Positions 1 through 64,000 of a stretch of DNA of 64,000 nt are shown here, in pieces. The stretch spans positions 1 to 64,000 of the forward strand of contig NZ_BMZT01000011.1 in NCBI RefSeq assembly GCF_014652935.1. The letters run 5' to 3'. Source of the DNA: Luteimonas padinae. Lineage in GTDB: Bacteria > Pseudomonadota > Gammaproteobacteria > Xanthomonadales > Xanthomonadaceae. A model generated the notes under the pieces. That model worked only from the letters and a program-made list of their open reading frames with translations. It did no database searches and was not told the origin of the DNA. Position 1 is the stretch's first letter; every line of letters starts with the position of its first letter. The position numbers and the translations under genes were made by a program.

Positions 1-960
1 CTGACGAACGTGTCCGTGACCGACGAGCTCGCGGGCCTGGGTGCGATCACCTACGCGTGGCCGGGTGCCGAAGGCGTGCTTGAAGCCGGTCAGAGTGTCA
101 CGGCCACCGCGACGTACGTTGTGACCGCGGCCGACGTGAACGCCGGCAACGTGCACAACAGCGCGACCGCTGAAGGCACGCCGCCTTCGACGCCGAGCAA
201 CCCGACGCCGCCGCCGATTACCACGCCCCCGGGCGAGGTGGATACGCCGATCGCCCAGGAGCCGGGTCTCAGCGTCCAGAAGTCGGTGACCTCGGCGGGC
301 CCGTACACCGAAGGCAGTGTGATCAGCTACCAGTTCGTGGTGGAGAACACCGGCGACGTGACGCTGACCAATGTGTCGGTGACTGACGCGCTGGCTGGCT
401 TGAGCACGATCACCTATGCGTGGCCGGGTGCCGAAGGCGTCCTGCTGGTGGGCCAGAGCGTGACGGCAACTGCGACCTACACGGTTACGGCTGCGGACGT
501 TAACGCAGGCAACGTGCACAACAGCGCGACCGCCGAAGGTACGCCGCCGTCGACGCCGACCAATCCGACGCCGACGCCGGTGGTGACGCCGCCGGGCGAC
601 GTCGACACCCCGATCGCGCAGAACCCGGCGATCGAGCTGACCAAGTCCGTGATCTCGACGGGCCCGTACAGCGAAGGTGACACCATCACCTATGAGTTCG
701 TTGTCGAGAACACCGGCGACGTGACGCTGACCGATGTGACGGTGATCGACGAACTGCCGGGCCTGAGTGACCTGACGTACGAGTGGCCCGGCGCTGAAGG
801 TGTGCTGCTGGTCGGCCAGAGCGTGACCGCGGTCGCGGCCTACGTCGTGACCCAGGTCGACGTGAACGCCGGCACCGTGCACAACGCGGCCATCGCCGAA
901 GGCACGCCGCCGGGTACGCCTGGCGAGCCCGCCACGCCGATCGTCTCGCCGCCTGGCGAG
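1..960 (+). repeat. Tandem 363-bp coding repeats (121 residues each)
   Basis: Units begin at 1, 364 and 727, each opening with LTNVSVTD or a variant (LTDVTVID). Each carries the blocks WPGAEGVL, GQSVTA and VHN-A-AEGTPP, followed by a Pro/Thr-rich spacer. Units 1 and 2 are very similar; unit 3 diverges after about base 960. More copies probably lie upstream of the window. Confidence 0.85.
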
Positions 961-3357
961 GCGGTGGTCGAGATCGAGACCGGTGCCAACCTGTCCATCC
1001 AGAAGGCCGTCGACAACGCTACACCCATCATCGGGGAGAACGTGGTCTTCACCCTCACGCTGCGCAATGCCGGTCCGGCGGACGCCACCGGCGTGGTTGC
1101 CACGGACGTGCTCGCCAGCGGCTACACCTTCGTGTCCAGCGCCGGCGACGGTGCCTACGACGCGGCCACCGGCCTGTGGACCATCGGCGACCTCGCCAAT
1201 GGCGGCGCCGCGAGCCTGTCGATCACGGTGACCGTCAACGCCACCGGCGACTACCGGAACACGGCCAGTGTCGACGGCAACGAGACCGACCCGGATCCGG
1301 AGGACAACACCGACGTGGTGACGCCGACGCCGATGCCCCGCATCGTGGCGATCGACGACCCGATGGGGGTCGTGGATGCCGGCACCGGTACCCGCAGCGT
1401 GCTCGGCAACGACACCCTGGGGCCGGATCCGGCCACGGTGCCGGAGGTCGTGCTGACCCCGGGCGTTCCCTCCCACCCGGGCCTGTCCATGAATCCGGAC
1501 GGCACCATAACCATCGCGGTGGACGTGCCTTCGGGGACCTACGAGTACCCGTACACGATCTGCGACGCGGCCAATCCGACCAACTGCGACACCGCGATCG
1601 CGACCATCGAGGTGGTGGGCAACCCGACGCTGCTGCGCGTGGTCAAGAGCGTCGCGACCCGCACCGTCAACATCGGCGACCTGGTCCGTTACACGGTGAC
1701 CGTGGAGAACATCGGCCTGGTGGACCTGATCGACGGGAACCTGGTCGATACGCCGCCGACCGGCTTCAGCTACGTCGAGGGTTCGATGTCGGTGCGTGAT
1801 GCCGACGGTGCCTTCACCCTGGCGCCGGGCCACCATCCGCTGCGGATCGGTGGGCTGGACATCGCCGCGGGCGAGGACGCGACCATCGTCTACCTGCTGC
1901 GGGTGGGTGCGGGCGTGCGCCTGGGCAGCCACGTCAACGAGGCGGTGGCCGTGGACGGGAGCGGCAACCCGATCTCCAACGTGGCGACTGCCGAAGTGAC
2001 GCTCGATGGCGATCCGATGCTGGACGACAGCCTGGTCTTCGGCACGGTCTTCGACGACCGCGACGGCGACGGCTGGCAGGATCGTGCCGATCTGGGCGGC
2101 GTGGCGGCGAGCGGCGGCTTCGCGCCGGGCGCCTACGTGGCCAACTCGACCACGATCGACACCGGCAACGGGCCGACGCCGCTGGCCGACGCCAGCTCGC
2201 CGCTGCTGCACGGCGTCGACGTTGGTGCGATCCGCGCCCGCGAGTCCGAGGCCGATCCGGCTCCGACGGTGGTGATCCGCCAGCGCCTGGGCGCGCTGGA
2301 GTTCACCGACGGCTTCGTGCTCACAAGCGCCCAAGGCGTCACCGTGCGCATGGCGGCCGACGGCACGACCCGCATCGAGCGCAGCGGCGATGCCGCCCGC
2401 GGCCTGAACGCCGCGGAGCCGGTGGTCGAGCGTCGCGTGTCCTCGGTGGAGGGCGGCTACGAAGTGGCCTACGTCATCTCCAACCAGGGCATCGACGAGC
2501 GCGGCATCCCCGGCGTGCGCATCGCCTCGGTGGAAGGCCTGCTGATCGAGACCGACCAGTACGGTCGCTACCACGTCCCCGACGTGCATGGCGGTGACTG
2601 GGGCCGTGGCCGGAACTTCATCCTGAAGGTCGATCCGGCGACATTGCCCGCGGGCACGGAGTTCACCACGGCCAACCCGCTGGTGCGCCGAGTCACCCCG
2701 GGCATCCCGGTGCGCTTCGACTTCGGCGTGAAGCTGCCGGTGCAGCTCGTGCCGGGTGGCCGTGAACAGGTCGAACTGGAGCTGGGCGAAGTTCTCTTCG
2801 CTCCCGGTAGCGCGGAGGTGCGCGAGGCCTATCTGCCCGTACTCGGGCGGGTGGCCGAGCGGATCAACGCCCATGACGGCGGCGAAGTCGTGATCACGGC
2901 CGACGGCGACAGCGAGGGCCTGGCCTTCGCCCGCGCCGGTGCGGTGCGCGATGCGCTGCAGCCGCTGGTGTCGGCCGAGGCGAGGGACGGGCTGCAGGTG
3001 GTCCTGCGCAGCCGGGTCGATGACCCGCACGCCCCGGTGATCGCCGGCGCGACCGCCAGCGGCGCCCTGCTGGGCACCGTGCTGTTCGACACCGACAAGT
3101 CGGCGATCCGGCCCGACTTCGAAGGCCTGCTCGACGCGGTGGCCGCGCGGCTCGATGCGCTGGACGGCGGCGTGGTGGTGCTGGTCGGCCATACCGATGT
3201 GCGGGGTTCGCACGCCTACAACGCGGCACTCGGCCTGCGGCGCGCCACCTCCGTGTACGAAGCGTTGCGCACGCGACTGCGGCCGGAGGTCCGCGAACGC
3301 GTGAGAGTGGAATCCAGTGGTGATCCGGCGGCTCCGACCGGGACGGATGCACGATGA
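1..3357 (+). CDS. DUF11-repeat surface protein with C-terminal OmpA-like domain (5' end outside window)
   Basis: The frame is open from the first base, so this is the 3' part (1118 codons) of a larger gene. Visible order: three tandem 121-residue DUF11-type units, the third diverged; a more classical DUF11 domain (about residues 329-445); an Ig-like segment with VLGNDTLG; another DUF11-like domain (about 540-670); a DDRDGDGWQD segment resembling SdrD/Cna-B type repeats; then a C-terminal OmpA-like domain (about 1020-1105) with LFDTDKSAIRP and GHTDVRGSHAYNAAL, the Asp/Arg signature of peptidoglycan-binding OmpA domains. A degenerate OmpA-like half (VLFAPGSAEVREAY) precedes it. DUF11 repeats are typical of long extracellular or periplasmic proteins; OmpA-like domains bind peptidoglycan. 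The stop overlaps the start of the next gene by ATGA, so the two are probably translationally coupled. A cell-wall-anchored surface protein or adhesin is an inference; the N-terminus and signal peptide cannot be seen. Confidence 0.8.
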   Translation: MTNVSVTDELAGLGAITYAWPGAEGVLEAGQSVTATATYVVTAADVNAGNVHNSATAEGTPPSTPSNPTPPPITTPPGEVDTPIAQEPGLSVQKSVTSAGPYTEGSVISYQFVVENTGDVTLTNVSVTDALAGLSTITYAWPGAEGVLLVGQSVTATATYTVTAADVNAGNVHNSATAEGTPPSTPTNPTPTPVVTPPGDVDTPIAQNPAIELTKSVISTGPYSEGDTITYEFVVENTGDVTLTDVTVIDELPGLSDLTYEWPGAEGVLLVGQSVTAVAAYVVTQVDVNAGTVHNAAIAEGTPPGTPGEPATPIVSPPGEAVVEIETGANLSIQKAVDNATPIIGENVVFTLTLRNAGPADATGVVATDVLASGYTFVSSAGDGAYDAATGLWTIGDLANGGAASLSITVTVNATGDYRNTASVDGNETDPDPEDNTDVVTPTPMPRIVAIDDPMGVVDAGTGTRSVLGNDTLGPDPATVPEVVLTPGVPSHPGLSMNPDGTITIAVDVPSGTYEYPYTICDAANPTNCDTAIATIEVVGNPTLLRVVKSVATRTVNIGDLVRYTVTVENIGLVDLIDGNLVDTPPTGFSYVEGSMSVRDADGAFTLAPGHHPLRIGGLDIAAGEDATIVYLLRVGAGVRLGSHVNEAVAVDGSGNPISNVATAEVTLDGDPMLDDSLVFGTVFDDRDGDGWQDRADLGGVAASGGFAPGAYVANSTTIDTGNGPTPLADASSPLLHGVDVGAIRARESEADPAPTVVIRQRLGALEFTDGFVLTSAQGVTVRMAADGTTRIERSGDAARGLNAAEPVVERRVSSVEGGYEVAYVISNQGIDERGIPGVRIASVEGLLIETDQYGRYHVPDVHGGDWGRGRNFILKVDPATLPAGTEFTTANPLVRRVTPGIPVRFDFGVKLPVQLVPGGREQVELELGEVLFAPGSAEVREAYLPVLGRVAERINAHDGGEVVITADGDSEGLAFARAGAVRDALQPLVSAEARDGLQVVLRSRVDDPHAPVIAGATASGALLGTVLFDTDKSAIRPDFEGLLDAVAARLDALDGGVVVLVGHTDVRGSHAYNAALGLRRATSVYEALRTRLRPEVRERVRVESSGDPAAPTGTDAR

Positions 3358-6300
3358 ACAGGGCCCGGACGATGAAGATGAAGCTGCTTGACCGCGCCCT
3401 GCTGGGCATCCTGGCCGGCATGGTGCCGGTGGCGATGGCGCAAGAGGTGACGCCGCCGACCGCGCCGGTGGAGGCGTCGGACGCCGCCCCGGCCGCATTC
3501 GATTGCGATGATGCCGGCTGCGCCAACGACGAAGGCCTGCTGTTCCGGCTGCGCACGCGCAGCTACGACGACCCGGTGACCCGCGGCACCGACGAGCACT
3601 CGGGCTCGGCTGCGCTGCAGCCCGATCGCCGCGTGTCCGTAGCGCTGGAGGCGCCGGGACGCGCCGACATCGTCGGCAACTTCTCGATCCGCCTGCCCGG
3701 CGGCGGTGTGATCTGGGCGACGGAAGACCCCGACCTCGGCCTGCCCGAGCTGTCGGTGTCGGCGCCGTCGGTGGTGCCGTTCGCCGACGGCCGCATCCAG
3801 AAGCCGGTGCGATTCTTCGTGCGCGGCAACTACACCGGATTCGTAGAGCGCTACGAGGTCATGCTGTTCCGTGGCAACGATGCCGACCTGGTGGCACCGG
3901 TGGCGCGCTTCGAAATGCCGGTGGCGGCGGTCTCGCAGGACGAATGGGTGGGCAGCCTGCCTTCCACGATCCCGTTCCGCGCCGGCGACGAGCTCGTCTA
4001 CGTCCTGCGAGCCTACGACGCCGACGGCCGCTTCGACGAGACCCACCCGCGCAAGCTCCAGCTGGTCACCCCGGCCGAGGCCGAGCGCGGCCTGCAGCAG
4101 GTGCGCAGCAGCGCCGAGCGCACGCTTGGCACCAGCCTGGGCGCCGCGGAAGCGCAGGACCGGATGCTGGTCGAGGACGTGTTCTCGGGCAGCGGACTGC
4201 GTCAGCAGAACATCCCGATTCACGGTTCGCGCGTGCGGATCCAGGGCCGCAACGTGCCCGAAGGCCACACGCTGTCGATCAACGGCGACACCTATCCCGT
4301 CGACATGGAGCGCAAGTTCGTCGCCGAGTACCTGATGCCCATCGGCCAGCACCGCTTCGACATTGCGGTGTCGGAGGGCGGCCCGGGTGGCGCGAGCTCC
4401 AGCCATGCGCTCGACGTCGACGTCAGCGGCCGCTATTTCTTCGGCGTGGCGCTGGCCGACGTCACGGTGTACGAGAACAAGGCCAGCGGCCCCGGGCGCG
4501 ACATGGCCTGGGCAGGCCGCGACGACGACATCCTCAGCGATGGGCGCCTGGCGTTCTACCTGAAGGGCAAGGCGCGCGGGAAGTACCTGGTGACGGCGCA
4601 GGCCGACACCCGCAACCGTCCGCTAGAAGATCTCTTCGACGGCTTCACGAACGCCGATCCGCAGGACATCTTCCGGCGCCTGGATCCCGACCTGTACTAC
4701 CCGACCTATGGCGACGACTCCACGCTGAGGCGCGACGTCGACACCATGGGCCGGTTCTACGTGCGGGTGGACTGGGACAAGAACGAGGCGCTGTGGGGCA
4801 ACTTCCACACCGGCATCACCGGCACCGAGTACGGGCAGTACTCGCGTTCGCTGTACGGCGCGGGCCTGAACTGGCGCTCGATGGCCAACAACGCCTGGGG
4901 GCATGCGAAGACCCAGGTGCGGGCCTTCGGCTCCGAGGCGCAGACGGCGCCGGGCCACAGCGAGTTCATCGGCACCGGCGGCAGCCTGTACTACCTGCGA
5001 CACACCGACGTGCTGCCCGGTTCGGACCGGGTGGTGCTCGAGGTGCGCGACGGCACCACCGGTCGCGTCGAGCAGCGCGTCGAGCTGCTGCGCGGCGCCG
5101 ACTACGAGATCGACGAGCTGCAGGGCCGGATCCTGTTGACCCGTCCGCTGGCGCAGATCACCCGCCAGAACATGCCGACCATTACCCGCGACGCGCCGCT
5201 GGATGGCTACGAGCAGCGGCTGCTGGTGGACTACGAGTGGGTGCCGCAGGGCTTCGATCCCGACGACATCACCGCCGGCGTCCGCGGCAAGCACTGGTTC
5301 GGTGACCACGTGGGCGTGGGCCTGACGTACGTCGACGAGGACCGTGCGGGCGAGGACTACAGCCTGATGGCCGCCGACCTCACCCTGCAGGCCGGCCGCG
5401 GCACGTACCTGAAGCTCGAGCACAGCCGCACAGAGGCCACCAGCGCACCGGTGTTCTTCTCCGACAACGGCGGCATGAGCTTCGTCCAGCTCAACCCCAC
5501 CGGCCCGCGCGAGGGCGAGGCGAGCGCGGTCGAGGCGCGCGCGAACTTCATGGAGCTGGGCTGGACCGAACTCGAGTGGAGCGCGGGCGCCTGGTGGCGG
5601 CAGGTGGACGCCGGTTACTCGATCTCACGCTTCGATACCGGCATGGACGTCGAGGAGTACGGTGCCGAGGTGCTGGGCCAGTTCACGCCCAACCTCGGCG
5701 TGTTCGCCCGCTACAGCAGTGCCGAGCGCGGAAGCGACACGCTCCGCCAGGCGCAGGCGAGCCTGGAATGGCGCCTGGCCGAGTACAACGCCCTGACCGC
5801 CGAGGTCCGTAGGGTCGAGGAGCGCCGCCAGTCGCAGGCGGCGGTGGCGGGCACCCTGGGCGCGGTGAAGTACAGCCACCGCTTCGGCACCGCGCTGGAC
5901 CTGTACGGCATCGGCCAGGTGACCCTGGACGACGATGGCGGCCAGTACGAGGACAACAACGCGCTGACCCTGGGCGGCCGCTACAACTTCGCCAACCTGT
6001 CCACGGTCGGCGCCGAGGTCACGACCGGCGACCGCGGCGAAGGCGCGAACGTCGAGGCGGAGTATCGGCTGTCGTCGCAGCACAGCTTCTACGGCAGCTA
6101 CACCTACTCCACCGACCGCACCGACTACGACCCGCTGTTCAACCCCGGCGCCCGCAACGGCTGGACGCTGGGCCAGCGCTGGAGGCTCTCGAACCAGGTC
6201 AACATGTTCAACGAGAGCCAGTTCCTGAAGACGCGCGGCGAGTCGGGCCTGGCCCATACCTTCGGCATGGACTTCTACCCGGCGACGGGCTGGAACCTCG

Positions 6301-7070
6301 GTTTCACGCTGAGCGACGGCGAACTGACCAACAGCGAGGGCGGCAACGTCGACCGGCGCGCGATCAGCGTCTTCGGCGGGCGGACCTCGCAGCGCACCGA
6401 CTGGCAGAGCAAGCTGGAATGGCGTGAGGACACGGGCGCGGAGCAGCGCACGCAGTGGGTGAGCACCAACCGCCTGGCGCACCGGATCAACGAGAGCTGG
6501 CGGATCGCGGCGCGCTTGAACTACGCCGACACCGACGACGCCATCAATCCGCAAGCCGGCGCGAAGTTCATCGAAGGCAACTTTGGCTTCGCCTACCGAC
6601 CCTGGAACGAGAGCAGCTGGGGCGTTTTCGGCCGCTACACCTACCTGTACGACCTGGCCACGCTGGGACAGGTCGGCGGCGCGGACTACGACCAGAAGAC
6701 GCAGATCGTGTCGCTGGAAGGCGTGTACCGCCTGGGCCACCGCTGGGAGGCCGCCGCGAAGCTGGCGCGCCGCGAAGGCGAGGTCCGCTACGGGCGCGGC
6801 ACCGGCGACTGGTTCGATTCGGCCACCACCTTCGCCGCCGGCCAGCTACGTTACGAGCTGACCCACAAGTGGCATGGCCTGGCCGAGTACCGCTGGCTGG
6901 ACGTCAAGGACGGCGGCACCCGCCAGGGCTGGATGATGGGCGTGGACCGCGACATCGGCAGGAACTTCCGCATCGGTGCCGGCTACAACTTCACCGACTT
7001 CAGCGACGACCTGACCGACTTCGACTACGACCACCGCGGCTGGTACATCAACTTCGTGGGCAGCTACTGA
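3354..7070 (+). CDS. Large outer-membrane beta-barrel-like protein paired with the DUF11/OmpA protein
   Basis: 1238 residues. The N-terminus MNRARTMKMKLLDRALLGIL followed by AGMVPVAMAQ looks like a Sec signal peptide cleaved after AMA; ATG 3354 is used because it overlaps the upstream stop (ATGA), with ATG 3372 or 3378 as alternatives. After the signal come Ig-like beta segments (about 60-370), a segment with SGRYFFGVALADVTVYENKA, then a long region of alternating aromatic/polar strands (about 640-1238) ending in the aromatic residue Tyr (NFVGSY), as expected for a BAM-inserted barrel. Residues around 578-597 (GADYEIDELQGRILL) resemble a motif recurring in SprA-type translocon barrels; this is suggestive only. 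No TonB box or plug domain was recognised. It is probably an outer-membrane partner that exports or displays the upstream protein; that role is an inference from overlap and architecture. Confidence 0.75.
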   Translation: MNRARTMKMKLLDRALLGILAGMVPVAMAQEVTPPTAPVEASDAAPAAFDCDDAGCANDEGLLFRLRTRSYDDPVTRGTDEHSGSAALQPDRRVSVALEAPGRADIVGNFSIRLPGGGVIWATEDPDLGLPELSVSAPSVVPFADGRIQKPVRFFVRGNYTGFVERYEVMLFRGNDADLVAPVARFEMPVAAVSQDEWVGSLPSTIPFRAGDELVYVLRAYDADGRFDETHPRKLQLVTPAEAERGLQQVRSSAERTLGTSLGAAEAQDRMLVEDVFSGSGLRQQNIPIHGSRVRIQGRNVPEGHTLSINGDTYPVDMERKFVAEYLMPIGQHRFDIAVSEGGPGGASSSHALDVDVSGRYFFGVALADVTVYENKASGPGRDMAWAGRDDDILSDGRLAFYLKGKARGKYLVTAQADTRNRPLEDLFDGFTNADPQDIFRRLDPDLYYPTYGDDSTLRRDVDTMGRFYVRVDWDKNEALWGNFHTGITGTEYGQYSRSLYGAGLNWRSMANNAWGHAKTQVRAFGSEAQTAPGHSEFIGTGGSLYYLRHTDVLPGSDRVVLEVRDGTTGRVEQRVELLRGADYEIDELQGRILLTRPLAQITRQNMPTITRDAPLDGYEQRLLVDYEWVPQGFDPDDITAGVRGKHWFGDHVGVGLTYVDEDRAGEDYSLMAADLTLQAGRGTYLKLEHSRTEATSAPVFFSDNGGMSFVQLNPTGPREGEASAVEARANFMELGWTELEWSAGAWWRQVDAGYSISRFDTGMDVEEYGAEVLGQFTPNLGVFARYSSAERGSDTLRQAQASLEWRLAEYNALTAEVRRVEERRQSQAAVAGTLGAVKYSHRFGTALDLYGIGQVTLDDDGGQYEDNNALTLGGRYNFANLSTVGAEVTTGDRGEGANVEAEYRLSSQHSFYGSYTYSTDRTDYDPLFNPGARNGWTLGQRWRLSNQVNMFNESQFLKTRGESGLAHTFGMDFYPATGWNLGFTLSDGELTNSEGGNVDRRAISVFGGRTSQRTDWQSKLEWREDTGAEQRTQWVSTNRLAHRINESWRIAARLNYADTDDAINPQAGAKFIEGNFGFAYRPWNESSWGVFGRYTYLYDLATLGQVGGADYDQKTQIVSLEGVYRLGHRWEAAAKLARREGEVRYGRGTGDWFDSATTFAAGQLRYELTHKWHGLAEYRWLDVKDGGTRQGWMMGVDRDIGRNFRIGAGYNFTDFSDDLTDFDYDHRGWYINFVGSY

Positions 7071-7105
7071 GCCCGTTTCCCGGGACTGCCGGCCGAAAAG
7101 CACGG

Positions 7106-7138
7106 ACCCGCCCGCACAGGTTGCAGGCGGGTTTTTTT
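7106..7138 (+). terminator. Rho-independent terminator after the barrel gene
   Basis: Perfect stem ACCCGCC (7106-7112) / GGCGGGT (7126-7132) continuing into a run of seven T (7132-7138), 36 bases after the stop codon. It is the clearest intrinsic terminator in the window and ends the surface-protein operon before convergent recQ. Confidence 0.85.
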
Positions 7139-7192
7139 CATGGTGCGGTCCGGTCGGGCGCAGCAGCGGGTGCCGGAAACGGCGGGCACCGC

Positions 7193-9016
<1,824 letters not shown>

Positions 9017-9058
9017 GCGCCAAGGATACCGGGCCGGCGTCTCAGGCCCCGGAACGCG

Positions 9059-9083
9059 AACGCCCGACGCGAGGTCGGGCGTT
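9059..9083 (-). terminator. Perfect 10-bp hairpin between dps and recQ, possible dps terminator
   Basis: AACGCCCGAC (9059-9068) and GTCGGGCGTT (9074-9083) form a perfect stem with a 5-base loop, 39 bases after the dps stop. No long T run follows on either strand, so termination is possible but unproven. Confidence 0.45.
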
Positions 9084-9122
9084 GCGCCTTGCACCTGCCG
9101 GGGATCCCCGGCCGCGCAGGGA

Positions 9123-9692
9123 TCACTGCAGCAGCGAGCGAAGCATCCAGGCGTTCTTCTCGTGCACCTGCAGGCGCTGGGTCAGCAGGTCGACGGTCGG
9201 GTCGTCGCCGGCGTCGTCGGCGTGCCTGAGGGCCTTGCGCGCGGTGCGGCAGACGGCCTCGTTGCCTTCCACCAGCTGGCGCACCATGTCCTGCCAGTCC
9301 GGCGCCTTGGTCAGGCCCGGCTCTTCGGTGATCGTCGAGAGCTTGATGAACTCCGCGTAGGAGCCCGGCGCGTTGTAGCCCAGCGCGCGGATGCGCTCGG
9401 CGGTCTCGTCCAGCGCGTTCCACTGCTCGGTGTACTGGTCCATGAACATCGCGTGCAGCGAGTTGAACATCGGCCCGGTCACGTTCCAGTGGAAGTTGTG
9501 GGTCTTCAGGTACAGGGTGAAGCTGTCGGAGAGGAACTGGGCGAGGTCCTGCGAGATCGTCTTGCGATCCTTGTCCGCGATCCCGATATCGACGCCCGGG
9601 GCCATCGATGCGGCCGAGGGCGATGCGGCCGGCGTGGCGGTCCTGGTGGCGGTGCGCTTGGCGGTCTTGGGCTTGTCTTTGGTCTTGGCCAT
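9123..9692 (-). CDS. dps: Dps ferritin-like DNA-protection protein
   Basis: 189 residues. Dps oligomers oxidise and store iron and coat DNA in starvation or oxidative stress. The ferroxidase signature is present: [13 protein letters not shown], then [19 protein letters not shown] with the Asp/Glu ligands. The N-terminal 30 residues are Lys/Arg/Thr/Ala-rich ([20 protein letters not shown]), like the flexible DNA-binding tails of some Dps proteins and longer than the E. coli tail. ATG 9692 is chosen because AAGGA (complement of 9700-9704) sits 7 bases upstream; a GTG directly before it is a possible alternative. It is divergent from hrpA with an 81-base shared promoter region. Confidence 0.95.
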
Positions 9693-9773
9693 CACTGTGT
9701 CCTTTCTGTTCGGCGCGCGACAATGCGCGCGATGGGGAGGGGAAACGACGCGATCAGGAATGTCTGAACCTGC

Positions 9774-12700
9774 ATGAACGAGATGGAGTCTAGTCCTGCC
9801 GATGCAAGCCCGGGGTCAAGACGGGCGGCGCGCAAGGCCGTGGACGCTGCGCTGAGCCGCGACCGCGGGCGCCTGCTCGGGCTGTGGCGCCGCTGGGAGC
9901 AGGCCCGCGGCGACGATGCCGCGCGCAAGGGTTTCGAGGAAGCGCTGGCGCGCTCGCTGGCGCAGCGCGAGGCACGTGCCGCCAGCCTGCCGCGGGCGAC
10001 GGTCGACCCGTCGCTGCCGATCGCCGCCGAGGCCGACCGCATCGTGGAGCTGCTGCGCACGCACCAGGTGGTCGTGGTGGCCGGCGAGACCGGTTCCGGC
10101 AAGACCACCCAGCTGCCCAAGCTGTGCCTGGCCGCCGGCCGCGGCGCCGCCGGCATGATCGGCTGCACCCAGCCGCGGCGCATCGCCGCTCGCGCGGTCG
10201 CACGCCGCGTGGCCGAGGAGCTGCAGGTGCCACTGGGCGGCGCGGTCGGCTACCAGGTGCGCTTCACCGAAAACGTGGGCGAGCAGACCGCGGTCAAGTT
10301 CATGACCGACGGCATCCTGCTGGCCGAGATGCAGTCCGACCGCTGGCTGTCGCGCTACGACACCCTGATCATCGACGAGGCGCACGAGCGCAGCCTCAAC
10401 ATCGACTTCCTGCTTGGCTACCTGAAGCAGCTGCTGGCGCGGCGCCCGGACCTGAAGCTGGTGGTGACCTCGGCCACCATCGACACGGCGCGCTTCGCCG
10501 CGCACTTCAACGACGCGCCGGTGGTCGAGGTCGAGGGCCGCGGCTATCCGGTGGAAACGCGCTACCGGCCGCTCGACGGCAGCGCGGGGGCCGATGGCGA
10601 GGGCGACGGCGGCATGTCGGTCAGCGAGGGCATCGTCGCCGCCTGCGACGAGATCATCCGCGGCGGCAGCGGGATCGGTGGCGACGTGCTGGTGTTCCTG
10701 CCCGGCGAGCGCGAGATCCGCGACGCGCACCGCGCGCTGGAAGGCCGCAAGTACCGCCACACCGAAGTGCTGCCGCTGTACGCGCGGCTGTCGGCGAAGG
10801 ACCAGGACCGGGTGTTCAACCCCGGCCCGCAGCGCCGCATCGTGCTCGCGACCAACGTCGCCGAAACCTCGCTGACCGTGCCGCGGATCCACTACGTGGT
10901 CGATCCCGGCCTGGCGCGGGTCAAGCGCTACAGCCCGCGCCAGAAGCTCGACCGCCTGCACATCGAACCCGTCAGCCAGGCCAGCGCCAACCAGCGCGCC
11001 GGCCGCTGCGGCCGCGTCGCGCCCGGCACCTGTTACCGGCTGTACGACGAGGCCGACTTCGCCGCCCGGCCGGCGTTCACCGATCCGGAGATCCGCCGCG
11101 CCTCGCTGGCCGGGGTGATCCTGCGCATGCTGTCGCTGGGCCTCGGCGCGATCGAGGACTTTCCCTTCCTCGAGCCGCCCGATGCCCGCGCGATCGCCGA
11201 CGGCTGGCAGCAGCTGGCCGAGCTCGGCGCGGTCGACGGCCGCCGCGCGCTCACCGCGATCGGTCGGCAGATGGTCCGGCTGCCCGTGGACGTGAAGCTC
11301 GCGCGGATGCTGGTGGCTGCCCATGAACATCGCTGCATGCGCGAGATGCTGGTGATCGCCGCCTTCCTCGGCATCCAGGATCCGCGCGAGCGCCCGGCCG
11401 ACCAGCGCGCCGCCGCCGATGCCGCGCACGCCGCCTTCGCCGATCCGAAGTCCGAGTTCGTGGCCATCCTGCGCTTGTGGGAGGCCTACCGCGCCGCGCA
11501 CGAGGCCATGACCCAGTCGCAGCTGCGCAAGTGGGCCGACCGCCATTTCCTCGGCTTCCTGCGCCTGCGCGAGTGGCGCGAGCTGCACCGGCAGCTCAAG
11601 CTGCAGTGCGCGGAACTCGGCTGGAGCGAGGAAGCGCGCGCGGGCGATGCGCTGTTCGCCGCGGACGTGGTGGAGGCCGTGCAGCCGGTGGCCGCGGAGG
11701 CGCCGGCGGCCGCGGGCGACCGGCGGGCCCCGCGGCGCCGGCGTCGTGGCGCGGGCGGCCCGGCGCGTGGCGGAGAGGCCGGCGAGGTGGCCGTCGTGGC
11801 CCATGCGCGGGACCTCTACCAGGCCCTCCATCGCGCACTGCTGGCGGGCCTGCCGACCCAGGTCGGCCATGCCCTGCCGGAGCGCGACAAGCGTCGCCAA
11901 GTGAGCTACGAGGGCCCGCGCGGGCGGCGCTTCCAGCTGTTCCCGGGCTCCACTCTGGCCTCGAGGCCGCCGCCGTGGCTGCTGTCGGCCACCCTGCTCG
12001 ACACCGAGAAGGTCTGGGCGCTGACCAATGCCGCGATCGAGCCGGAGTGGGTCGAAGCCGAGCTGGCGCACCTGCTGTCGCGCCGCCACTTCGATCCGCG
12101 CTGGTCACGGAAGCAGGGCCGCGTCATCGGCAGCGAGCAGGTGGCGCTGTTCGGCCTGGTGATCGCCGCGGCGCGGCCGTTCCACTACGGCGGGCACTAT
12201 CCGGTGGAAGCGCGCGAGCTGTTCCTGCGCGAGGGCCTGGTAGCCGGCGAGATCAACCTGCGCGCCGACATCGTCGCGCGCAACCGCCGCACCCTGGCCT
12301 CGGCCGAGGAGGAGGAGGCCAAGCAGCGCCGCACCGGCCTGGTGGTCGACGAGGACTGGATGCTGCGCTGGTACCGCGACCGCGTGCCGGCGGAGATCAC
12401 CAGCGCGCAGGCCTTCGATGCCTGGTACGCGACGCTGGCGAAGGACGCGCGCCGCGCGCTGCAGTGGACGCGCGACGACCTGCTGGTCGCCGACGCCGGC
12501 GACGCCGACCGCTTCCCCGCGTACTTCGCCCTCGGCGATGCGCGCCTGGCCGTGCACTACCGCTTCGAGCCCGGCGCGCCCGACGACGGCATGACCGTGG
12601 TGGTGCCGCTGCACCTGCTCAATGCGCTGGATGCGCCGCGCCTGGGCTGGCTGGCGCCGGGGTTCGTGCCCGACAAGGCCACCGCGCTGCTGCGCGGGCT

Positions 12701-13898
12701 GCCCAAGGCGCTGCGCCGCAACTTCGTGCCGGCGCCCGACTTCGCGCGCGCCTTCGCCGAGGCCCACGGTTCGGCCGACGCCGCCACCGACAGCATCACC
12801 GGCGCGCTGGCGCGTTTCCTCAAGCGGCTGACCGGTGCCGATGTCGCTGCCACCGACTTCGACGAGCCGGCGCTGGAACCGCACCTGCGGGCGAACCTGA
12901 GGCTGCTCGATGCCGACGGCCGCCGCGTGCTGGCCGAGTCGCGCGACCTCGACGAGCTGAGGGCCCGCTTCGGCGCGCGCGCGGCGGACGCCTTCGCCGC
13001 ACATGCGTCGGCCGGTCTCGCGCGCGACGCGCTCACCGCCTTTCCCGATGCGCCGATCCCGGTCTCGGTGCCGGGCGCGGGCGGCGTGCCCGCGTGGCCG
13101 GCGCTGCAGGACGAGGGCCACGCGGTGTCGCTCGACGTCCATGCCGATCGCGCCGAGGCCGCGCGCCTGCATCCGGGCGGCGTGCGCCGGCTGCTGGCGA
13201 TCGCGCTCGCCGACCGCATGCGCCAGGCGCGCCGGCAGCTGCCGGTGCAGCCGAAGACGGCGCTGCTCTACGCCGCGATCGAATCCACTGCGCCGCGCGA
13301 GGCCGGCGGCCCCCGTCCGGCCGACACCCTGCGCGAAGACCTCGTGGATGGCGCCTTCGCGGCGCTGACTGCTGAAGGGCTGGATGACATCCGCGATCCC
13401 GGCGTGTTCGCGGCGCACGCGGAGGCCGTCGGCAAGGCGCTGTTCCCCGAGGCGATGCGCCGGCTGCAGCAGGCCGAAACGATCCTGGGGCAGGTGGCCG
13501 AGGTGCGCGCGGCGCTGGAAGGCAAGCTGATGGGCTGGGCGCGCGGCAACCTCGACGACATGCAGGCGCAGCTCGCGGCCCTGGTGCCCCCGGGGTTCCT
13601 GCGCGACGTGCCGGCCGACGTGCTGGCCGGCTATCCGCGCTACCTGAAGGCGCTGGCGATCCGCGCCGGCCGCGCGCTCAACGATCCCGCGCGCGACCAG
13701 CAGCGCATGCTGGAGCTGAAGCCGTTCGCCGACGCGCTGGCCCGCGCCACCGCCGCGGGCCGCGGCGGCGACCCGGGCTGGCAGGCGCTGCGCTGGGAGC
13801 TGGAGGAACTGCGCGTGCAGCTGTTCGCGCAGGAGCTCGGTGCCAGGGGCGGCGTCTCGCCGAAAAAGCTGGCGGCGCGGCTGGCGGCGCTTACTTGA
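9774..13898 (+). CDS. hrpA: ATP-dependent RNA helicase HrpA
   Basis: 1374 residues, slightly longer than E. coli HrpA (about 1300). A DEAH-box (DExH) helicase implicated in mRNA processing and ribosome rescue. Walker A GETGSGKTTQLPK is near residue 104, DEAH in IIDEAHERSLNIDFLL near 200, SAT in VVTSATIDT and motif VI NQRAGRCGRVAPG; the helicase-associated and OB-fold domains follow, then the long HrpA-specific C-terminal region. An Arg-rich, Ala/Gly insertion (RRAPRRRRRGAGG, about 650-670) is unusual. The start is uncertain: ATG 9774 (MNEMESS) or ATG 9783; neither has a strong ribosome site. The 3' end overlaps the convergent next gene by 8 bases. Confidence 0.96.
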   Translation: MNEMESSPADASPGSRRAARKAVDAALSRDRGRLLGLWRRWEQARGDDAARKGFEEALARSLAQREARAASLPRATVDPSLPIAAEADRIVELLRTHQVVVVAGETGSGKTTQLPKLCLAAGRGAAGMIGCTQPRRIAARAVARRVAEELQVPLGGAVGYQVRFTENVGEQTAVKFMTDGILLAEMQSDRWLSRYDTLIIDEAHERSLNIDFLLGYLKQLLARRPDLKLVVTSATIDTARFAAHFNDAPVVEVEGRGYPVETRYRPLDGSAGADGEGDGGMSVSEGIVAACDEIIRGGSGIGGDVLVFLPGEREIRDAHRALEGRKYRHTEVLPLYARLSAKDQDRVFNPGPQRRIVLATNVAETSLTVPRIHYVVDPGLARVKRYSPRQKLDRLHIEPVSQASANQRAGRCGRVAPGTCYRLYDEADFAARPAFTDPEIRRASLAGVILRMLSLGLGAIEDFPFLEPPDARAIADGWQQLAELGAVDGRRALTAIGRQMVRLPVDVKLARMLVAAHEHRCMREMLVIAAFLGIQDPRERPADQRAAADAAHAAFADPKSEFVAILRLWEAYRAAHEAMTQSQLRKWADRHFLGFLRLREWRELHRQLKLQCAELGWSEEARAGDALFAADVVEAVQPVAAEAPAAAGDRRAPRRRRRGAGGPARGGEAGEVAVVAHARDLYQALHRALLAGLPTQVGHALPERDKRRQVSYEGPRGRRFQLFPGSTLASRPPPWLLSATLLDTEKVWALTNAAIEPEWVEAELAHLLSRRHFDPRWSRKQGRVIGSEQVALFGLVIAAARPFHYGGHYPVEARELFLREGLVAGEINLRADIVARNRRTLASAEEEEAKQRRTGLVVDEDWMLRWYRDRVPAEITSAQAFDAWYATLAKDARRALQWTRDDLLVADAGDADRFPAYFALGDARLAVHYRFEPGAPDDGMTVVVPLHLLNALDAPRLGWLAPGFVPDKATALLRGLPKALRRNFVPAPDFARAFAEAHGSADAATDSITGALARFLKRLTGADVAATDFDEPALEPHLRANLRLLDADGRRVLAESRDLDELRARFGARAADAFAAHASAGLARDALTAFPDAPIPVSVPGAGGVPAWPALQDEGHAVSLDVHADRAEAARLHPGGVRRLLAIALADRMRQARRQLPVQPKTALLYAAIESTAPREAGGPRPADTLREDLVDGAFAALTAEGLDDIRDPGVFAAHAEAVGKALFPEAMRRLQQAETILGQVAEVRAALEGKLMGWARGNLDDMQAQLAALVPPGFLRDVPADVLAGYPRYLKALAIRAGRALNDPARDQQRMLELKPFADALARATAAGRGGDPGWQALRWELEELRVQLFAQELGARGGVSPKKLAARLAALT

Positions 13899-14373
13899 TC
13901 CGCTGGACCTTGGCGCGGGTGTTGGAGCCCTCGACGGCCATGTACCAGGCGTTGCCGACCAGGCTCGGCGTGATCCGGACCGCCGGTGCATCCCGGCGCA
14001 CGCCGGCCAGGGTGGCCGAATCGATCTGGCGCCAGACCTGGCCGTTGTCGAGCGTGTACTCGCGCCCGTTGGCGAAGCCGCGGAACTCGCCGGAAATGCG
14101 CCCGGTCACCGGCTCGTTCGAGCCGAAGCTGAGGAAGCCGCGGTTCTCGTCCTCCACCTTGCGCTTGGCGGTGGCCGCCGCCTTCTCGGTCTCGCCTTCG
14201 ATGGTCCGGCCCAGCCAGGCGTTGAGGTGCGCCAGCTCCGCGGCGTCGAGCTTGTCCAGGCCGGCGGCCTTGAACTCCTCGGGCGTCATGCTGGTTTCGA
14301 TCGGCTGCTGCTGCGCGAGCACCGGCGCGGCGACGAAGAGCAGGGCGGCGAAAAGGAGGCTGCGGACCGGCAT
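13891..14373 (-). CDS. Secreted or periplasmic protein of unknown function
   Basis: 160 residues. ATG 14373 opens a clear signal peptide (MPVRSLLFAALLFVAAPVLA, cleavage before QQQ). The mature part has a charged helical stretch (TPEEFKAAGLDKLDAAELAH, then a Lys/Glu-rich segment), then a beta-rich half with EYTLDNGQVWRQID and NAWYMAVEG, which looks like a small barrel or SH3-type fold. I do not recognise the family. It is divergent from relA with only 55 bases between the starts and convergent with hrpA, so it is transcribed alone. Confidence 0.8.
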   Translation of the reverse strand: MPVRSLLFAALLFVAAPVLAQQQPIETSMTPEEFKAAGLDKLDAAELAHLNAWLGRTIEGETEKAAATAKRKVEDENRGFLSFGSNEPVTGRISGEFRGFANGREYTLDNGQVWRQIDSATLAGVRRDAPAVRITPSLVGNAWYMAVEGSNTRAKVQRIK

Positions 14374-14428
14374 GGCGTCTGTTCCCGATGGCGAGGTCGG
14401 GCTAGTGTAGACCGTCCCATCACCCGCT

Positions 14429-16615
14429 TTGGCGGTCAGCGACGTGGTCGACACCGTGGACATCGAGGGCCTGCTGGCGCTGCCGGCGCTGCGCGGCCTG
14501 CACGCGCCGGTGGCGGCGCTCCTGAGGGCGGCCGCGGCCGGGGGGGCGGCGCCGTGCATCGACACGCGGGCGGTGCTGGAGGACACCCTCGAGGCGCTGG
14601 CGCTGCTCGACGCCGACGCCGAGGTGATGGCCGCGGCCATCCTGCATGCGGTGCCCGACTGGGCCCAGCGCCACTTCGCGCCCGGTCACGGTCCGGGCGC
14701 CGCGATCCCGGCGCTCCTCGAGGGCCAGGACGCCGCCGGCCAGGTGTGGGCGCTGCACGCGGAGCAGCCCGGCGGGCGCGGCCACGAGGGCCTGCGTCGC
14801 CTGCTGCTGGCGCTGGTGCGCGACCTGCGCGTGGTGCTGGTGCTGCTGGCCCGGCAGCTGGCGCGGATGCGCGCGGCCACCACGCTTGCCGACGAGGAGC
14901 GCCTGGCGCTGGCGCGACTGACCCGCGACATCCACGCGCCGCTGGCCAACCGCCTGGGCATCTGGCAGCTGAAGTGGGAGCTTGAGGACCTGGCCTTCCG
15001 CCACCTCGAGCCCGACACCTACCGCCGCATCGCCAAGCTGCTCGACGACAAGCGCGCCGGGCGCGAGCGCTACATCGCCGAAGTGACCGCGGTCCTGGGC
15101 GAGGCGCTGCGTGCGTCCGGCATCGACGGCGACATCGCCGGCCGCCCGAAGCACATCTACAGCATCTGGAAGAAGATGCGGAAGAAGGACGTGCCCATCG
15201 GCGAACTCTACGACCTGCGCGCGGTGCGCGTGCTGGTCGACGACGTCCAGGCCTGCTACGCCGCGCTGGGCGTGGTGCATGCGCTGTGGACGCCGGTGCC
15301 GGGCGAGTTCGACGACTACATCGCGCGGCCGAAGAACAACGACTACCGCTCGCTGCACACCGCCGTGGTCGGGCCCGAGGGCAAGACGCTCGAAGTGCAG
15401 ATCCGCACCCGCGAGATGCACGAGCAGGCCGAGCGCGGCGTGGCCGCACACTGGCGCTACAAGGAGAGCGGTGGCTCCCAGCGCTCGGCCGCCGGCGAGG
15501 CCGCGCTCAACCGCAAGATCGAATGGATGCGCAGCCTGCTCGAGGCCACCACCGACGGCGGCGACGGCGCGCTGGCCGGCGCCTTCGACACCGAACTGGT
15601 GGAGGACCGCATCTACGCGCTGACGCCGAAGGGCGAGGTCATCGACCTGCCGCGCGGCGCGACCCCGCTGGACTTCGCCTATCGCGTGCACACCGAGGTC
15701 GGCCACCGCTGCCGCGGCGCCAAGGTCGACGGCCGCATCGTGCCGCTGGACCACGTGCTGCATTCCGGCGACCGCGTCGAGATCCTCACCGGCAGGGTCT
15801 CCGAGCCGCGGCGCGACTGGCTGATGACCACCAGCGGCTACCTCGCCAGCCCGCGTTCGCGCGAGAAGGTGCGCGCCTGGTTCCACAAGCTTGATCGCGC
15901 GCGCAACCTGCAGGACGGTCGCGAGCTGCTGGAGCGCGAGCTCAAGCGCGTGGGGCTGGGCCACGCGGACCTGGCGCCGGTGCTGAAGCGCTTCAACGTC
16001 GAGTCCGCCGACGACCTGCACGTGCTGGTGGCGCTCGGCGACGTCGGCCCGCACCAGGTCGCGCGTGCGCTGGCCGAGCACGAGCGTGCGCAGCGCGAGG
16101 CGGCCGCGGGCCCCGCGGACGACGGGGTGATCGCGGTGCGTGCGCCCCGGCGCGTGCGCAAGGCCGCGAGCCGCGACTTCACCGTCGTCGGCGTCGACAA
16201 CCTGCTGGTGCAGATCGCGCGCTGCTGCCAGCCCCTGCCCGGCGAGGCGATCGCCGGCTACCTGACCCGGACCCGTGGCGTCAGCGTGCATCGCGCCGAC
16301 TGCGCCGCGTTCGCGCGCCTGTCGGCGAAGGAGCCGCAGCGCGTGCTGCCGGTGGAATGGGGGGCTTCCGGAGGCGGCCACGAGGCGTCGGTGGTGCTCG
16401 ACGCGGTCGACCGCAAGCACCTGCTCAAGGACGTGACCAACCTGATCGCGCAGGAGGACGCGCACGTGCTGTCGATCGACGGCGGCGGCGCCGGACGCGC
16501 CCAGGGGCGGGTGCAGCTGCGGCTGGCGCTGCGGGTGGCCGATTTCGGGCAGCTGTCGCGGCTGCTGGGCCGGCTCGAGGCGCTGCCCGGGGTCGAGCGC
16601 GCCCGGCGCGCCTGA
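14429..16615 (+). CDS. relA: (p)ppGpp synthetase RelA
   Basis: 728 residues from TTG 14429; the start is uncertain, with in-frame GTG at 14444 and 14456 and no clear ribosome site. RelA makes (p)ppGpp from ATP and GTP/GDP on ribosomes with uncharged tRNA. The N-terminal hydrolase-like domain lacks the catalytic HD pair (AAAILHAVPDW). The synthetase domain has GRPKHIYSIWKKM, YDLRAVRVLV and RPKNNDYRSLHTAV. The EFDD motif (293-296) is the RelA-type signature, versus RxKD in SpoT/Rel. A TGS domain (about 392-455, ALTPKGEVIDLPRGATPLDF), a Cys-containing zinc-finger-like part (ARCCQPLPGEAIAGY) and a C-terminal ACT domain follow. It is probably synthesis-only, as in other gammaproteobacterial RelA. 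Confidence 0.96.
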   Translation: MAVSDVVDTVDIEGLLALPALRGLHAPVAALLRAAAAGGAAPCIDTRAVLEDTLEALALLDADAEVMAAAILHAVPDWAQRHFAPGHGPGAAIPALLEGQDAAGQVWALHAEQPGGRGHEGLRRLLLALVRDLRVVLVLLARQLARMRAATTLADEERLALARLTRDIHAPLANRLGIWQLKWELEDLAFRHLEPDTYRRIAKLLDDKRAGRERYIAEVTAVLGEALRASGIDGDIAGRPKHIYSIWKKMRKKDVPIGELYDLRAVRVLVDDVQACYAALGVVHALWTPVPGEFDDYIARPKNNDYRSLHTAVVGPEGKTLEVQIRTREMHEQAERGVAAHWRYKESGGSQRSAAGEAALNRKIEWMRSLLEATTDGGDGALAGAFDTELVEDRIYALTPKGEVIDLPRGATPLDFAYRVHTEVGHRCRGAKVDGRIVPLDHVLHSGDRVEILTGRVSEPRRDWLMTTSGYLASPRSREKVRAWFHKLDRARNLQDGRELLERELKRVGLGHADLAPVLKRFNVESADDLHVLVALGDVGPHQVARALAEHERAQREAAAGPADDGVIAVRAPRRVRKAASRDFTVVGVDNLLVQIARCCQPLPGEAIAGYLTRTRGVSVHRADCAAFARLSAKEPQRVLPVEWGASGGGHEASVVLDAVDRKHLLKDVTNLIAQEDAHVLSIDGGGAGRAQGRVQLRLALRVADFGQLSRLLGRLEALPGVERARRA

Positions 16616-16640
16616 GCCGCGCGTTCACCGTGCCCGCTTT

Positions 16641-18020
16641 ATGCTGCCGCGCGTGAACTCGCCCGGCCACCTCGACCCGTTCCCCGAACCGCCCAGCGCC
16701 AGCGCCATCGCGCGCTGGGTCGCGGCGCTGCCGGTGCGCCTGGGCATGGTCCGCCACTGGCGCTGGTGGCTGATCGGTTCGATGCTGGCGATCGTGCTGC
16801 TGGCGGTGCTGCGCGCGCCCATCGGGGCCTGGCTGTGGCCGCAGACGCGCGCCCAGGCGCTGCGCGAGGAGGCCGAGCAGGCCCTGGCCGAGGGCCGCCT
16901 GAGCGACGAGGACGGGCGCGGCGCGCGCGAGCTGTTCGAGGCCGCGCTGGCGATGGATCCCGACCGCGCCGAGGCCCGGCAGGGATTGGCGCGCGTGGCG
17001 CTGGCCGCGCTCGAACAGGCCCGCGTCGCCCTGGCCGCGGACCGCTTCGACGACGCCCGTCGCGACCTCGCGCTGGCGCGCGCGCTGTCGGTGCCGCGCG
17101 CCGAGGCCGATGCCCTGGCCGACGCCCTGCGCCAGCGTGAGGCCGGACACGCCGGCGTGGACCGCCTGTTCGCCCACGCCGAGGAGGCGCACGCGGCGGG
17201 GCGCCTGGATGGCGGCGTCGGCAGCGCCCTGCCGCTGTACGCGCACGTGCTCGCGCTGGAGCCGACGCATCCGGGCGCGCTGCGCGGCCGCGAGGACGCG
17301 CTTGCCGAGCTGCTGGCGCAGGCGCGCGAGGCGCTGCGCGCCGGCGACGTGGCGGAGGCGGGGCGCCTGGTCGGCACCGTGCGCACCTACGATCCCGGCC
17401 ACGTCGACCTGCCGGACACCCTGGCGCGGCTGATGGAGGAGGCCCGGCTCGACAGCGACGGACTGGCGCGCCTGCTGGCCGGTGGAGCGTCGCTGTCCCA
17501 GGTCGCGAGCCCTGCAGGCGCGTCCGATCCCGTTGCCACGACCACTCCCCTGGACGAGGCCGAGCGGCTGCGCCGCGTCTCCGCTCTGCTGGCCGCGGCG
17601 GAAGCTGCCGAGGCCGACGGCAGGCTGCTCGATCCGCGAGGGGAAGGCGCGGTCGACCACGTGGCCGCGGCCCTGGTGTTGGACCCTGCTTCCCCCGCGG
17701 CGATCGCAGCGGCGGAACGGCTGCGGCCCCTGGTGCGCGAGTGCCACGCACGCGAGCTGCGCACCAACAGCCTTCGGCGCGCCGCTGCCTGCCTAGACGC
17801 ACGGGCTGGCCTGGGCGAGGACGCCGGCGAACTGGCGGCCGCACGCCGGCAGCTGGCGGAGCGTTGGCTGGCCGTTGGCGACGAGCGTCTGGGCGCGGGT
17901 GAAATCGGAAACGCGCGCAGCGCACTGGCCGCGGCACGTCGGGCGGATCCGGCGGTTCCAGGACTCGACGATTTCGAACGGCGGGTGCGCGCGGCGGCGG
18001 CCGCTTCCAGGTTCGACTGA
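16641..18020 (+). CDS. Inner-membrane protein with TPR-like helical repeats
   Basis: 459 residues. One transmembrane segment (about 45-65, WWLIGSMLAIVLLAVL) precedes a long Ala/Arg/Leu-rich helical region with TPR-like periodicity (for example ARELFEAALAMDPDRAEAR and ALPLYAHVLALEPTHPGAL). This suggests a membrane-anchored scaffold facing the periplasm. No catalytic motif is visible and I do not recognise a named family. It starts 25 bases after relA and may be cotranscribed. ATG 16641 is listed; GTG 16653 (VNSPGHLDPF) is an equally reasonable start because ATG sits in a TTTATGCTG context that resembles a -10 element. It ends 7 bases from the convergent glycosyltransferase gene. Confidence 0.7.
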   Translation: MLPRVNSPGHLDPFPEPPSASAIARWVAALPVRLGMVRHWRWWLIGSMLAIVLLAVLRAPIGAWLWPQTRAQALREEAEQALAEGRLSDEDGRGARELFEAALAMDPDRAEARQGLARVALAALEQARVALAADRFDDARRDLALARALSVPRAEADALADALRQREAGHAGVDRLFAHAEEAHAAGRLDGGVGSALPLYAHVLALEPTHPGALRGREDALAELLAQAREALRAGDVAEAGRLVGTVRTYDPGHVDLPDTLARLMEEARLDSDGLARLLAGGASLSQVASPAGASDPVATTTPLDEAERLRRVSALLAAAEAAEADGRLLDPRGEGAVDHVAAALVLDPASPAAIAAAERLRPLVRECHARELRTNSLRRAAACLDARAGLGEDAGELAAARRQLAERWLAVGDERLGAGEIGNARSALAAARRADPAVPGLDDFERRVRAAAAASRFD

Positions 18021-18027
18021 GCGTGCC

Positions 18028-20121
18028 TCAGTCGAAGAACACGCGCCGGACCACTCCGCGCGCCGCCTCGGCGGAGAAGTGGCGCCTGATGTTGTCCAGA
18101 CCGCCGGCGGCCAGTCGCTCCCAGAGTGCAGGGTCGCCGTAGGCCCGGACCACCGCTTCGGCGAAGTCATCGGCGTCATCGGCCACGAGCACGTCCTGGC
18201 CGTCGACCAGGTGCATGCCTTCGGCGGCGCAGCTGGTGGCGACCACGGGCTGGCCGTGGGCCATGCTCAGGTTGACCTTGCCCTTGACTCCGGCGCCGTA
18301 GCGCAGCGGCGCCAGCGCCAGGCGGCAGCCCTCCATGTACGGCGTGATGTCGGGGACGTAGCCGTGCATTTCCACGCCGGGCAGCGCCCCCAGTGCCTCG
18401 ATGTCCGCAGGCATGTCCGAACCGATGCAGTGGAAGCACACGCCCGGCAGCCGCTCACGCACCCGGGGCAGCACTTCGGACACGAACCAGCGCACCGCGT
18501 CCACATTGGGCGGGTGGCGGAAGCCGCCGACGAAGACCAGGTCGCGGCGCTGTTCGAAGGGCAGGCCGGAGCCGGCCACGCTGTGCAGGTTGGACAGGAT
18601 CTCCACGCGGGCCCCGGGCGCATCTGCGGCCAGGACTTCGCGCTCCACCGAGCTGACCACGAGGGTGGTGTCGGCGGCGGCGATCACGGCGAGCTCCTGC
18701 CTGCGCGTGCGCTCCGCGGCCCGGGCCAGCGCCGGGTCGTCGCAGACCTGTGCCGTGCGTGATTCGCGCAGGTGGTGCAGGTCGATGCTGTCGAACACGC
18801 GCTTCGCCCGCGGTGCATGGCGCCGCAGCAGCGGCAGGAATTCGCTGGCGACATAGTGGCGGCAGGCCATGACCACGTCGAAGCGAGGCCCGTGCTCGGC
18901 CAGCCAGACCGGCGCGCGCGCGGCGTAGGGCGCATGCCACGCTTCCACGCCCAGCTGGCGCAGGGCGTCGGTATACCGCCCCTCATAGCGGCGGTGCGCG
19001 GGCAGGAAGACGACGTGCGCGCCCTCCTCGCGCAGCAGGCGCATGAGGTTGAACAGGCGCAGCGATCCGGAATCGCGGTCCGGCTGCGGGGTCAGCGCGT
19101 CGATCACCAGCACCTGGCGCTGGCGTGCATGCAGGGTGGCTGGCGTCGGCTCGTGGGGGGGGGGCAACCGGGCCAGGACCTCGCGGCGGTGGGACAGGAA
19201 AATCTCCCGGTTGCGCGCCTGGTAGGCCTTCACTCCGCTGTCGATGCTGGTGCCGGAACTGGTGCCCTCGTCGTGGACCACCTTCGCCGCCGGCTGGTAC
19301 AGCACCCGGCGGCCGGCTGCGCGGACCGCGAACGCGAGGTCGGTGTCCTCGTAGTACGCGGGCGCATAGCGGGCGTCGAAGCCGCCAAGGTCGAGGAAGA
19401 GCCGCGCGGGAATGGCGATGGCCGCGCCGCTGACGTAATCGGCATCGCGGACGTGGGCGTAGCGCGGATCGGCCGGGTCGCCGAAGCGGCCGTAGTTCCA
19501 GGCGCCGCCGTTGCCGAACACCACGCCGCCGGCCTCCTGCAGCCGCCCGTCGGGATACAGCAGCTGTGCACCGGCCAGCCCGGTGCCGGGATGTTCGTCG
19601 AAGGTGGCCAGCAGCGCATCCAGCCATCCAGGCTGCGGCACGGTGTCGTTGTTGAGCAGGACCAGGTACTCGCCGCGCGCCAGCGCCGCCCCGTCGTTGC
19701 AGGCGGCGATGAAGCCACCGTTGCGTGCGCGCCGGTGGTAGCGCAGGCCAGCCACCTGCAGCAGGCGCCCGGGGGTTTCGTCGGTCGATCCATCGTCGAC
19801 CACGATCACTTCGAAGGCGGCTGCGGGCGGGTGCGCCGCCAGCGCGCGAAGGCAGGCCAGCGTATGCGCGAACTGGCCGTAGACCGGGATCACGATGCTG
19901 GCCCGCGGCTCCGGGCTGGTCGGAAGCGCGAAGGGCTCGAATGCGGCCGGCGACGGCAGGAACAGGTCCCTGCGCAGCGCGTGTGGCGGAGGCGCCAGCT
20001 GGGCGCGGGCGCGTTCCCAGGTCGTGCAAAGGCCTCGCGTGCGCAGGCTCAGCAGGCTGCGGTGGGCGAAGCCGGCGGCGCGTGCGAAGAAGAAGCGCGC
20101 GTCGGCGAGCGAGTAGGCCAT
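18028..20121 (-). CDS. Two-domain glycosyltransferase (GT2 plus GT4)
   Basis: 697 residues. An N-terminal region of about 70 residues is followed by a family-2 glycosyltransferase domain (about 73-310: SIVIPVYGQFAHTLACLRAL, VIVVDDGSTDET, LVLLNNDTVP, YYEDTDLAFAVR) and a C-terminal GT-B/family-4-like domain (about 335-697: VLVIDALTPQPDRDSGSLR, FVGGFRHPPNVDAVRW, APLRYGAGVKGK, MAHGQPVVATSCAAEGM). Such fusions usually build surface glycans (O-antigen or exopolysaccharide), but the sugar donors cannot be read from sequence. No other glycan gene flanks it: it sits alone between relA/TPR and PBP1B genes. A run of ten C encodes the PPP of the linker between the two domains (plus-strand 19155-19164). 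Confidence 0.9.
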   Translation of the reverse strand: MAYSLADARFFFARAAGFAHRSLLSLRTRGLCTTWERARAQLAPPPHALRRDLFLPSPAAFEPFALPTSPEPRASIVIPVYGQFAHTLACLRALAAHPPAAAFEVIVVDDGSTDETPGRLLQVAGLRYHRRARNGGFIAACNDGAALARGEYLVLLNNDTVPQPGWLDALLATFDEHPGTGLAGAQLLYPDGRLQEAGGVVFGNGGAWNYGRFGDPADPRYAHVRDADYVSGAAIAIPARLFLDLGGFDARYAPAYYEDTDLAFAVRAAGRRVLYQPAAKVVHDEGTSSGTSIDSGVKAYQARNREIFLSHRREVLARLPPPHEPTPATLHARQRQVLVIDALTPQPDRDSGSLRLFNLMRLLREEGAHVVFLPAHRRYEGRYTDALRQLGVEAWHAPYAARAPVWLAEHGPRFDVVMACRHYVASEFLPLLRRHAPRAKRVFDSIDLHHLRESRTAQVCDDPALARAAERTRRQELAVIAAADTTLVVSSVEREVLAADAPGARVEILSNLHSVAGSGLPFEQRRDLVFVGGFRHPPNVDAVRWFVSEVLPRVRERLPGVCFHCIGSDMPADIEALGALPGVEMHGYVPDITPYMEGCRLALAPLRYGAGVKGKVNLSMAHGQPVVATSCAAEGMHLVDGQDVLVADDADDFAEAVVRAYGDPALWERLAAGGLDNIRRHFSAEAARGVVRRVFFD
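19155..19164 (-). repeat. C10 homopolymer inside the glycosyltransferase gene
   Basis: Ten consecutive G on the plus strand read as ten C in the coding strand (TTG CCC CCC CCC CAC, residues about 319-323, LPPPH). It lies in the linker separating the GT2 and GT4 domains. It is the longest homopolymer I noticed in the window, and a slip of one base would frameshift the second domain. Confidence 0.85.
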
Positions 20122-20259
20122 CCAGCGACAACTCCGGCTGAAGGTGGGGCGAGGGTAGACGGGCGGTGGGCAGGTGCTGGGCTAGACTCGCACGGATCCG
20201 ACATTCTCTCATCCCGCGTGCGCCCGGCCGGCGTCGCGCTTCACGGCCACCGAGCCCTC

Positions 20260-22689
20260 ATGGCACGCATCGACTACGACGAAGACGACCACGACGATTC
20301 CGGCAGTCCGCGCCGCGACTGGCGACGCACGCTGCTGACCTGGCTGCTGGCCGTCGCCGGCCTGGGCCTCGGTTTCCTCGTTCCGTACATGCTGTACCTG
20401 AACCACCAGGTCGGCGAACGCTTCGGCCAGCTGCAGTGGCAGGTGCCCACCCGCGTGTACGCCAGGCCGCTGGAGCTGGCGCCGGGCGTGGCGATGGACG
20501 CGCGCGCGCTGAAGCTCGAGCTGGAGTCGGCCGGCTACCGCGAAGGCGACGGCCTGCGGCCCGGTACCTGGGCCAGCGAGGACGGCCGCTGGACGATCGC
20601 CAGCCGCGGCTTCACCGACGTCGACGGCCAGGTCGCGGCGAGCCGGGTCGAGGTGCGACTGGCCAAGGGCGCCGTCGGCAGCGTGCGCGACCTCGTGGCG
20701 GATCGCGATGCCGAGCGCGTGCGCCTGGACCCGGCGCGCATCGCCACGCTCTACGGCCGCCAGCAGGAGGAGCGCCGGCTGGTGCGCGTGCAGGAGGTGC
20801 CGCAGCAGCTCACCGACGCCCTGCAGGCGGTCGAGGACCGCGATTTCGCCCACCACCACGGCATCGACGTGCGCGGCATCGCGCGCGCGGCCTGGATCAA
20901 CCTCAAGGCCGGCGAGGCGCGGCAGGGCGCCAGCACGCTGACCCAGCAGCTCGCGCGCAGCGGCCTGCTCGGCATCGGCCGCGAGCAGACCTGGACCCGC
21001 AAGATCAACGAGATCCTGTACGCGCTGATCATCGAGGCGCGCTACGGCAAGGGCGTGATCCTCGAGGCCTACCTCAACCAGGTCTATCTCGGACAGCGTG
21101 GCAACCAGGCCATCCGCGGCGTGGCCGCCGGCGCGGAGTACTGGTTCGGGCGCCAGCTCGACGATCTGTCCACCGAGCAGGTGGCGCTGATGGTCGGCCT
21201 GATCCGCGGCCCGTCGTACTACGACCCGCGCCGCCATCCGGAGCGCGCGAAGACGCGCCGCGACTTCGTGCTGGGCGAAATGCTCGAGACCGGCCTCATC
21301 GACCAGGCCACGCACGACCGCGCGGTGGCCGCGCCGCTGGGCATCACCAGCGCGCCGGGCAGCATCGCCGCCAACCGCTTCCCGGCCTATATCGACGTCG
21401 TCCGCCGCCACCTCGCCAGCGACTATTCCGCCGACGAGCTGCAGGGCGCGGGCCTTGCGGTGATGACGGCGATGGCGCCTTCGGCCCAGGCCTATGCGGA
21501 AAGCGCGGTCACGAAGACGCTGGAGTCGCTCGACAGCCGCAAGCGCCCCGACCTCGAGGCGGGCGTGGTGGTCACCGACGTGCACAGCGGCCAGGTGGTG
21601 GCGGTGGTCGGCAGCCGCGACTTCGCCATGCCCGGTTTCAACCGCGCGATCGAGGCGCACCGTCCGGTGGGTTCGCTGCTCAAGCCCTTCGTCTACCTGC
21701 TCGCGCTGGCGCTGCCCGACCGGTATTCGCTGGCGACCTGGGTCGACGACTCGGCGGTGACGGTGACGCTGGACAACGGCAAGCGCTGGTCGCCCGGCAA
21801 TTCCGACGGCCGCAGCCACGGCAGCGTGCGCCTGATCGACGCGCTGGCGCGCTCGTACAACCAGGCCACCGTCCGCGTGGGCATGGCGATGCGCCCGGAG
21901 CGGCTGGCGCAGCTGATGAAGCAGCTGGCCGGGATCGACGCGGTGGCCAATCCGGCGCTGATCCTGGGCTCGGTGGACCAGACGCCGTACGCGATGGCGC
22001 AGCTGTACCAGTTCCTGGCGTCCGACGGCGAGATCCAGCCGCTGTACACCGTGCGCGGCGTGCTCGATTCCGAAGGCCGCGTGCTCAACCGCTACGACAA
22101 GGCCCCGCGCCAGCCCGACGACGGCGACCGCACCGCGGCGCGGCTGGTGACGGTGGCGCTGCAGCACGCGGTCAGCTCCGGCACCGGGCGACAGCTGGTG
22201 AACGACGGTCTCGGCCGGCTCGATTCCGCCGGCAAGACCGGCACCAGCAACGACGGCCGCGACAGCTGGTACGCCGGCTGGACCGGCGACCACCTCGCCG
22301 TGGTCTGGGTCGGCAACGACAAGAACGAGCAGACCGGCCTGTACGGCGCCACCGGCGCGATGCGGGTGTGGTCGGCGACCTTCGCCCGCCTGCCCAGCGC
22401 GCCGCTGCGGGTCCAGGCCAAGGGCCTGGAATGGAGCTGGGTGGTGGGCAACCACAGCACGGACGCGGACTGCGCCGGTGCGCGGCGGTTTGCCTTCGCC
22501 GAAGGCTTCGCGCCGCCGTGGCAGCCCTGCGTCGTCGCGCCGCCGCCGGAAGAGGAGTCCAGTGGTGGCTGGCGCGAGTGGTTCGGCTTCGGCCGCGGCC
22601 GCGATCCGGCCACCGGGCAGCAGCCGGCGACGGACGAATCGTCCGGTCGGCCGGAATCCACGCCCCCTCCGCAGGACATCGAGCCATGA
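20260..22689 (+). CDS. mrcB: Penicillin-binding protein 1B (bifunctional peptidoglycan synthase)
   Basis: 809 residues (E. coli PBP1B is 844). Short acidic cytoplasmic tail (MARIDYDEDDHDDSG), one transmembrane segment (about 28-50), then a UB2H-like region with WQVPTRVYARPLELAPG. The GT51 glycosyltransferase has catalytic Glu192 in EDRDFAHHHGIDVRG and ARQGASTLTQQLARS. The transpeptidase has active-site Ser472 in GSLLKPF (SxxK), the SYN motif in RSYNQATVR and KTGTSNDGRDSWYAGW. It polymerises and crosslinks peptidoglycan in the periplasm. ATG 20260 is chosen because the open frame extends far upstream through the antisense glycosyltransferase gene without PBP character. The stop overlaps the lipoprotein start by ATGA. 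Confidence 0.97.
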   Translation: MARIDYDEDDHDDSGSPRRDWRRTLLTWLLAVAGLGLGFLVPYMLYLNHQVGERFGQLQWQVPTRVYARPLELAPGVAMDARALKLELESAGYREGDGLRPGTWASEDGRWTIASRGFTDVDGQVAASRVEVRLAKGAVGSVRDLVADRDAERVRLDPARIATLYGRQQEERRLVRVQEVPQQLTDALQAVEDRDFAHHHGIDVRGIARAAWINLKAGEARQGASTLTQQLARSGLLGIGREQTWTRKINEILYALIIEARYGKGVILEAYLNQVYLGQRGNQAIRGVAAGAEYWFGRQLDDLSTEQVALMVGLIRGPSYYDPRRHPERAKTRRDFVLGEMLETGLIDQATHDRAVAAPLGITSAPGSIAANRFPAYIDVVRRHLASDYSADELQGAGLAVMTAMAPSAQAYAESAVTKTLESLDSRKRPDLEAGVVVTDVHSGQVVAVVGSRDFAMPGFNRAIEAHRPVGSLLKPFVYLLALALPDRYSLATWVDDSAVTVTLDNGKRWSPGNSDGRSHGSVRLIDALARSYNQATVRVGMAMRPERLAQLMKQLAGIDAVANPALILGSVDQTPYAMAQLYQFLASDGEIQPLYTVRGVLDSEGRVLNRYDKAPRQPDDGDRTAARLVTVALQHAVSSGTGRQLVNDGLGRLDSAGKTGTSNDGRDSWYAGWTGDHLAVVWVGNDKNEQTGLYGATGAMRVWSATFARLPSAPLRVQAKGLEWSWVVGNHSTDADCAGARRFAFAEGFAPPWQPCVVAPPPEEESSGGWREWFGFGRGRDPATGQQPATDESSGRPESTPPPQDIEP

Positions 22690-23234
22690 CGCCCCTCCGC
22701 ACCCGCTTTCCCGTCGCACGCGTGCTGCGCGCCACGCCCGCCGTCCTGCTGCTCGCTCTCGCGGCCTGCGCGAGCACGCCCGAGGCGCCGGCGACGCAGT
22801 CGCTGACCACGGCCACGCCGGCTGCAATGGTCGCCACCATCCGCGCGGCCGCGGGTGACGGCGACGGCGAACTGGACGTGCAGCCGCTGCGCGACAGCCA
22901 GGTCGAGGACCTGCGCCAGCGGGCCGAGCGCCTGCAGCAGCAGGGGCACCACCGCGACGCCGCCGAAGCCCTCGACCAGGCCATCGCGCTGGTCGCGGAC
23001 GATCCGGCGCTGCTGCAGGAGCGCGCGGAAGCCGCGATCCTGCTCGGCGACCACGCGCTGGCCGGGGAGCTGGCCGCGCGTGCGCAGTCGCTCGGCTCCG
23101 GCGTCGGCCCGCTGTGCCGGCGCCACCAGGCCACGCTGGAGCAGGTCGCCCTGGTCCAGGGCGACGCCGCGGCCGCGGCCACCGCGAAGGCCGCGATCGA
23201 AGCCTGCCGGGTCGCGCCCCCGCCGCGCTGGTGA
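22686..23234 (+). CDS. Tetratricopeptide-like lipoprotein downstream of PBP1B
   Basis: 182 residues. Type II signal peptide with lipobox LALAAC (MTPLRTRFPVARVLRATPAV, then LLLALAAC), Ala/Thr-rich linker, then TPR-like helices (QRAERLQQQGHHRDAAEALD and PALLQERAEAAILLGDHALA). It overlaps the PBP1B stop by ATGA, so the two are almost certainly coexpressed. An obvious hypothesis is an outer-membrane lipoprotein that assists PBP1B, in the position where LpoB-type activators act, but it has no visible LpoB similarity; LpoA also has an N-terminal TPR-like domain. The role is inferred from position only. Confidence 0.82.
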   Translation: MTPLRTRFPVARVLRATPAVLLLALAACASTPEAPATQSLTTATPAAMVATIRAAAGDGDGELDVQPLRDSQVEDLRQRAERLQQQGHHRDAAEALDQAIALVADDPALLQERAEAAILLGDHALAGELAARAQSLGSGVGPLCRRHQATLEQVALVQGDAAAAATAKAAIEACRVAPPPRW

Positions 23235-23325
23235 CGCGCCACGCCGGGCCGGCGGCAATCCCGACGACGGCGTGCGCGCTCGGGCGACCCCGCCGGCCGT
23301 GGTTTGCGGCGATCATGTCGACCTG

Positions 23326-25440
23326 ATGAACACTCCCGGATCCATCGCGGCCGTGCCTGCGGCCTTCGACGAACCCGCGCCCGATGCCGACGCCGCGGCC
23401 AGCGCCGACGATGCGGCGCACGAGTGCGCGCTCGCCCGCCAGAGCCGCGCCGCGCTGTCCGACGACGGCCTGCTGGCCTCGGTGCTGCCGGGCTTCCGGC
23501 CGCGCGGGGCCCAGCAGGACCTCTCGGCCGCCGTGGCCTCGGCGTTCGAGGACCGCGAGCCGCTGCTGGCCGAGGCCGGCACCGGCACCGGCAAGACCTT
23601 CGCCTACCTGGTCCCGGCGCTGCTGTCGGGCCGCAAGACCATCGTCTCCACCGGCACCCGCGCGCTGCAGGACCAGCTCTACCACCGCGACCTGCCGCGG
23701 GTGCGCGACGCCCTGGGCCGCGGCCTGCGCACGGCCCTGCTGAAGGGGCGCGCCAACTACCTCTGCCGCCACCGGCTGGAGCGCGCGCGCGGCGAGAACC
23801 GCTTCCAGACCCCGGCCCAGGCCTCGCATTTCCAGCGCATCGTGGCCTGGAGCGGGCGCACCCGGATGGGCGACCTGGCGGAGCTTGAATCTCTGCCCGA
23901 GGATTCGCCGCTGTTGCCGATGGTGACCTCGACCGCCGAGAACTGCCTGGGCAGCGAGTGTCCGTTCTGGGGCGAGTGCTTCGTGGTCCAGGCCCGGCAG
24001 CGCGCGCAGGAGGCCGACGTGGTGGTGGTCAACCACCACCTGCTGCTGGCCGACCTGGCGCTGAAGCAGGAGGGCTTCGGCGAGATCCTGCCCGGCGCGG
24101 AGGCCTTCGTGATCGACGAGGCCCACCAGCTGCCGGAGCTGGCGGCGCAGTTCTTCGGCGAAGGCCTGTCGGCGCGGCCGCTGGTGGAGCTGGCCCGCGA
24201 CGCGATCTCCGAGTGCCGCGAGGTCGCGGGCGCGCTGGCGACGCTGCAGGAGCCGGCACGGGTGCTGGAGCAGGCCACGCGCCAGCTGCGCGCGGCGATG
24301 GAGGGGCTGCCCGCGCGCGGCACCCGGCCGCAGCTGCTGGCGGTGCCCGAGGTGGTGGAGGAGCTCGACGCGCTGAAGGCGGCGCTGCTGGCGCTGGCCG
24401 ACGCGCTGGCACCGCTGGCCGATGCCGCGCCCGGCCTCGAGGCCTGCCTGCTGCGCGCCCGCGACCACCATGGCCGGCTGGGGCGCTGGCGCGACCTCGA
24501 CGATGGCGGCCGCGACGCCGGACAGGACGACGATCGGGCCGCAGCGGAGGCGGCGGATGACAGCGACGACGCCGAAGAGGCCGCCCCCACCCGCGACGAC
24601 GACGTGCGCTGGTACGAACTCTCGCCGCGCGGCTTCCGCCTGCAGCGCACTCCGCTGGACGTCTCCGGCCCGCTGCGCGCCCACCGCGAGCGCTCGCGCG
24701 CGGCCTGGGTGTTCACCTCCGCCACGCTGGCGGTGGAAGGCCGCTTCGACCATCTCGCGCGCCGGCTGGGCCTGTACCAGCCGCGCACGCTGCTGGTGCC
24801 GAGCCCCTTCGACTGGGCCACCCAGGCGCTGTGCTACCTGCCGCCGGGCCTGCCGGAGCCGTCGTCGCGCGACTACACCACCGCCATCACCGCCGCGGTG
24901 CGCCCGGTGCTCGAGGCCTCGGGCGGCCGCGCCTTCCTGCTGTTCGCCTCGCACCGCGCGCTGCGCGAGGCCGCCGAGGGCCTGCGTGATGGACCGTGGC
25001 CGCTGTTCGTGCAGGGCGAGGCGCCGCGCCACGTGCTGCTGCAGCGCTTCCGCGAATCGGGCAACGGCGTGCTGCTGGGTGCGGCCAGCTTCCGCGAGGG
25101 CGTGGATGTGGCCGGCGGTGCGTTGAGCGTGGCGGTGATCGACAAGCTGCCGTTCGCAGCCCCCGACGATCCGGTGTTCGAGGCGCGGCTGGAGGCGATC
25201 CGCCGCGCCGGTGGCAATCCCTTCCGCGACGAGCAGGTGCCGCAGGCGGTGATCGCGCTCAAGCAGGGCGTGGGCCGGCTGATCCGCACCGAGACCGACC
25301 GCGGCGTGCTGGTGCTCTGCGACCCGCGCCTGCTCGGCAAGGGCTACGGCCGCCGCTTCCTCGACTCGCTGCCGCCGTTCCCGCGCACCCGTGACGTCGG
25401 CGACGCGGTGGCATTCTTCGCCGACACCCGGGAAGGGTAG
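23326..25440 (+). CDS. yoaA: DinG/YoaA-family iron-sulfur ATP-dependent helicase
   Basis: 704 residues. XPD-like superfamily 2 5'-3' helicase. Walker A in EAGTGTGKTFAYLVPAL; DEAH box in VIDEAHQLPEL; four Fe-S cluster cysteines at about C147 (NYLCRH), C207, C212 and C218 (ENCLGSECPFWGEC); motif VI QGVGRLIRTETDRG. YoaA in E. coli works with the HolC clamp-loader subunit in replication-fork repair. An acidic Asp/Glu/Ala insertion (about 395-425) is not typical. ATG 23326 (MNTPGSIAAV) is chosen since the open frame upstream lies inside the lipoprotein gene in another frame. DinG itself is a less likely assignment because the Cys spacing and length fit YoaA. Confidence 0.92.
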   Translation: MNTPGSIAAVPAAFDEPAPDADAAASADDAAHECALARQSRAALSDDGLLASVLPGFRPRGAQQDLSAAVASAFEDREPLLAEAGTGTGKTFAYLVPALLSGRKTIVSTGTRALQDQLYHRDLPRVRDALGRGLRTALLKGRANYLCRHRLERARGENRFQTPAQASHFQRIVAWSGRTRMGDLAELESLPEDSPLLPMVTSTAENCLGSECPFWGECFVVQARQRAQEADVVVVNHHLLLADLALKQEGFGEILPGAEAFVIDEAHQLPELAAQFFGEGLSARPLVELARDAISECREVAGALATLQEPARVLEQATRQLRAAMEGLPARGTRPQLLAVPEVVEELDALKAALLALADALAPLADAAPGLEACLLRARDHHGRLGRWRDLDDGGRDAGQDDDRAAAEAADDSDDAEEAAPTRDDDVRWYELSPRGFRLQRTPLDVSGPLRAHRERSRAAWVFTSATLAVEGRFDHLARRLGLYQPRTLLVPSPFDWATQALCYLPPGLPEPSSRDYTTAITAAVRPVLEASGGRAFLLFASHRALREAAEGLRDGPWPLFVQGEAPRHVLLQRFRESGNGVLLGAASFREGVDVAGGALSVAVIDKLPFAAPDDPVFEARLEAIRRAGGNPFRDEQVPQAVIALKQGVGRLIRTETDRGVLVLCDPRLLGKGYGRRFLDSLPPFPRTRDVGDAVAFFADTREG

Positions 25441-25559
25441 GGCGGCAGCGCCGTTCGCGTCCCGCAGGGGCCGACGTCGACAGCCGTGGTGGCCGCCGGA
25501 TGCCGGCCACCCCGCGTGGAGGCGTTACCCTGTCGCCCCGCCTGCCTCCTGCCTGCCCC

Positions 25560-26297
25560 ATGCGACTGCTCGCCATCGAGACCACCACCGAAGCCTGCTC
25601 CGTCGCCGTGATGGTCGACGGCGCGGTGCGCGAGCGCTTCGAAGTCGCGCCGCGGCGGCACGCGGAGCTGGTGCTGCCCTGGGCGGAGGCGCTGCTGGCC
25701 GAGGCCGGCCTGCGCCGCAGCGAACTGGACGCGATCGCCGTCGGCCGCGGCCCGGGTGCGTTCACCGGCGTGCGCCTGGGCATCTCCATCGCCCAGGGCA
25801 TCGCGCTGGCGCTGGACCGGCCGCTGCTGCCGGTGTCGACGCTGGCGGTGCTGGCGCTCGGCGCGCTGCGCGGGCAGGGCGCGGGCGCGCCGGACGTCGC
25901 GGTGCACGCCTGCGACCACGTCCTCGCCGCGATCGACGCGCGCATGGGCGAGGTCTATGCGGGCGGCTTCGTCCGCGAGGGTGGCGGCGTGCGCGCGCTG
26001 TCGCCGGAAACCGTGTCCGCGCCCGAGGCGGTGGAGCTGCCCGCTGGCGGTCGCTGGATCGGCGCCGGCACCGGCTTCGCCGCCGCGGACGGCGCGCTGG
26101 CGCGTCGCCTCGGCGACCGGCTGGCGTCGGCCGATGCCGCCGCGCTGCCGCGTGCCGGCGACCTGGCGCGGCTCGGCGCGTTGGCCATGGCAGCCGGCCG
26201 CGCGGTGGCGCCGGAGCTGGTCGAGCCCGCCTACCTGCGCAACGCCGTCGCCCTGACCCTGGCCGAGCAGGCCGCGGCGCGCGCGGCCCGCGGCTGA
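25560..26297 (+). CDS. tsaB: tRNA threonylcarbamoyladenosine biosynthesis protein TsaB
   Basis: 245 residues. ASKHA-fold partner of TsaD needed for t6A37 formation on ANN-decoding tRNAs. MRLLAIETTTEACSVAVM and GRGPGAFTGVRLGISIAQG are the hallmark motifs. The start ATG 25560 places the canonical LLAIETT at the N-terminus; a 20-residue upstream extension is unlikely. It is convergent with the TonB-like gene, with a 4-base gap. Confidence 0.95.
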   Translation: MRLLAIETTTEACSVAVMVDGAVRERFEVAPRRHAELVLPWAEALLAEAGLRRSELDAIAVGRGPGAFTGVRLGISIAQGIALALDRPLLPVSTLAVLALGALRGQGAGAPDVAVHACDHVLAAIDARMGEVYAGGFVREGGGVRALSPETVSAPEAVELPAGGRWIGAGTGFAAADGALARRLGDRLASADAAALPRAGDLARLGALAMAAGRAVAPELVEPAYLRNAVALTLAEQAAARAARG

Positions 26298-26301
26298 GCG
26301 C

Positions 26302-27174
26302 TCAGTCGTCGACCAGCTCGCCGCCTGGCAGGAAGTTCCAGGTGCGGGTGACGTGGAGGACGTCGATCTCCTCGTCGGTCTGCGGCAGCGGCGGATAGGG
26401 CTCGGCGAGGCGAGCGATGCGCAGCGCGGCGTCGTCGAGCAGGCGCACGCCGCTGGACTGGATCACCTCGGCGCGTTCGACCGAGCCGTCGCGGCGGATC
26501 GCGACGCTGATCACCAGGGTGCCCGACAGCTGCCGGCGCCGCGCCTCGTCGGGATAGTTGAGGTTGCCCACGCGCTCGACCCGGTCGACCCAGGCCCGCA
26601 GGTAGGTGGCGTAAGCCCATTCCTGCGTCGACGCGGACACGAACTTGCGCTTGGGGCGCTTGGCGTAGCGCTCGGACTGCAGATGGATCTCGGCGGCCAG
26701 GCGTGCCATCGCCAGGTCGCGTTCGATCCGCTCCGGGCCGGGCGGCAGCACCTGCTCGTCGACCCGCGGCGTGGCCTCGGGGCTCGGCATCGCGTCCTCG
26801 CCGCGACGGCTGGCGACCACCCGCGCTTCCGGCGGCGGCGCGGCGTCGGGCGACTGCGCGCGCGACTCGCGCTGGGCGACGCCGGCCTCGTCCTGCGGCA
26901 GGTGGCCGGCCTGGGCGTCGCGCGGGCGGCGGCTGGCCTCGTCCTCGCCGCCGCCCTGGTTGCTCGCCTGGGCGAGGAAGTCGGCCTGGGCCTGGGTCAG
27001 CGGGCTGGTGGTGCGGGTGAGGATGACGTCGAGCGTGGGCAGCACCGGCGCCGCCTCTTCGAGCGCGAAGCCGACGCCGAGCACGAGCATCGCGTGCACC
27101 AGCAGCGACAGCACCATGGTGGCGCCCAGGCGCTGGGGTTCGCCGACGCCCCCGGGGGCCGCCATCGTGCTCAC
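26302..27174 (-). CDS. TonB-family energy-transducer-like protein
   Basis: 290 residues from GTG 27174; ATG 27165 is an alternative. A short cytoplasmic tail and one transmembrane helix (about 20-40, MVLSLLVHAMLVLGVGFALE) with the His seen in TonB anchors. A long charged periplasmic linker follows, not the Pro-Lys/Pro-Glu repeats of classical TonB, then a C-terminal TonB domain (about 200-290: NYPDEARRRQLSGTLVISVA, IRRDGSVERAEVIQSSG, LDDAALRIARLAEPYPPLP). TonB transmits proton-motive force from ExbB/ExbD to outer-membrane receptors; no exbB/exbD or receptor is nearby. It lies 25 bases downstream of gshB on the same strand, so probably in the same transcript. The partner receptor is unknown. 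Confidence 0.88.
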   Translation of the reverse strand: MSTMAAPGGVGEPQRLGATMVLSLLVHAMLVLGVGFALEEAAPVLPTLDVILTRTTSPLTQAQADFLAQASNQGGGEDEASRRPRDAQAGHLPQDEAGVAQRESRAQSPDAAPPPEARVVASRRGEDAMPSPEATPRVDEQVLPPGPERIERDLAMARLAAEIHLQSERYAKRPKRKFVSASTQEWAYATYLRAWVDRVERVGNLNYPDEARRRQLSGTLVISVAIRRDGSVERAEVIQSSGVRLLDDAALRIARLAEPYPPLPQTDEEIDVLHVTRTWNFLPGGELVDD

Positions 27175-27199
27175 GGCTGCCGCGGTGCGCGCGCGGACG

Positions 27200-28162
27200 T
27201 CACGCGCCGGCGGCGGCCGGCGCGCCGCGTTCGATCGCGTCGAACAGCTGGCCGGCGATGTTGAGCCCGAACTGCGCGTCGAGCTCGCGGATGCAGGTCG
27301 GGCTGGTGACGTTGACCTCGGTCAGCCAGTCGCCGATCACGTCCAGGCCGACGAAGCGCATGCCGCGCCTGACCATCTCCGGGCCGACCTGTGCGGCGAT
27401 CCAGCGGTCGCGCTCGCTCAGCGGGCGGCCCTCGCCGCGGCCGCCGGCGGCGAGGTTGCCGCGGAACTCGTCGCCCTGCGGGATCCGCGCCAGGCAGTAG
27501 TCCACCGGCACGCCGTCGATCAGCAGGATGCGCTTGTCGCCCTCGCTGATCTCGGGCAGATAGCGCTGGGCCATGGCCAGGTGACGGCCGCCGTCGGTCA
27601 GCGTCTCCAGGATCACGTTGAGGTTCGCCTCGCCGGCCGCGGCGCGGAAGATCGAGCGCCCGCCCATGCCGTCCAGCGGCTTCAGCACGGCCTGGCCGTG
27701 TTCGGCGACGAAGGCCTTGAGCGCGGCGGCCTCGCGGCTGACCAGGGTGGGTGGGCAGCACTGAGGGAACAGCAGCGCGGCCAGCTTCTCGTTGAGGTCG
27801 CGCAGGCCGCGCGGGTCGTTGACCACGTTGGCGCCGGCCAGGCGGGCCATGTCGAGGATCTGGGTGTCGTGGATGTAGTCGGCGTCGACCGGAGGGTCGG
27901 TGCGCATCAGTACGACGTCGCCAGCGGTGAAGTCGCGATGTGACGGCGCTCCCAGTTCGTACCAGTCGCTGGCGTCGTCGCGCACCGTGAGCGGCGCCGC
28001 CAGCGCGCGTGCGCGTCCGCCGTCCATCGACAGTCCGCCGCGCAGGACGTAGTGCAGCCGGTGGCCGCGGCGCTGCGCCTCGAGGAGCATGGCGAAGGTG
28101 GAGTCCTTCGCGACCTTGATCGACCCGATCGGGTCCATCACGACGACGACATCAAGCGGCAT
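27200..28162 (-). CDS. gshB: Glutathione synthetase
   Basis: 320 residues (E. coli 315). ATP-grasp enzyme joining gamma-glutamylcysteine and glycine. MPLDVVVVMDPIGSIKVAKD at the N-terminus is the classic GshB opening, followed by LMRTDPPVDADYIHDTQILD, NDPRGLRDLNEKL, the ATP-grasp loop LKPLDGMGGRSIFR and EVNVTSPTCIREL near the C-terminus. ATG 28162 is chosen because GshB begins at this motif; upstream in-frame sequence is not conserved-looking. It is divergent from pilG, an arrangement also found in Pseudomonas where gshB adjoins the pilGHIJK-chp cluster. Confidence 0.97.
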   Translation of the reverse strand: MPLDVVVVMDPIGSIKVAKDSTFAMLLEAQRRGHRLHYVLRGGLSMDGGRARALAAPLTVRDDASDWYELGAPSHRDFTAGDVVLMRTDPPVDADYIHDTQILDMARLAGANVVNDPRGLRDLNEKLAALLFPQCCPPTLVSREAAALKAFVAEHGQAVLKPLDGMGGRSIFRAAAGEANLNVILETLTDGGRHLAMAQRYLPEISEGDKRILLIDGVPVDYCLARIPQGDEFRGNLAAGGRGEGRPLSERDRWIAAQVGPEMVRRGMRFVGLDVIGDWLTEVNVTSPTCIRELDAQFGLNIAGQLFDAIERGAPAAAGA

Positions 28163-28171
28163 ACGGGCATT

Positions 28172-28209
28172 CCACGGCAGTTGCTGACAAATGTTATCAG
28201 CTGCCGTGG
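28172..28209 (-). promoter_or_regulatory. Nested palindrome in the gshB leader covering its ribosome site
   Basis: CCACGGCAG (28172-28180) pairs with CTGCCGTGG (28201-28209), and inside it CTGA (28184-28187) pairs with TCAG (28197-28200) around an AT-rich centre. On the gshB strand the 3' arm ends 9 bases before ATG 28162 and contains GTGGA, the only Shine-Dalgarno-like sequence. It could act as an RNA hairpin that masks translation initiation, or as a protein operator. Confidence 0.5.
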
Positions 28210-28260
28210 TAGCCCTGGCAGCGATTGCGCGACCCTGCGCCCTGAACGCGCAAGCCGTGC

Positions 28261-28288
28261 TTGACACTGCTGCGGCGGGCTGCAAGAT
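28261..28288 (+). promoter_or_regulatory. Candidate sigma-70 promoter for the pilGHIJ-chp operon
   Basis: Perfect -35 hexamer TTGACA (28261-28266), then a 16-base spacer and a weak -10-like CAAGAT (28283-28288), about 50 bases before the pilG start. Only the -35 is convincing. Confidence 0.45.
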
Positions 28289-28338
28289 AGACGTTCGCAG
28301 TGGCGCCGAAGTGCAGGCGCCATGCACGGGGAGACACG

Positions 28339-28740
28339 ATGACGCAGGACCACAACCGCGCCGGCAGCCTGGAAGGCCTGCGCGTGATGGTGATCGATGA
28401 CTCGAAAACCATCCGTCGCACCGCGGAGACGCTGCTGCGCCGGGAAGGCGCCGAGGTGGTTACCGCCACCGACGGCTTCGAGGCACTGGCCAAGATCGCC
28501 GACCAGCGCCCGCAGATCATCTTCGTCGACATCATGATGCCGCGTCTGGATGGCTACCAGACCTGCGCGCTGATCAAGAACAACCAGCTGTTCAAGCAGA
28601 CGCCGGTGATCATGCTGTCCTCGAAGGACGGCCTGTTCGACAAGGCGCGCGGGCGCATCGTCGGCTCCGAGCAGTACGTCACCAAGCCTTTCACGCGCGA
28701 GGAACTCCTCGACGCGATCCGAACGCACGTCAACACCTGA
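28339..28740 (+). CDS. pilG: Twitching-motility response regulator PilG
   Basis: 133 residues, a single CheY-like receiver domain. Phospho-acceptor Asp64 lies in FVDIMMPRLDGYQ; the acidic pair is in VMVIDDSKTIRR and the conserved Lys in YVTKPFTREEL. In Pseudomonas and Xanthomonas, PilG is phosphorylated by the ChpA kinase and promotes type IV pilus extension and cAMP signalling. ATG 28339 follows GGGGAGA at 9 bases; an upstream in-frame start gives a non-conserved Arg-rich extension. First gene of the Pil-Chp operon, followed by pilH after 19 bases. Confidence 0.95.
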   Translation: MTQDHNRAGSLEGLRVMVIDDSKTIRRTAETLLRREGAEVVTATDGFEALAKIADQRPQIIFVDIMMPRLDGYQTCALIKNNQLFKQTPVIMLSSKDGLFDKARGRIVGSEQYVTKPFTREELLDAIRTHVNT

Positions 28741-28759
28741 CCGGGGGGACAGGTACACC

Positions 28760-29125
28760 ATGGCAAAGATCCTGCTGATCGAGGATTCGCCGACCGACAC
28801 CGCGGTGCTGACCCAGCTCCTCGAGCGCAATGGGCACGAGGTGATCGCGCGCGCCAATGCCGAGGACGGCATCGAGGCCGCCCGCGCCGAACTGCCCGAC
28901 CTCGTGCTGATGGACGTGGTGCTGCCGGGCATGAACGGCTTCCAGGCCACCCGCGCGCTGTCGCGCGACGCGGCGACCGGCCACATCCCGGTGCTGATCG
29001 TCAGCACCAAGGGCATGGAGACGGACAAGGCCTGGGGCATGCGCCAGGGGGCCCGCGGCTACGTCGTCAAGCCGCCCGTCGAGGCCGATCTGGTCGAGCG
29101 CATCAACGCGCTGCTGGGCGGCTGA
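28760..29125 (+). CDS. pilH: Twitching-motility response regulator PilH
   Basis: 121 residues, a single receiver domain beginning MAKILLIEDSPTDTAVL. Asp52 is the phosphorylation site (LMDVVLPGMNGF) and the conserved Lys is in GYVVKPPVE. PilH acts as the second CheY-like output of the Chp system, usually a phosphate sink or promoter of pilus retraction. The order pilG-pilH matches Pseudomonas aeruginosa. GGGGGGACAGG lies just upstream of ATG 28760. The next gene starts on the base after a single spacer nucleotide. Confidence 0.95.
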   Translation: MAKILLIEDSPTDTAVLTQLLERNGHEVIARANAEDGIEAARAELPDLVLMDVVLPGMNGFQATRALSRDAATGHIPVLIVSTKGMETDKAWGMRQGARGYVVKPPVEADLVERINALLGG

Positions 29126-29126
29126 A

Positions 29127-29681
29127 GTGGCCCGGCGCGACACCGTCCGCCGGGAGGAGCCCTTCGAGGTCCTCGCGGGCTTCGAACGGCGCAGCCTGGC
29201 GCACGTCGTCGGCCTGCCCGAGCAGCTCGATGCCCCGGGCCTGTGGCGCGGGGTCGGTTACCGCGTCGGCCAGCGCCTGCTGGCCTCGGGCTTCGACGAA
29301 GTGGTGGAAATCCTGCCGCTGCCGCAGCTCACGCCGGTGCCCGGCGCGCAGCCGTGGATGCTGGGCGTGGCCAATATCCGCGGCACCCTGCTGCCGGTGG
29401 TCGACCTGCGCCTGTTCCTGGAAGGCGAGCGCACGGTGATGCACGAGGGCCAGCGGGTGCTGGTGGTGCGCCAGCCGGGCGGCAACGTCGCGGTGACCAT
29501 CGACGAACTGTTCGGCCAGCGCAGCTTCCTGGAAGAGCAGCAGTCGTCGCACGAGGCCCTCGCCGGCGGGCGCTATTCGGGCTTCATCGATCGCGCCTAC
29601 AAGGTGGGCGGCCACGCATGGGGCGTCTTCAGCCTGGACCGGCTGTCGCGCACTCCGGAATTCAGACAAGCAGCGGCCTGA
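29127..29681 (+). CDS. pilI: CheW-like adaptor PilI
   Basis: 184 residues from GTG 29127, one base after the pilH stop. A CheW domain with the typical core [39 protein letters not shown] and [20 protein letters not shown]. PilI couples the PilJ receptor to the ChpA kinase. Translational coupling to pilH is likely given the one-base gap. Position and fold leave little doubt. Confidence 0.94.
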
Positions 29682-29712
29682 CGCCGCAATCGGAAAGGCC
29701 AGGGGACATCGC

Positions 29713-31734
29713 ATGAGCAACGTCATCGACAACGGAACCGGGAAGGCCCGGACCATCGGCGCCAAGGTCTGGATCTGGCTGCTGATCGCCTCGCTGGCGA
29801 TCTTCGCCGGCAACACGATCTACGCGATGACCAAGGCCTCGCGCCTGGGTGGCGCCAGTACCGCGGCCTCCAGCCTGCAGGTGAACTCGCAGCGCCTGGC
29901 CAACCAGGGGCGGGAGGCGGTCGACGGCAGCACCGAGGCCTACGCGGCGTTCAAGGCCACCAAGGCCGCCATCGACAGCGACATCCAGCAGCTGGTGGCC
30001 AACTTCGGCGACACGCCCGACGTCGCCGCCGAGATCCGCACCGTGGCCGCGACCTGGGAGCCGCTGTCGGCCAGCGCCGAGCAGGTGATCGCGTCCGAAG
30101 GCGCGGTCGTGGCCTTCGCCGGCAACGCCCAGCGCTTCACCCAGGCGGTGCCGCAGCTGCAGGCGCAGCTCGACGAGGTGGTGCGCGCGATGTCGGCGAG
30201 CGGCTCGCCGTCGTCGCAGATCTACATCGCCCTGCGCGAGGTGGTGCTGGCCTCGACCATGGCGCGCCGCGTCACCGAGATCCAGGCTGGCGGCGCCGCG
30301 GCGTCGGTGGCCGGCGATGCGCTGGCGCGAGACGCGGGCGTGTTCGAACAGGTGCTCACCGGCCTGCGCTCGGGCGACGAGGCGATGAACGTGCAGCCGC
30401 TGGCCAACGCCGGCGCCCTGGCCGCGCTGGCCCAGGCGACCACGCAGTGGGAGGAGATGAAGAAGGACCTGGACGCGATCCTGTCCAGCTCGCAGAACCT
30501 CTTCGGCGCGCAGACCGCCGCGGCCGCGCTGGCCACCGGCTCCAACAAGCTGCTGGCCGACAGCGAGTCGCTGTTCCAGGCGCTGACCACCTTCGGCTCG
30601 CTCAACGACACCTCGATCCTCGGCAACATCTGGATCTCGATCGTGTTCGGCGCGCTGGCGCTGCTGGCCATCGTCGGCTTGCTGCGCGAACTCAGCCGCG
30701 ACCAGCGCGTGCGCTACGAGACCACGATGGAGCTCAACAACCGCAACCAGGAGGCGATCATGCGCCTGCTGGACGAGATGGGCTCGCTCGCCGAAGGCGA
30801 CCTGACGGTGAAGGCGACGGTGACCGAGGACATGACCGGCGCCATCGCCGACTCGATCAACTTCGCCGTCGAGCAGCTGCGCAGCCTGGTGCAGACGATC
30901 AATGACACCTCCGTGCAGGTGGCGTCCAGCGCCCAGGAGACGCAGGCCACCGCCATGCACCTGGCCGAGGCCGCCGAGCACCAGGCGCAGGAGATCAATT
31001 CCGCCTCCGACCGCATCAACGAGATGGCGCAGTCGATCAATCAGGTGTCGCGCAACTCCGCCGAATCCGCGGACGTGGCGCAGCGCTCGGTGCAGATCGC
31101 GACCAAGGGCGCGGGCGTGGTGCGCGAGACGATCGCCGGCATGGACTCGATCCGCGACCAGATCCAGGAAACCTCCAAGCGCATCAAGCGCCTGGGCGAA
31201 AGCTCGCAGGAGATCGGCTCGATCGTCGAACTCATCAACGACATCTCGGAGCAGACCAACATCCTGGCGCTGAACGCGGCCATCCAGGCGGCGTCGGCCG
31301 GTGAAGCGGGCCGCGGCTTCGCGGTCGTGGCCGACGAAGTGCAGCGGCTCGCCGAACGCGCCTCGAACGCGACCAAGCGCATCGAGACGCTCGTCGAGAC
31401 CATCCAGTCCGACACCAACGAAGCCGTCAGCTCGATGGAGCAGACGACCTCCGAGGTGGTGGCCGGTGCGCGCCTGGCCGAGGACGCCGGCACCGCGCTG
31501 GGCGAGATCGAAAACGTGTCGACCAGCCTCGCGTCGCTGATTGAAGGCATTTCCAGCGCCTCGCAGCAGCAGTCCGCGGCGGCCTCGAACATCACCGAGA
31601 CCATGAACACGATCCAGTCGATCACCGCGCAGACCTCGCAGGGCGCCAACCAGACGGCGGCCTCGATCGGAAACCTCGCGCAGCTGGCGGCGGACCTCCG
31701 CCGCTCGGTCGCCGACTTCAAGCTGCCGGCCTGA
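29713..31734 (+). CDS. pilJ: Methyl-accepting chemoreceptor PilJ
   Basis: 673 residues. N-terminal transmembrane helix (about 17-36), a periplasmic helical region with duplicated PilJ-type four-helix segments, a second transmembrane helix (about 304-326, [20 protein letters not shown]), a HAMP domain (about 327-385) and the cytoplasmic signalling domain. The kinase-contacting tip is [20 protein letters not shown]. No C-terminal pentapeptide for methyltransferase tethering is present (it ends VADFKLPA). PilJ senses surface contact or pilin signals. It is followed directly by chpA with no room for pilK, the receptor methyltransferase found at this place in Pseudomonas. Confidence 0.96.
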
Positions 31735-31744
31735 TTCCAGTCCC

Positions 31745-34700
31745 ATGACGGCATTGCGCGACGCCATCGACTACACCACGCTCGGCTGGGTCAAGCCGGA
31801 GCTCGACGAGACCCTGCGCCAGGCGCGGATCGAGATCGAGGACTTCGCCGCCGACCCCACCGACACCAGCCGCATGCGCTTCTGCGCGGGCTACCTGCAC
31901 CAGGTGCAGGGCACGCTGCGCATGGTCGAGCTGTATGCGCCGGCGATGGTGGCCGAGGAGATGGAGCGCCTGGCCCAGGCGCTGCAGGAAGGCGCCGTGG
32001 CCGACCGCGACGGTGCCTGCGCGATGCTGATGCGCGGCGTGGTGCTGCTGCCCGACTATCTCGAGCGCCTGCAGAGCGGCCACAAGGACATCCCGATCGT
32101 CCTGCTGCCGCTGCTCAACGACCTGCGCGCCGCGCGCGGCGAGCCGGGGCTGTCCGAAAGCGTGCTGTTCGCGCCCGACCTGCAGCGTCCGCTGCCGGGC
32201 GACGTGCCCCGCGCCGCGGTCGCCAACGACCCGGTGCCGGTGCGCAACGCGCGCGCCCAGCCCTTGCTGGCCGACCTGCGCGCATCGATGGCCGCGTGGC
32301 CCGAGACCGGTGGCCCGGCCGACGCGGGCGCGCTGTCGGCCGCCCTCGGGTCGCTGCTCGACCATGTCCAGGCCGAGCCCGCGCGGCGCATGCTGTGGGT
32401 GGCGTCGTCGGTGGCCAGGGCCGTGGCCGATGGCGCGCTGCAGGCGACCCCGGCGCTGCGCCAGGCGTTTGCCAGCGTCGAGCGCGAATCGCGGCGGCTG
32501 TTCGAGGACGACGGCTTCGGCGTGCCACGCGCCGAGTCCGCGCTCGAGCCCACCCGCCAGCTGCTCTACCACGCCGCCCACGCGAGCGCGGACCACCCCG
32601 CGCTGCGTGCGCTGCACGACACCTTCGAGCTGCAGCGGCAGCTTCCGACCGACTCCGAGATCAGCCACGCCCAGGGCAGCATGAGCGGCCGCAACCGCGC
32701 GCTGCTCGACACCGTGGCCGCGGCCGTCAAGGAAGACCTGCTGCGGGTCAAGGACGCCCTCGACCTGCACCTGCGCACCGCCGAAACCGATCTGTCGCGG
32801 CTGGCGCCGCAGGTCGAGGCGCTGGGCCGCGTCGCCGACACGCTCGGCATGCTCGGCCTCGGCGTCGCGCGCGGCGTGGTGGACCAGCAGCGCACGGCGA
32901 TGGCGGACATCGTCGACGGCCGCAAGCCCGCCGACGAGGGCGCGCTGCTCGACGTCGCCGGTGCGCTGCTCTACGTCGATGCCACTCTGGACGATCAGGT
33001 CGCGCGCCTGGGCGCGGGCGACCAGGACGCGCCCGGGCAGGGCGATCTCGCCGCAGGCGAGGCCGACAAGGTGCTGGACGTGCTCGCGCGCGAGGCGATC
33101 GCCAACTTCGCGGACGCCCGCCAGGCCTTCGTCGCCTTCATCGAGACCGGCTGGGACCACGCCGAACTGGCCGAAGTGCCGCGCCTGCTGGGCGAGGTGT
33201 CCGGTGCGCTGCAGATGCTCGAGCTACCGCAGCCCGCCGCCTACCTGACCGGCGTGCGCCGCTACATCGAGGACGAGCTGATCGCCAGCCGGCGCGTGCC
33301 CAACGGCCGCCAGCTGGACACGTTCGCCGACGCGCTGGCGAGCCTGGAGTACTACCTCGAGGCGCTGCGCGAGCGGCGCTTCAACCGCGACGAGATCCTG
33401 GACGTCAGCCGCCACAGCCTGGAGAGCCTGGGCTACTGGCCGCTGCCGGCCGAACGCACGCCGGGTCAGGACGAGACCGAGGCCGCGGTGGCGCCGCCGA
33501 TGGTGAGCGAAGCCGACATCGAGCGCACGGTCGCGGCGCTGATCGACCGCGGCGGCGCCGGGTCCGCCGACGCGCAGGCGCCGCTCGCCGCGCAGCCTGA
33601 CGAAGCGCCCGCAGCGGCGGTGGGGGCCATCGCCGCGGCCGCGGGACAGGACGGCTTCGAGGCCACCGGCGACGAGATCGACGACGAGATCCGCGAAGTC
33701 TTCCTCGAGGAATTCGCCGAGGAGATCGACAACCTCGACCAGCTGCTGCCGCTGTGGCGCGCGCAGCCCGACGACGTGGAGCGCCTGCGGCCGATCCGCC
33801 GCGTGTTCCACACCCTGAAGGGCAGCGGCCGCCTGGTGGGCGCGCGCACGCTCGGCGAGTTCAGCTGGAAGATCGAGAACATGCTCAACCGCGTGCTGGA
33901 CGGCACGCGGGTGGCCAGCCCGGCCGTGGTCGCGATGGTCGACCAGGCGTTCTACACCCTGCCGCAGCTGCAGGCCGCGCTGCGCGGTGACGGCGCGGTG
34001 CAGGCCGACCTCGAGCGCATGCAGGCTTCGGCCGACCGCATCGCCGCCGGTGACGAGGCCATGCCCGACGAGGCCGCCGCCGCGTCCGTTTCCACCATAC
34101 CGGCCCTGTCCGCGCCGCCTGTGGTGGACGAGGAAGCAGCCGCCGACGGCGTCGAGGCCGTCGCCGACGCGCCGCAGCCCGAGGTCGAACTCGAGGCCGA
34201 TGGTGCAGGGGCGGTCGAGGCCGGTTCGCTGCCGGCAGGCGCCGCCGCGGAGGCCGTCATCGAGATGGTGCCGGCGTCGGTCGATGCGCTGCTGCTCGAG
34301 ATCCTCGACGCCGAGGTCACCGGCCACCTGGCGACCGTGGATGCGTGGATGGAGCGTGCCGCGGGCGGTGGTGCCGGGGCGTCCGAGGACCTGTTGCGCG
34401 CCTTGCATACGATGAACGGCGCGTTCGCGATGACCGAGCTGCCGACGGTCGCCCAGGCGCTTACGCCCGCGGAAGGCTATGTGCGCCGCCTGCTGGCGGC
34501 CGGGATCCCGGCGACGGGCGATGGCATCGCGGCCATCGGCGAGCTGGCCGCGATCACACGCGCCGCGATCGTCGGGCTGCAGTCGGCGACCCCGCAGGTG
34601 CCCGTTGCCGCCGCCCTGGCCGCGCGCCTGCTGGCGCTCCGGGACAGCCTGCCGGAGCCGGCGCCGCTGGACTTCGAGGCGATGGCCGCGGACGCGACCC

Positions 34701-37700
34701 ACGCGGACGAGGCGGTCGCCGACCTGCCTGGAGCGCAGCTGGTCGACATCGACCTGAGCGAGTACGCGGGTTTCGGCACGGTTGCTGCCGACGGCGACGT
34801 GGACCGGGAGGCTGCCGCGCAGGCCGAAGCGGACGCGGAAGCCGAGCGCGCAGCGGCGGAGCGCGCCGAAGCCGAACGTCTCGAAGCGGAGCGGCTTGAA
34901 GCCGAGCGCATTGAGGCGGAGCGTCTCGAGGCGGAACGTGTTGAAGCGGAACGCCTTGAATCCGAGCGCCTCGAAGTCGAGCGTCTCGAAGTCGAGCGTC
35001 TCGAAGCCGAGCGTCTCGAAACGGAGCGTCTCGAAGCGGAGCGTCTCGAAGCGGAGCGTCTCGAAGCGGAGCGGATTGAAGCAGACCGCCTTGAAGCGGA
35101 GCGGATTGAAGCAGACCGCCTTGAAGCGGAGCGGATTGAAGCAGATCGCCTTGAAGCGGAGCGGATTGAAGCAGACCGCCTTGAAGCGGAGCGGATTGAA
35201 GCAGACCGCCTTGAAGCGGAGCGGATTGAAGCAGACCGCCTTGAAGCGGAGCGGATTGAAGCAGACCGCCTTGAAGCGGAGCGGATTGAAGCAGACCGCC
35301 TTGAAGCGGAGCGGATTGAAGCAGACCGCCTTGAAGCGGAGCGGATTGAAGCAGACCGCCTTGAAGCGGAGCGGATTGAAGCAGACCGCCTTGAAGCGGA
35401 GCGGATTGAAGCAGACCGCCTTGAAGCGGAGCGGATTGAAGCAGACCGCCTTGAAGCGGAGCGGATTGAAGCAGACCGCCTTGAAGCGGAGCGGATTGAA
35501 GCAGACCGCCTTGAAGCGGAGCGGATTGAAGCAGACCGCCTTGAAGCGGAGCGGATTGAAGCAGACCGCCTTGAAGCGGAGCGGATTGAAGCAGACCGCC
35601 TTGAAGCGGAGCGGATTGAAGCAGACCGCCTTGAAGCGGAGCGGATTGAAGCAGACCGCCTTGAAGCGGAGCGTTTCGAAGCCGAGCGTCTTGAGGCGGA
35701 ACGGCTTGAAGCAGACCGTCTTGAAGCCGAACGCCTCGAAGCCGAGCGTCTGGAGGCCGAGCGCGCCGAGTCGGAGCGTATCGAGTCGGAGCGCGTCGCA
35801 GCCGAACGCGCCGAGATGGCGCGCCTGGAACAGGAGCGCCTCGAAACCGAGCGCCTCGAACAGGAGCGCCTCGAACAGGAGCGCCTCGAACAGGAGCGCC
35901 TCGAACAGGAGCGCCTCGAACAGGAGCGCCTCGAACAGGAGCGCCTCGAAGCCGAGCGCGCCGAAGCCGAGCGCCTGGAGCTCGCCGAGCTCGAAGCCCG
36001 GATCCTCGAACTCGAACGCCTCGAGGCCGAGCGTCTCGAGGCCGAACGTCTCGAAGCGGAGCGTCTGGAAGCCGAGCGGCTTGAAGCCGAACGCATGGAG
36101 TTCGAGCGCCTCGAGGCCGAGCGCCTGGAAGCGGAGCGGGTCGAAGCCGAGCGCATCGCCGCCGAGCTCGCCGAAGCCGAGCGTGTCGAGGCCGAACGTC
36201 TCGCCGCCGAACGCGCCGAAGCCGAGCGTGTCGAGGCCGAACGTCTCGCTGCCGAACGCGCCGAAGCCGAGCGCCTCGCCGCCGAGCGCATGGACGCCGA
36301 GCGCGCCGTCGCCGCGGCCAGCGCCGCGATGCTGGCCGCGATCCCGGCCGACGAGGACCCTGACGCCGAATTCGATTTCACTGGCCTGGACACCGAGCTG
36401 GTCGACATCTTCGTCGAGGAAGGCCGCGACCTGCTCGACCACTCCGACGGCCTGCTCGCGAAGCTGCGCGAATCGGCGGACGACCGTGAATCCCTGGTCG
36501 GCCTGCAGCGGGACCTGCATACGCTCAAGGGCGGCGCGCGCATGGCAGGCGTTTTCGCCATCGGCGAACTCGGGCACTCGATGGAGTCGCTGCTCGAGGC
36601 GGTCTCGGAGCAGCGCTTCGACCTGTCGCGCAGCGACGTGCCCCTGCTCGAGCGCGGCTTCGACCGCCTCCACGCGATGGTCACGCGCGTCGGCGAGCGC
36701 CGCGCGATCAGTCCTTCGCAGGCGCTGATCGATGCCTTCGACGCCCGCGCCCGCGGCGAGGAGCTGTCCGCCGAGGCGCTGTCGGCGCCTGCGCAGCGCG
36801 TGCCCGCGCCGGTGGTCGAGCTCAAGCCGCTGACCGCGCCGATCGCCGATCCGCTCCAGGGCGACGAGGACGACATCACCGTCCGTGCGCCACAGGAGCA
36901 GGTGCGCATCCGCGCCGACCTGCTCGACCGCCTGGTGAACTACGCCGGCGAGGTGGCCATCTACCGCGCGCGCCTCGAGCAGCAGCTTGGTGCCTTCCGC
37001 GGCGCGATGGGCGAGATGGAGCAGACCAACATGCGTCTGCGCGACCAGCTCCGCCGCCTCGACATCGAGACCGAAGCGCAGATCATCGCCCGCTACCAGC
37101 GCGAGCAGGAGACCGCCGACGCGACCTTCGACCCGCTCGAGCTCGACCGCTTCTCGACCCTGCAGCAGCTCTCGCGCGCGCTCGGTGAGTCCGCGGCCGA
37201 CCTCTCGAGCCTGCAGGGCACCCTCGACGACCTGACCCGCCAGTACGAGACCCTGCTGCTGCAGCAGTCGCGCGTGAGCTCGGAGCTGCAGGAAGGCCTG
37301 ATGCGCACGCGCATGGTGCCCTTCGATTCGCTGGTGCCGCGCCTGCGCCGCGTGGTGCGCCAGGCGGCGTCGGAAACCGGCAAGCACGCCCAGCTCAGGC
37401 TGGACGGCGCCCAGGGCGAGCTCGACCGCAACGTGCTCGAGCGCATGACCGCGCCGCTGGAGCACATGCTCCGCAATGCCGTCGCGCACGGCCTGGAGAA
37501 GCCGGGCGCGCGTCGCGACGCCGGCAAGGCCGACGAGGGCACGGTGCGCATCTCGGTGCGCCGCGAAGGTTCGGAAGTCGTGCTGGAAGTCGCCGACGAC
37601 GGCAGTGGCCTCGACCGCGATGCGATCCGTCGCCGCGGCATCGAGCGCGGCCTGCTGCGCGAGGACGCGGTGCTGGCCGATGGCGACCTCGACACCCTGA

Positions 37701-38698
37701 TCTTCCAGCCCGGTTTCTCCACCGCCGACGAGGTCAGCCGCCTGGCCGGCCGCGGCGTCGGCATGGACGTGGTGGCCAGCGAAGTCCGCCAGCTCGGCGG
37801 CGCGCTCGACATCGCCAGCCAGCGCGGCAAGGGCACGACCTTCACCATGCGCCTGCCGCAGACGCTGGCGGTGACGCAGGCGGTGTTCGTCAAGATCGGC
37901 GAGACCAGCTTCGCGGTGCCGATCGCCTCGGTGCGCGGCGTGGGCCGCATCGCCCGCGAGGACTTCGAGCGCGAGGGCGCCAGCTACTCCTACGGTGGCG
38001 AGGACTACGCCGTGCACGACCTCGGCGGCCTGGTCGGCCATGCCTCGGCGCGCGCCGAGGGCCATCTGCAGATGCCGCTGCTGCTGATCCGCTCCGGCGA
38101 CCTGCGCGTCGCGGTGGCGGTGGACCAGATCACCGGCAACCGCGAGATCGTGGTGAAGCCGGTCGGCCCCCAGGTCGCCTCGGTGCCGGGCATCTTCGGC
38201 GCGACGATCATGGGCGACGGCGGCGTGGTGGTGATCCTGGACATCGCGCCGCTGGTGCGCCGCCAGCAGGTCGCCCTGCCGCGCGATGCCGCGCCGGGGG
38301 AGACGCCCGAGCAGCGCCGCGTGCCGCTGGTCATGGTGGTCGACGACTCGATCACCATGCGCAAGGTCACCGGGCGCGTGCTGGAACGCCACAATTTCGA
38401 GGTCTCCACCGCGAAGGACGGCCTCGACGCGCTGGAGCGCATGGCCGAGCGCGTGCCCGACCTGATGCTGCTCGACATCGAGATGCCGCGCATGGACGGC
38501 TACGAGCTGGCCACCGCGATGAAGGGCGACCCGCGCCTGCGCAACGTGCCGATCATCATGATCACCTCGCGCACCGGCGAGAAGCATCGCCAGCGCGCGT
38601 TCGAGATCGGCGTCGAGCGCTACCTGGGCAAGCCCTACCAGGAGAACGAGCTGCTGCGCAACGTCAACGACCTGCTGAAGACCGCCCGCCATGGCTGA
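31745..38698 (+). CDS. chpA: Hybrid chemosensory kinase ChpA/PilL with giant Glu-Arg-Leu repeat
   Basis: 2317 residues. The N-terminal third has Hpt-like bundles: a degenerate one with His52 ([11 protein letters not shown]), a canonical Hpt with His689 ([12 protein letters not shown]) and a variant with His888 (LHTMNGAF). A roughly 500-residue Glu/Arg/Leu/Ala repeat (about 1023-1525) follows, then an Hpt with His1592 ([12 protein letters not shown]), the CheA dimerisation part, the ATPase ([28 protein letters not shown]), a CheW-like domain (about 2040-2176) and a C-terminal receiver with Asp2244 ([13 protein letters not shown]). It phosphorylates PilG and PilH under PilJ control. Pseudomonas ChpA has a similar size but reaches it with more Hpt domains; here much of the length is repeat. 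The stop overlaps the next gene by 8 bases. Confidence 0.96.
35071..35670 (+). repeat. Twenty tandem 30-bp units in chpA
   Basis: Twenty consecutive 30-bp units, each encoding the ten-residue block [10 protein letters not shown] in register. I found a single deviation, a C-to-T in the third unit (35131-35160). The unit length is a multiple of three, so gain or loss of units stays in frame. Flanking DNA (34811-35070 and 35671-36317) encodes the same kind of pentapeptide repeat in diverged codons. Confidence 0.95.
35855..35944 (+). repeat. Six tandem 15-bp units (LEQER) in chpA
   Basis: Six consecutive CTC GAA CAG GAG CGC units encode LEQER repeats. It is a second, independently homogenised array inside the same low-complexity region, about 185 bases after the 30-bp array. 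Confidence 0.9.
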
Positions 38699-40334
38699 GG
38701 ACGGAGGCCAGGCCGTGCGCGTGCTGCTGCTGGCCCGCGAGGGCGAGGCCAGGCAGCGCCTTGAATCGGCGCTGGCCGATGCCGGTGCCGAACTGCTGCG
38801 CTCGGTCGACCCGCAGGATGGCGATCCCGACGAGGCGGTCGCCCTGCGTCCGGGCGCCGTGCTGGTCGCGCTGGAGCCGGCGATCGAGGATGCGCTGGAG
38901 CGCTACGACGCGCTGCTGTCGGATCCCGGCGTGCTGGTGATGTTCGACGAGGCCGAGGTGGCCGCGCGCCGCGACGGCTGGGATGCCGCACGCTGGGTGC
39001 GCCACCTGGCGGCGAAGCTCAATGGCCACGCGAACGTGCTGCCGCCGGGGGCCGGGTCCGAGGACGCGGTGCATCCGGTGCCGGGCGGCCTGCCGGAACG
39101 GGAATTCGATCCGGAGAGCGTCGACGTCGGTGCGCTGGCCGATGCGGCGCATGAACTGGCGACGGACGTGCCGCGCGCGGGCGACTTCGACGCGCCGTCC
39201 GCCGATGAGCCGTTCTCCGCGACGTCGCCGACCGACGGGCCGCCGGCCGATGGGGCGCCCTTCGAAGAGTCCTCCGGCTTTACCGGCCTGCTCGCCGCGG
39301 AGGACATGGACTGGTCGTCGGGCGGTGCGGACGAGCTCACGCTCGCCGAGGATCCCGCGCTGGCGGAACTGCTTGCCAGCACCTCCGCATCGCGCGGCAG
39401 CTACGACGGGGCCGACGCGCCCGAAGCCGTGCAGGGCCTGGACGAAGTCCTCGCGCCCGGGCCCGGCGGCGGCCAGGCTGCGGATCTCCACGGCGCCGGC
39501 GTCGACGCTCCCGGCGAGCCGGAAGCGCCGGCCCGCGAAACGCCCGCGCCGGACGTGCGCGACCCGCTGTCGCTCGGTGACGGCCTGTCGCTTGCCGATG
39601 ACGACGCGCCGCTGTCCGTCCGCGACGCCACCGCTGCGGTCGATCTCGAGGCGCTCGAGTCGCGCCTCGATGGCCTGTCGCTGGCCGACGACGACGCGGG
39701 ACCGATCGGCAGCCGCGACGCCGACAGCGGCGCCATTGATCTCGACGCGCTGTCGTCGCGCCTGGACAGCATGTCGCTGGTGGATCCGGACAGCTACGGC
39801 CACGGCCAGCTCCGCGGCGCGGTGATCGTGGAAGCGGGGCTGGGTGGCCCCGACGCCGTCCGCCAGCTGCTTGCGGGCCTCGGCGAGGCGTTCGCGCGCA
39901 CCGTGCTGGTGCGGCTGCAGCTCGACGGCGGCCGCTACGACCGCCTGGTGCAGCAGATGCAGCGCGCCAGCGTGCTGCCTGTGCAGCTGGCCGAAGCCGG
40001 CGGCGCAGCCGAAGCCGGCACCGTCTACTTCCTGCCGCCGGGCATCACGGTGGTCGAGGACCGCGCACGGCTGCGGTTCGCCGATGCCGATGACGGCCGC
40101 GCCACCGGCTATGACGCACTGCCTGCCGCCGACAGCGCGCTGGTCTTCCTGAGCGGCGCCAGCGTCGACCGCGTCGAGCGCGCGACGGCGATGGCGGACG
40201 CCGGTGGGCTGTTGCTCGCCCAGGCTCCGGAGAGCTGCTACGACGGCGCCGCCGTGACCGCGCTGGTCGCGCGCGGGGCCGTGTCCGCCGAGCCCGGCGA
40301 CCTGGCCCAGGCCTTGGTCGACCGTTGGCCCTGA
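38691..40334 (+). CDS. Degenerate CheB-like protein of the Pil-Chp operon (ChpB position)
   Basis: 547 residues. The N-terminus (about 8-105, [20 protein letters not shown]) resembles a receiver fold without the phospho-acceptor Asp ([11 protein letters not shown]). The middle is acidic and low-complexity with two copies of [10 protein letters not shown]. The C-terminus (about 370-547) aligns by eye with CheB methylesterase: [17 protein letters not shown] against the GASTGG motif, [20 protein letters not shown] against the EAEDGE...PG-AYIAP part, and [14 protein letters not shown] against AGA-T-AQ-E-SC. The catalytic Ser is Gly and the catalytic His (QHM) is QLD, while the Asp is retained (SGASVD). 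Probably no longer an esterase; a structural or signalling role is inferred. It overlaps chpA by 8 bases. Confidence 0.8.
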
Positions 40335-40345
40335 CGAGATCCCAC

Positions 40346-40831
40346 ATGAATTCCACTGCCATCCAGGACATCCGCGGCGTGCTCATCCAGGTCGAGGGCG
40401 CGCGCCTGCTGCTGCCCAACGCCACGATCGCCGAAGTGCTGTCCTACGCCGATCCCGAACCGGTGGCCGACGCCCCGCACTGGCTGCTGGGCCGCATCCG
40501 CTGGCGCGGCTGGCAGCTGCCGCTGGCCTCGTTCTCGCGGCTGTCCGGCATCGCCGAGGAGGCTGGCGGCCTGGGCAGCAAGGTGGTGGTGCTCAAGGCC
40601 CTGGGCGGCGATGCACGCCTGCCCTACGTGGCGCTGCTGACCAAGGGCTTCCCGCGCCTGGTCACGGTGTCGCGCGAGGCCCTGGTGGCGAACGCCGGCG
40701 AGGGCGATGGCGAAGGTGCGGAAGCGCTGCCGCCGTGCGTGCTGATGCACGTGCTGCTCAACGACGAACCCGCGCTGCTGCCCGACGTCGACGCAATCGA
40801 GGGCGCGATCCGCGAGGCGCTGGCGGCCTGA
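40346..40831 (+). CDS. chpC: CheW-like protein ChpC
   Basis: 161 residues. A CheW-type domain: VLIQVEGARLLLPNATIAEV, WLLGRIRWRGWQLPLASFSR and SKVVVLKALGGDARLPYVAL. In Pseudomonas, ChpC is a second adaptor that may link other receptors to ChpA. ATG 40346 lies 11 bases after the preceding stop; an earlier TTG at 40325 would overlap that gene and is less likely. Last gene of the operon, convergent with rsmE. Confidence 0.88.
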   Translation: MNSTAIQDIRGVLIQVEGARLLLPNATIAEVLSYADPEPVADAPHWLLGRIRWRGWQLPLASFSRLSGIAEEAGGLGSKVVVLKALGGDARLPYVALLTKGFPRLVTVSREALVANAGEGDGEGAEALPPCVLMHVLLNDEPALLPDVDAIEGAIREALAA

Positions 40832-40855
40832 GCGCGTCGGCGCGCGGCCCGCGCG

Positions 40856-41593
40856 TCAGGCGAGGTCGCCGAACGCCGCCTGCAGCGCGCTGATCGCCGC
40901 GATGCCCGCGGTCTCGGTGCGCAGGATGCGCGGACCCAGCCGAAGGCCCTCGAAGCCCGCCTCGGACAGCACCGTGCGGTCGCGTGGCGACCAGCCGCCT
41001 TCGGGCCCGATCGCGACCACGATGCTGCGCCCGCGCGGGTCGGCCAGTCCGCGTACCGCGGCCTCCGCCGTCGGGTCCAGAGTCAGCTTCAGCGCGTCGG
41101 CGGGGAGTCCGGCCACCGCCTCGGCCAGCGGCACCGGCGCCGCCACCGCCGGCACCCTCGCGCGCCCGCTCTGGCCGCAGGCCGACGCCACCACGCCCTG
41201 CCAGTGCGCCAGCCGCTTTTCCGCGCGGGCAGCATCGAGCCGCACCTCGCTGCGCTCACTGTTCACGGGTATGAAGCCGGCTACGCCCAGCTCCGTCGCC
41301 TTCTGCAGGATCCAGTCCATCTTCTCGCCGCGGGCCACGCCCTGCAGCAGCACGATGCGCAGCGCCGACTCGTTGTCGACTTCGCGTGCCGCCAGCACCT
41401 CGACTTCGCCGCCGCGCTTGCCGGCGGCCGAGATCCTGCATTCGTAGTCGAAGCCGTCGCCGTTGAACAGCACGCAGGCGTCGCCGATCCCGAGCCGCAG
41501 CACCCGCAGCAGGTGCGCCGCGGCGGTGTCGGGCAGCGTCACGCTCGCACCGACGGTCAGGGGCTGGTCCACGTACTCGCGATTCTGGCGCAT
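40856..41593 (-). CDS. rsmE: 16S rRNA m3U1498 methyltransferase RsmE
   Basis: 245 residues. SPOUT-class methyltransferase for 16S rRNA uridine 1498. Key motifs are HLLRVLRLGIGDACVLFNGD (PUA-like N-terminal domain), KMDWILQKATELGVAGFIPV, AIGPEGGWSPRDR (SAM knot) and LRLGPRILRTETAGIAAIS. ATG 41593 (MRQNREYV) is chosen; a 10-residue upstream extension reads into the palindromic element and is unlikely. The 401 bases to bioA are filled by a nested palindrome. Confidence 0.96.
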   Translation of the reverse strand: MRQNREYVDQPLTVGASVTLPDTAAAHLLRVLRLGIGDACVLFNGDGFDYECRISAAGKRGGEVEVLAAREVDNESALRIVLLQGVARGEKMDWILQKATELGVAGFIPVNSERSEVRLDAARAEKRLAHWQGVVASACGQSGRARVPAVAAPVPLAEAVAGLPADALKLTLDPTAEAAVRGLADPRGRSIVVAIGPEGGWSPRDRTVLSEAGFEGLRLGPRILRTETAGIAAISALQAAFGDLA

Positions 41594-41608
41594 GGGGGTC
41601 CTTTGTTT

Positions 41609-41995
41609 GCCACGGATCTGCACGGGTCAGGGCGGATTTCCACGGATGGAGCAAAAGCCTTTGATTCTGCTTTTGTTTTTGTAGGAGCAGCTATAGCTGC
41701 GACCGCTGCCTGCGCAAGAGCCACTGCAGCTCCAACCACGCACAGGCGACGAACCAGAAGCATTTTTTGCCACGGATTTACGCGGATCACGCGGATCTGG
41801 CCGAGGCAAGATTGTTGCCGGAAGCCATCCCGGATAAAAAGCCTGGTCGGAGCGCGGCGACTGCACTGGCCTCGGCCAGATCCGCGTGATCCGCGTAAAT
41901 CCGTGGCTGAAAGTGCTTTCCCTGGTCTGCGCTGTCGCAGCTATAGCTGCTCCTACAAAGGCGAAGGCTTTGCCTTGTCCGTGTGGATCCGTGGC
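41609..41995. repeat. Nested palindromic element, copy A (rsmE/bioA gap)
   Basis: Three concentric inverted-repeat pairs. Outer: 41609-41625 with 41979-41995 (GCCACGGATC...), near-perfect. Middle: a 23-base GTAGGAGC-type palindrome, 41681-41703 with 41934-41956, perfect, core GGAGCAGCTATAGCTGC. Inner: 39-base arms 41769-41807 and 41869-41907, perfect, around a 61-base loop. The inner arms are built of CGCGGAT units about 10 bp apart. The element fills the whole gap and ends on the base next to the bioA stop codon. No open reading frame inside resembles a transposase, so it looks like a non-autonomous element (REPIN- or MITE-like). Confidence 0.9.
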
Positions 41996-43401
41996 TAGTC
42001 CTTTGGCAGCGCCGCGACGATCGCCGCCCGGGTGGTTGCGGCCAGGAGTGCGAGCTGGGCATCGTCGATGCAGTAGGGCGGCATCCAGTAGAGCGTGTCG
42101 CCCAGCGGGCGCAGCAGGACGCCGTGGTCCAGGGCCTCGCGGTAGGCGCGCAGGCCGATGCGTTCGGCGGGGTCGAAGGGCGTGTCGCGGTTGCCGTCGC
42201 GGGTGAGTTCGAAGGCGACCACCATGCCGGCCTGGCGCACCTCGGCCACGTGGGGGAGGTCGGCGAGCGTCGCGGCGGCGTCGGCCATCTTCGCGGCGGT
42301 CGCGCGGTTGCGGGCGATGACATCGTCGGACTCGAAGATGTCGAGCGAGGCCAGCGCCGCGGCGCAGGCCAGCGGGTTGCCGGTGTAGCTGTGCGAATGC
42401 AGGAAGGCGCGCTCGCGCGAGTCATCCAGGAATCCGTCGTAGATCGACTGCGTCGCCAGCACCGCGGCCAGCGGCAGGAAGCCGCCGGTCAGCCCCTTCG
42501 ACACGCACATGAGGTCGGGCATCACGCCGGCCTGCTCGAAGGCGAACATGGTGCCGGTGCGGCCGAAGCCGGTCGCGATCTCGTCGGCGATGAGGAACAC
42601 CCCGTGCACGTCGCAGAGCTCGCGCGCGCGCTTCAGGTACACCGGATGATGCATGCGCATGCCGCCGGCGCACTGCAGGCGCGGCTCCAGGATCAGCGCG
42701 CAGATTTCGCCCGGATGGTCGTCGAACAAGCGGGAGAGCGCGTCCGCGGCCTCCTCGGCGCAGTCCTCGGCCGATTGCCCCGGGCGCGCGTTCCAGGCGT
42801 CGGGCGAGGGCGCGAACATCGCCTCCATCAGCAGCGGCGCGTAGATGCGCCGGTACAGCGGGATGTCGCCGACCGAGAGCGCGCCGATGGTCTCGCCGTG
42901 GTAGCCGTTCTGCAGCGCGAGGAACTTCGTGCGCCGCGGCTCGTCGCCGCGGTTGCGGAACCAGTGGAAGGCCATCTTCAGCGCGACCTCGACGCCGGCC
43001 GAACCGTTGTCGGCGTAGAAGACCTTGGCCAGCGGGGGCCGGCCCGGCTGCCGCGGCGCGATCGCGAGAAGGCGCTCGGCCAGCTCGATCGCGCCCTCGT
43101 GGGTCGCGCCGGCGAGGATCACGTGTTCCAGCCTGCGCGCCTGGCGCGCGATCGCCTCGGCGATGCGCGGCTCGGCATGGCCGTGGATGTTGGTCCACCA
43201 GCTGCTGACCGCGTCCAGCGTGCGGCGGCCGTCGTGGCCGACCAGCCAGGCGCCGTCGCCGTGGGACACGGTGAGCAGGGGCAGGGTGTCGGGGTGCTCG
43301 CGCATCTGCGTGCAGGGATGCCAGAGCACGGCCAGGTCGCGGGATCGCCAGGCGTCGCCCTCGGCTAGAATGGCGGGATCGTGGGAAGACTTGTCGGACA
43401 T
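41995..43401 (-). CDS. bioA: Adenosylmethionine-8-amino-7-oxononanoate transaminase
   Basis: 468 residues. PLP-dependent class III aminotransferase making 7,8-diaminopelargonate in biotin synthesis. LWHPCTQMREH near the N-terminus, SWWTNIHGHAEPRIAEAIAR, ADNGSAGVEVALKMAFHWFR, IADEIATGFGRTGTMFAFEQ, the PLP lysine in VSKGLTGGFLPLAAVLA and HSHSYTGNPLACAAALASL all fit BioA. ATG 43401; divergent from nudE with 38 bases between them. The TAG stop abuts the palindromic element. No other biotin genes are in the window. Confidence 0.96.
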   Translation of the reverse strand: MSDKSSHDPAILAEGDAWRSRDLAVLWHPCTQMREHPDTLPLLTVSHGDGAWLVGHDGRRTLDAVSSWWTNIHGHAEPRIAEAIARQARRLEHVILAGATHEGAIELAERLLAIAPRQPGRPPLAKVFYADNGSAGVEVALKMAFHWFRNRGDEPRRTKFLALQNGYHGETIGALSVGDIPLYRRIYAPLLMEAMFAPSPDAWNARPGQSAEDCAEEAADALSRLFDDHPGEICALILEPRLQCAGGMRMHHPVYLKRARELCDVHGVFLIADEIATGFGRTGTMFAFEQAGVMPDLMCVSKGLTGGFLPLAAVLATQSIYDGFLDDSRERAFLHSHSYTGNPLACAAALASLDIFESDDVIARNRATAAKMADAAATLADLPHVAEVRQAGMVVAFELTRDGNRDTPFDPAERIGLRAYREALDHGVLLRPLGDTLYWMPPYCIDDAQLALLAATTRAAIVAALPKD

Positions 43402-43439
43402 CGCTGCATTATCGCCCCTGGCGTCGCCGGGGTGCGTCC

Positions 43440-43991
43440 GTGAGCCGCCGCCTGCCGATCATCCACGGCGTCAGCGAGTCCGACGCCGGCCCCTATCGGC
43501 TCGAACGCCTGGACCTGGAATTCGCCAACGGCGAGCGCCGACGCTACGAGCGCCTGCACGGCCGCGGCCACGGTGCCGTCGTGGTGGTGCCGCTGATCGA
43601 CGCCGACACCGTGCTGCTGGTGCGCGAGTACGCCGCCGGCGTGCACCGCTACGAGCTGGGCCTGGTCAAGGGCCGCATCGACGCCGGCGAGACCCCGCTG
43701 CAGGCGGCCGACCGCGAGCTGAAGGAAGAAGCCGGCTACGGTGCCCGCAGGCTCGACGCGCTGCGTGCGCTCACCCTCGCGCCCACCTACATGAGCCACT
43801 CCACCCACCTCGTGCTCGCCCGCGACCTCTACCCCGAGCGCCTGCCCGGCGACGAACCGGAGGAGCTGGAAGTGGTGCCGTGGAAGCTCGACCGCCTGCA
43901 CGAGCTGATCCTGCGCGAGGACTTCTCGGAAGGCCGCTCGATCGCGGCGCTGTTCATCGCCCGCGACTGGCTGCAGCACCATGCTGGATGA
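43440..43991 (+). CDS. nudE: Nudix hydrolase, ADP-compound type (NudE-like)
   Basis: 183 residues from GTG 43440. The full Nudix box GRIDAGETPLQAADRELKEE followed by AGY matches Gx5Ex7REUxEExGU. The flanking sequence (VVVVPLIDADTVLLVREYAA, YELGLVKG, LAPTYMSHSTHLVLARDLYP) fits NudE, which hydrolyses ADP-ribose, Ap3A and NADH. It overlaps cysQ by 11 bases, so the two are cotranscribed, an arrangement also seen in other gammaproteobacteria. The substrate is inferred. Confidence 0.88.
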   Translation: MSRRLPIIHGVSESDAGPYRLERLDLEFANGERRRYERLHGRGHGAVVVVPLIDADTVLLVREYAAGVHRYELGLVKGRIDAGETPLQAADRELKEEAGYGARRLDALRALTLAPTYMSHSTHLVLARDLYPERLPGDEPEELEVVPWKLDRLHELILREDFSEGRSIAALFIARDWLQHHAG

Positions 43992-44805
43992 GGTCCTGCG
44001 CGAAGGCGTGATCGCCATCGCCCGCGACGCCGGCGGCGCGATCATGGCGGTGCACGACGGCGACGACTTCGCCGTGCGCGCCAAGGCCGACGCCAGCCCG
44101 GTCACCGCCGCCGACCTGGCCGCGCACCGCTGGATCGTCGACGGCCTGGCGCGGCTGACACCGGAGATCCCGGTGCTGTCGGAGGAGTCCGCACACACGG
44201 TCGCGCTGGAACAGCGCCGCGGCTGGACGCGCTTCTGGCTGGTCGACCCGCTCGACGGCACCCGCGAGTTCCTGAAGCGCAACGGCGAGTTCACCGTCAA
44301 CATCGCGCTCATCGAAGACGGCGTGCCGGTCTTCGGCGTGATCCAGTCGCCGGTCAGCGGCGCCGTCTGGCACGGCGCGCCCGGGCAGGGCGCCTTCCGC
44401 CGCGACGGCGACGCCGAGCGCGCCATCGCCACCCGCCGCCCCGCCACCGCACCGCTGCGCGTGGCCGCCAGCCGCTCCCACCTCGACCCGCGCACCGCGG
44501 CGCTGCTGGCCCGCATCGGCGAGCACGAAAGCATCGGCCTGGGCTCCTCGCTCAAGTTCTGCCTGCTCGCCGAAGGCGGCATGGACGCCTACCCGCGCAT
44601 GGGCCCGACCAGCGAATGGGACACCGCCGCCGGCCAGGCCATCCTCGAAGCCGCCGGCGGCTGCGTGCTGGACCTCCGCGGTCGCCCCTTCCGCTACAAC
44701 CAGCGCGACACCCTCCTCAACGGCGACTTCATCGCGCTTGGCGATCCGGCGCTGCCGTGGCAAGAGTGGGTCAAAGAGCTTTTTGCCACGGATGGACGCG
44801 GATGA
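43981..44805 (+). CDS. cysQ: 3'(2'),5'-bisphosphate nucleotidase CysQ
   Basis: 274 residues. Inositol-monophosphatase-fold enzyme removing the 3' phosphate from PAP/PAPS, coupling to sulfate assimilation and RNA turnover. Metal-site motifs: LSEES, FWLVDPLDGTREFLKRNGEF and GPTSEWDTAAGQAILEAAGG. ATG 43981 lies inside nudE. The last codons (FATDGRG and the TGA) are read from the outer arm of the downstream palindromic element, so the natural C-terminus has probably been replaced by repeat-derived sequence. Confidence 0.95.
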   Translation: MLDEVLREGVIAIARDAGGAIMAVHDGDDFAVRAKADASPVTAADLAAHRWIVDGLARLTPEIPVLSEESAHTVALEQRRGWTRFWLVDPLDGTREFLKRNGEFTVNIALIEDGVPVFGVIQSPVSGAVWHGAPGQGAFRRDGDAERAIATRRPATAPLRVAASRSHLDPRTAALLARIGEHESIGLGSSLKFCLLAEGGMDAYPRMGPTSEWDTAAGQAILEAAGGCVLDLRGRPFRYNQRDTLLNGDFIALGDPALPWQEWVKELFATDGRG

Positions 44806-45071
44806 ACGCGGATTTGCGCGGATAGAGCAAAGGCAGGAGAAAAAGCTTTCTTGGCCACGGATTTACGCGGATTACGCGGATCCGGCTGAGGCAAGGTTGT
44901 GGCAGAAAGCCCATCTGAAGAAAAAGCGGGTGCAGCGCGCGGTGTCGGCACTGGCCTCGGCCAGATCCGCGTAATCCGCGTAAATCCGTGGCAAAAAATG
45001 CTCTCCGCTTTTCCAGCCCTTTTCGCCTTACCCGTGTAAATCCGCGTTCATCCGCGTCCATCCGCGGCAAA
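44782..45071. repeat. Nested palindromic element, copy B (cysQ/mazG gap)
   Basis: Outer arms 44782-44815 and 45038-45071 are 34-base inverted repeats with one mismatch. Inner arms 44854-44892 and 44954-44992 are 39 bases with two mismatches around a 61-base loop, the same geometry as copy A, and loops A and B are clearly similar. The 23-base GTAGGAGC palindrome present in copy A is absent. Outer arms are a 10-bp-period array of CGCGGAT units. The left arm supplies the cysQ stop; the right arm ends 7 bases before the mazG ribosome site. This explains the 287-base gap between the two genes. Confidence 0.9.
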
Positions 45072-45092
45072 CACTTTCAAAGGAGTCCCGAA

Positions 45093-45917
45093 GTGTCCGA
45101 CCAGCTGCAAAGGTTGCTGGGGATCATGGCCCGGCTGCGCGATCCCGATGGCGGGTGTCCCTGGGACCTGGCGCAGGATTTCTCGACCATCGCGCCGTAC
45201 ACGATCGAGGAGGCCTACGAGGTCGCCGATGCGATCGATCGGGGCGACATGCACGGCCTGCGCGATGAACTGGGCGACCTGCTGCTGCAGGTGGTGTTCC
45301 ATGCACAGATGGCCGAAGAGGCCGGTGACTTCGCCTTCGATGACGTGGCCCGGGCGATCGCGGACAAGATGGAGCGCCGGCATCCGCACGTCTTCGGTGA
45401 TGCCGATCGTGAAGACGCCGAGGCGGTGCGCGCGAGCTGGGAGGAGATCAAGCGTGCCGAACGCGCCGCCGCCGGCGATGAAGACACGTCAGCGCTAGCC
45501 GGCATCTCGCGAGGCCTGCCCGAATGGCAGCGTGCGGTGAAGCTGCAGGCGCGTGCCGCGCGCGTCGGCTTCGACTGGCCGGGGCCTGGGCCGGTGCTGG
45601 ACAAGCTGGCCGAAGAACTCGGCGAAGTCCGCGTCGAGTTCGATGCCCTGGCCGCCGCGCCGGACGACGCCGGCGCCCGCGCGCGGCTCGAAGACGAGCT
45701 CGGCGACCTGCTGTTCGTCGCCGCCAACCTGGCGCGGCATGCGAAGGTCGACGTCGGCGCGGCGCTGCGGCGGGCCAACCACAAGTTCGAACGCCGGTTC
45801 CGCGCGATGGAGGCCCTGGCATCGGCCGAAGGCACGCCGCTGCCGGAGCGGACGCTCGACGCGCAGGACGCGCTCTGGTCGCGGGTCAAGGATGCCGAGC
45901 GCGCCGATGGCGGCTGA
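45093..45917 (+). CDS. mazG: Nucleoside triphosphate pyrophosphohydrolase MazG
   Basis: 274 residues. A house-cleaning NTP pyrophosphatase with two tandem MazG domains: the first with CPWDLAQDFSTIAPYTIEEA and DELGDLLLQVVFHAQ, the second with KLAEELGEVRVEFDAL and EDELGDLLFVAANLARH, each carrying the ExxE...ExxD metal signature. E. coli MazG is 263 residues. GTG 45093 is chosen: AAAGGAG (45079-45085) sits 7 bases upstream, and an in-frame ATG at 44988 would translate palindromic repeat. No mazEF nearby. Confidence 0.95.
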   Translation: MSDQLQRLLGIMARLRDPDGGCPWDLAQDFSTIAPYTIEEAYEVADAIDRGDMHGLRDELGDLLLQVVFHAQMAEEAGDFAFDDVARAIADKMERRHPHVFGDADREDAEAVRASWEEIKRAERAAAGDEDTSALAGISRGLPEWQRAVKLQARAARVGFDWPGPGPVLDKLAEELGEVRVEFDALAAAPDDAGARARLEDELGDLLFVAANLARHAKVDVGAALRRANHKFERRFRAMEALASAEGTPLPERTLDAQDALWSRVKDAERADGG

Positions 45918-45953
45918 GGCATCATCGGGCGGTCGGCCACACCGGGAGGCGGC

Positions 45954-46256
45954 ATGGCCCGCTTCGCAAGCTTCCGCGAGTTCTATCCGTACTACCTCGA
46001 CGAACACCGCAACCGGACGTCGCGGCGCCTGCACTTCATCGGCAGCTGCGGGGCGCTCGCCTTCGTCGCCGTGACGCTCGCCACCGGCAACGCCTGGTGG
46101 CTGCTGGCGGCGCTGGCCTGCGGCTATGCCCTGGCCTGGGTCGGCCACTTCTTCTTCGAGAAGAACCGGCCGGCGACCTTCCGGCATCCGCTGTATTCCT
46201 TCGCGGGCGACTGGGTGATGTTCCGCGACATCCTCGCCGGCCGCATTCCGTTCTGA
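45954..46256 (+). CDS. Mpo1-like (DUF962) small membrane protein
   Basis: 100 residues. Conserved features of the DUF962/Mpo1 family: YYLDEHRNRTSRRLHFIGS at the N-terminus, two hydrophobic segments (about 28-62) and WVGHFFFEKNRPATFRHPLY near the C-terminus with conserved His and Glu. Yeast Mpo1 is an Fe-dependent dioxygenase of 2-hydroxy fatty acids; whether bacterial members share this is not established. It starts 36 bases after mazG and may be cotranscribed. Confidence 0.9.
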   Translation: MARFASFREFYPYYLDEHRNRTSRRLHFIGSCGALAFVAVTLATGNAWWLLAALACGYALAWVGHFFFEKNRPATFRHPLYSFAGDWVMFRDILAGRIPF

Positions 46257-46326
46257 TCTTCACGCGCTCTGGACAGGCCACCCGGCAGCCTTTCACAAAG
46301 CTGAAGACTGTCCTGCTGGAGGACTC

Positions 46327-47040
46327 ATGCGCGGATCGCAGGAACCCGGTGGCCTCGTCCTGATCGTCGAGGACAACCGGAACATTTCGGAAATGGTGGG
46401 TGAATACCTCGAAAGCCGCGGCTTCGAGGTGGACTATGCGGCCGACGGCCTTGATGGCTACAGGCTGGCGAGCGAGAACAACTACGACGTGATCGTGCTC
46501 GACCTGATGCTGCCGCGCCTGGACGGCATCGAGGTCTGCAAGCGCCTGCGCGAGGAAGCGCGCAAGTCGACGCCGGTGCTGATGCTGACCGCCCGCGACA
46601 CGCTGGACGAGAAGCTGACCGGTCTCGGCGCCGGCGCCGACGACTACCTGGTCAAGCCCTTCGCGGTGCAGGAGCTGGAGGCCCGGCTGCGCGCGCTGAT
46701 CCGGCGCGAGCGCCGCCAGGTGGGCTCGGAAGTGCTCAAGGTCGCCGACCTGGTGCTCGATCCGGCCAGCCTGCGCGCGACGCGTTCGGGTACCGAGCTG
46801 CAGCTGTCGCCGATCGGGCTCAAGCTGCTGACGATCCTCATGCGGGAGTCGCCGCGGGTGGTGAACCGGCAGGAGATCGAGCGCGAGATCTGGGGCAACA
46901 GCCTGCCGGACTCGGACACGCTGCGCAGCCATCTCTACAACCTGCGCAAGACCATCGACAAGCCCTTCGACAAGCCGCTGCTGCACACCGTGCAGAGCGC
47001 CGGCTACCGGATCGCCGACATCGAGCAGCCGCCCGCCTGA
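46327..47040 (+). CDS. OmpR-family response regulator
   Basis: 237 residues. N-terminal receiver with Asp59 (VLDLMLPRLDGIE), acidic pair in VLIVEDNRNI and Lys in DYLVKPFAV; C-terminal winged-helix OmpR/PhoB DNA-binding domain (about 135-232, LSPIGLKLLTILMRESPRVV and TLRSHLYNLRKTIDKPF). GGAGGA precedes ATG 46327. The 70-base upstream gap contains CTTTCACAAAGCTGAAG (46290-46306), an imperfect dyad that could be an autoregulatory site. It forms a two-component pair with the next gene; the target could be the macAB-type operon that follows. I cannot assign a specific name. Confidence 0.92.
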   Translation: MRGSQEPGGLVLIVEDNRNISEMVGEYLESRGFEVDYAADGLDGYRLASENNYDVIVLDLMLPRLDGIEVCKRLREEARKSTPVLMLTARDTLDEKLTGLGAGADDYLVKPFAVQELEARLRALIRRERRQVGSEVLKVADLVLDPASLRATRSGTELQLSPIGLKLLTILMRESPRVVNRQEIEREIWGNSLPDSDTLRSHLYNLRKTIDKPFDKPLLHTVQSAGYRIADIEQPPA

Positions 47041-47057
47041 GGGCGGCGGATCCGCTG

Positions 47058-48356
47058 ATGCCCCAAGGACTACCGCGCAAGCTGCGGCGCGTGTTCGTGC
47101 TGCAGGCCGTGTTGGCGATCATCGCGGTCGTCACGTGCATGTACGTGGCGACCGTGTTCGCGCGCGGCCAGATCGCGTCCGACTGGATGCAGGCCGAAGC
47201 GGACCGCTTCTGGCAGGAGCTTGCGCGGGACCCCGCCTATCCGCCGCCCTGGACGCAGTCGGTGAACGGCTACTTCGTGCCCGAGGGCGCCGATGCGCTG
47301 GCGCTGGGGGTGCCCGCCACCTTCGTCGAGGCAGGGCCCGGCCGCCACCTGCTGCGCGAACCCGGGCCCTCGCAGCGGCTGCTGGTCCAGGACGGTCCCG
47401 GCGGCCGGCTCTACCTGCGGGTCACCTTCCACCTGATGGACCGCGTGGGAAGCTGGTCGCTGGTGATCGCGGCCCTGGTGGCGATGGGGGCGATCGGCGC
47501 CGTCAGCTGGCTGAGCTACCGGATCGCGCGCCGGATGGTGCTCCCGGTGACCGCGATGGCGAGCGAGGTCGCGCACTGGGATCCGCGCCAGCCGGACCTC
47601 GACGCCATCGAGCCGGGACAGCTCCCGGGCGAGGTCGGACGCGAGGTCCGGCTGCTGGGCGGTGCCATCCGCGGCCTGGCCGAGCGGAGCCAGTCGTTCA
47701 TCCGCCGCGAGCGCGACTTCACGCGCGAGGCGAGCCACGAACTGCGCACGCCGCTGACCGTGGTGCGCGTGGCGACCGACATGCTCCGCCGCGACCCCGA
47801 ACTGCCGCCGAGGATGCAGCGCTCGCTGGACCGGGTGCAGGTGGCCGCGCGCGACATGGAGGCCGTCGTCGACGCCCTGCTGATCCTGGCGCGGGAGGAC
47901 GAGCCGGTCGCGACCGAGGAAGTCGAGGTGCTCGAGGTGGCGGCGGAAGCCGTCCGCATCGGCACCGTGCTGCTCGACGAGCTGGGGAACTCCGCGGTCG
48001 TCGACCTGACACTGGTCGAGCGCGCCACGCCGGTCCTGTCCGGGTCGCGGCGGGCGATGGCGGTGATCCTCGAGCAGCTGGTGCGCAATGCCTGCACCTT
48101 CACCGCTGCCGGCCGCATCGAAGTCGTCGTCGGCGACGACCGCGTCGAGGTCAACGATACCGGCGTCGGGATGGATCGCGACGTGCTGGAACGCGTCTTC
48201 GAACCGTTCTACCGCGCCGACCAGTACGTGGGCGGCCGCGGCCTCGGCCTCGCGGTGGTGCGCCGCCTCGCGGGGCGGTTCAACTGGACGATCTCGATCG
48301 ACAGCACGCCCGGGCAGGGCACCCGGGTCACGCTGAAGTTTCCGCGCGCACGCTAG
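47058..48356 (+). CDS. Sensor histidine kinase
   Basis: 432 residues. Transmembrane helix 1 (about 11-33), a periplasmic sensor of about 100 residues, transmembrane helix 2 (about 132-155), a HAMP-like linker, then HisKA with phospho-acceptor His227 (EASHELRTPLTVVR) and HATPase (LEQLVRNACTF, VNDTGVGMD, GGRGLGLAVVRRL). The last 20 residues end in FPRAR. Starts 17 bases after the response regulator, so same transcript. The signal is unknown; macA starts 61 bases downstream. Confidence 0.94.
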   Translation: MPQGLPRKLRRVFVLQAVLAIIAVVTCMYVATVFARGQIASDWMQAEADRFWQELARDPAYPPPWTQSVNGYFVPEGADALALGVPATFVEAGPGRHLLREPGPSQRLLVQDGPGGRLYLRVTFHLMDRVGSWSLVIAALVAMGAIGAVSWLSYRIARRMVLPVTAMASEVAHWDPRQPDLDAIEPGQLPGEVGREVRLLGGAIRGLAERSQSFIRRERDFTREASHELRTPLTVVRVATDMLRRDPELPPRMQRSLDRVQVAARDMEAVVDALLILAREDEPVATEEVEVLEVAAEAVRIGTVLLDELGNSAVVDLTLVERATPVLSGSRRAMAVILEQLVRNACTFTAAGRIEVVVGDDRVEVNDTGVGMDRDVLERVFEPFYRADQYVGGRGLGLAVVRRLAGRFNWTISIDSTPGQGTRVTLKFPRAR

Positions 48357-48417
48357 CGGTCAACCGCCGTCGCACTGGTGCGTTAGGCTCCCTGACCCCA
48401 GCCGGACCCCGTACCGC

Positions 48418-49914
48418 ATGAGCCCACGTCCCAAGCGCGCCGACAGGCGCTCCCGCAAGCCGATCGCCGTCGTCGTTGCCGTGTTCCTGGCCGTGGCGGC
48501 GGGTGGCTGGTACCTCGTCCAGCGCGACGCCGATGCGGAGGCCGGGACCTGGCGCACCGTCGAGGTCGAGCAGGGCGACATCCGCGTCGCGATCTCCGCC
48601 ACCGGCACGCTGAGCGCGATCTCGACCGTGGTCGTGGGCAGCCAGATCTCGGGCCAGGTCACCGACGTGCTGGTCGACTTCAACGACAAGGTCGAACAGG
48701 GGCAGGTGATCGCGAAGATCGACCCCAGCAGCTACCAGGCGCAGATCGAACAGGGCTCGGCGCAGATCGCCAACGCCCGGGCCAGCCTGGCCCAGGCCCA
48801 GGCCAGCCTGAAGAACGCCGAGCTCGACTACCGCCGCAAGGCGGAGCTCGGCGACCGCCAGCTGGTCGCGCGGAGCGATGTCGACCTGGCGCGCGCGGCG
48901 CTCGACCAGGCGCGCGCGCAGGTGGCCTCGGCGCAGGCCCAGATCGGCCAGCAGACGGCGGCCACGCAGACCACGCGCATCAACCTCGAGCGCACGGTGA
49001 TCCGCTCGCCGGTGGATGGCGTGGTGCTCACGCGCACGATCGAGCCGGGCCAGACCGTGGCCGCGAGCCTGCAGGCGCCGGAACTGTTCACGATCGCGGA
49101 AGACCTGTCGAAGATGAAGATCGAGCTCGCGGTGGACGAGGCCGACATCGGCCAGGTCCAGCCCGGGCAGCGGGTAAGCTTCACCGCCGACGCCTTCGCC
49201 GACCGCGAGTTCTCCGGCGTAGTGGAGCAGGTGCGGCTGGCCGCGACGAACACCAGCAACGTGGTCACCTATCCCGTCGTGGTCACCGTCGACAACAGCG
49301 ACGGCACGCTGCTGCCGGGGCTGACGGTCAACGCCGAGATCGAGGTCAGCCGCCGCGACGGCGTGCTCAAGGTCTCCAACGCCGCGCTGCGCTACAAGCC
49401 CACCAGCGCCGAGGGCCCGGTGGCCGCGGCGTCGGGCCGCGGCGCGCGTGCCGGCGTCACCGACGACCTGCGCCGCGAAGCCGCCGCCCTGGCGCTGGCG
49501 CCGGCGCAGCAGGCGGCCTTCGACGAGGCGATCGCCGCGATCCAGGCCCGGCAGGAGGCACGCCAGGCGGCTCCCGCGGCGCCGAGCGGCGGCGGCCCCG
49601 GTTTCGGCTCGCGCGGCGGTGGCGGAGCGCCTTCGGCGGCGATGTCCTCGCAGATCCGCCAGCGCATGCTGCAGCGCTACCGCGACGACTTCGCCGGCTT
49701 CCGCGCCAGCCTCGACGAGGACCAGGCGCGGCGCTGGGACGCGGCGGTGGCCAGCCTGGTCGGCGCCACGCGGACGACGGTATACCGCCTGTCGGGCGGC
49801 AACCCCGAGCCCGTCATGGTCCGCGTCGGCGCGTCCGACGGCACCATGACCGAGATCTCCGGCGCCGTGCAGGCCGGTGACGTGCTGGTGACCGGCGAGC
49901 GCGCGGCGCGATGA
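48418..49914 (+). CDS. macA: MacA-like periplasmic adaptor (HlyD/RND-type membrane fusion protein)
   Basis: 498 residues versus about 371 in E. coli MacA. N-terminal anchor helix (about 17-36), lipoyl-like half VEVEQGDIRVAISATGTLSA, coiled-coil hairpin (about 105-185), lipoyl return RTVIRSPVDGVVLTRTIEPG, beta-barrel domain, then an unusual helical insertion of about 110 residues (about 330-450, with a Gly-rich stretch GGGPGFGSRGGGG and QIRQRMLQRYRDDFAGFRAS) inside the membrane-proximal region. MacA links the MacB ABC transporter to a TolC-type channel to export macrolides, peptides or lipids. Stop and macB start overlap by ATGA. Confidence 0.9.
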   Translation: MSPRPKRADRRSRKPIAVVVAVFLAVAAGGWYLVQRDADAEAGTWRTVEVEQGDIRVAISATGTLSAISTVVVGSQISGQVTDVLVDFNDKVEQGQVIAKIDPSSYQAQIEQGSAQIANARASLAQAQASLKNAELDYRRKAELGDRQLVARSDVDLARAALDQARAQVASAQAQIGQQTAATQTTRINLERTVIRSPVDGVVLTRTIEPGQTVAASLQAPELFTIAEDLSKMKIELAVDEADIGQVQPGQRVSFTADAFADREFSGVVEQVRLAATNTSNVVTYPVVVTVDNSDGTLLPGLTVNAEIEVSRRDGVLKVSNAALRYKPTSAEGPVAAASGRGARAGVTDDLRREAAALALAPAQQAAFDEAIAAIQARQEARQAAPAAPSGGGPGFGSRGGGGAPSAAMSSQIRQRMLQRYRDDFAGFRASLDEDQARRWDAAVASLVGATRTTVYRLSGGNPEPVMVRVGASDGTMTEISGAVQAGDVLVTGERAAR

Positions 49915-50615
49915 ACACCGCCGTCCCGATCATCGAGACCCGCGCCCTGGGCAAGGTCTATTCGGCGGGCACCGAGGCCGAGGTCGTGGCGCTGAAGGAC
50001 GTCGACCTGCGCATCGAGCGCGGCGCGTTCGTCGCCATCATGGGGCCGTCGGGTTCGGGCAAGTCGACGCTGATGAACCTCATCGGTTGCCTCGATACGC
50101 CAAGCACCGGCAGCTACCACTGCGATGGCGTCGATGTCTCCACGCTCGACGCGGAAGAGCTGGCGTCGCTGCGCCGGGAGAAGATCGGCTTCGTCTTCCA
50201 GGGCTTCCACCTGCTGCCGCGGATGAGCGCGCTCGACAATGTAGCGATGCCGCTGGCCTATGCCCGCGTGCCCCCGGACGAGCGCGCGCGCATGGCCGCC
50301 GAGGTGCTGGAGGCGGTGGGGCTGGGCGGCCGCACCGGCCACCGGCCGAACGAACTTTCGGGCGGCCAGCAGCAGCGCGTGGCGATTGCCCGCGCGCTGG
50401 TCAACCGCCCGCCGCTGCTGCTGGCCGACGAGCCCACCGGCGCGCTGGATTCGAAGACCGGCGAGGAGATCCTGGCGCTGTTCAAGCGGCTGCGCGACGA
50501 GGGCCACACGGTGGTCCTGATCACCCACGATGCCGAGGTCGCGGCGCACGCCGACCGCACCTACGTGATTCGCGACGGCGAGCTGCATCCGGAACACGCG
50601 GAGGCCGCGGCATGA
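49911..50615 (+). CDS. MacB-type ABC transporter ATPase
   Basis: 234 residues, a stand-alone nucleotide-binding domain (in E. coli MacB it is fused to the permease). Walker [17 protein letters not shown]-loop [13 protein letters not shown], signature [15 protein letters not shown], Walker [19 protein letters not shown] and H-loop LITHD. It belongs to the LolD/MacB/FtsE class with the GxLD after Walker B. Overlaps both neighbours by ATGA, giving a tightly coupled macA-ATPase-permease operon. Confidence 0.96.
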
Positions 50616-51847
50616 AGTTCAGCGACGTCATCCGCACCGCCGTGCACGCCCTGCGCGGCAACTGGATGCGCAGCGTGCTTACCTCGCTGGGCGTGATCAT
50701 CGGCATCGCCGCGGTGATCGTCATGGTGTCGGTGGGGCAGGGCACCCAGTCGGAGATCGACAAGATGGTGTCGGGGCTGGGTTCGCAGCGCCTGGACATC
50801 TCGCCGGGCTCGCGGCGCGGCCCGGGCGGCGTGCGCCAGAGCGCGTCGAGCTTCTACACGCTCACCGAAGGCGACGTCGAGGCGATCCGCAGCGACATCC
50901 CCGAGGTGCAGTACGTCTCCGGCTCGCTCAACGGCAGCACCCAGGTGGTCTACGCCGAGAACAACTGGTCCAGCCGCTGGCAGGGCGTGCAGCCCGACTA
51001 CTTCGACATCAACGCCTGGACCCTCGTCGAGGGCGAGGCCTTCGATGCCCAGGACTACGGCGGTGCGGCCAAGGAAGTGATCCTGGGTGAGACCGTGCGC
51101 CGCGAGCTGTTCGGCGACGAGCCCGCGATCGGCCAGACCGTGCGCCTGGGCCGCGTGCCCTTCGTGGTCGTGGGCGTGCTCGCGCCCAAGGGGCAGGGCG
51201 GCTGGGGCCAGGACCAGGACGACGTGGTGATGGTGCCGATGCAGACCGCGCGCCGCCGGCTGCTCGGCTCCATGGGCCTGCCGCCCGGTGCCGTCATGCA
51301 GATCGCACTCACCGTGGCCGATGCCGACGACCTGGGCTACGTGCAGGGCGAGGTGGAATCGCTGCTGCGCCAGCGCCACCGTATCGCGCCGGGCGGCGAG
51401 GACGATTTCAGCGTCCGCAACATCTCCGAGATCGTGGCCACGCGCACCGCGACCACGCGGCTGATGTCGCTGCTGCTGGGCGCGGTGGCGACGATCTCGC
51501 TGATCGTGGGCGGCATCGGGATCATGAACATCATGCTGGTGTCGGTCACCGAGCGCATCCGCGAGATCGGGCTGCGCATGGCCGTGGGCGCGGGGCCGTC
51601 GGACGTGCGCCGGCAGTTCCTGGCCGAGGCGATGCTGCTGTCGCTGGTCGGCGGCGCGCTCGGCATCGTGATCGGGGTCGCGGGGGCGCTGCTGGTGGGG
51701 CGCTTCGGTGACCTGCCGGTGGTGCTGAACGGGCAGGTGGTGGGCCTGGCAGCCGGGTTTTCGGTCGCCACCGGCCTGTTCTTCGGCTACTACCCGGCGC
51801 GCAAGGCGTCGATGCTTGATCCGATCGAGGCGCTGCGCTCGCAGTAG
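50612..51847 (+). CDS. MacB-type ABC transporter permease (FtsX fold)
   Basis: 411 residues. Transmembrane helix near the N-terminus (MRSVLTSLGVIIGIAAVIVM), a large periplasmic MacB_PCD-type domain (about 45-280) and three C-terminal transmembrane helices (about 285-400) with IVGGIGIMNIMLVSVTER and REIGLRMAVGAGPSDVRRQF, the FtsX-type coupling signature. It works as a mechanotransmission permease with the preceding ATPase and the MacA adaptor. The ATG overlaps the ATPase stop. No TolC-like gene is nearby, so the outer-membrane channel is encoded elsewhere. Confidence 0.95.
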   Translation: MKFSDVIRTAVHALRGNWMRSVLTSLGVIIGIAAVIVMVSVGQGTQSEIDKMVSGLGSQRLDISPGSRRGPGGVRQSASSFYTLTEGDVEAIRSDIPEVQYVSGSLNGSTQVVYAENNWSSRWQGVQPDYFDINAWTLVEGEAFDAQDYGGAAKEVILGETVRRELFGDEPAIGQTVRLGRVPFVVVGVLAPKGQGGWGQDQDDVVMVPMQTARRRLLGSMGLPPGAVMQIALTVADADDLGYVQGEVESLLRQRHRIAPGGEDDFSVRNISEIVATRTATTRLMSLLLGAVATISLIVGGIGIMNIMLVSVTERIREIGLRMAVGAGPSDVRRQFLAEAMLLSLVGGALGIVIGVAGALLVGRFGDLPVVLNGQVVGLAAGFSVATGLFFGYYPARKASMLDPIEALRSQ

Positions 51848-51956
51848 GCACTAGGGTCGACCCCATCGGGGGCGGCCCCGGGTTGGCGGCTGCCGGCGGG
51901 AGCGGGACACTCGCTCCATCGCGGCTGCCGCCGCTCTCTGCGGGACGGAGACACCA

Positions 51957-52625
51957 ATGACCGCCATCCACAGCATTTCCTGGGGCGACACCCTGTCCCA
52001 GATCGCGCAGCGCTACGGCACTTCGGTCAATGCGCTGATGGACGCCAACTCCCAGATCAAGGACGCGGACCTGATCTACGCCGGCGATTCGCTGAACATC
52101 CCCGGCGCGACCGGCTCGCAGGGCGGCGCGGGCGCTGCCGGGGGTCCGGGTGGGCCGGGCGGTACGACCGGCGTCGACGGCGTGAAGGGGGGCGGTCCGG
52201 TCAGCGGCAACAACGCCGCGGCGATCGCCGAGCAGTTCATCGGCCGCAACGCCGGCGAGCTGAAGTACAGCGACGAGCTGCCGATGCAGAGCTGGGTGCC
52301 GAACAACGTCAACTGCGCGAATTTCGTGTCGGCGTGCCTGCAGAAGGCCGGCCTCATCGACGCCGGCCAGGCCAGCGCCTCGGTCGACCAGCTGGCGAAC
52401 AACCTCAAGGGCGATGGCTGGCAGACGGTGTCGCTGGCCAATGCCAGCCCCGGCGACGTGGTGCTGATGCAGCGCAACGGGCAGTCGCACGTGGTGCTGT
52501 TCGCGGGCTTCGAGAACGGGCAGCCGAAGTTCATCGGGTCCAACAACGTCAACGCGGACGGTTCGCAGCGCATCAGCTGGGGCGGCGCGTCGGGCAACTA
52601 CGAGATCATCACCCCGCCGCGCTGA
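51957..52625 (+). CDS. LysM domain protein with NlpC/P60- or CHAP-like amidase domain
   Basis: 222 residues. It begins directly with a LysM peptidoglycan-binding domain (HSISWGDTLSQIAQRYGTSV to LNIPG, residues 4-50) with no signal peptide. A collagen-like Gly/Ala/Pro linker (about 52-85) leads to a papain-like fold: catalytic Cys in NVNCANFVSACLQKAG, GDVVLMQRNGQSHVVLFAGF with the His, then GSNNVN. The Cys-His arrangement is that of peptidoglycan amidases/endopeptidases. Lack of a signal means it could be a cargo of a specialised secretion system, released by lysis, or intracellular; no immunity gene is recognised with confidence. AGACACC precedes ATG 51957. 109 bases separate it from the exporter operon. 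Confidence 0.82.
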   Translation: MTAIHSISWGDTLSQIAQRYGTSVNALMDANSQIKDADLIYAGDSLNIPGATGSQGGAGAAGGPGGPGGTTGVDGVKGGGPVSGNNAAAIAEQFIGRNAGELKYSDELPMQSWVPNNVNCANFVSACLQKAGLIDAGQASASVDQLANNLKGDGWQTVSLANASPGDVVLMQRNGQSHVVLFAGFENGQPKFIGSNNVNADGSQRISWGGASGNYEIITPPR

Positions 52626-52648
52626 TGCAGCTCGCGCCGTGGTCGACA

Positions 52649-52682
52649 GTGAGCCGGGTTCCGTCCCGGCTCGCTGCGTTTT
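52649..52682 (+). terminator. Candidate terminator after the LysM gene
   Basis: GAGCCGGG (52651-52658) pairs perfectly with CCCGGCTC (52665-52672) around a 6-base loop, followed after 6 bases by four T. Moderate strength; it lies 25 bases past the stop in the gap before a convergent gene. Confidence 0.55.
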
Positions 52683-52749
52683 GCGGACGGGGAATTGCAG
52701 GCCTGCGACGGCCCTCGGACGGCCGGCGCCAGAAACGGAACGGCGGGCG

Positions 52750-53343
52750 CTAGAAACCGAACAGCGCGCGCGGCGCCGCGTGTTCCTGCGGCCAGCCCAG
52801 CCAGGCCACGTCGCCCGGGCCGATGGCGAAGTCCACCACCGTCCAGTGGCCCGTTTGCGGAGCCTCCGCGGCGACGGCCGCGTCGGCGTCCTCCTGCGGC
52901 AGGCCGGCCTGGTCGCGGGCTGCCGCCTCGGCAGGAGCGGCCGGACCGGCTCCGGCTGCCACGGATTCCCGGGCGCCATCGGACGCATCGCCTGCCGCGT
53001 CGCCTTCGCGACGCAGCAGCGCCACGTAGACATCCGACATCGCGCCCTGTTCCGCCGCATCGGCGAAGCGCGTGCCAGAGACGTCGATGCGACCGCCCCC
53101 GGGGGAGCGCATGTTGCCGATCACGAAGGCCCAGTTGCCCAGGCGGTCGATGCGTTCGACCGCGAGTTCGACGTTGCGCCCGAACTCCGTGTTCAACGGC
53201 GTCATCGCGGCGCCGAGGACCGCATCGTGGACGGGATCGCCGGCCGCCAGCGGCTGCGGATTGGCCTGTGCGAACGAAGGATTCATGGCAGCTCCGAGGG
53301 CGAGGGCGGTCATCGCCCCGAGAATAACAGCGGCCTGGCGCAT
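52750..53343 (-). CDS. Secreted protein of unknown function with a disordered insert
   Basis: 197 residues. ATG 53343 is favoured because AGGAGG lies 6 bases upstream; an in-frame ATG at 53382 lacks such a site. Signal peptide MRQAAVILGAMTALALGAAM, ending near SFA-QA. The mature protein has a folded-looking part (AAMTPLNTEFGRNVELAVER through VYVALLRREG, about 50-115), an Ala/Gly/Asp/Glu-rich low-complexity insert (about 116-162), then a C-terminal block HWTVVDFAIGPGDVAWLGWP. The two ordered blocks look like one domain split by the insert. Family not recognised. It lies 70 bases downstream of the SGNH lipoprotein gene, possibly cotranscribed. Confidence 0.72.
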   Translation of the reverse strand: MRQAAVILGAMTALALGAAMNPSFAQANPQPLAAGDPVHDAVLGAAMTPLNTEFGRNVELAVERIDRLGNWAFVIGNMRSPGGGRIDVSGTRFADAAEQGAMSDVYVALLRREGDAAGDASDGARESVAAGAGPAAPAEAAARDQAGLPQEDADAAVAAEAPQTGHWTVVDFAIGPGDVAWLGWPQEHAAPRALFGF

Positions 53344-53413
53344 GCCCAGCCTCCTGGTCCGGTTGTGCGACGGCTGCATCATCGCAGGCGTGGTCTTCGC
53401 GGCGGGTGAAGTG

Positions 53414-54184
53414 TCAGCGCAGCCGCGGCGCGATCGCTTCCCGCCAGATGCCGTAGCCGCGCGCGTTCATATGCAGCCGGTCGGCGATGAACAGCTCGCC
53501 GCGCGGTTGGCCCGATGCGTCGAGCATCGGCGTGGCGACGTCGATGTAGCCCGTCCCGGGCTGGCCGCGCAGCCAGGCCTCGACCCTTGCGTTGGCCTCC
53601 CGTTGCAGCGGCAGCTGCGCGAAGCGCGCGGGACTGGGTTTGATCGAGACCCAGAGGATGCGGGTGTCCGGCAGCGCCGCCCGCAGCCGCGCGACCAGCA
53701 GACGCGTGTCCGCCAGCACCTGCGCGGGCGTGCGCCCGGCGTCGATGTCGTTCTCGCCGGCATAGAGCAGCAGGACGCGCGGGCGGTAGCGAATGGCGAC
53801 CTGGTCCGCGTGCCATGCCAGATCGCGCACCTGGGAGCCGCCGAACCCGCGGTTGAGCACGGGCGTCCGGGGGAAATCCGCGCGCAGCGAATCCCACATC
53901 CGGAACGAGGAACTGCCGGCGAAGACCACCGGGTGGGGCGGCGGCGGGTGCGCTTCGTCCCGGGCCGCGAACCGCGCCATGTCCGCCTGCCAGTCCGGCG
54001 AGGAGACCGGATCCAGATGCCCGGCGAGCGGCGCGGACGCCGTCGTCGAGCCTGCGGCCGGCGTCTCCGGCTGCGTGGCGCAGGCGCCAGGCAGCAGCGC
54101 CAGGACGACACAGGCCAAGGCGGCCGCGGCGCGCGGGATGGAGATGCGCGGGCCGGTGGCGCGCGTGCGGCTGGGGCGATCCAT
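53414..54184 (-). CDS. SGNH/GDSL-type hydrolase lipoprotein
   Basis: 256 residues. Signal peptide with lipobox LLPGAC (about 30-35). SGNH blocks in order: nucleophile Ser in VVFAGSSSFRMWDSL, Gly in NRGFGGSQVRDL, Asn in YAGENDIDAG, and the DxxH pair in DRLHMNARGY. These are the four hallmark residues of esterases/lipases and acetylxylan-type esterases. Probably anchored to a membrane facing the periplasm. The substrate is unknown. Confidence 0.92.
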   Translation of the reverse strand: MDRPSRTRATGPRISIPRAAAALACVVLALLPGACATQPETPAAGSTTASAPLAGHLDPVSSPDWQADMARFAARDEAHPPPPHPVVFAGSSSFRMWDSLRADFPRTPVLNRGFGGSQVRDLAWHADQVAIRYRPRVLLLYAGENDIDAGRTPAQVLADTRLLVARLRAALPDTRILWVSIKPSPARFAQLPLQREANARVEAWLRGQPGTGYIDVATPMLDASGQPRGELFIADRLHMNARGYGIWREAIAPRLR

Positions 54185-54317
54185 GGATGGACTCCGGGCA
54201 GGGGCCTGCGGCCAGTGGAGCAGCGCGCGTCCCCGGGCACAACCGGGGGCGACCGGCCGCGCACGCCGCCTTGTGGCAAAATTGCCCGCTTACTGGTCGG
54301 ACGCGGCGCTGATTCGC

Positions 54318-54422
54318 ATGCAGTTCCCATCCCCGTGGTGCCCGGAGGGCAGCCGCATCCCCGCCGCCGGCCTCGCTGGCGCCCTGCCGGTCGCGCCAAC
54401 GCGCTCCAGCGGTTGGCGCTGA
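54318..54422 (+). other. Possible leader ORF and hairpin ahead of dgkA
   Basis: The 250-base gap 54185-54434 contains a GGCAAAATTGCC dyad (54276-54287) near a likely promoter, then a 34-codon frame starting ATG 54318 (MQFPSPWCPEG...) whose stop is 12 bases before the dgkA start. Its last codons form a perfect hairpin, GCGCCAAC (54393-54400) with GTTGGCGC (54412-54419). It could be a leader peptide or just a structured 5' region; no ribosome site was recognised. Confidence 0.3.
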
Positions 54423-54434
54423 GCAGGGAAGACG

Positions 54435-54815
54435 ATGGCCGACGAAACCGGACACCTGCCCCGCGGTCCCGCGCGCATGTTCAAGGCGACCGTCTGGTCG
54501 CTGCAGGGGCTGCGCGCCGCCTGGCTGCACGAGTCCTCGTTCCGGCTCGAGGTCTACCTGTTCGTGGTGCTGGCACCCCTCGGCTGGTGGCTGGGGCAGG
54601 ACGGCGTGGAGCGCGCGCTGCTGGTGGGCTGCCTGATGCTGGTGCTGGCCATCGAACTGCTGAACTCCGCCATCGAAGCCGTGATCGGCCGCTATGGCGA
54701 CGAACACCACGAACTCGCGGGGCGCGCCAAGGACATGGGCTCGGCCGCCGTGTTCGTGCTGATGCTCAATGTGCTGCTGGTGTGGGGCGCGATCCTGCTG
54801 CCACGCCTGCCATGA
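54435..54815 (+). CDS. dgkA: Diacylglycerol kinase DgkA
   Basis: 126 residues (E. coli 121). Small integral membrane kinase recycling diacylglycerol from membrane-derived glycans. Amphipathic N-terminus (ARMFKATVWSLQGLRAAWLH), three transmembrane helices and the family signature ELLNSAIEAVIGRYGDEHHE followed by LAGRAKDMGSAAV. ATG 54435 with AGGGAAG upstream. Starts a run of co-directional genes dgkA-terC-lgt-thyA-folA. Confidence 0.96.
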   Translation: MADETGHLPRGPARMFKATVWSLQGLRAAWLHESSFRLEVYLFVVLAPLGWWLGQDGVERALLVGCLMLVLAIELLNSAIEAVIGRYGDEHHELAGRAKDMGSAAVFVLMLNVLLVWGAILLPRLP

Positions 54816-54861
54816 CCGCCGTGCACGCCACGGCACCCGTTTCCCGAAGGACAAGCAAGCC

Positions 54862-55599
54862 ATGATCGAACTCATCACCGACCCGCAGGTGTGGATCCTG
54901 CTGGTCACGCTGGCCACGATCGAGATCGTGCTCGGCATCGACAACCTGGTGTTCATCTCGATCGCGGTCAGCCGCCTGCCCGCGGAGCGGCGCGAGTTCG
55001 CGCGCAAGTTCGGCATCGCGGTGGCCTGCATCACGCGCCTGGGCCTGCTGCTGACCCTGGCCTGGCTGGCCGGGCTGACCAGCGACCTGTTCACGCTGTT
55101 CGGGCAGGGCATCTCGGTCCGCGACCTGGTGCTGATCCTGGGCGGCCTGTTCCTGATCGTGAAGGGCGCGATGGAGATCCGCTCGCTCGTGGCGGGCGAG
55201 CACGAGGACGTGGACGGCATGGGCAAGGCCGCGACCTCGTTCGCCATGGTCATCACCCAGATCGCGATCATCGACATCGTGTTCTCACTCGACTCGGTGA
55301 TCGCCGCGGTGGGCATGGCCGGCGACTACATCCCGGTGATGGTCGCGGCGATCCTGGTCGCGGTCGGCGTGATGCTGCTGGCGGCCGAACCGCTGGGCCG
55401 CTTCATCGACAACAACCCGACGGTCAAGATGCTGGCGCTGGCGTTCATCGTGCTGATCGGTGTGTACCTGCTCACCGAGGGCTTCGACCTGCACATCCCG
55501 CGCGCCTACATCTACGGTTCGATGGCCTTCTCGGCCTTCGTCGAGGGCCTGAACCTGTGGGCCAAGCGCCGCGCCCTGAGGGGCGTGGCCAACGAGTGA
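54862..55599 (+). CDS. TerC-family integral membrane protein
   Basis: 245 residues, about seven transmembrane helices. TerC signature acidic motifs: [20 protein letters not shown] and [21 protein letters not shown]. coli relatives are YgdQ/YoaE/Alx; roles include manganese handling and metal export. ATG 54862 ([11 protein letters not shown]) with AAGGA upstream; an upstream in-frame Cys-rich extension lies inside dgkA and is not credible. 46 bases after dgkA, 10 bases before lgt. Confidence 0.93.
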
Positions 55600-55609
55600 G
55601 CGACGCGGC

Positions 55610-56521
55610 ATGAGCCTCCTGCACCTGGTCGACCCGATCGCGCTCCAGTCGCCCGCCTTCGAGCTGGCGGGGCGAACCTTCCAGCCCGGGGTCCACTGGT
55701 ACGGGCTGATGTATGCGCTGGCCTTCCTCAGCGCCTGGCTGCTCGGCCGTTCGCGGATCCGCGCCGGGCGCCTGCCCGGCGTCGACGAGGCCGGCTTCGG
55801 TGACCTGATGTTCTACGGCATGCTCGGCGTGGTGCTGGGCGGCCGCATCGGCTACGTGCTGTTCTACTCGTTCGGTGATTTCCTCGCCAACCCGCTGATG
55901 CTGGTGAAGGTCTGGGAAGGCGGCATGAGCTTCCATGGCGGCCTGCTGGGCGTGCTGCTGGCCAGCTGGCTGTGGTCGCGCCAGCGCCGGCTGCACTTCA
56001 TGGACACGATGGACTTCGTGGCGCCGCTGGTGCCGCTGGGGCTGGGCTTCGGCCGCATCGGCAACTGGATCGGCGGCGAGCTCTGGGGTAAGCCCACCGA
56101 CCTGCCCTGGGCCACGGTGTTCCGCAGCGCGCTGCCGCAGGACCTTGCTTACCTCGACGACGCCGCGCTGCGTGCGCTGCACCAGGCCGGGCAGCTCGAG
56201 CCTTACGCGCGCCACCCCTCGCAGCTGTACCAGGCCGTCCTCGAGGGCGTGGCGATGTTCGCGGTGCTGTGGTGGTTCTCCCGCCGGCCGCGCCCGCGCT
56301 ACGCCGTGGCCGGCATGTTCGCGCTGCTGTACGGCGCGTTCCGCTTCCTGGTCGAGTTCGTGCGCGAGCCCGACGCGCACATCGGCTACCTCGCCTTCGG
56401 CTGGCTGACGATGGGGCAGGTGCTGAGCACGCCGCTGATCCTGCTGGGCCTGTACTGGCTGTGGTGGTCGCGCCGCACCCCCACCCTGCAACCCGCCCCC
56501 CCGCCCACCGCCCCCTTGTAG
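55610..56521 (+). CDS. lgt: Prolipoprotein diacylglyceryl transferase
   Basis: 303 residues. Inner-membrane enzyme attaching diacylglycerol to the lipobox Cys of prolipoproteins. Key motifs: [47 protein letters not shown] and [20 protein letters not shown] (catalytic His and Arg regions), [12 protein letters not shown]. The last residues are Pro-rich ([14 protein letters not shown]) and the TAG stop falls inside a GTAGGAGC repeat, so the natural C-terminus may have been altered by repeat insertion. Followed 72 bases later by thyA, the usual Lgt-ThyA order. Confidence 0.96.
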
Positions 56522-56540
56522 GAGCAGCTACAGCTGCGAC
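56518..56540. repeat. Single GTAGGAGC-type palindromic repeat at the lgt stop
   Basis: A 23-base palindrome that differs at one base (TATAG to TACAG) from the pair at 41681-41703 and 41934-41956. It lies in the 72-base lgt/thyA gap and provides the lgt stop codon TAG. Confidence 0.85.
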
Positions 56541-56593
56541 CCGCATCCCGCCGCCGCGGCAGCGCCCTCCGACCCGACAGACGAGGCCACCCC

Positions 56594-57388
56594 ATGCGCC
56601 AGTACCTCGACCTCCTCCGCCACGTCCTCGAGCACGGCACAGAAAAGGCCGACCGCACCGGCACCGGCACGCGCAGCGTCTTCGGCTGGCAGATGCGCTT
56701 TGACCTGGCCGAAGGCTTCCCGCTGGTCACCACCAAGAAGCTGCACCTGCGGTCGATCATCCACGAGCTGCTGTGGTTCCTGCAGGGCGAGACCAACATC
56801 GCCTACCTGCGCGAGAACAAGGTCTCGATCTGGGACGAGTGGGCCGACGCCGAAGGCGAACTTGGACCGGTCTATGGCAAGCAGTGGCGGCGCTGGGCCG
56901 CAGGCGACGGCCGCGAGATCGACCAGATCCGCTGGGTGGTGGACGAGATCCGCCGCAACCCCGATTCGCGCCGGCTGATCGTCAGTGCCTGGAACGTGGC
57001 CGACCTGCCGGCGATGGCGCTGATGCCCTGCCACACCATGTTCCAGTTCTACGTGGTCGACGGGAAGCTGAGCTGCCAGCTCTACCAGCGCAGCGGCGAC
57101 ATCTTCCTCGGCGTGCCCTTCAACATCGCCAGCTATGCGCTGCTCACCCACATGGTGGCGCAGGCCACGGGCCTTGGCGTGGGCGACTTCGTGCACACGC
57201 TGGGCGATGCGCACCTGTATTCGAACCACTACGACCAGGCGCGGGAGCAGCTGGCGCGCGAGCCGCGGCCGCTGCCGAGGCTGGCGTTGAACCCCGCGAT
57301 CCGCGACATCTTCGACTTCAGCTACGAGGACATCGCGATCGAAGGCTACGACCCGCTGCCGGCGATCAAGGCGCCGGTGGCGGTCTGA
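56594..57388 (+). CDS. thyA: Thymidylate synthase
   Basis: 264 residues, same as E. coli ThyA. Converts dUMP to dTMP with methylene-THF. [20 protein letters not shown] at the N-terminus, the folate/dUMP site [18 protein letters not shown], catalytic Cys in [39 protein letters not shown] and [16 protein letters not shown] all match. ATG 56594; folA begins 10 bases downstream, so dTMP synthesis and dihydrofolate recycling are cotranscribed. Confidence 0.98.
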
Positions 57389-57398
57389 GCGCGGCGCG

Positions 57399-57908
57399 AT
57401 GGCGGCCAGCGCCGCGACGCGTGTGCCGATCGACCTGGTCGTGGCGATGGACCGCGCGCGCGCCATCGGTCGCGACAACGGCCTGCCCTGGCATTTGCCC
57501 GACGACCTCGCGCGCTTCAAGGCGCTGACCCTCGGGCGGACCCTGCTCATGGGCCGCCGGACGGCCGAGTCGCTGGGGCGGGCGCTGCCGAAGCGCCGCA
57601 ACCTCGTGCTGACCCGCAGCGGCCGCGTGCCGTTCGCCGGCATGGAGGCGGTGGGGTCGCTGGACGAGGCGCTTGCCCTGGCGGGCGCGGACGGGCTCGG
57701 CGTGATCGGCGGCGGCGAGGTCTATGCGCTCGCGCTGCCGCGGGCGTCGGTGCTGCACATCACCCACGTCGACACCCTCGTCGACGATGCCCACGCCTTC
57801 TTCCCGCCATTCGACGCGCACGAATGGCGCGCGGTGGCGCGCGAGCCGCACCCGGCCGACGACCGCCACGCCTTCGCCTTCGAGTTCGTCGAGTACCGGC
57901 GCGCCTGA
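57399..57908 (+). CDS. folA: Dihydrofolate reductase
   Basis: 169 residues. Reduces dihydrofolate produced by ThyA. IDLVVAMDRARAIGRDNGLP, WHLPDDLARFKALT with the catalytic acidic residue, LMGRRTAESLGRALPKRRN and the NADPH-binding GVIGGGEVYALALP are typical. The first ten residues (MAASAATRVP) are a little longer than usual; no better start is visible. It ends 17 bases from the convergent apaH. Confidence 0.97.
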   Translation: MAASAATRVPIDLVVAMDRARAIGRDNGLPWHLPDDLARFKALTLGRTLLMGRRTAESLGRALPKRRNLVLTRSGRVPFAGMEAVGSLDEALALAGADGLGVIGGGEVYALALPRASVLHITHVDTLVDDAHAFFPPFDAHEWRAVAREPHPADDRHAFAFEFVEYRRA

Positions 57909-57925
57909 GCCGCGCGCCGCGCCGC

Positions 57926-58753
57926 TCAGTCCGGCTTCGGCCGTCCCGGCACCTGCACCACGCACAGCGCCTCGCTGTCCAGGCGCAGCGCGGTGAGCTT
58001 GCCGCCCCAGACCGCGCCGGTGTCGATCGCATGGATGCCGTGGCCGATGAACAGCCCCAGCGAGGACCAGTGGCCGCAGGCCAGCTTCAGCCCGCGCTCG
58101 ACCCGGCCCGGCACTTCGTACCAGGGATAGAGCCCCGGCTGCTGCGTGCCCGGCGCGCCCTTCTCCTCGAACGCGATGCGTCCGCGCGGGCTGCAGTAGC
58201 GCATGCGGGTGAAGATGTTGATGATCGCGCGCAGCCGGTCGGTGCCGCGCAGGCCGGGCGACCACGCCGGGCGATCGCCGTACATGTTGCGCAGCAGTCC
58301 CTGGCGATTGTTCCCCTGTAGCACGCGCTCTACTTCGGCGGCCATGGCCAGGGCGTCGTCTGCGGTCCACTTCGGCGCCAGGCCGGCGTGCACCATCATC
58401 CAGCCGAGCTCGCGGTCGGCGTGCACCAGCGGCTGCGTGCGCAGCCAGTCGAGCAGCTGGTCGCGGTCGGGCGCGAACAGCACGCGCTGCAGGTCGGGGT
58501 TGACCTTGCGCTGGTCGGCCTCGCGGCGTTCGGCGATCGCCAGCAGCGAGAGGTCGTGGTTGCCGAGCACCGTCACCGCGCTCTCGCGCAGCGAATGCAC
58601 CAGGCGCAGGGTCTCCAGCGACTCGCCGCCGCGGTTGACCAGGTCGCCGCAGAACCACAGCCGGTCGCGCGCCGGATCGAACGCGATGCGCTCGAGCAGT
58701 CGCTCGGTAGGCCCCAGGCAGCCCTGGAGGTCGCCGATCGCCCAGACGGCCAT
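57926..58753 (-). CDS. apaH: Symmetrical diadenosine tetraphosphatase ApaH
   Basis: 275 residues. Metallophosphatase cleaving Ap4A and decapping Np4-RNA. MAVWAIGDLQGCLGPTERLL (GDxQG), WFCGDLVNRGGESLETL (GDxVxRG), VLGNHDLSLLA (GNHD) and a C-terminal GHGIHAIDTGAVWGG. ATG 58753 lies one base after the apaG stop, so they are translationally coupled. Last gene of the lptD-surA-pdxA-ksgA-apaG-apaH operon. Confidence 0.97.
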   Translation of the reverse strand: MAVWAIGDLQGCLGPTERLLERIAFDPARDRLWFCGDLVNRGGESLETLRLVHSLRESAVTVLGNHDLSLLAIAERREADQRKVNPDLQRVLFAPDRDQLLDWLRTQPLVHADRELGWMMVHAGLAPKWTADDALAMAAEVERVLQGNNRQGLLRNMYGDRPAWSPGLRGTDRLRAIINIFTRMRYCSPRGRIAFEEKGAPGTQQPGLYPWYEVPGRVERGLKLACGHWSSLGLFIGHGIHAIDTGAVWGGKLTALRLDSEALCVVQVPGRPKPD

Positions 58754-58754
58754 G

Positions 58755-59138
58755 TCAGTGCAGGGTGCGCGGGACGGCGAGGGTGAAGGGCGGGATCGGC
58801 GCGTCGAAGCGGGTGCCGTCGTCGCCCACCATGCCGTAGCTGCCTTCCATCGTGCCGACGGCGGTCTCGAGCACCGCGCCGGAGGTGTAGGTGAACTGGT
58901 CGCCGGGCTCGATGCGCGGCTGCTCGCCGACCACGCCTTCTCCGCGCACTTCCTCAACGTGGCCGTTGCCGTCGGTGATCACCCAGTGCCGGTCCAGCAG
59001 CTGCGCCGCGCGCTGTCCGAGGTTGCGGATGCGGATGGTGTAGGCGAAGACGTAGCGGTCGTCCTCAGGCGCCGATTCCTCGGGCAGGAATCGCGTCGCG
59101 ATCTGGATCTCCAGGGTGTAGTCGGGGGTGTCGTCCAT
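58755..59138 (-). CDS. apaG: ApaG/CorD protein
   Basis: 127 residues, the canonical ApaG size. Fibronectin-III-like fold: YAYTIRIRNLGQRAAQLLDR-like core (here VFAYTIRIRNLGQRAAQLLD), HWVITDGNGHVEEVRGEGVV, GEQPRIEPGDQFTYTSGAVL and MEGSYGMVGDDG. Biochemical role not firmly established. ATG 59138, 36 bases after the ksgA stop, and one base before apaH. Confidence 0.96.
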   Translation of the reverse strand: MDDTPDYTLEIQIATRFLPEESAPEDDRYVFAYTIRIRNLGQRAAQLLDRHWVITDGNGHVEEVRGEGVVGEQPRIEPGDQFTYTSGAVLETAVGTMEGSYGMVGDDGTRFDAPIPPFTLAVPRTLH

Positions 59139-59174
59139 GGCGACGAGTGTAAGCGCTGCGCGTGAATACCGGGA

Positions 59175-59984
59175 CTAGGTGCGCGCGAGGGAATTCGCGA
59201 GGCGGATGAACTCCGCGACCTCGAGCTGCTCGGCACGACGCGTCGGATCGATGCCGGCGGCGATGATCGCCTCGGCGTCGCACAGCGGCTGCAGCGCATT
59301 GCGCAGGGTCTTGCGGCGCTGGCCGAAGGCCGCGCGCACGACGGCGGCGAAGCGCGCCGGGTCGTCGATGCCGACTTCGGCGGGGTCGCGCGGGACCAGC
59401 CGCACCACTGCGGAATCGACCTTCGGCGGAGGCCTGAATGCGCCGGGCCCGACGTCGAACAGCGCGGTGACCCGGCACCAGGCCTGCAGCATCACGCTCA
59501 GGCGCCCGTAGACCTTGCTGCCGGGCGCGGCGGCCATGCGGTCGACCACTTCCTTCTGCAGCATGAAGTGCATGTCGCGTACCACGGCGGCGTGCTCGAG
59601 CGCGTGGAACAGGATCGGCGAGGACAGGTTGTAGGGCAGGTTGCCGACCAGGCGCAGCGGCGTGCCGCCGGCCAGCGCGGTGAAGTCGACATCGAGCACG
59701 TTGGCGTGGATCAGCGTCAGCTCGCCGTGGTCGCGCGCGCGCACCGTGAGCGGCGCCAGCAGGTCGCGGTCGAACTCGATCGCGGTGAGGCTGCCGTGGC
59801 GGTCGAGCAGCGGGAAGGTCATCGCGCCCTGGCCGGGACCGATCTCGACGATGCGGTCGCCGGGCTTCGGGTCCACGGCCAGGACGATGCGGTCGACCAC
59901 CCCGCGCTCGTGCAGGAAGTGCTGGCCGAGGGCCTTCTTGGCGGGCTCGCGGAAGTGGCCGTCGTGGCCGTCGTGCTGGGTCAT
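59175..59984 (-). CDS. ksgA: 16S rRNA dimethyladenosine transferase KsgA (RsmA)
   Basis: 269 residues. Dimethylates A1518 and A1519 of 16S rRNA. KKALGQHFLHERGVVDRIVL, SAM motif VEIGPGQGAMTFPLL, catalytic NLPY in LRLVGNLPYNLSSPILFHAL and the basic C-terminal domain VRAAFGQRRKTLRNAL. ATG 59984 overlaps the pdxA stop by ATGA. The open frame continues upstream through pdxA without KsgA character, so this start is secure. Confidence 0.97.
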   Translation of the reverse strand: MTQHDGHDGHFREPAKKALGQHFLHERGVVDRIVLAVDPKPGDRIVEIGPGQGAMTFPLLDRHGSLTAIEFDRDLLAPLTVRARDHGELTLIHANVLDVDFTALAGGTPLRLVGNLPYNLSSPILFHALEHAAVVRDMHFMLQKEVVDRMAAAPGSKVYGRLSVMLQAWCRVTALFDVGPGAFRPPPKVDSAVVRLVPRDPAEVGIDDPARFAAVVRAAFGQRRKTLRNALQPLCDAEAIIAAGIDPTRRAEQLEVAEFIRLANSLART

Positions 59985-60970
59985 GGCGTGGGGTTCCGTG
60001 CCGCGCGCGTGGCGGCCAGGCGGGTGCAGGCGTCGATGGCGGCAAACAGGCTGGAAGGATCGGCCCGGCCGGTGCCGGCGAGGTCGAAGGCGGTGCCGTG
60101 GTCGACCGCGACGCGCGGCCAGGGCAGGCCGAGGCTGATGTTGACCGCCTGCTCGAAGCCGGCGTGCTTGAGTACCGGCAGGCCTTGGTCGTGGTACATC
60201 GCCAGGATCGCGTCGAAGCGCGCGAGCTTCGCCGGCAGGAAGGCGGTGTCGGCGGGCAGCGGGCCTTCCAGGCGCAGGCCTTCTTCGCGCAGGCGCTCGA
60301 GGACCGGGATGATGGTGTCGAGCTCCTCGCGCCCGAGGTGGCCATCCTCGCCGGCGTGCGGGTTCAGGCCGAGCACCGCGACGCGCGGATCCCCGATGCC
60401 GAAGTCGTCGCGCAGGGCGGCGTGCAGGACGCGCAGGCTGCGCTCCAGCAGCGCCGGGGTCAGCGCGTCGGCGACCTCGCGCAGCGGCATGTGCACCGTG
60501 GCCAGTGCCACGCGCATCGTGGGATTGGCCAGCATCATCACCACCTCGCGGCCTGCGTGCGCGGCCAGCAGGCCGGTGGTGCCGGTGTAGGCGATGCCGC
60601 CGTCGTTGATCGCGGCCTTGTGCACGGGGCCGGTGACCATGCCATGGCACCGGTTCGCGGTGCAGGCATCGGCGGCGGCAAGCAGGGCGGCGATGGTGGA
60701 GGTGGCGTTGGCGGCGGCGGGATGGCCGGGTTCGACGGCGGCCGCGCCGGGCAGGTGGTGTAGCGCGAAGCGGCCACCGGGAGCGGAGAGGGTGTCCGGA
60801 GCCTGTCGCTCCAGCGGAAGCCCGATGCGCTGCGCGGCCGAGAGCAGCACGTCCGCATCGCCGAAGAGTTCGAGGTCCGCGGCCCAGGGCCGCTGCAGTG
60901 CGCGGACGCACAGCTCCGGCCCGACGCCGGCCGGTTCACCCGGGACCAGCGCGAGCCGGGGGCGCTGCAC
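59981..60970 (-). CDS. pdxA: 4-hydroxythreonine-4-phosphate dehydrogenase PdxA
   Basis: 329 residues from GTG 60970. NAD-dependent enzyme of the DXP-dependent pyridoxal phosphate pathway. LALVPGEPAGVGPELCVRAL, MVTGPVHKAAIND, the metal-binding His in VHMPL, MYHDQGLPVLK and DHGTAFDLAGTGRAD, and GLNPHAGEDGHLGREE. GTG lies one base after the surA stop, and the stop overlaps ksgA by ATGA. Confidence 0.97.
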   Translation of the reverse strand: MQRPRLALVPGEPAGVGPELCVRALQRPWAADLELFGDADVLLSAAQRIGLPLERQAPDTLSAPGGRFALHHLPGAAAVEPGHPAAANATSTIAALLAAADACTANRCHGMVTGPVHKAAINDGGIAYTGTTGLLAAHAGREVVMMLANPTMRVALATVHMPLREVADALTPALLERSLRVLHAALRDDFGIGDPRVAVLGLNPHAGEDGHLGREELDTIIPVLERLREEGLRLEGPLPADTAFLPAKLARFDAILAMYHDQGLPVLKHAGFEQAVNISLGLPWPRVAVDHGTAFDLAGTGRADPSSLFAAIDACTRLAATRAARNPTP

Positions 60971-60971
60971 C

Positions 60972-62279
60972 TCAGCTGCCGTCGGTAACGCCGGCGACGC
61001 CCGCCGCCGGGCGGATGTCGATATAGGCCTCGCTGCGCATCTCCCGCAGGAAGCGGTTCCACTCGTCCTCGAGCTTGCGCTGGCCGATCATCTCGCGCAT
61101 CTGGTTGCGGCGGTTCTCGGCGCCGACGTCGGTCTGGCGCGTCCCGGTCCGCTGCACGATGTGCCAGCCGGCCTGGCTGCGGAACGGCGCCGAGACTTCG
61201 CCATCCTGCAGCGCCGAGACCTGGTCGCCGAACTGCGGTCCGAAGGCCTCGTGCACGAACCAGCCGAGGTCGCCACCCTGGCCGCTGGTCACGGTGTCGT
61301 CGGAGCCGTCGCGCGCCACGGCGGCGAAGTCCTCGCCGGCGCCGACGCGGGCCCGCAGGGCGTCGATGCGCGCCTTGGCCGCGGCATCGTCGCCGCGCAC
61401 CAGGATGTGCGAGGCCTGGTATTGGGTGACGTTCTGGCTGGCTCCGGACCCTGCCGCATCGCGCATGTCACGCAGCTGCAGCAGCTGGAAGCCGCTCGGG
61501 CCGCGCACGGGACCGATCACCTGACCGGCCTGCATGCCGCCGACGACGTTGGTGAACGCCGACGGGATCTCGTCGGCGCTGCGCCAGCCGAGGTCGCCGC
61601 CTTCAAGCGCGTTGGGGCCGTCGGAGTAGCGCACGGCGGCCGCCTGGAAGTCCATCTCGCCGCGATCGAGCAGCGCCTTGATGCCGTCGATCTTGTCCTG
61701 CGCCGTGGCGATCTGCTCCGGCGTCGCGCCGTTGGGCAGCGCCACCAGGATGTTGGCCAGCTGGTACTGGGTGCCGCTGGCCTGGTTGGCCAGTGCGGCA
61801 TCCACCTCGCCGTCGCTGACCACGATCGAGGACTGCGCGAAGCGCTGGCGCAGGCGCTGGATGGCGAGTTCATCGGACAGCGAGGCGCGGAACTCGCTGA
61901 ACGACAGCCCGTCGGCCGCGAGCTGCTGGCGCAGCTGGTCGGGGGTGAGGTTGTTCTGGCGCGCGATCGCCGCCAGCGCCGCGTCGATCTCCTCCTCGCC
62001 GACGCGCACGCCGGTCGACTTGGCGCGGGCGGTCTGGAGCTGCACCAGGATCAGCCGCTCCAGCACCTGGCGGCGCAGGACCGGGACGGGCGGCAGCTGG
62101 TCGGCGCGGTCACCGTACTGGGTGGTGATGTTGCGCACCGCGCGGTCGAGTTCGCTCTGCAGGATGACGTCCTCGTCCACGATCGCGGCGATGCCGTCGA
62201 TCGGCTGGACGTCCTGGGCGAAGCCCTGGGGGACGAATGCGGTCAGGGCGAGGGCGAGGGCGAAGCGGAATTTCTTCAT
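60972..62279 (-). CDS. surA: Periplasmic chaperone/peptidyl-prolyl isomerase SurA
   Basis: 435 residues (E. coli 428). Signal peptide MKKFRFALALALTAFVPQGF cleaved before AQDVQ; N-terminal chaperone domain (IDGIAAIVDEDVILQSELDR, RQVLERLILVQLQ), two parvulin-type domains (about 175-270 and 285-385, with EGGDLGWRSADEIPSAF and QGGDLGWFVHEAFGP) and the C-terminal helix RNQMREMIGQRKLEDEWNRF. It delivers outer-membrane proteins, including LptD, to BAM. ATG 62279 overlaps the lptD stop by ATGA. Confidence 0.97.
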   Translation of the reverse strand: MKKFRFALALALTAFVPQGFAQDVQPIDGIAAIVDEDVILQSELDRAVRNITTQYGDRADQLPPVPVLRRQVLERLILVQLQTARAKSTGVRVGEEEIDAALAAIARQNNLTPDQLRQQLAADGLSFSEFRASLSDELAIQRLRQRFAQSSIVVSDGEVDAALANQASGTQYQLANILVALPNGATPEQIATAQDKIDGIKALLDRGEMDFQAAAVRYSDGPNALEGGDLGWRSADEIPSAFTNVVGGMQAGQVIGPVRGPSGFQLLQLRDMRDAAGSGASQNVTQYQASHILVRGDDAAAKARIDALRARVGAGEDFAAVARDGSDDTVTSGQGGDLGWFVHEAFGPQFGDQVSALQDGEVSAPFRSQAGWHIVQRTGTRQTDVGAENRRNQMREMIGQRKLEDEWNRFLREMRSEAYIDIRPAAGVAGVTDGS

Positions 62280-64000
62280 TGGAAAATGTCGTCGTCGGCC
62301 GAGGGCGGGTCGCCGTCGTCGTTGCGGACATCGGGCGGAGGCACCAGATACAGGTCCTCGCGGTGGTAGCCGAGGATAGCACGGCGCAGGCGGCCGGCGG
62401 TTTCGGGGCCGGCCGAGCCGAGGCCCTTGAATTCGATCTCGAGCTGGATCGCGTCGTTCATCTCGCCGCGGAAATTGCGGACGTAGCGGCGCCCGACCAG
62501 GCGCGCGGACATGCAGCAGCTGTCCCACTGCACGCCCGCGATGCCTTCCAGCAACTGGTTGTCCAGCAGCGAGTAGTAGTAGCGCCCGACCAGGCTCCAG
62601 GACGGGTTGATCGGATACAGGAACGACAGGTCGACCTGCTCCAGCAGGTCACGCTGGTTGCTGGCGTTGCGGCGGTAGCGATAGGACAGATTGACCACGC
62701 CGTCGTCGCCGATCAGGTAGCGGGTGCGGACGCTCGCCAGGTCCTCCTGGCGGCTGGCGGGATTCCAGTGATAGGTGCCGCCGATGCTCCAGCGGTCGTT
62801 GATCTCGTAGCTGGCGTCCGCGATCCAGGTCGATTTGCCCTGCGGGATCACCGGCGAGTTCGCGGTCAGTCCGACCCGCGAATCCTCGAAATAGCGGATC
62901 TGGCCGATGCTGGCCGACAGCGTCTCGCGGCCGGTTTCGGAATTGACCAGCCGCGTCGTCAGGGCCAGCGTCAGCTGGTTGGCGTCGGCCTGGCGGTCGG
63001 CGCCGGTGAAGCGGTTGTCGCGGAACAGCTGGCCCCAGCTGTACGACATGTTCTGGGTGTCGAAGCGCGGCAGCCCCAACTGGTCGCGGTAGGGCACGTA
63101 CAGGTAGAACAGGCGCGGCTCGAGCGTCTGCAGATGGGATTCGCCGCGGAACAGGGTGTCGCGGTCGAAGTAGACGCCGGCGTCGACGCTGGCGATGGGA
63201 AGGCTGCGCGAGGGCGATGCATCGGCCCTGGTCCCGTTGGCGTCGCCGATCTGCCGCGCCAGGGCGTCCTCCAGCTCGTACGCGGTATGGCGCCAGGCCA
63301 CGGTGGGCGTCACGAACCAGGCGCTGCCTTCCAGCGGCATCGACAGCCAGGGCTTGAAATCCACGCGGGTGCCGCCGGGCTTGGCCTCGGAATTGGCGTG
63401 CTGGAAGCGGGTGATGTCGGCGGACATGCCGGCGATGAAGCGGCTGTTGCCGAAATCGTCCTCCCAGTTGACGTAGGCGCGGGGCAGGCGGTGGTAGGGC
63501 AGGATGGTCTCGGTACGGGTGTAGTCGCCCAGCTGCCAGTAGTCCGCGTTCACGGCCGCGTCCCAGGTCCGGCCGCGGCCGTAGACGCCGACGTCGCTCT
63601 TGAACGAGAAGTTGGTCCGTCCGTTGAGGGTGCTGCTCGAATCCTCGATGTAGCGCGGATCGCTGATCCACCGAACGTTGGACCGTGCCTGCCAGCGGTC
63701 GTCGAGGTTCTGCCGGCCGCTGAAGCGGATCATGCCGCGGTTGTCCTTGCGCCGGTTCTCCTGCGGGATGCCGTCGGCGACCTCTTCCGCGCGCCCGTCG
63801 CGCGCCAGCCGGTCTGAGGGCAGCATTTCCACGTCCAGGATGCCGCGGCCACCATCGGTGCGGTAGCGGAATTCGGTGCCCAGCAGCAGGCCCCGGTTGG
63901 TCATCAGCCGCGGCTCGAGCGTCATGTCGTAGTGCGGCGCGAGGTTGAGGTAGATCGGCTGCCGCCAGTCGAAGCCGTTGCGGCTGGAATAGGAAATGCT
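62276..64000 (-). CDS. lptD: LPS assembly outer-membrane protein LptD (5' end outside window)
   Basis: C-terminal 574 codons are visible; the frame is open to the window edge. LptD is the 26-strand barrel that, with LptE, inserts LPS into the outer leaflet. Visible parts match the LptD barrel: SSRNGFDWRQPIYLNLAAHY, DMTLEPRLMTNRGLLLGTEF, RARSNVRWISDPRYIEDSS-like strands, PRLFYLYVPYRDQLGLPRFD and the C-terminal LLEGIAGVQWDSCCMSARLV, which holds the adjacent Cys pair used in the disulfide switch. The tail after the barrel is acidic (DDGDPPSADDDIFQ). Heads the operon with surA, its own chaperone. Confidence 0.97.
   Translation of the reverse strand, partial: SISYSSRNGFDWRQPIYLNLAPHYDMTLEPRLMTNRGLLLGTEFRYRTDGGRGILDVEMLPSDRLARDGRAEEVADGIPQENRRKDNRGMIRFSGRQNLDDRWQARSNVRWISDPRYIEDSSSTLNGRTNFSFKSDVGVYGRGRTWDAAVNADYWQLGDYTRTETILPYHRLPRAYVNWEDDFGNSRFIAGMSADITRFQHANSEAKPGGTRVDFKPWLSMPLEGSAWFVTPTVAWRHTAYELEDALARQIGDANGTRADASPSRSLPIASVDAGVYFDRDTLFRGESHLQTLEPRLFYLYVPYRDQLGLPRFDTQNMSYSWGQLFRDNRFTGADRQADANQLTLALTTRLVNSETGRETLSASIGQIRYFEDSRVGLTANSPVIPQGKSTWIADASYEINDRWSIGGTYHWNPASRQEDLASVRTRYLIGDDGVVNLSYRYRRNASNQRDLLEQVDLSFLYPINPSWSLVGRYYYSLLDNQLLEGIAGVQWDSCCMSARLVGRRYVRNFRGEMNDAIQLEIEFKGLGSAGPETAGRLRRAILGYHREDLYLVPPPDVRNDDGDPPSADDDIFQ

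Follow-up and report, generated by a model that had tools for sequence, protein, structure and literature searches.

What does a long run of nearly identical 30-bp units do inside the reading frame of a chemosensory kinase gene, and how far can its apparent length be trusted? This is the question raised by chpA of Luteimonas padinae. The window, that is, the whole stretch of DNA that we analyzed, comprises 64,000 nt, and the genes and repeats of the chp locus described here lie on its + strand. The chpA gene (31745–38698) encodes a type IV pilus chemosensory kinase of 2317 aa in which Pfam detected Hpt (three stretches), HATPase_c, CheW, and, at the C-terminus, Response_reg; the H-kinase_dim match, at 21.5 bits, fell just under the 23-bit cut-off. 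NCBIfam CheA models also matched the protein with scores under their cut-offs, so the name chpA rests on domain architecture and on the adjoining genes, both of which agree with the identification made in a preliminary description of this DNA. Upstream are genes for two receiver-domain proteins of the PilG/PilH type (28300–28740, with a putative start codon, and 28760–29125; Pfam Response_reg), a PilI-like CheW protein (29127–29681; Pfam CheW), and the pilus chemoreceptor PilJ (29713–31734; Pfam MCPsignal and PilJ). Downstream are a ChpB-like, CheB-type methylesterase gene (38691–40334; Pfam CheB_methylest) and a gene for a ChpC-like CheW protein (40325–40831; Pfam CheW). The locus thus has both the domains of the ChpA class (several Hpt domains, HATPase_c, CheW, and a C-terminal receiver) and its operon partners (two receiver proteins, CheW proteins, and PilJ). 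ChpA is thought to steer bacterial surface crawling. As far as the P. aeruginosa protein is described in PMC12632253 and PMC10782961, it too is a multi-Hpt, CheA-like kinase of the Pil-Chp system with a CheY-like receiver in cis, but it has eight to at least nine phosphotransfer domains, whereas Pfam found three Hpt stretches here and the protein has a long repetitive spacer in addition.

Some features of the surroundings are recorded here in their own right. The pilJ gene is followed directly by chpA (31734–31745), with a gap too small for a CheR (PilK-like) gene. In the CheB-like protein (547 aa), the methylesterase match is confined to residues 378–531, with no receiver match and about 370 N-terminal residues without a match. 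At the start of the window (1–912), a 363-bp unit is present in about 2.5 copies at 77% within the ORF at 10–3357, perhaps representing surface-protein domain repeats.

The repeat block of chpA lies between the second and third Hpt domains, whose putative phospho-His codons are at 34406–34408 (His 888, assigned by an HTMNG motif and the Hpt stretches) and 36518–36520 (His 1592, HTLKG motif). Its homogeneous core is a tract of 20.4 units of 30 bp, each encoding 10 residues, at 35063–35673 (aa 1107–1310). Perfect period-30 identity runs from 35063 to 35145 and from 35147 to 35673 and is interrupted only at 35146, where T replaces C in a synonymous change (GAC to GAT). The twenty units originally reported at 35071–35670 are therefore borne out, 19 being identical and one carrying a single difference, and the tract extends slightly past those limits. 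The tract is also in frame within the 2317-aa ORF of the kinase gene, as had been stated. Tandem Repeats Finder delimited wider arrays around the tract (34868–35727, 28.7 copies at 92%, and 34838–36304, 48.9 copies at 84%), which identifies it as the core of a larger array. The unit table resolves this array into 98 consecutive 15-bp units, most of them encoding EAERL-like pentads (34838–36307, aa 1032–1521). To the right of the 30-bp tract is an EADRL pentad (35708–35722) that differs by one base from the amplified half-unit and resembles a seed. Farther right, a 15-residue seam that does not follow the pentad pattern interrupts the block (35978–36022); by motif match, it was present in four of 46 genomes, the others being G008, G040, and G004. 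The flanking pentads had been described as drifted, which is true of most of them but not of a second homogeneous tract in the right flank, a perfect 102-bp run of a 15-bp unit encoding EQERL (35849–35950), found both in the unit table and through repeated 83-mers. No second locus with this repeat was detected in the genome: a 636-bp query gave four matches, every one of them inside chpA.

We compared the tract with a null model in which the protein was kept and its codons were sampled anew from the remainder of the block (2000 draws). The longest perfect period-30 run was 527 bp in the observed sequence, compared to a mean of 57 bp and a maximum of 95 bp in the redraws, indicating that homogeneity at the DNA level exceeds the demands of the protein pattern, far beyond chance. 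The tract also differs in composition: its G+C content is 59.8%, whereas the remaining block has 69.1% and the window 71.6%. Each 30-bp unit contains one GCA, one CTT, and one ATT codon, which account for 2.9, 2.7, and 1.9% of synonyms, respectively, in a background of chpA outside the block and six other window ORFs, some of which are only putative genes. Elsewhere in the block, CTT makes up 14.6% of 41 Leu codons and ATT two of five Ile codons, both less rare than in the background, so the unusual codons partly characterize the block as a whole. The rare codons of the unit would fit a copying event blind to codon quality and too recent for smoothing. Among 57 pentad units outside the 30-bp tract, which are mutually dependent, pN/pS was 0.36, and the residue pattern of the pentads seems to be kept by selection. 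Hairpin-driven slippage was considered and set aside, since 90-nt pieces of the tract gave z values of 0.11 and −0.28 for the two strands, folding no better than shuffled sequences, and two pieces taken outside the tract but inside the block did no better (z 0.41 and −0.10). Long ORFs, antisense or out of frame, across the repeat region were taken to be by-products of the high G+C content of the window.

We then placed the spacer in the context of the genus, using 52 genomes including this one (G000), with one genome per species. A kinase-core query gave some match in all 52, and the chpA core was recognized in 51, the best match in G011 being only receiver-like. The spacer could be measured in the 46 genomes in which both anchors were present; excluded were G011, G034 (whose contig starts in the core), and G002, G003, G022, and G038 (whose contigs end inside the spacer). 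The median spacer was 323.5 aa long, with extremes of 119 and 535 aa; for genomes in which the left match ended early, the spacer end was extrapolated to a shared column, and motif-based His-His distances repeat the measure without this step. At 532 aa, the L. padinae spacer is second to that of G009, which has 535 aa and no long perfect run, so its length is high but not unique, and homogeneity is what stands out. The motif-based distances (n = 46 each) had a standard deviation of 93.0 between the second and third His, compared to 15.1 from the N-terminus to the first His, 15.0 between the first and second, and 4.4 from the third to the end; length variation is mainly local to this spacer.

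At least nine EAERL pentads were present in 42 of the 46 genomes. The remaining four (G007, G028, G036, and G042), which form one clade on the core tree, have three or none, indicating that an EAERL-type helix is not essential. Near the same place, the chpA genes of G007, G036, and G042 contain repeats with a 6-bp period in place of EAERL pentads (Asp-Thr in G042, listed as L163, at about aa 984). Over periods of 6 to 120, the longest perfect runs were 527 bp here, 256 bp in G043, 227 bp in G019, and 164 bp in G030. The long amplified units, 17.6 copies of 30 bp after the break in L. padinae, 17.1 of 15 bp in G043, and 15.1 of 15 bp in G019, differ between species in codons and period, suggesting that amplification has probably occurred more than once; short runs share a unit in several species. 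The exact 30-bp unit was absent from chpA of the other 45 measured genomes, and EADRL, which occurs 21 times here, was found one to three times in the chpA proteins of G017, G020, G021, G024, G037, and G040. Among 80 further loci picked by core similarity, of which 12 had a spacer that could not be delimited, partly because of cut contigs, abundant EAERL-type pentads were found in Montanilutibacter psychrotolerans (current name; L035, 36 pentads), L059 (16), and L064 (28), the other 77 having three or fewer. The Xanthomonas/Stenotrophomonas loci (L036–L041) have 334 to 635 aa of other sequence at this position, with a slightly different left anchor. Tandem runs were also seen in chpA-like genes outside the genus, including perfect runs of 132 bp (L058, period 54) and 131 bp (L100, period 51) and a perfect 101-bp run (L067, period 45) in a Glu-rich stretch of AEEEV type. 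We found no prior report of a chpA repeat in the part of the open-access literature that we searched.

The closest relative, G008, provides a time frame for the tract. Its chpA core is 97% identical to that of L. padinae, and over the C-terminal third of the gene the two differ with a DNA identity of 0.959 across 2325 bp and a dS of 0.134. G008 has neither the 30-bp unit nor an EADRL pentad, and its spacer is shorter by 180 aa, indicating that expansion or homogenization took place later than the split of the two lineages. The 180 aa correspond to 18 units of 30 bp, although this is a net figure, and its agreement with the size of the tract may be partly luck, since the left half differs in other places as well. 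A tract dating from the split should have gathered 9.9 synonymous changes on this branch, whereas one was seen (P = 0.00053), in line with the original proposal of very recent expansion or active homogenization, two processes that are indistinguishable from the present sequence. This dating depends on the assembly, which could have created likeness between units.

We next considered the likely structure of the encoded spacer. An AlphaFold2 model of residues 1005–1551 alone, from the single sequence, placed helices at 17–199, 214–336, and 340–526 of 547 (mean pLDDT, 79.2; pTM, 0.26). Of the two weak breaks, 200–213 and 337–339, the former is located within the uniform tract and is thus probably not real. 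The spacer is 56% charged, with 185 opposite compared to 96 like charge pairs at i+3/i+4 (z = 8.3 against 100 shuffles). At 100 degrees per residue, the hydrophobic moment over 180 aa of the tract was 0.000; at 102.86 degrees it was 0.015, and 18-residue windows averaged 0.081. The zero moment follows from the strict repeat, and these values cover straight helix geometries. Since Leu/Ile recurs every five residues, no hydrophobic stripe forms on a straight helix, and with no stripe at either angle a canonical coiled coil was rejected. High charge, opposite i+3/i+4 pairs, and the lack of a hydrophobic seam are the sequence marks of a single alpha-helix, and the spacer is probably a charged helix of this kind. 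In the account of single alpha-helix (SAH) domains in PMC5347031, such domains are likewise Glu/Arg-rich, with i+3/i+4 pairs, no hydrophobic seam, and a predicted long helix, but are typically 40 to about 200 residues long, whereas the ChpA block has 490 residues, repeats every five, and carries Leu or Ile at most of the fifth positions. The SAH label is uncertain because the same source reports that Arg-rich designed sequences aggregated. It gives a persistence length of about 15 nm; 490 residues at 1.5 Å each would span about 70 nm, so the whole would behave as a semi-flexible tether.

The nearest known parallel is tolA of Escherichia coli, in which, as reported by Zhou et al. (2012; PMC3477136), the number of 15-bp repeats in a helical region is altered by recombination, with rearrangement at about 6.9 × 10⁻⁵, contractions that are mostly RecA-aided, and an effect of unit number on stress tolerance; TolA domain II is described as predominantly alpha-helical (PMC12204202). 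The chpA block likewise consists of in-frame repeats in multiples of 15 bp (98 pentads of five codons, with periods of 15 and 30 bp) that encode a predicted helix, and changes in number keep the frame. In the portion of PMC3477136 that bears on this comparison, tolA units are individually distinct and number eight to 16 per natural strain, in contrast to 20 near-identical units here, where a 30-bp double pentad has been amplified and the host protein is a signaling kinase. Strain variation, RecA dependence, and phenotype have been measured for tolA, whereas the chpA repeat is known from sequence and between species only. No TolA model was among the five Pfam families of ChpA, which sets the two proteins apart by Pfam alone; the likeness would be one of mechanism, not membership.

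We consider it likely that the pentad block is a length-tolerant, helical EAERL spacer under repeat turnover and that the 30-bp tract is its newest patch, not a demonstrated switch. Separating the N-terminal Hpt domains from the last Hpt domain and the kinase core, the spacer may act as a tether or as a rod, a single alpha-helix that would be stiff over about 100 residues, keeping the phosphotransfer modules joined yet apart while tolerating large changes in length. By analogy with tolA, recombination between near-identical repeats would gain or lose whole pentads, so that frame and helix would survive, and the reach between Hpt modules would be altered. A 30-bp double pentad with codons rare in neighboring genes appears to have been amplified recently in this lineage. 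The effect of this amplification on signaling is most likely small. Spacing is tighter elsewhere in the protein and free here, which suggests that the presence of the spacer matters more than its length, and the simpler reading, that the spacer tolerates length change, fits the long, different sequences that other genera of the family hold at this position.

Other roles for the block seem less plausible. It is doubtful that the pentads form a coiled coil or a protein-binding platform and not a monomeric spacer: long charged helices are often given that name, and the tolA repeat region is termed an extended coiled-coil domain in the relevant part of PMC12505904, but a Leu or Ile every five residues leaves no stripe on a straight helix, and neither the length nor the sequence of the spacer is conserved. 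A contingency locus, in which unit number would switch within a population and tune twitching or phosphoryl flow under selection for hypervariability, is an unlikely explanation as well. The preliminary description leaned in this direction, predicting length differences between strains that might tune twitching motility. Perfect in-frame repeats this long are expected to be unstable, the tolA precedent combines rearrangement with a phenotype, and wide length variation is concentrated in the spacer; a neutral, length-tolerant spacer predicts an identical pattern, however, and in the 11 of 46 genomes that are single contigs, which is no proof of long reads, the longest perfect run was 164 bp, indicating that long homogeneous tracts are not regular in the genus. 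A related reading, a hypermutable helical ruler in which recombination would change the number of double pentads, reset the reach from the N-terminal Hpt modules to the kinase/receiver core, and so create heritable variation in pilus signaling output within a population, much as tolA repeats affect stress tolerance, we regard as quite improbable.

There is about an even chance that the tract exists but that the assembler estimated its length, the true unit number being perhaps clearly smaller or larger, a reading that is compatible with a length-tolerant spacer. The single 16S match found in the genome is on a contig of 5,260 bp. Exact 83-mers link one end of this contig to C1 and C10 and the other end to C4 and C12, and in 16 of the 40 listed contig-end pairs the number of shared 25-mers is exactly 59, the value expected from one shared 83-mer; twelve small contigs (C24–C35), N throughout, were left out of this comparison. 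These observations point to a short-read de Bruijn assembly with k = 83 and collapsed rRNA. Repeated 83-mers in the window are confined to the two perfect tracts, and the 527 bp from 35147 to 35673 contain 30 distinct 83-mers in 445 positions, so at this k the unit number is most likely the inference of the assembler and was not read through. The distance from the start of the tract to the T at 35146 is 83 bp, equal to k. Of the 46 genomes, those with the three longest perfect tracts (G000, G043, and G019) are multi-contig assemblies, and contig ends fell inside the chpA spacer in four of 52 genomes compared to 1.0 expected (P = 0.011), or 0.69 expected without G011 and G034 (P = 0.0035), in a post hoc test with rounded genome sizes and a single spacer length for all. 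The earlier warning that the array is prone to misassembly was thus well founded. Against this reading, the window contains no Ns, and a 30-bp cycle at k = 83 needs a perfect run of about 113 bp, so at least about four perfect units should be real.

We conclude that the chpA tract is real and recent and is well explained as a tolA-like, intragenic helical tandem repeat in a chemosensory kinase. Even if the repeat is neutral, chpA length is unreliable in short-read genomes of this genus. The 46 orthologues, with spacers of 119 to 535 aa, are a resource for asking how far an Hpt domain can sit from its kinase. If unit number does vary within a species, ChpA would join TolA as a natural, recombination-reset helical spacer, in this case within a signaling kinase, and natural variants could then show how phosphorelay output depends on spacer length.
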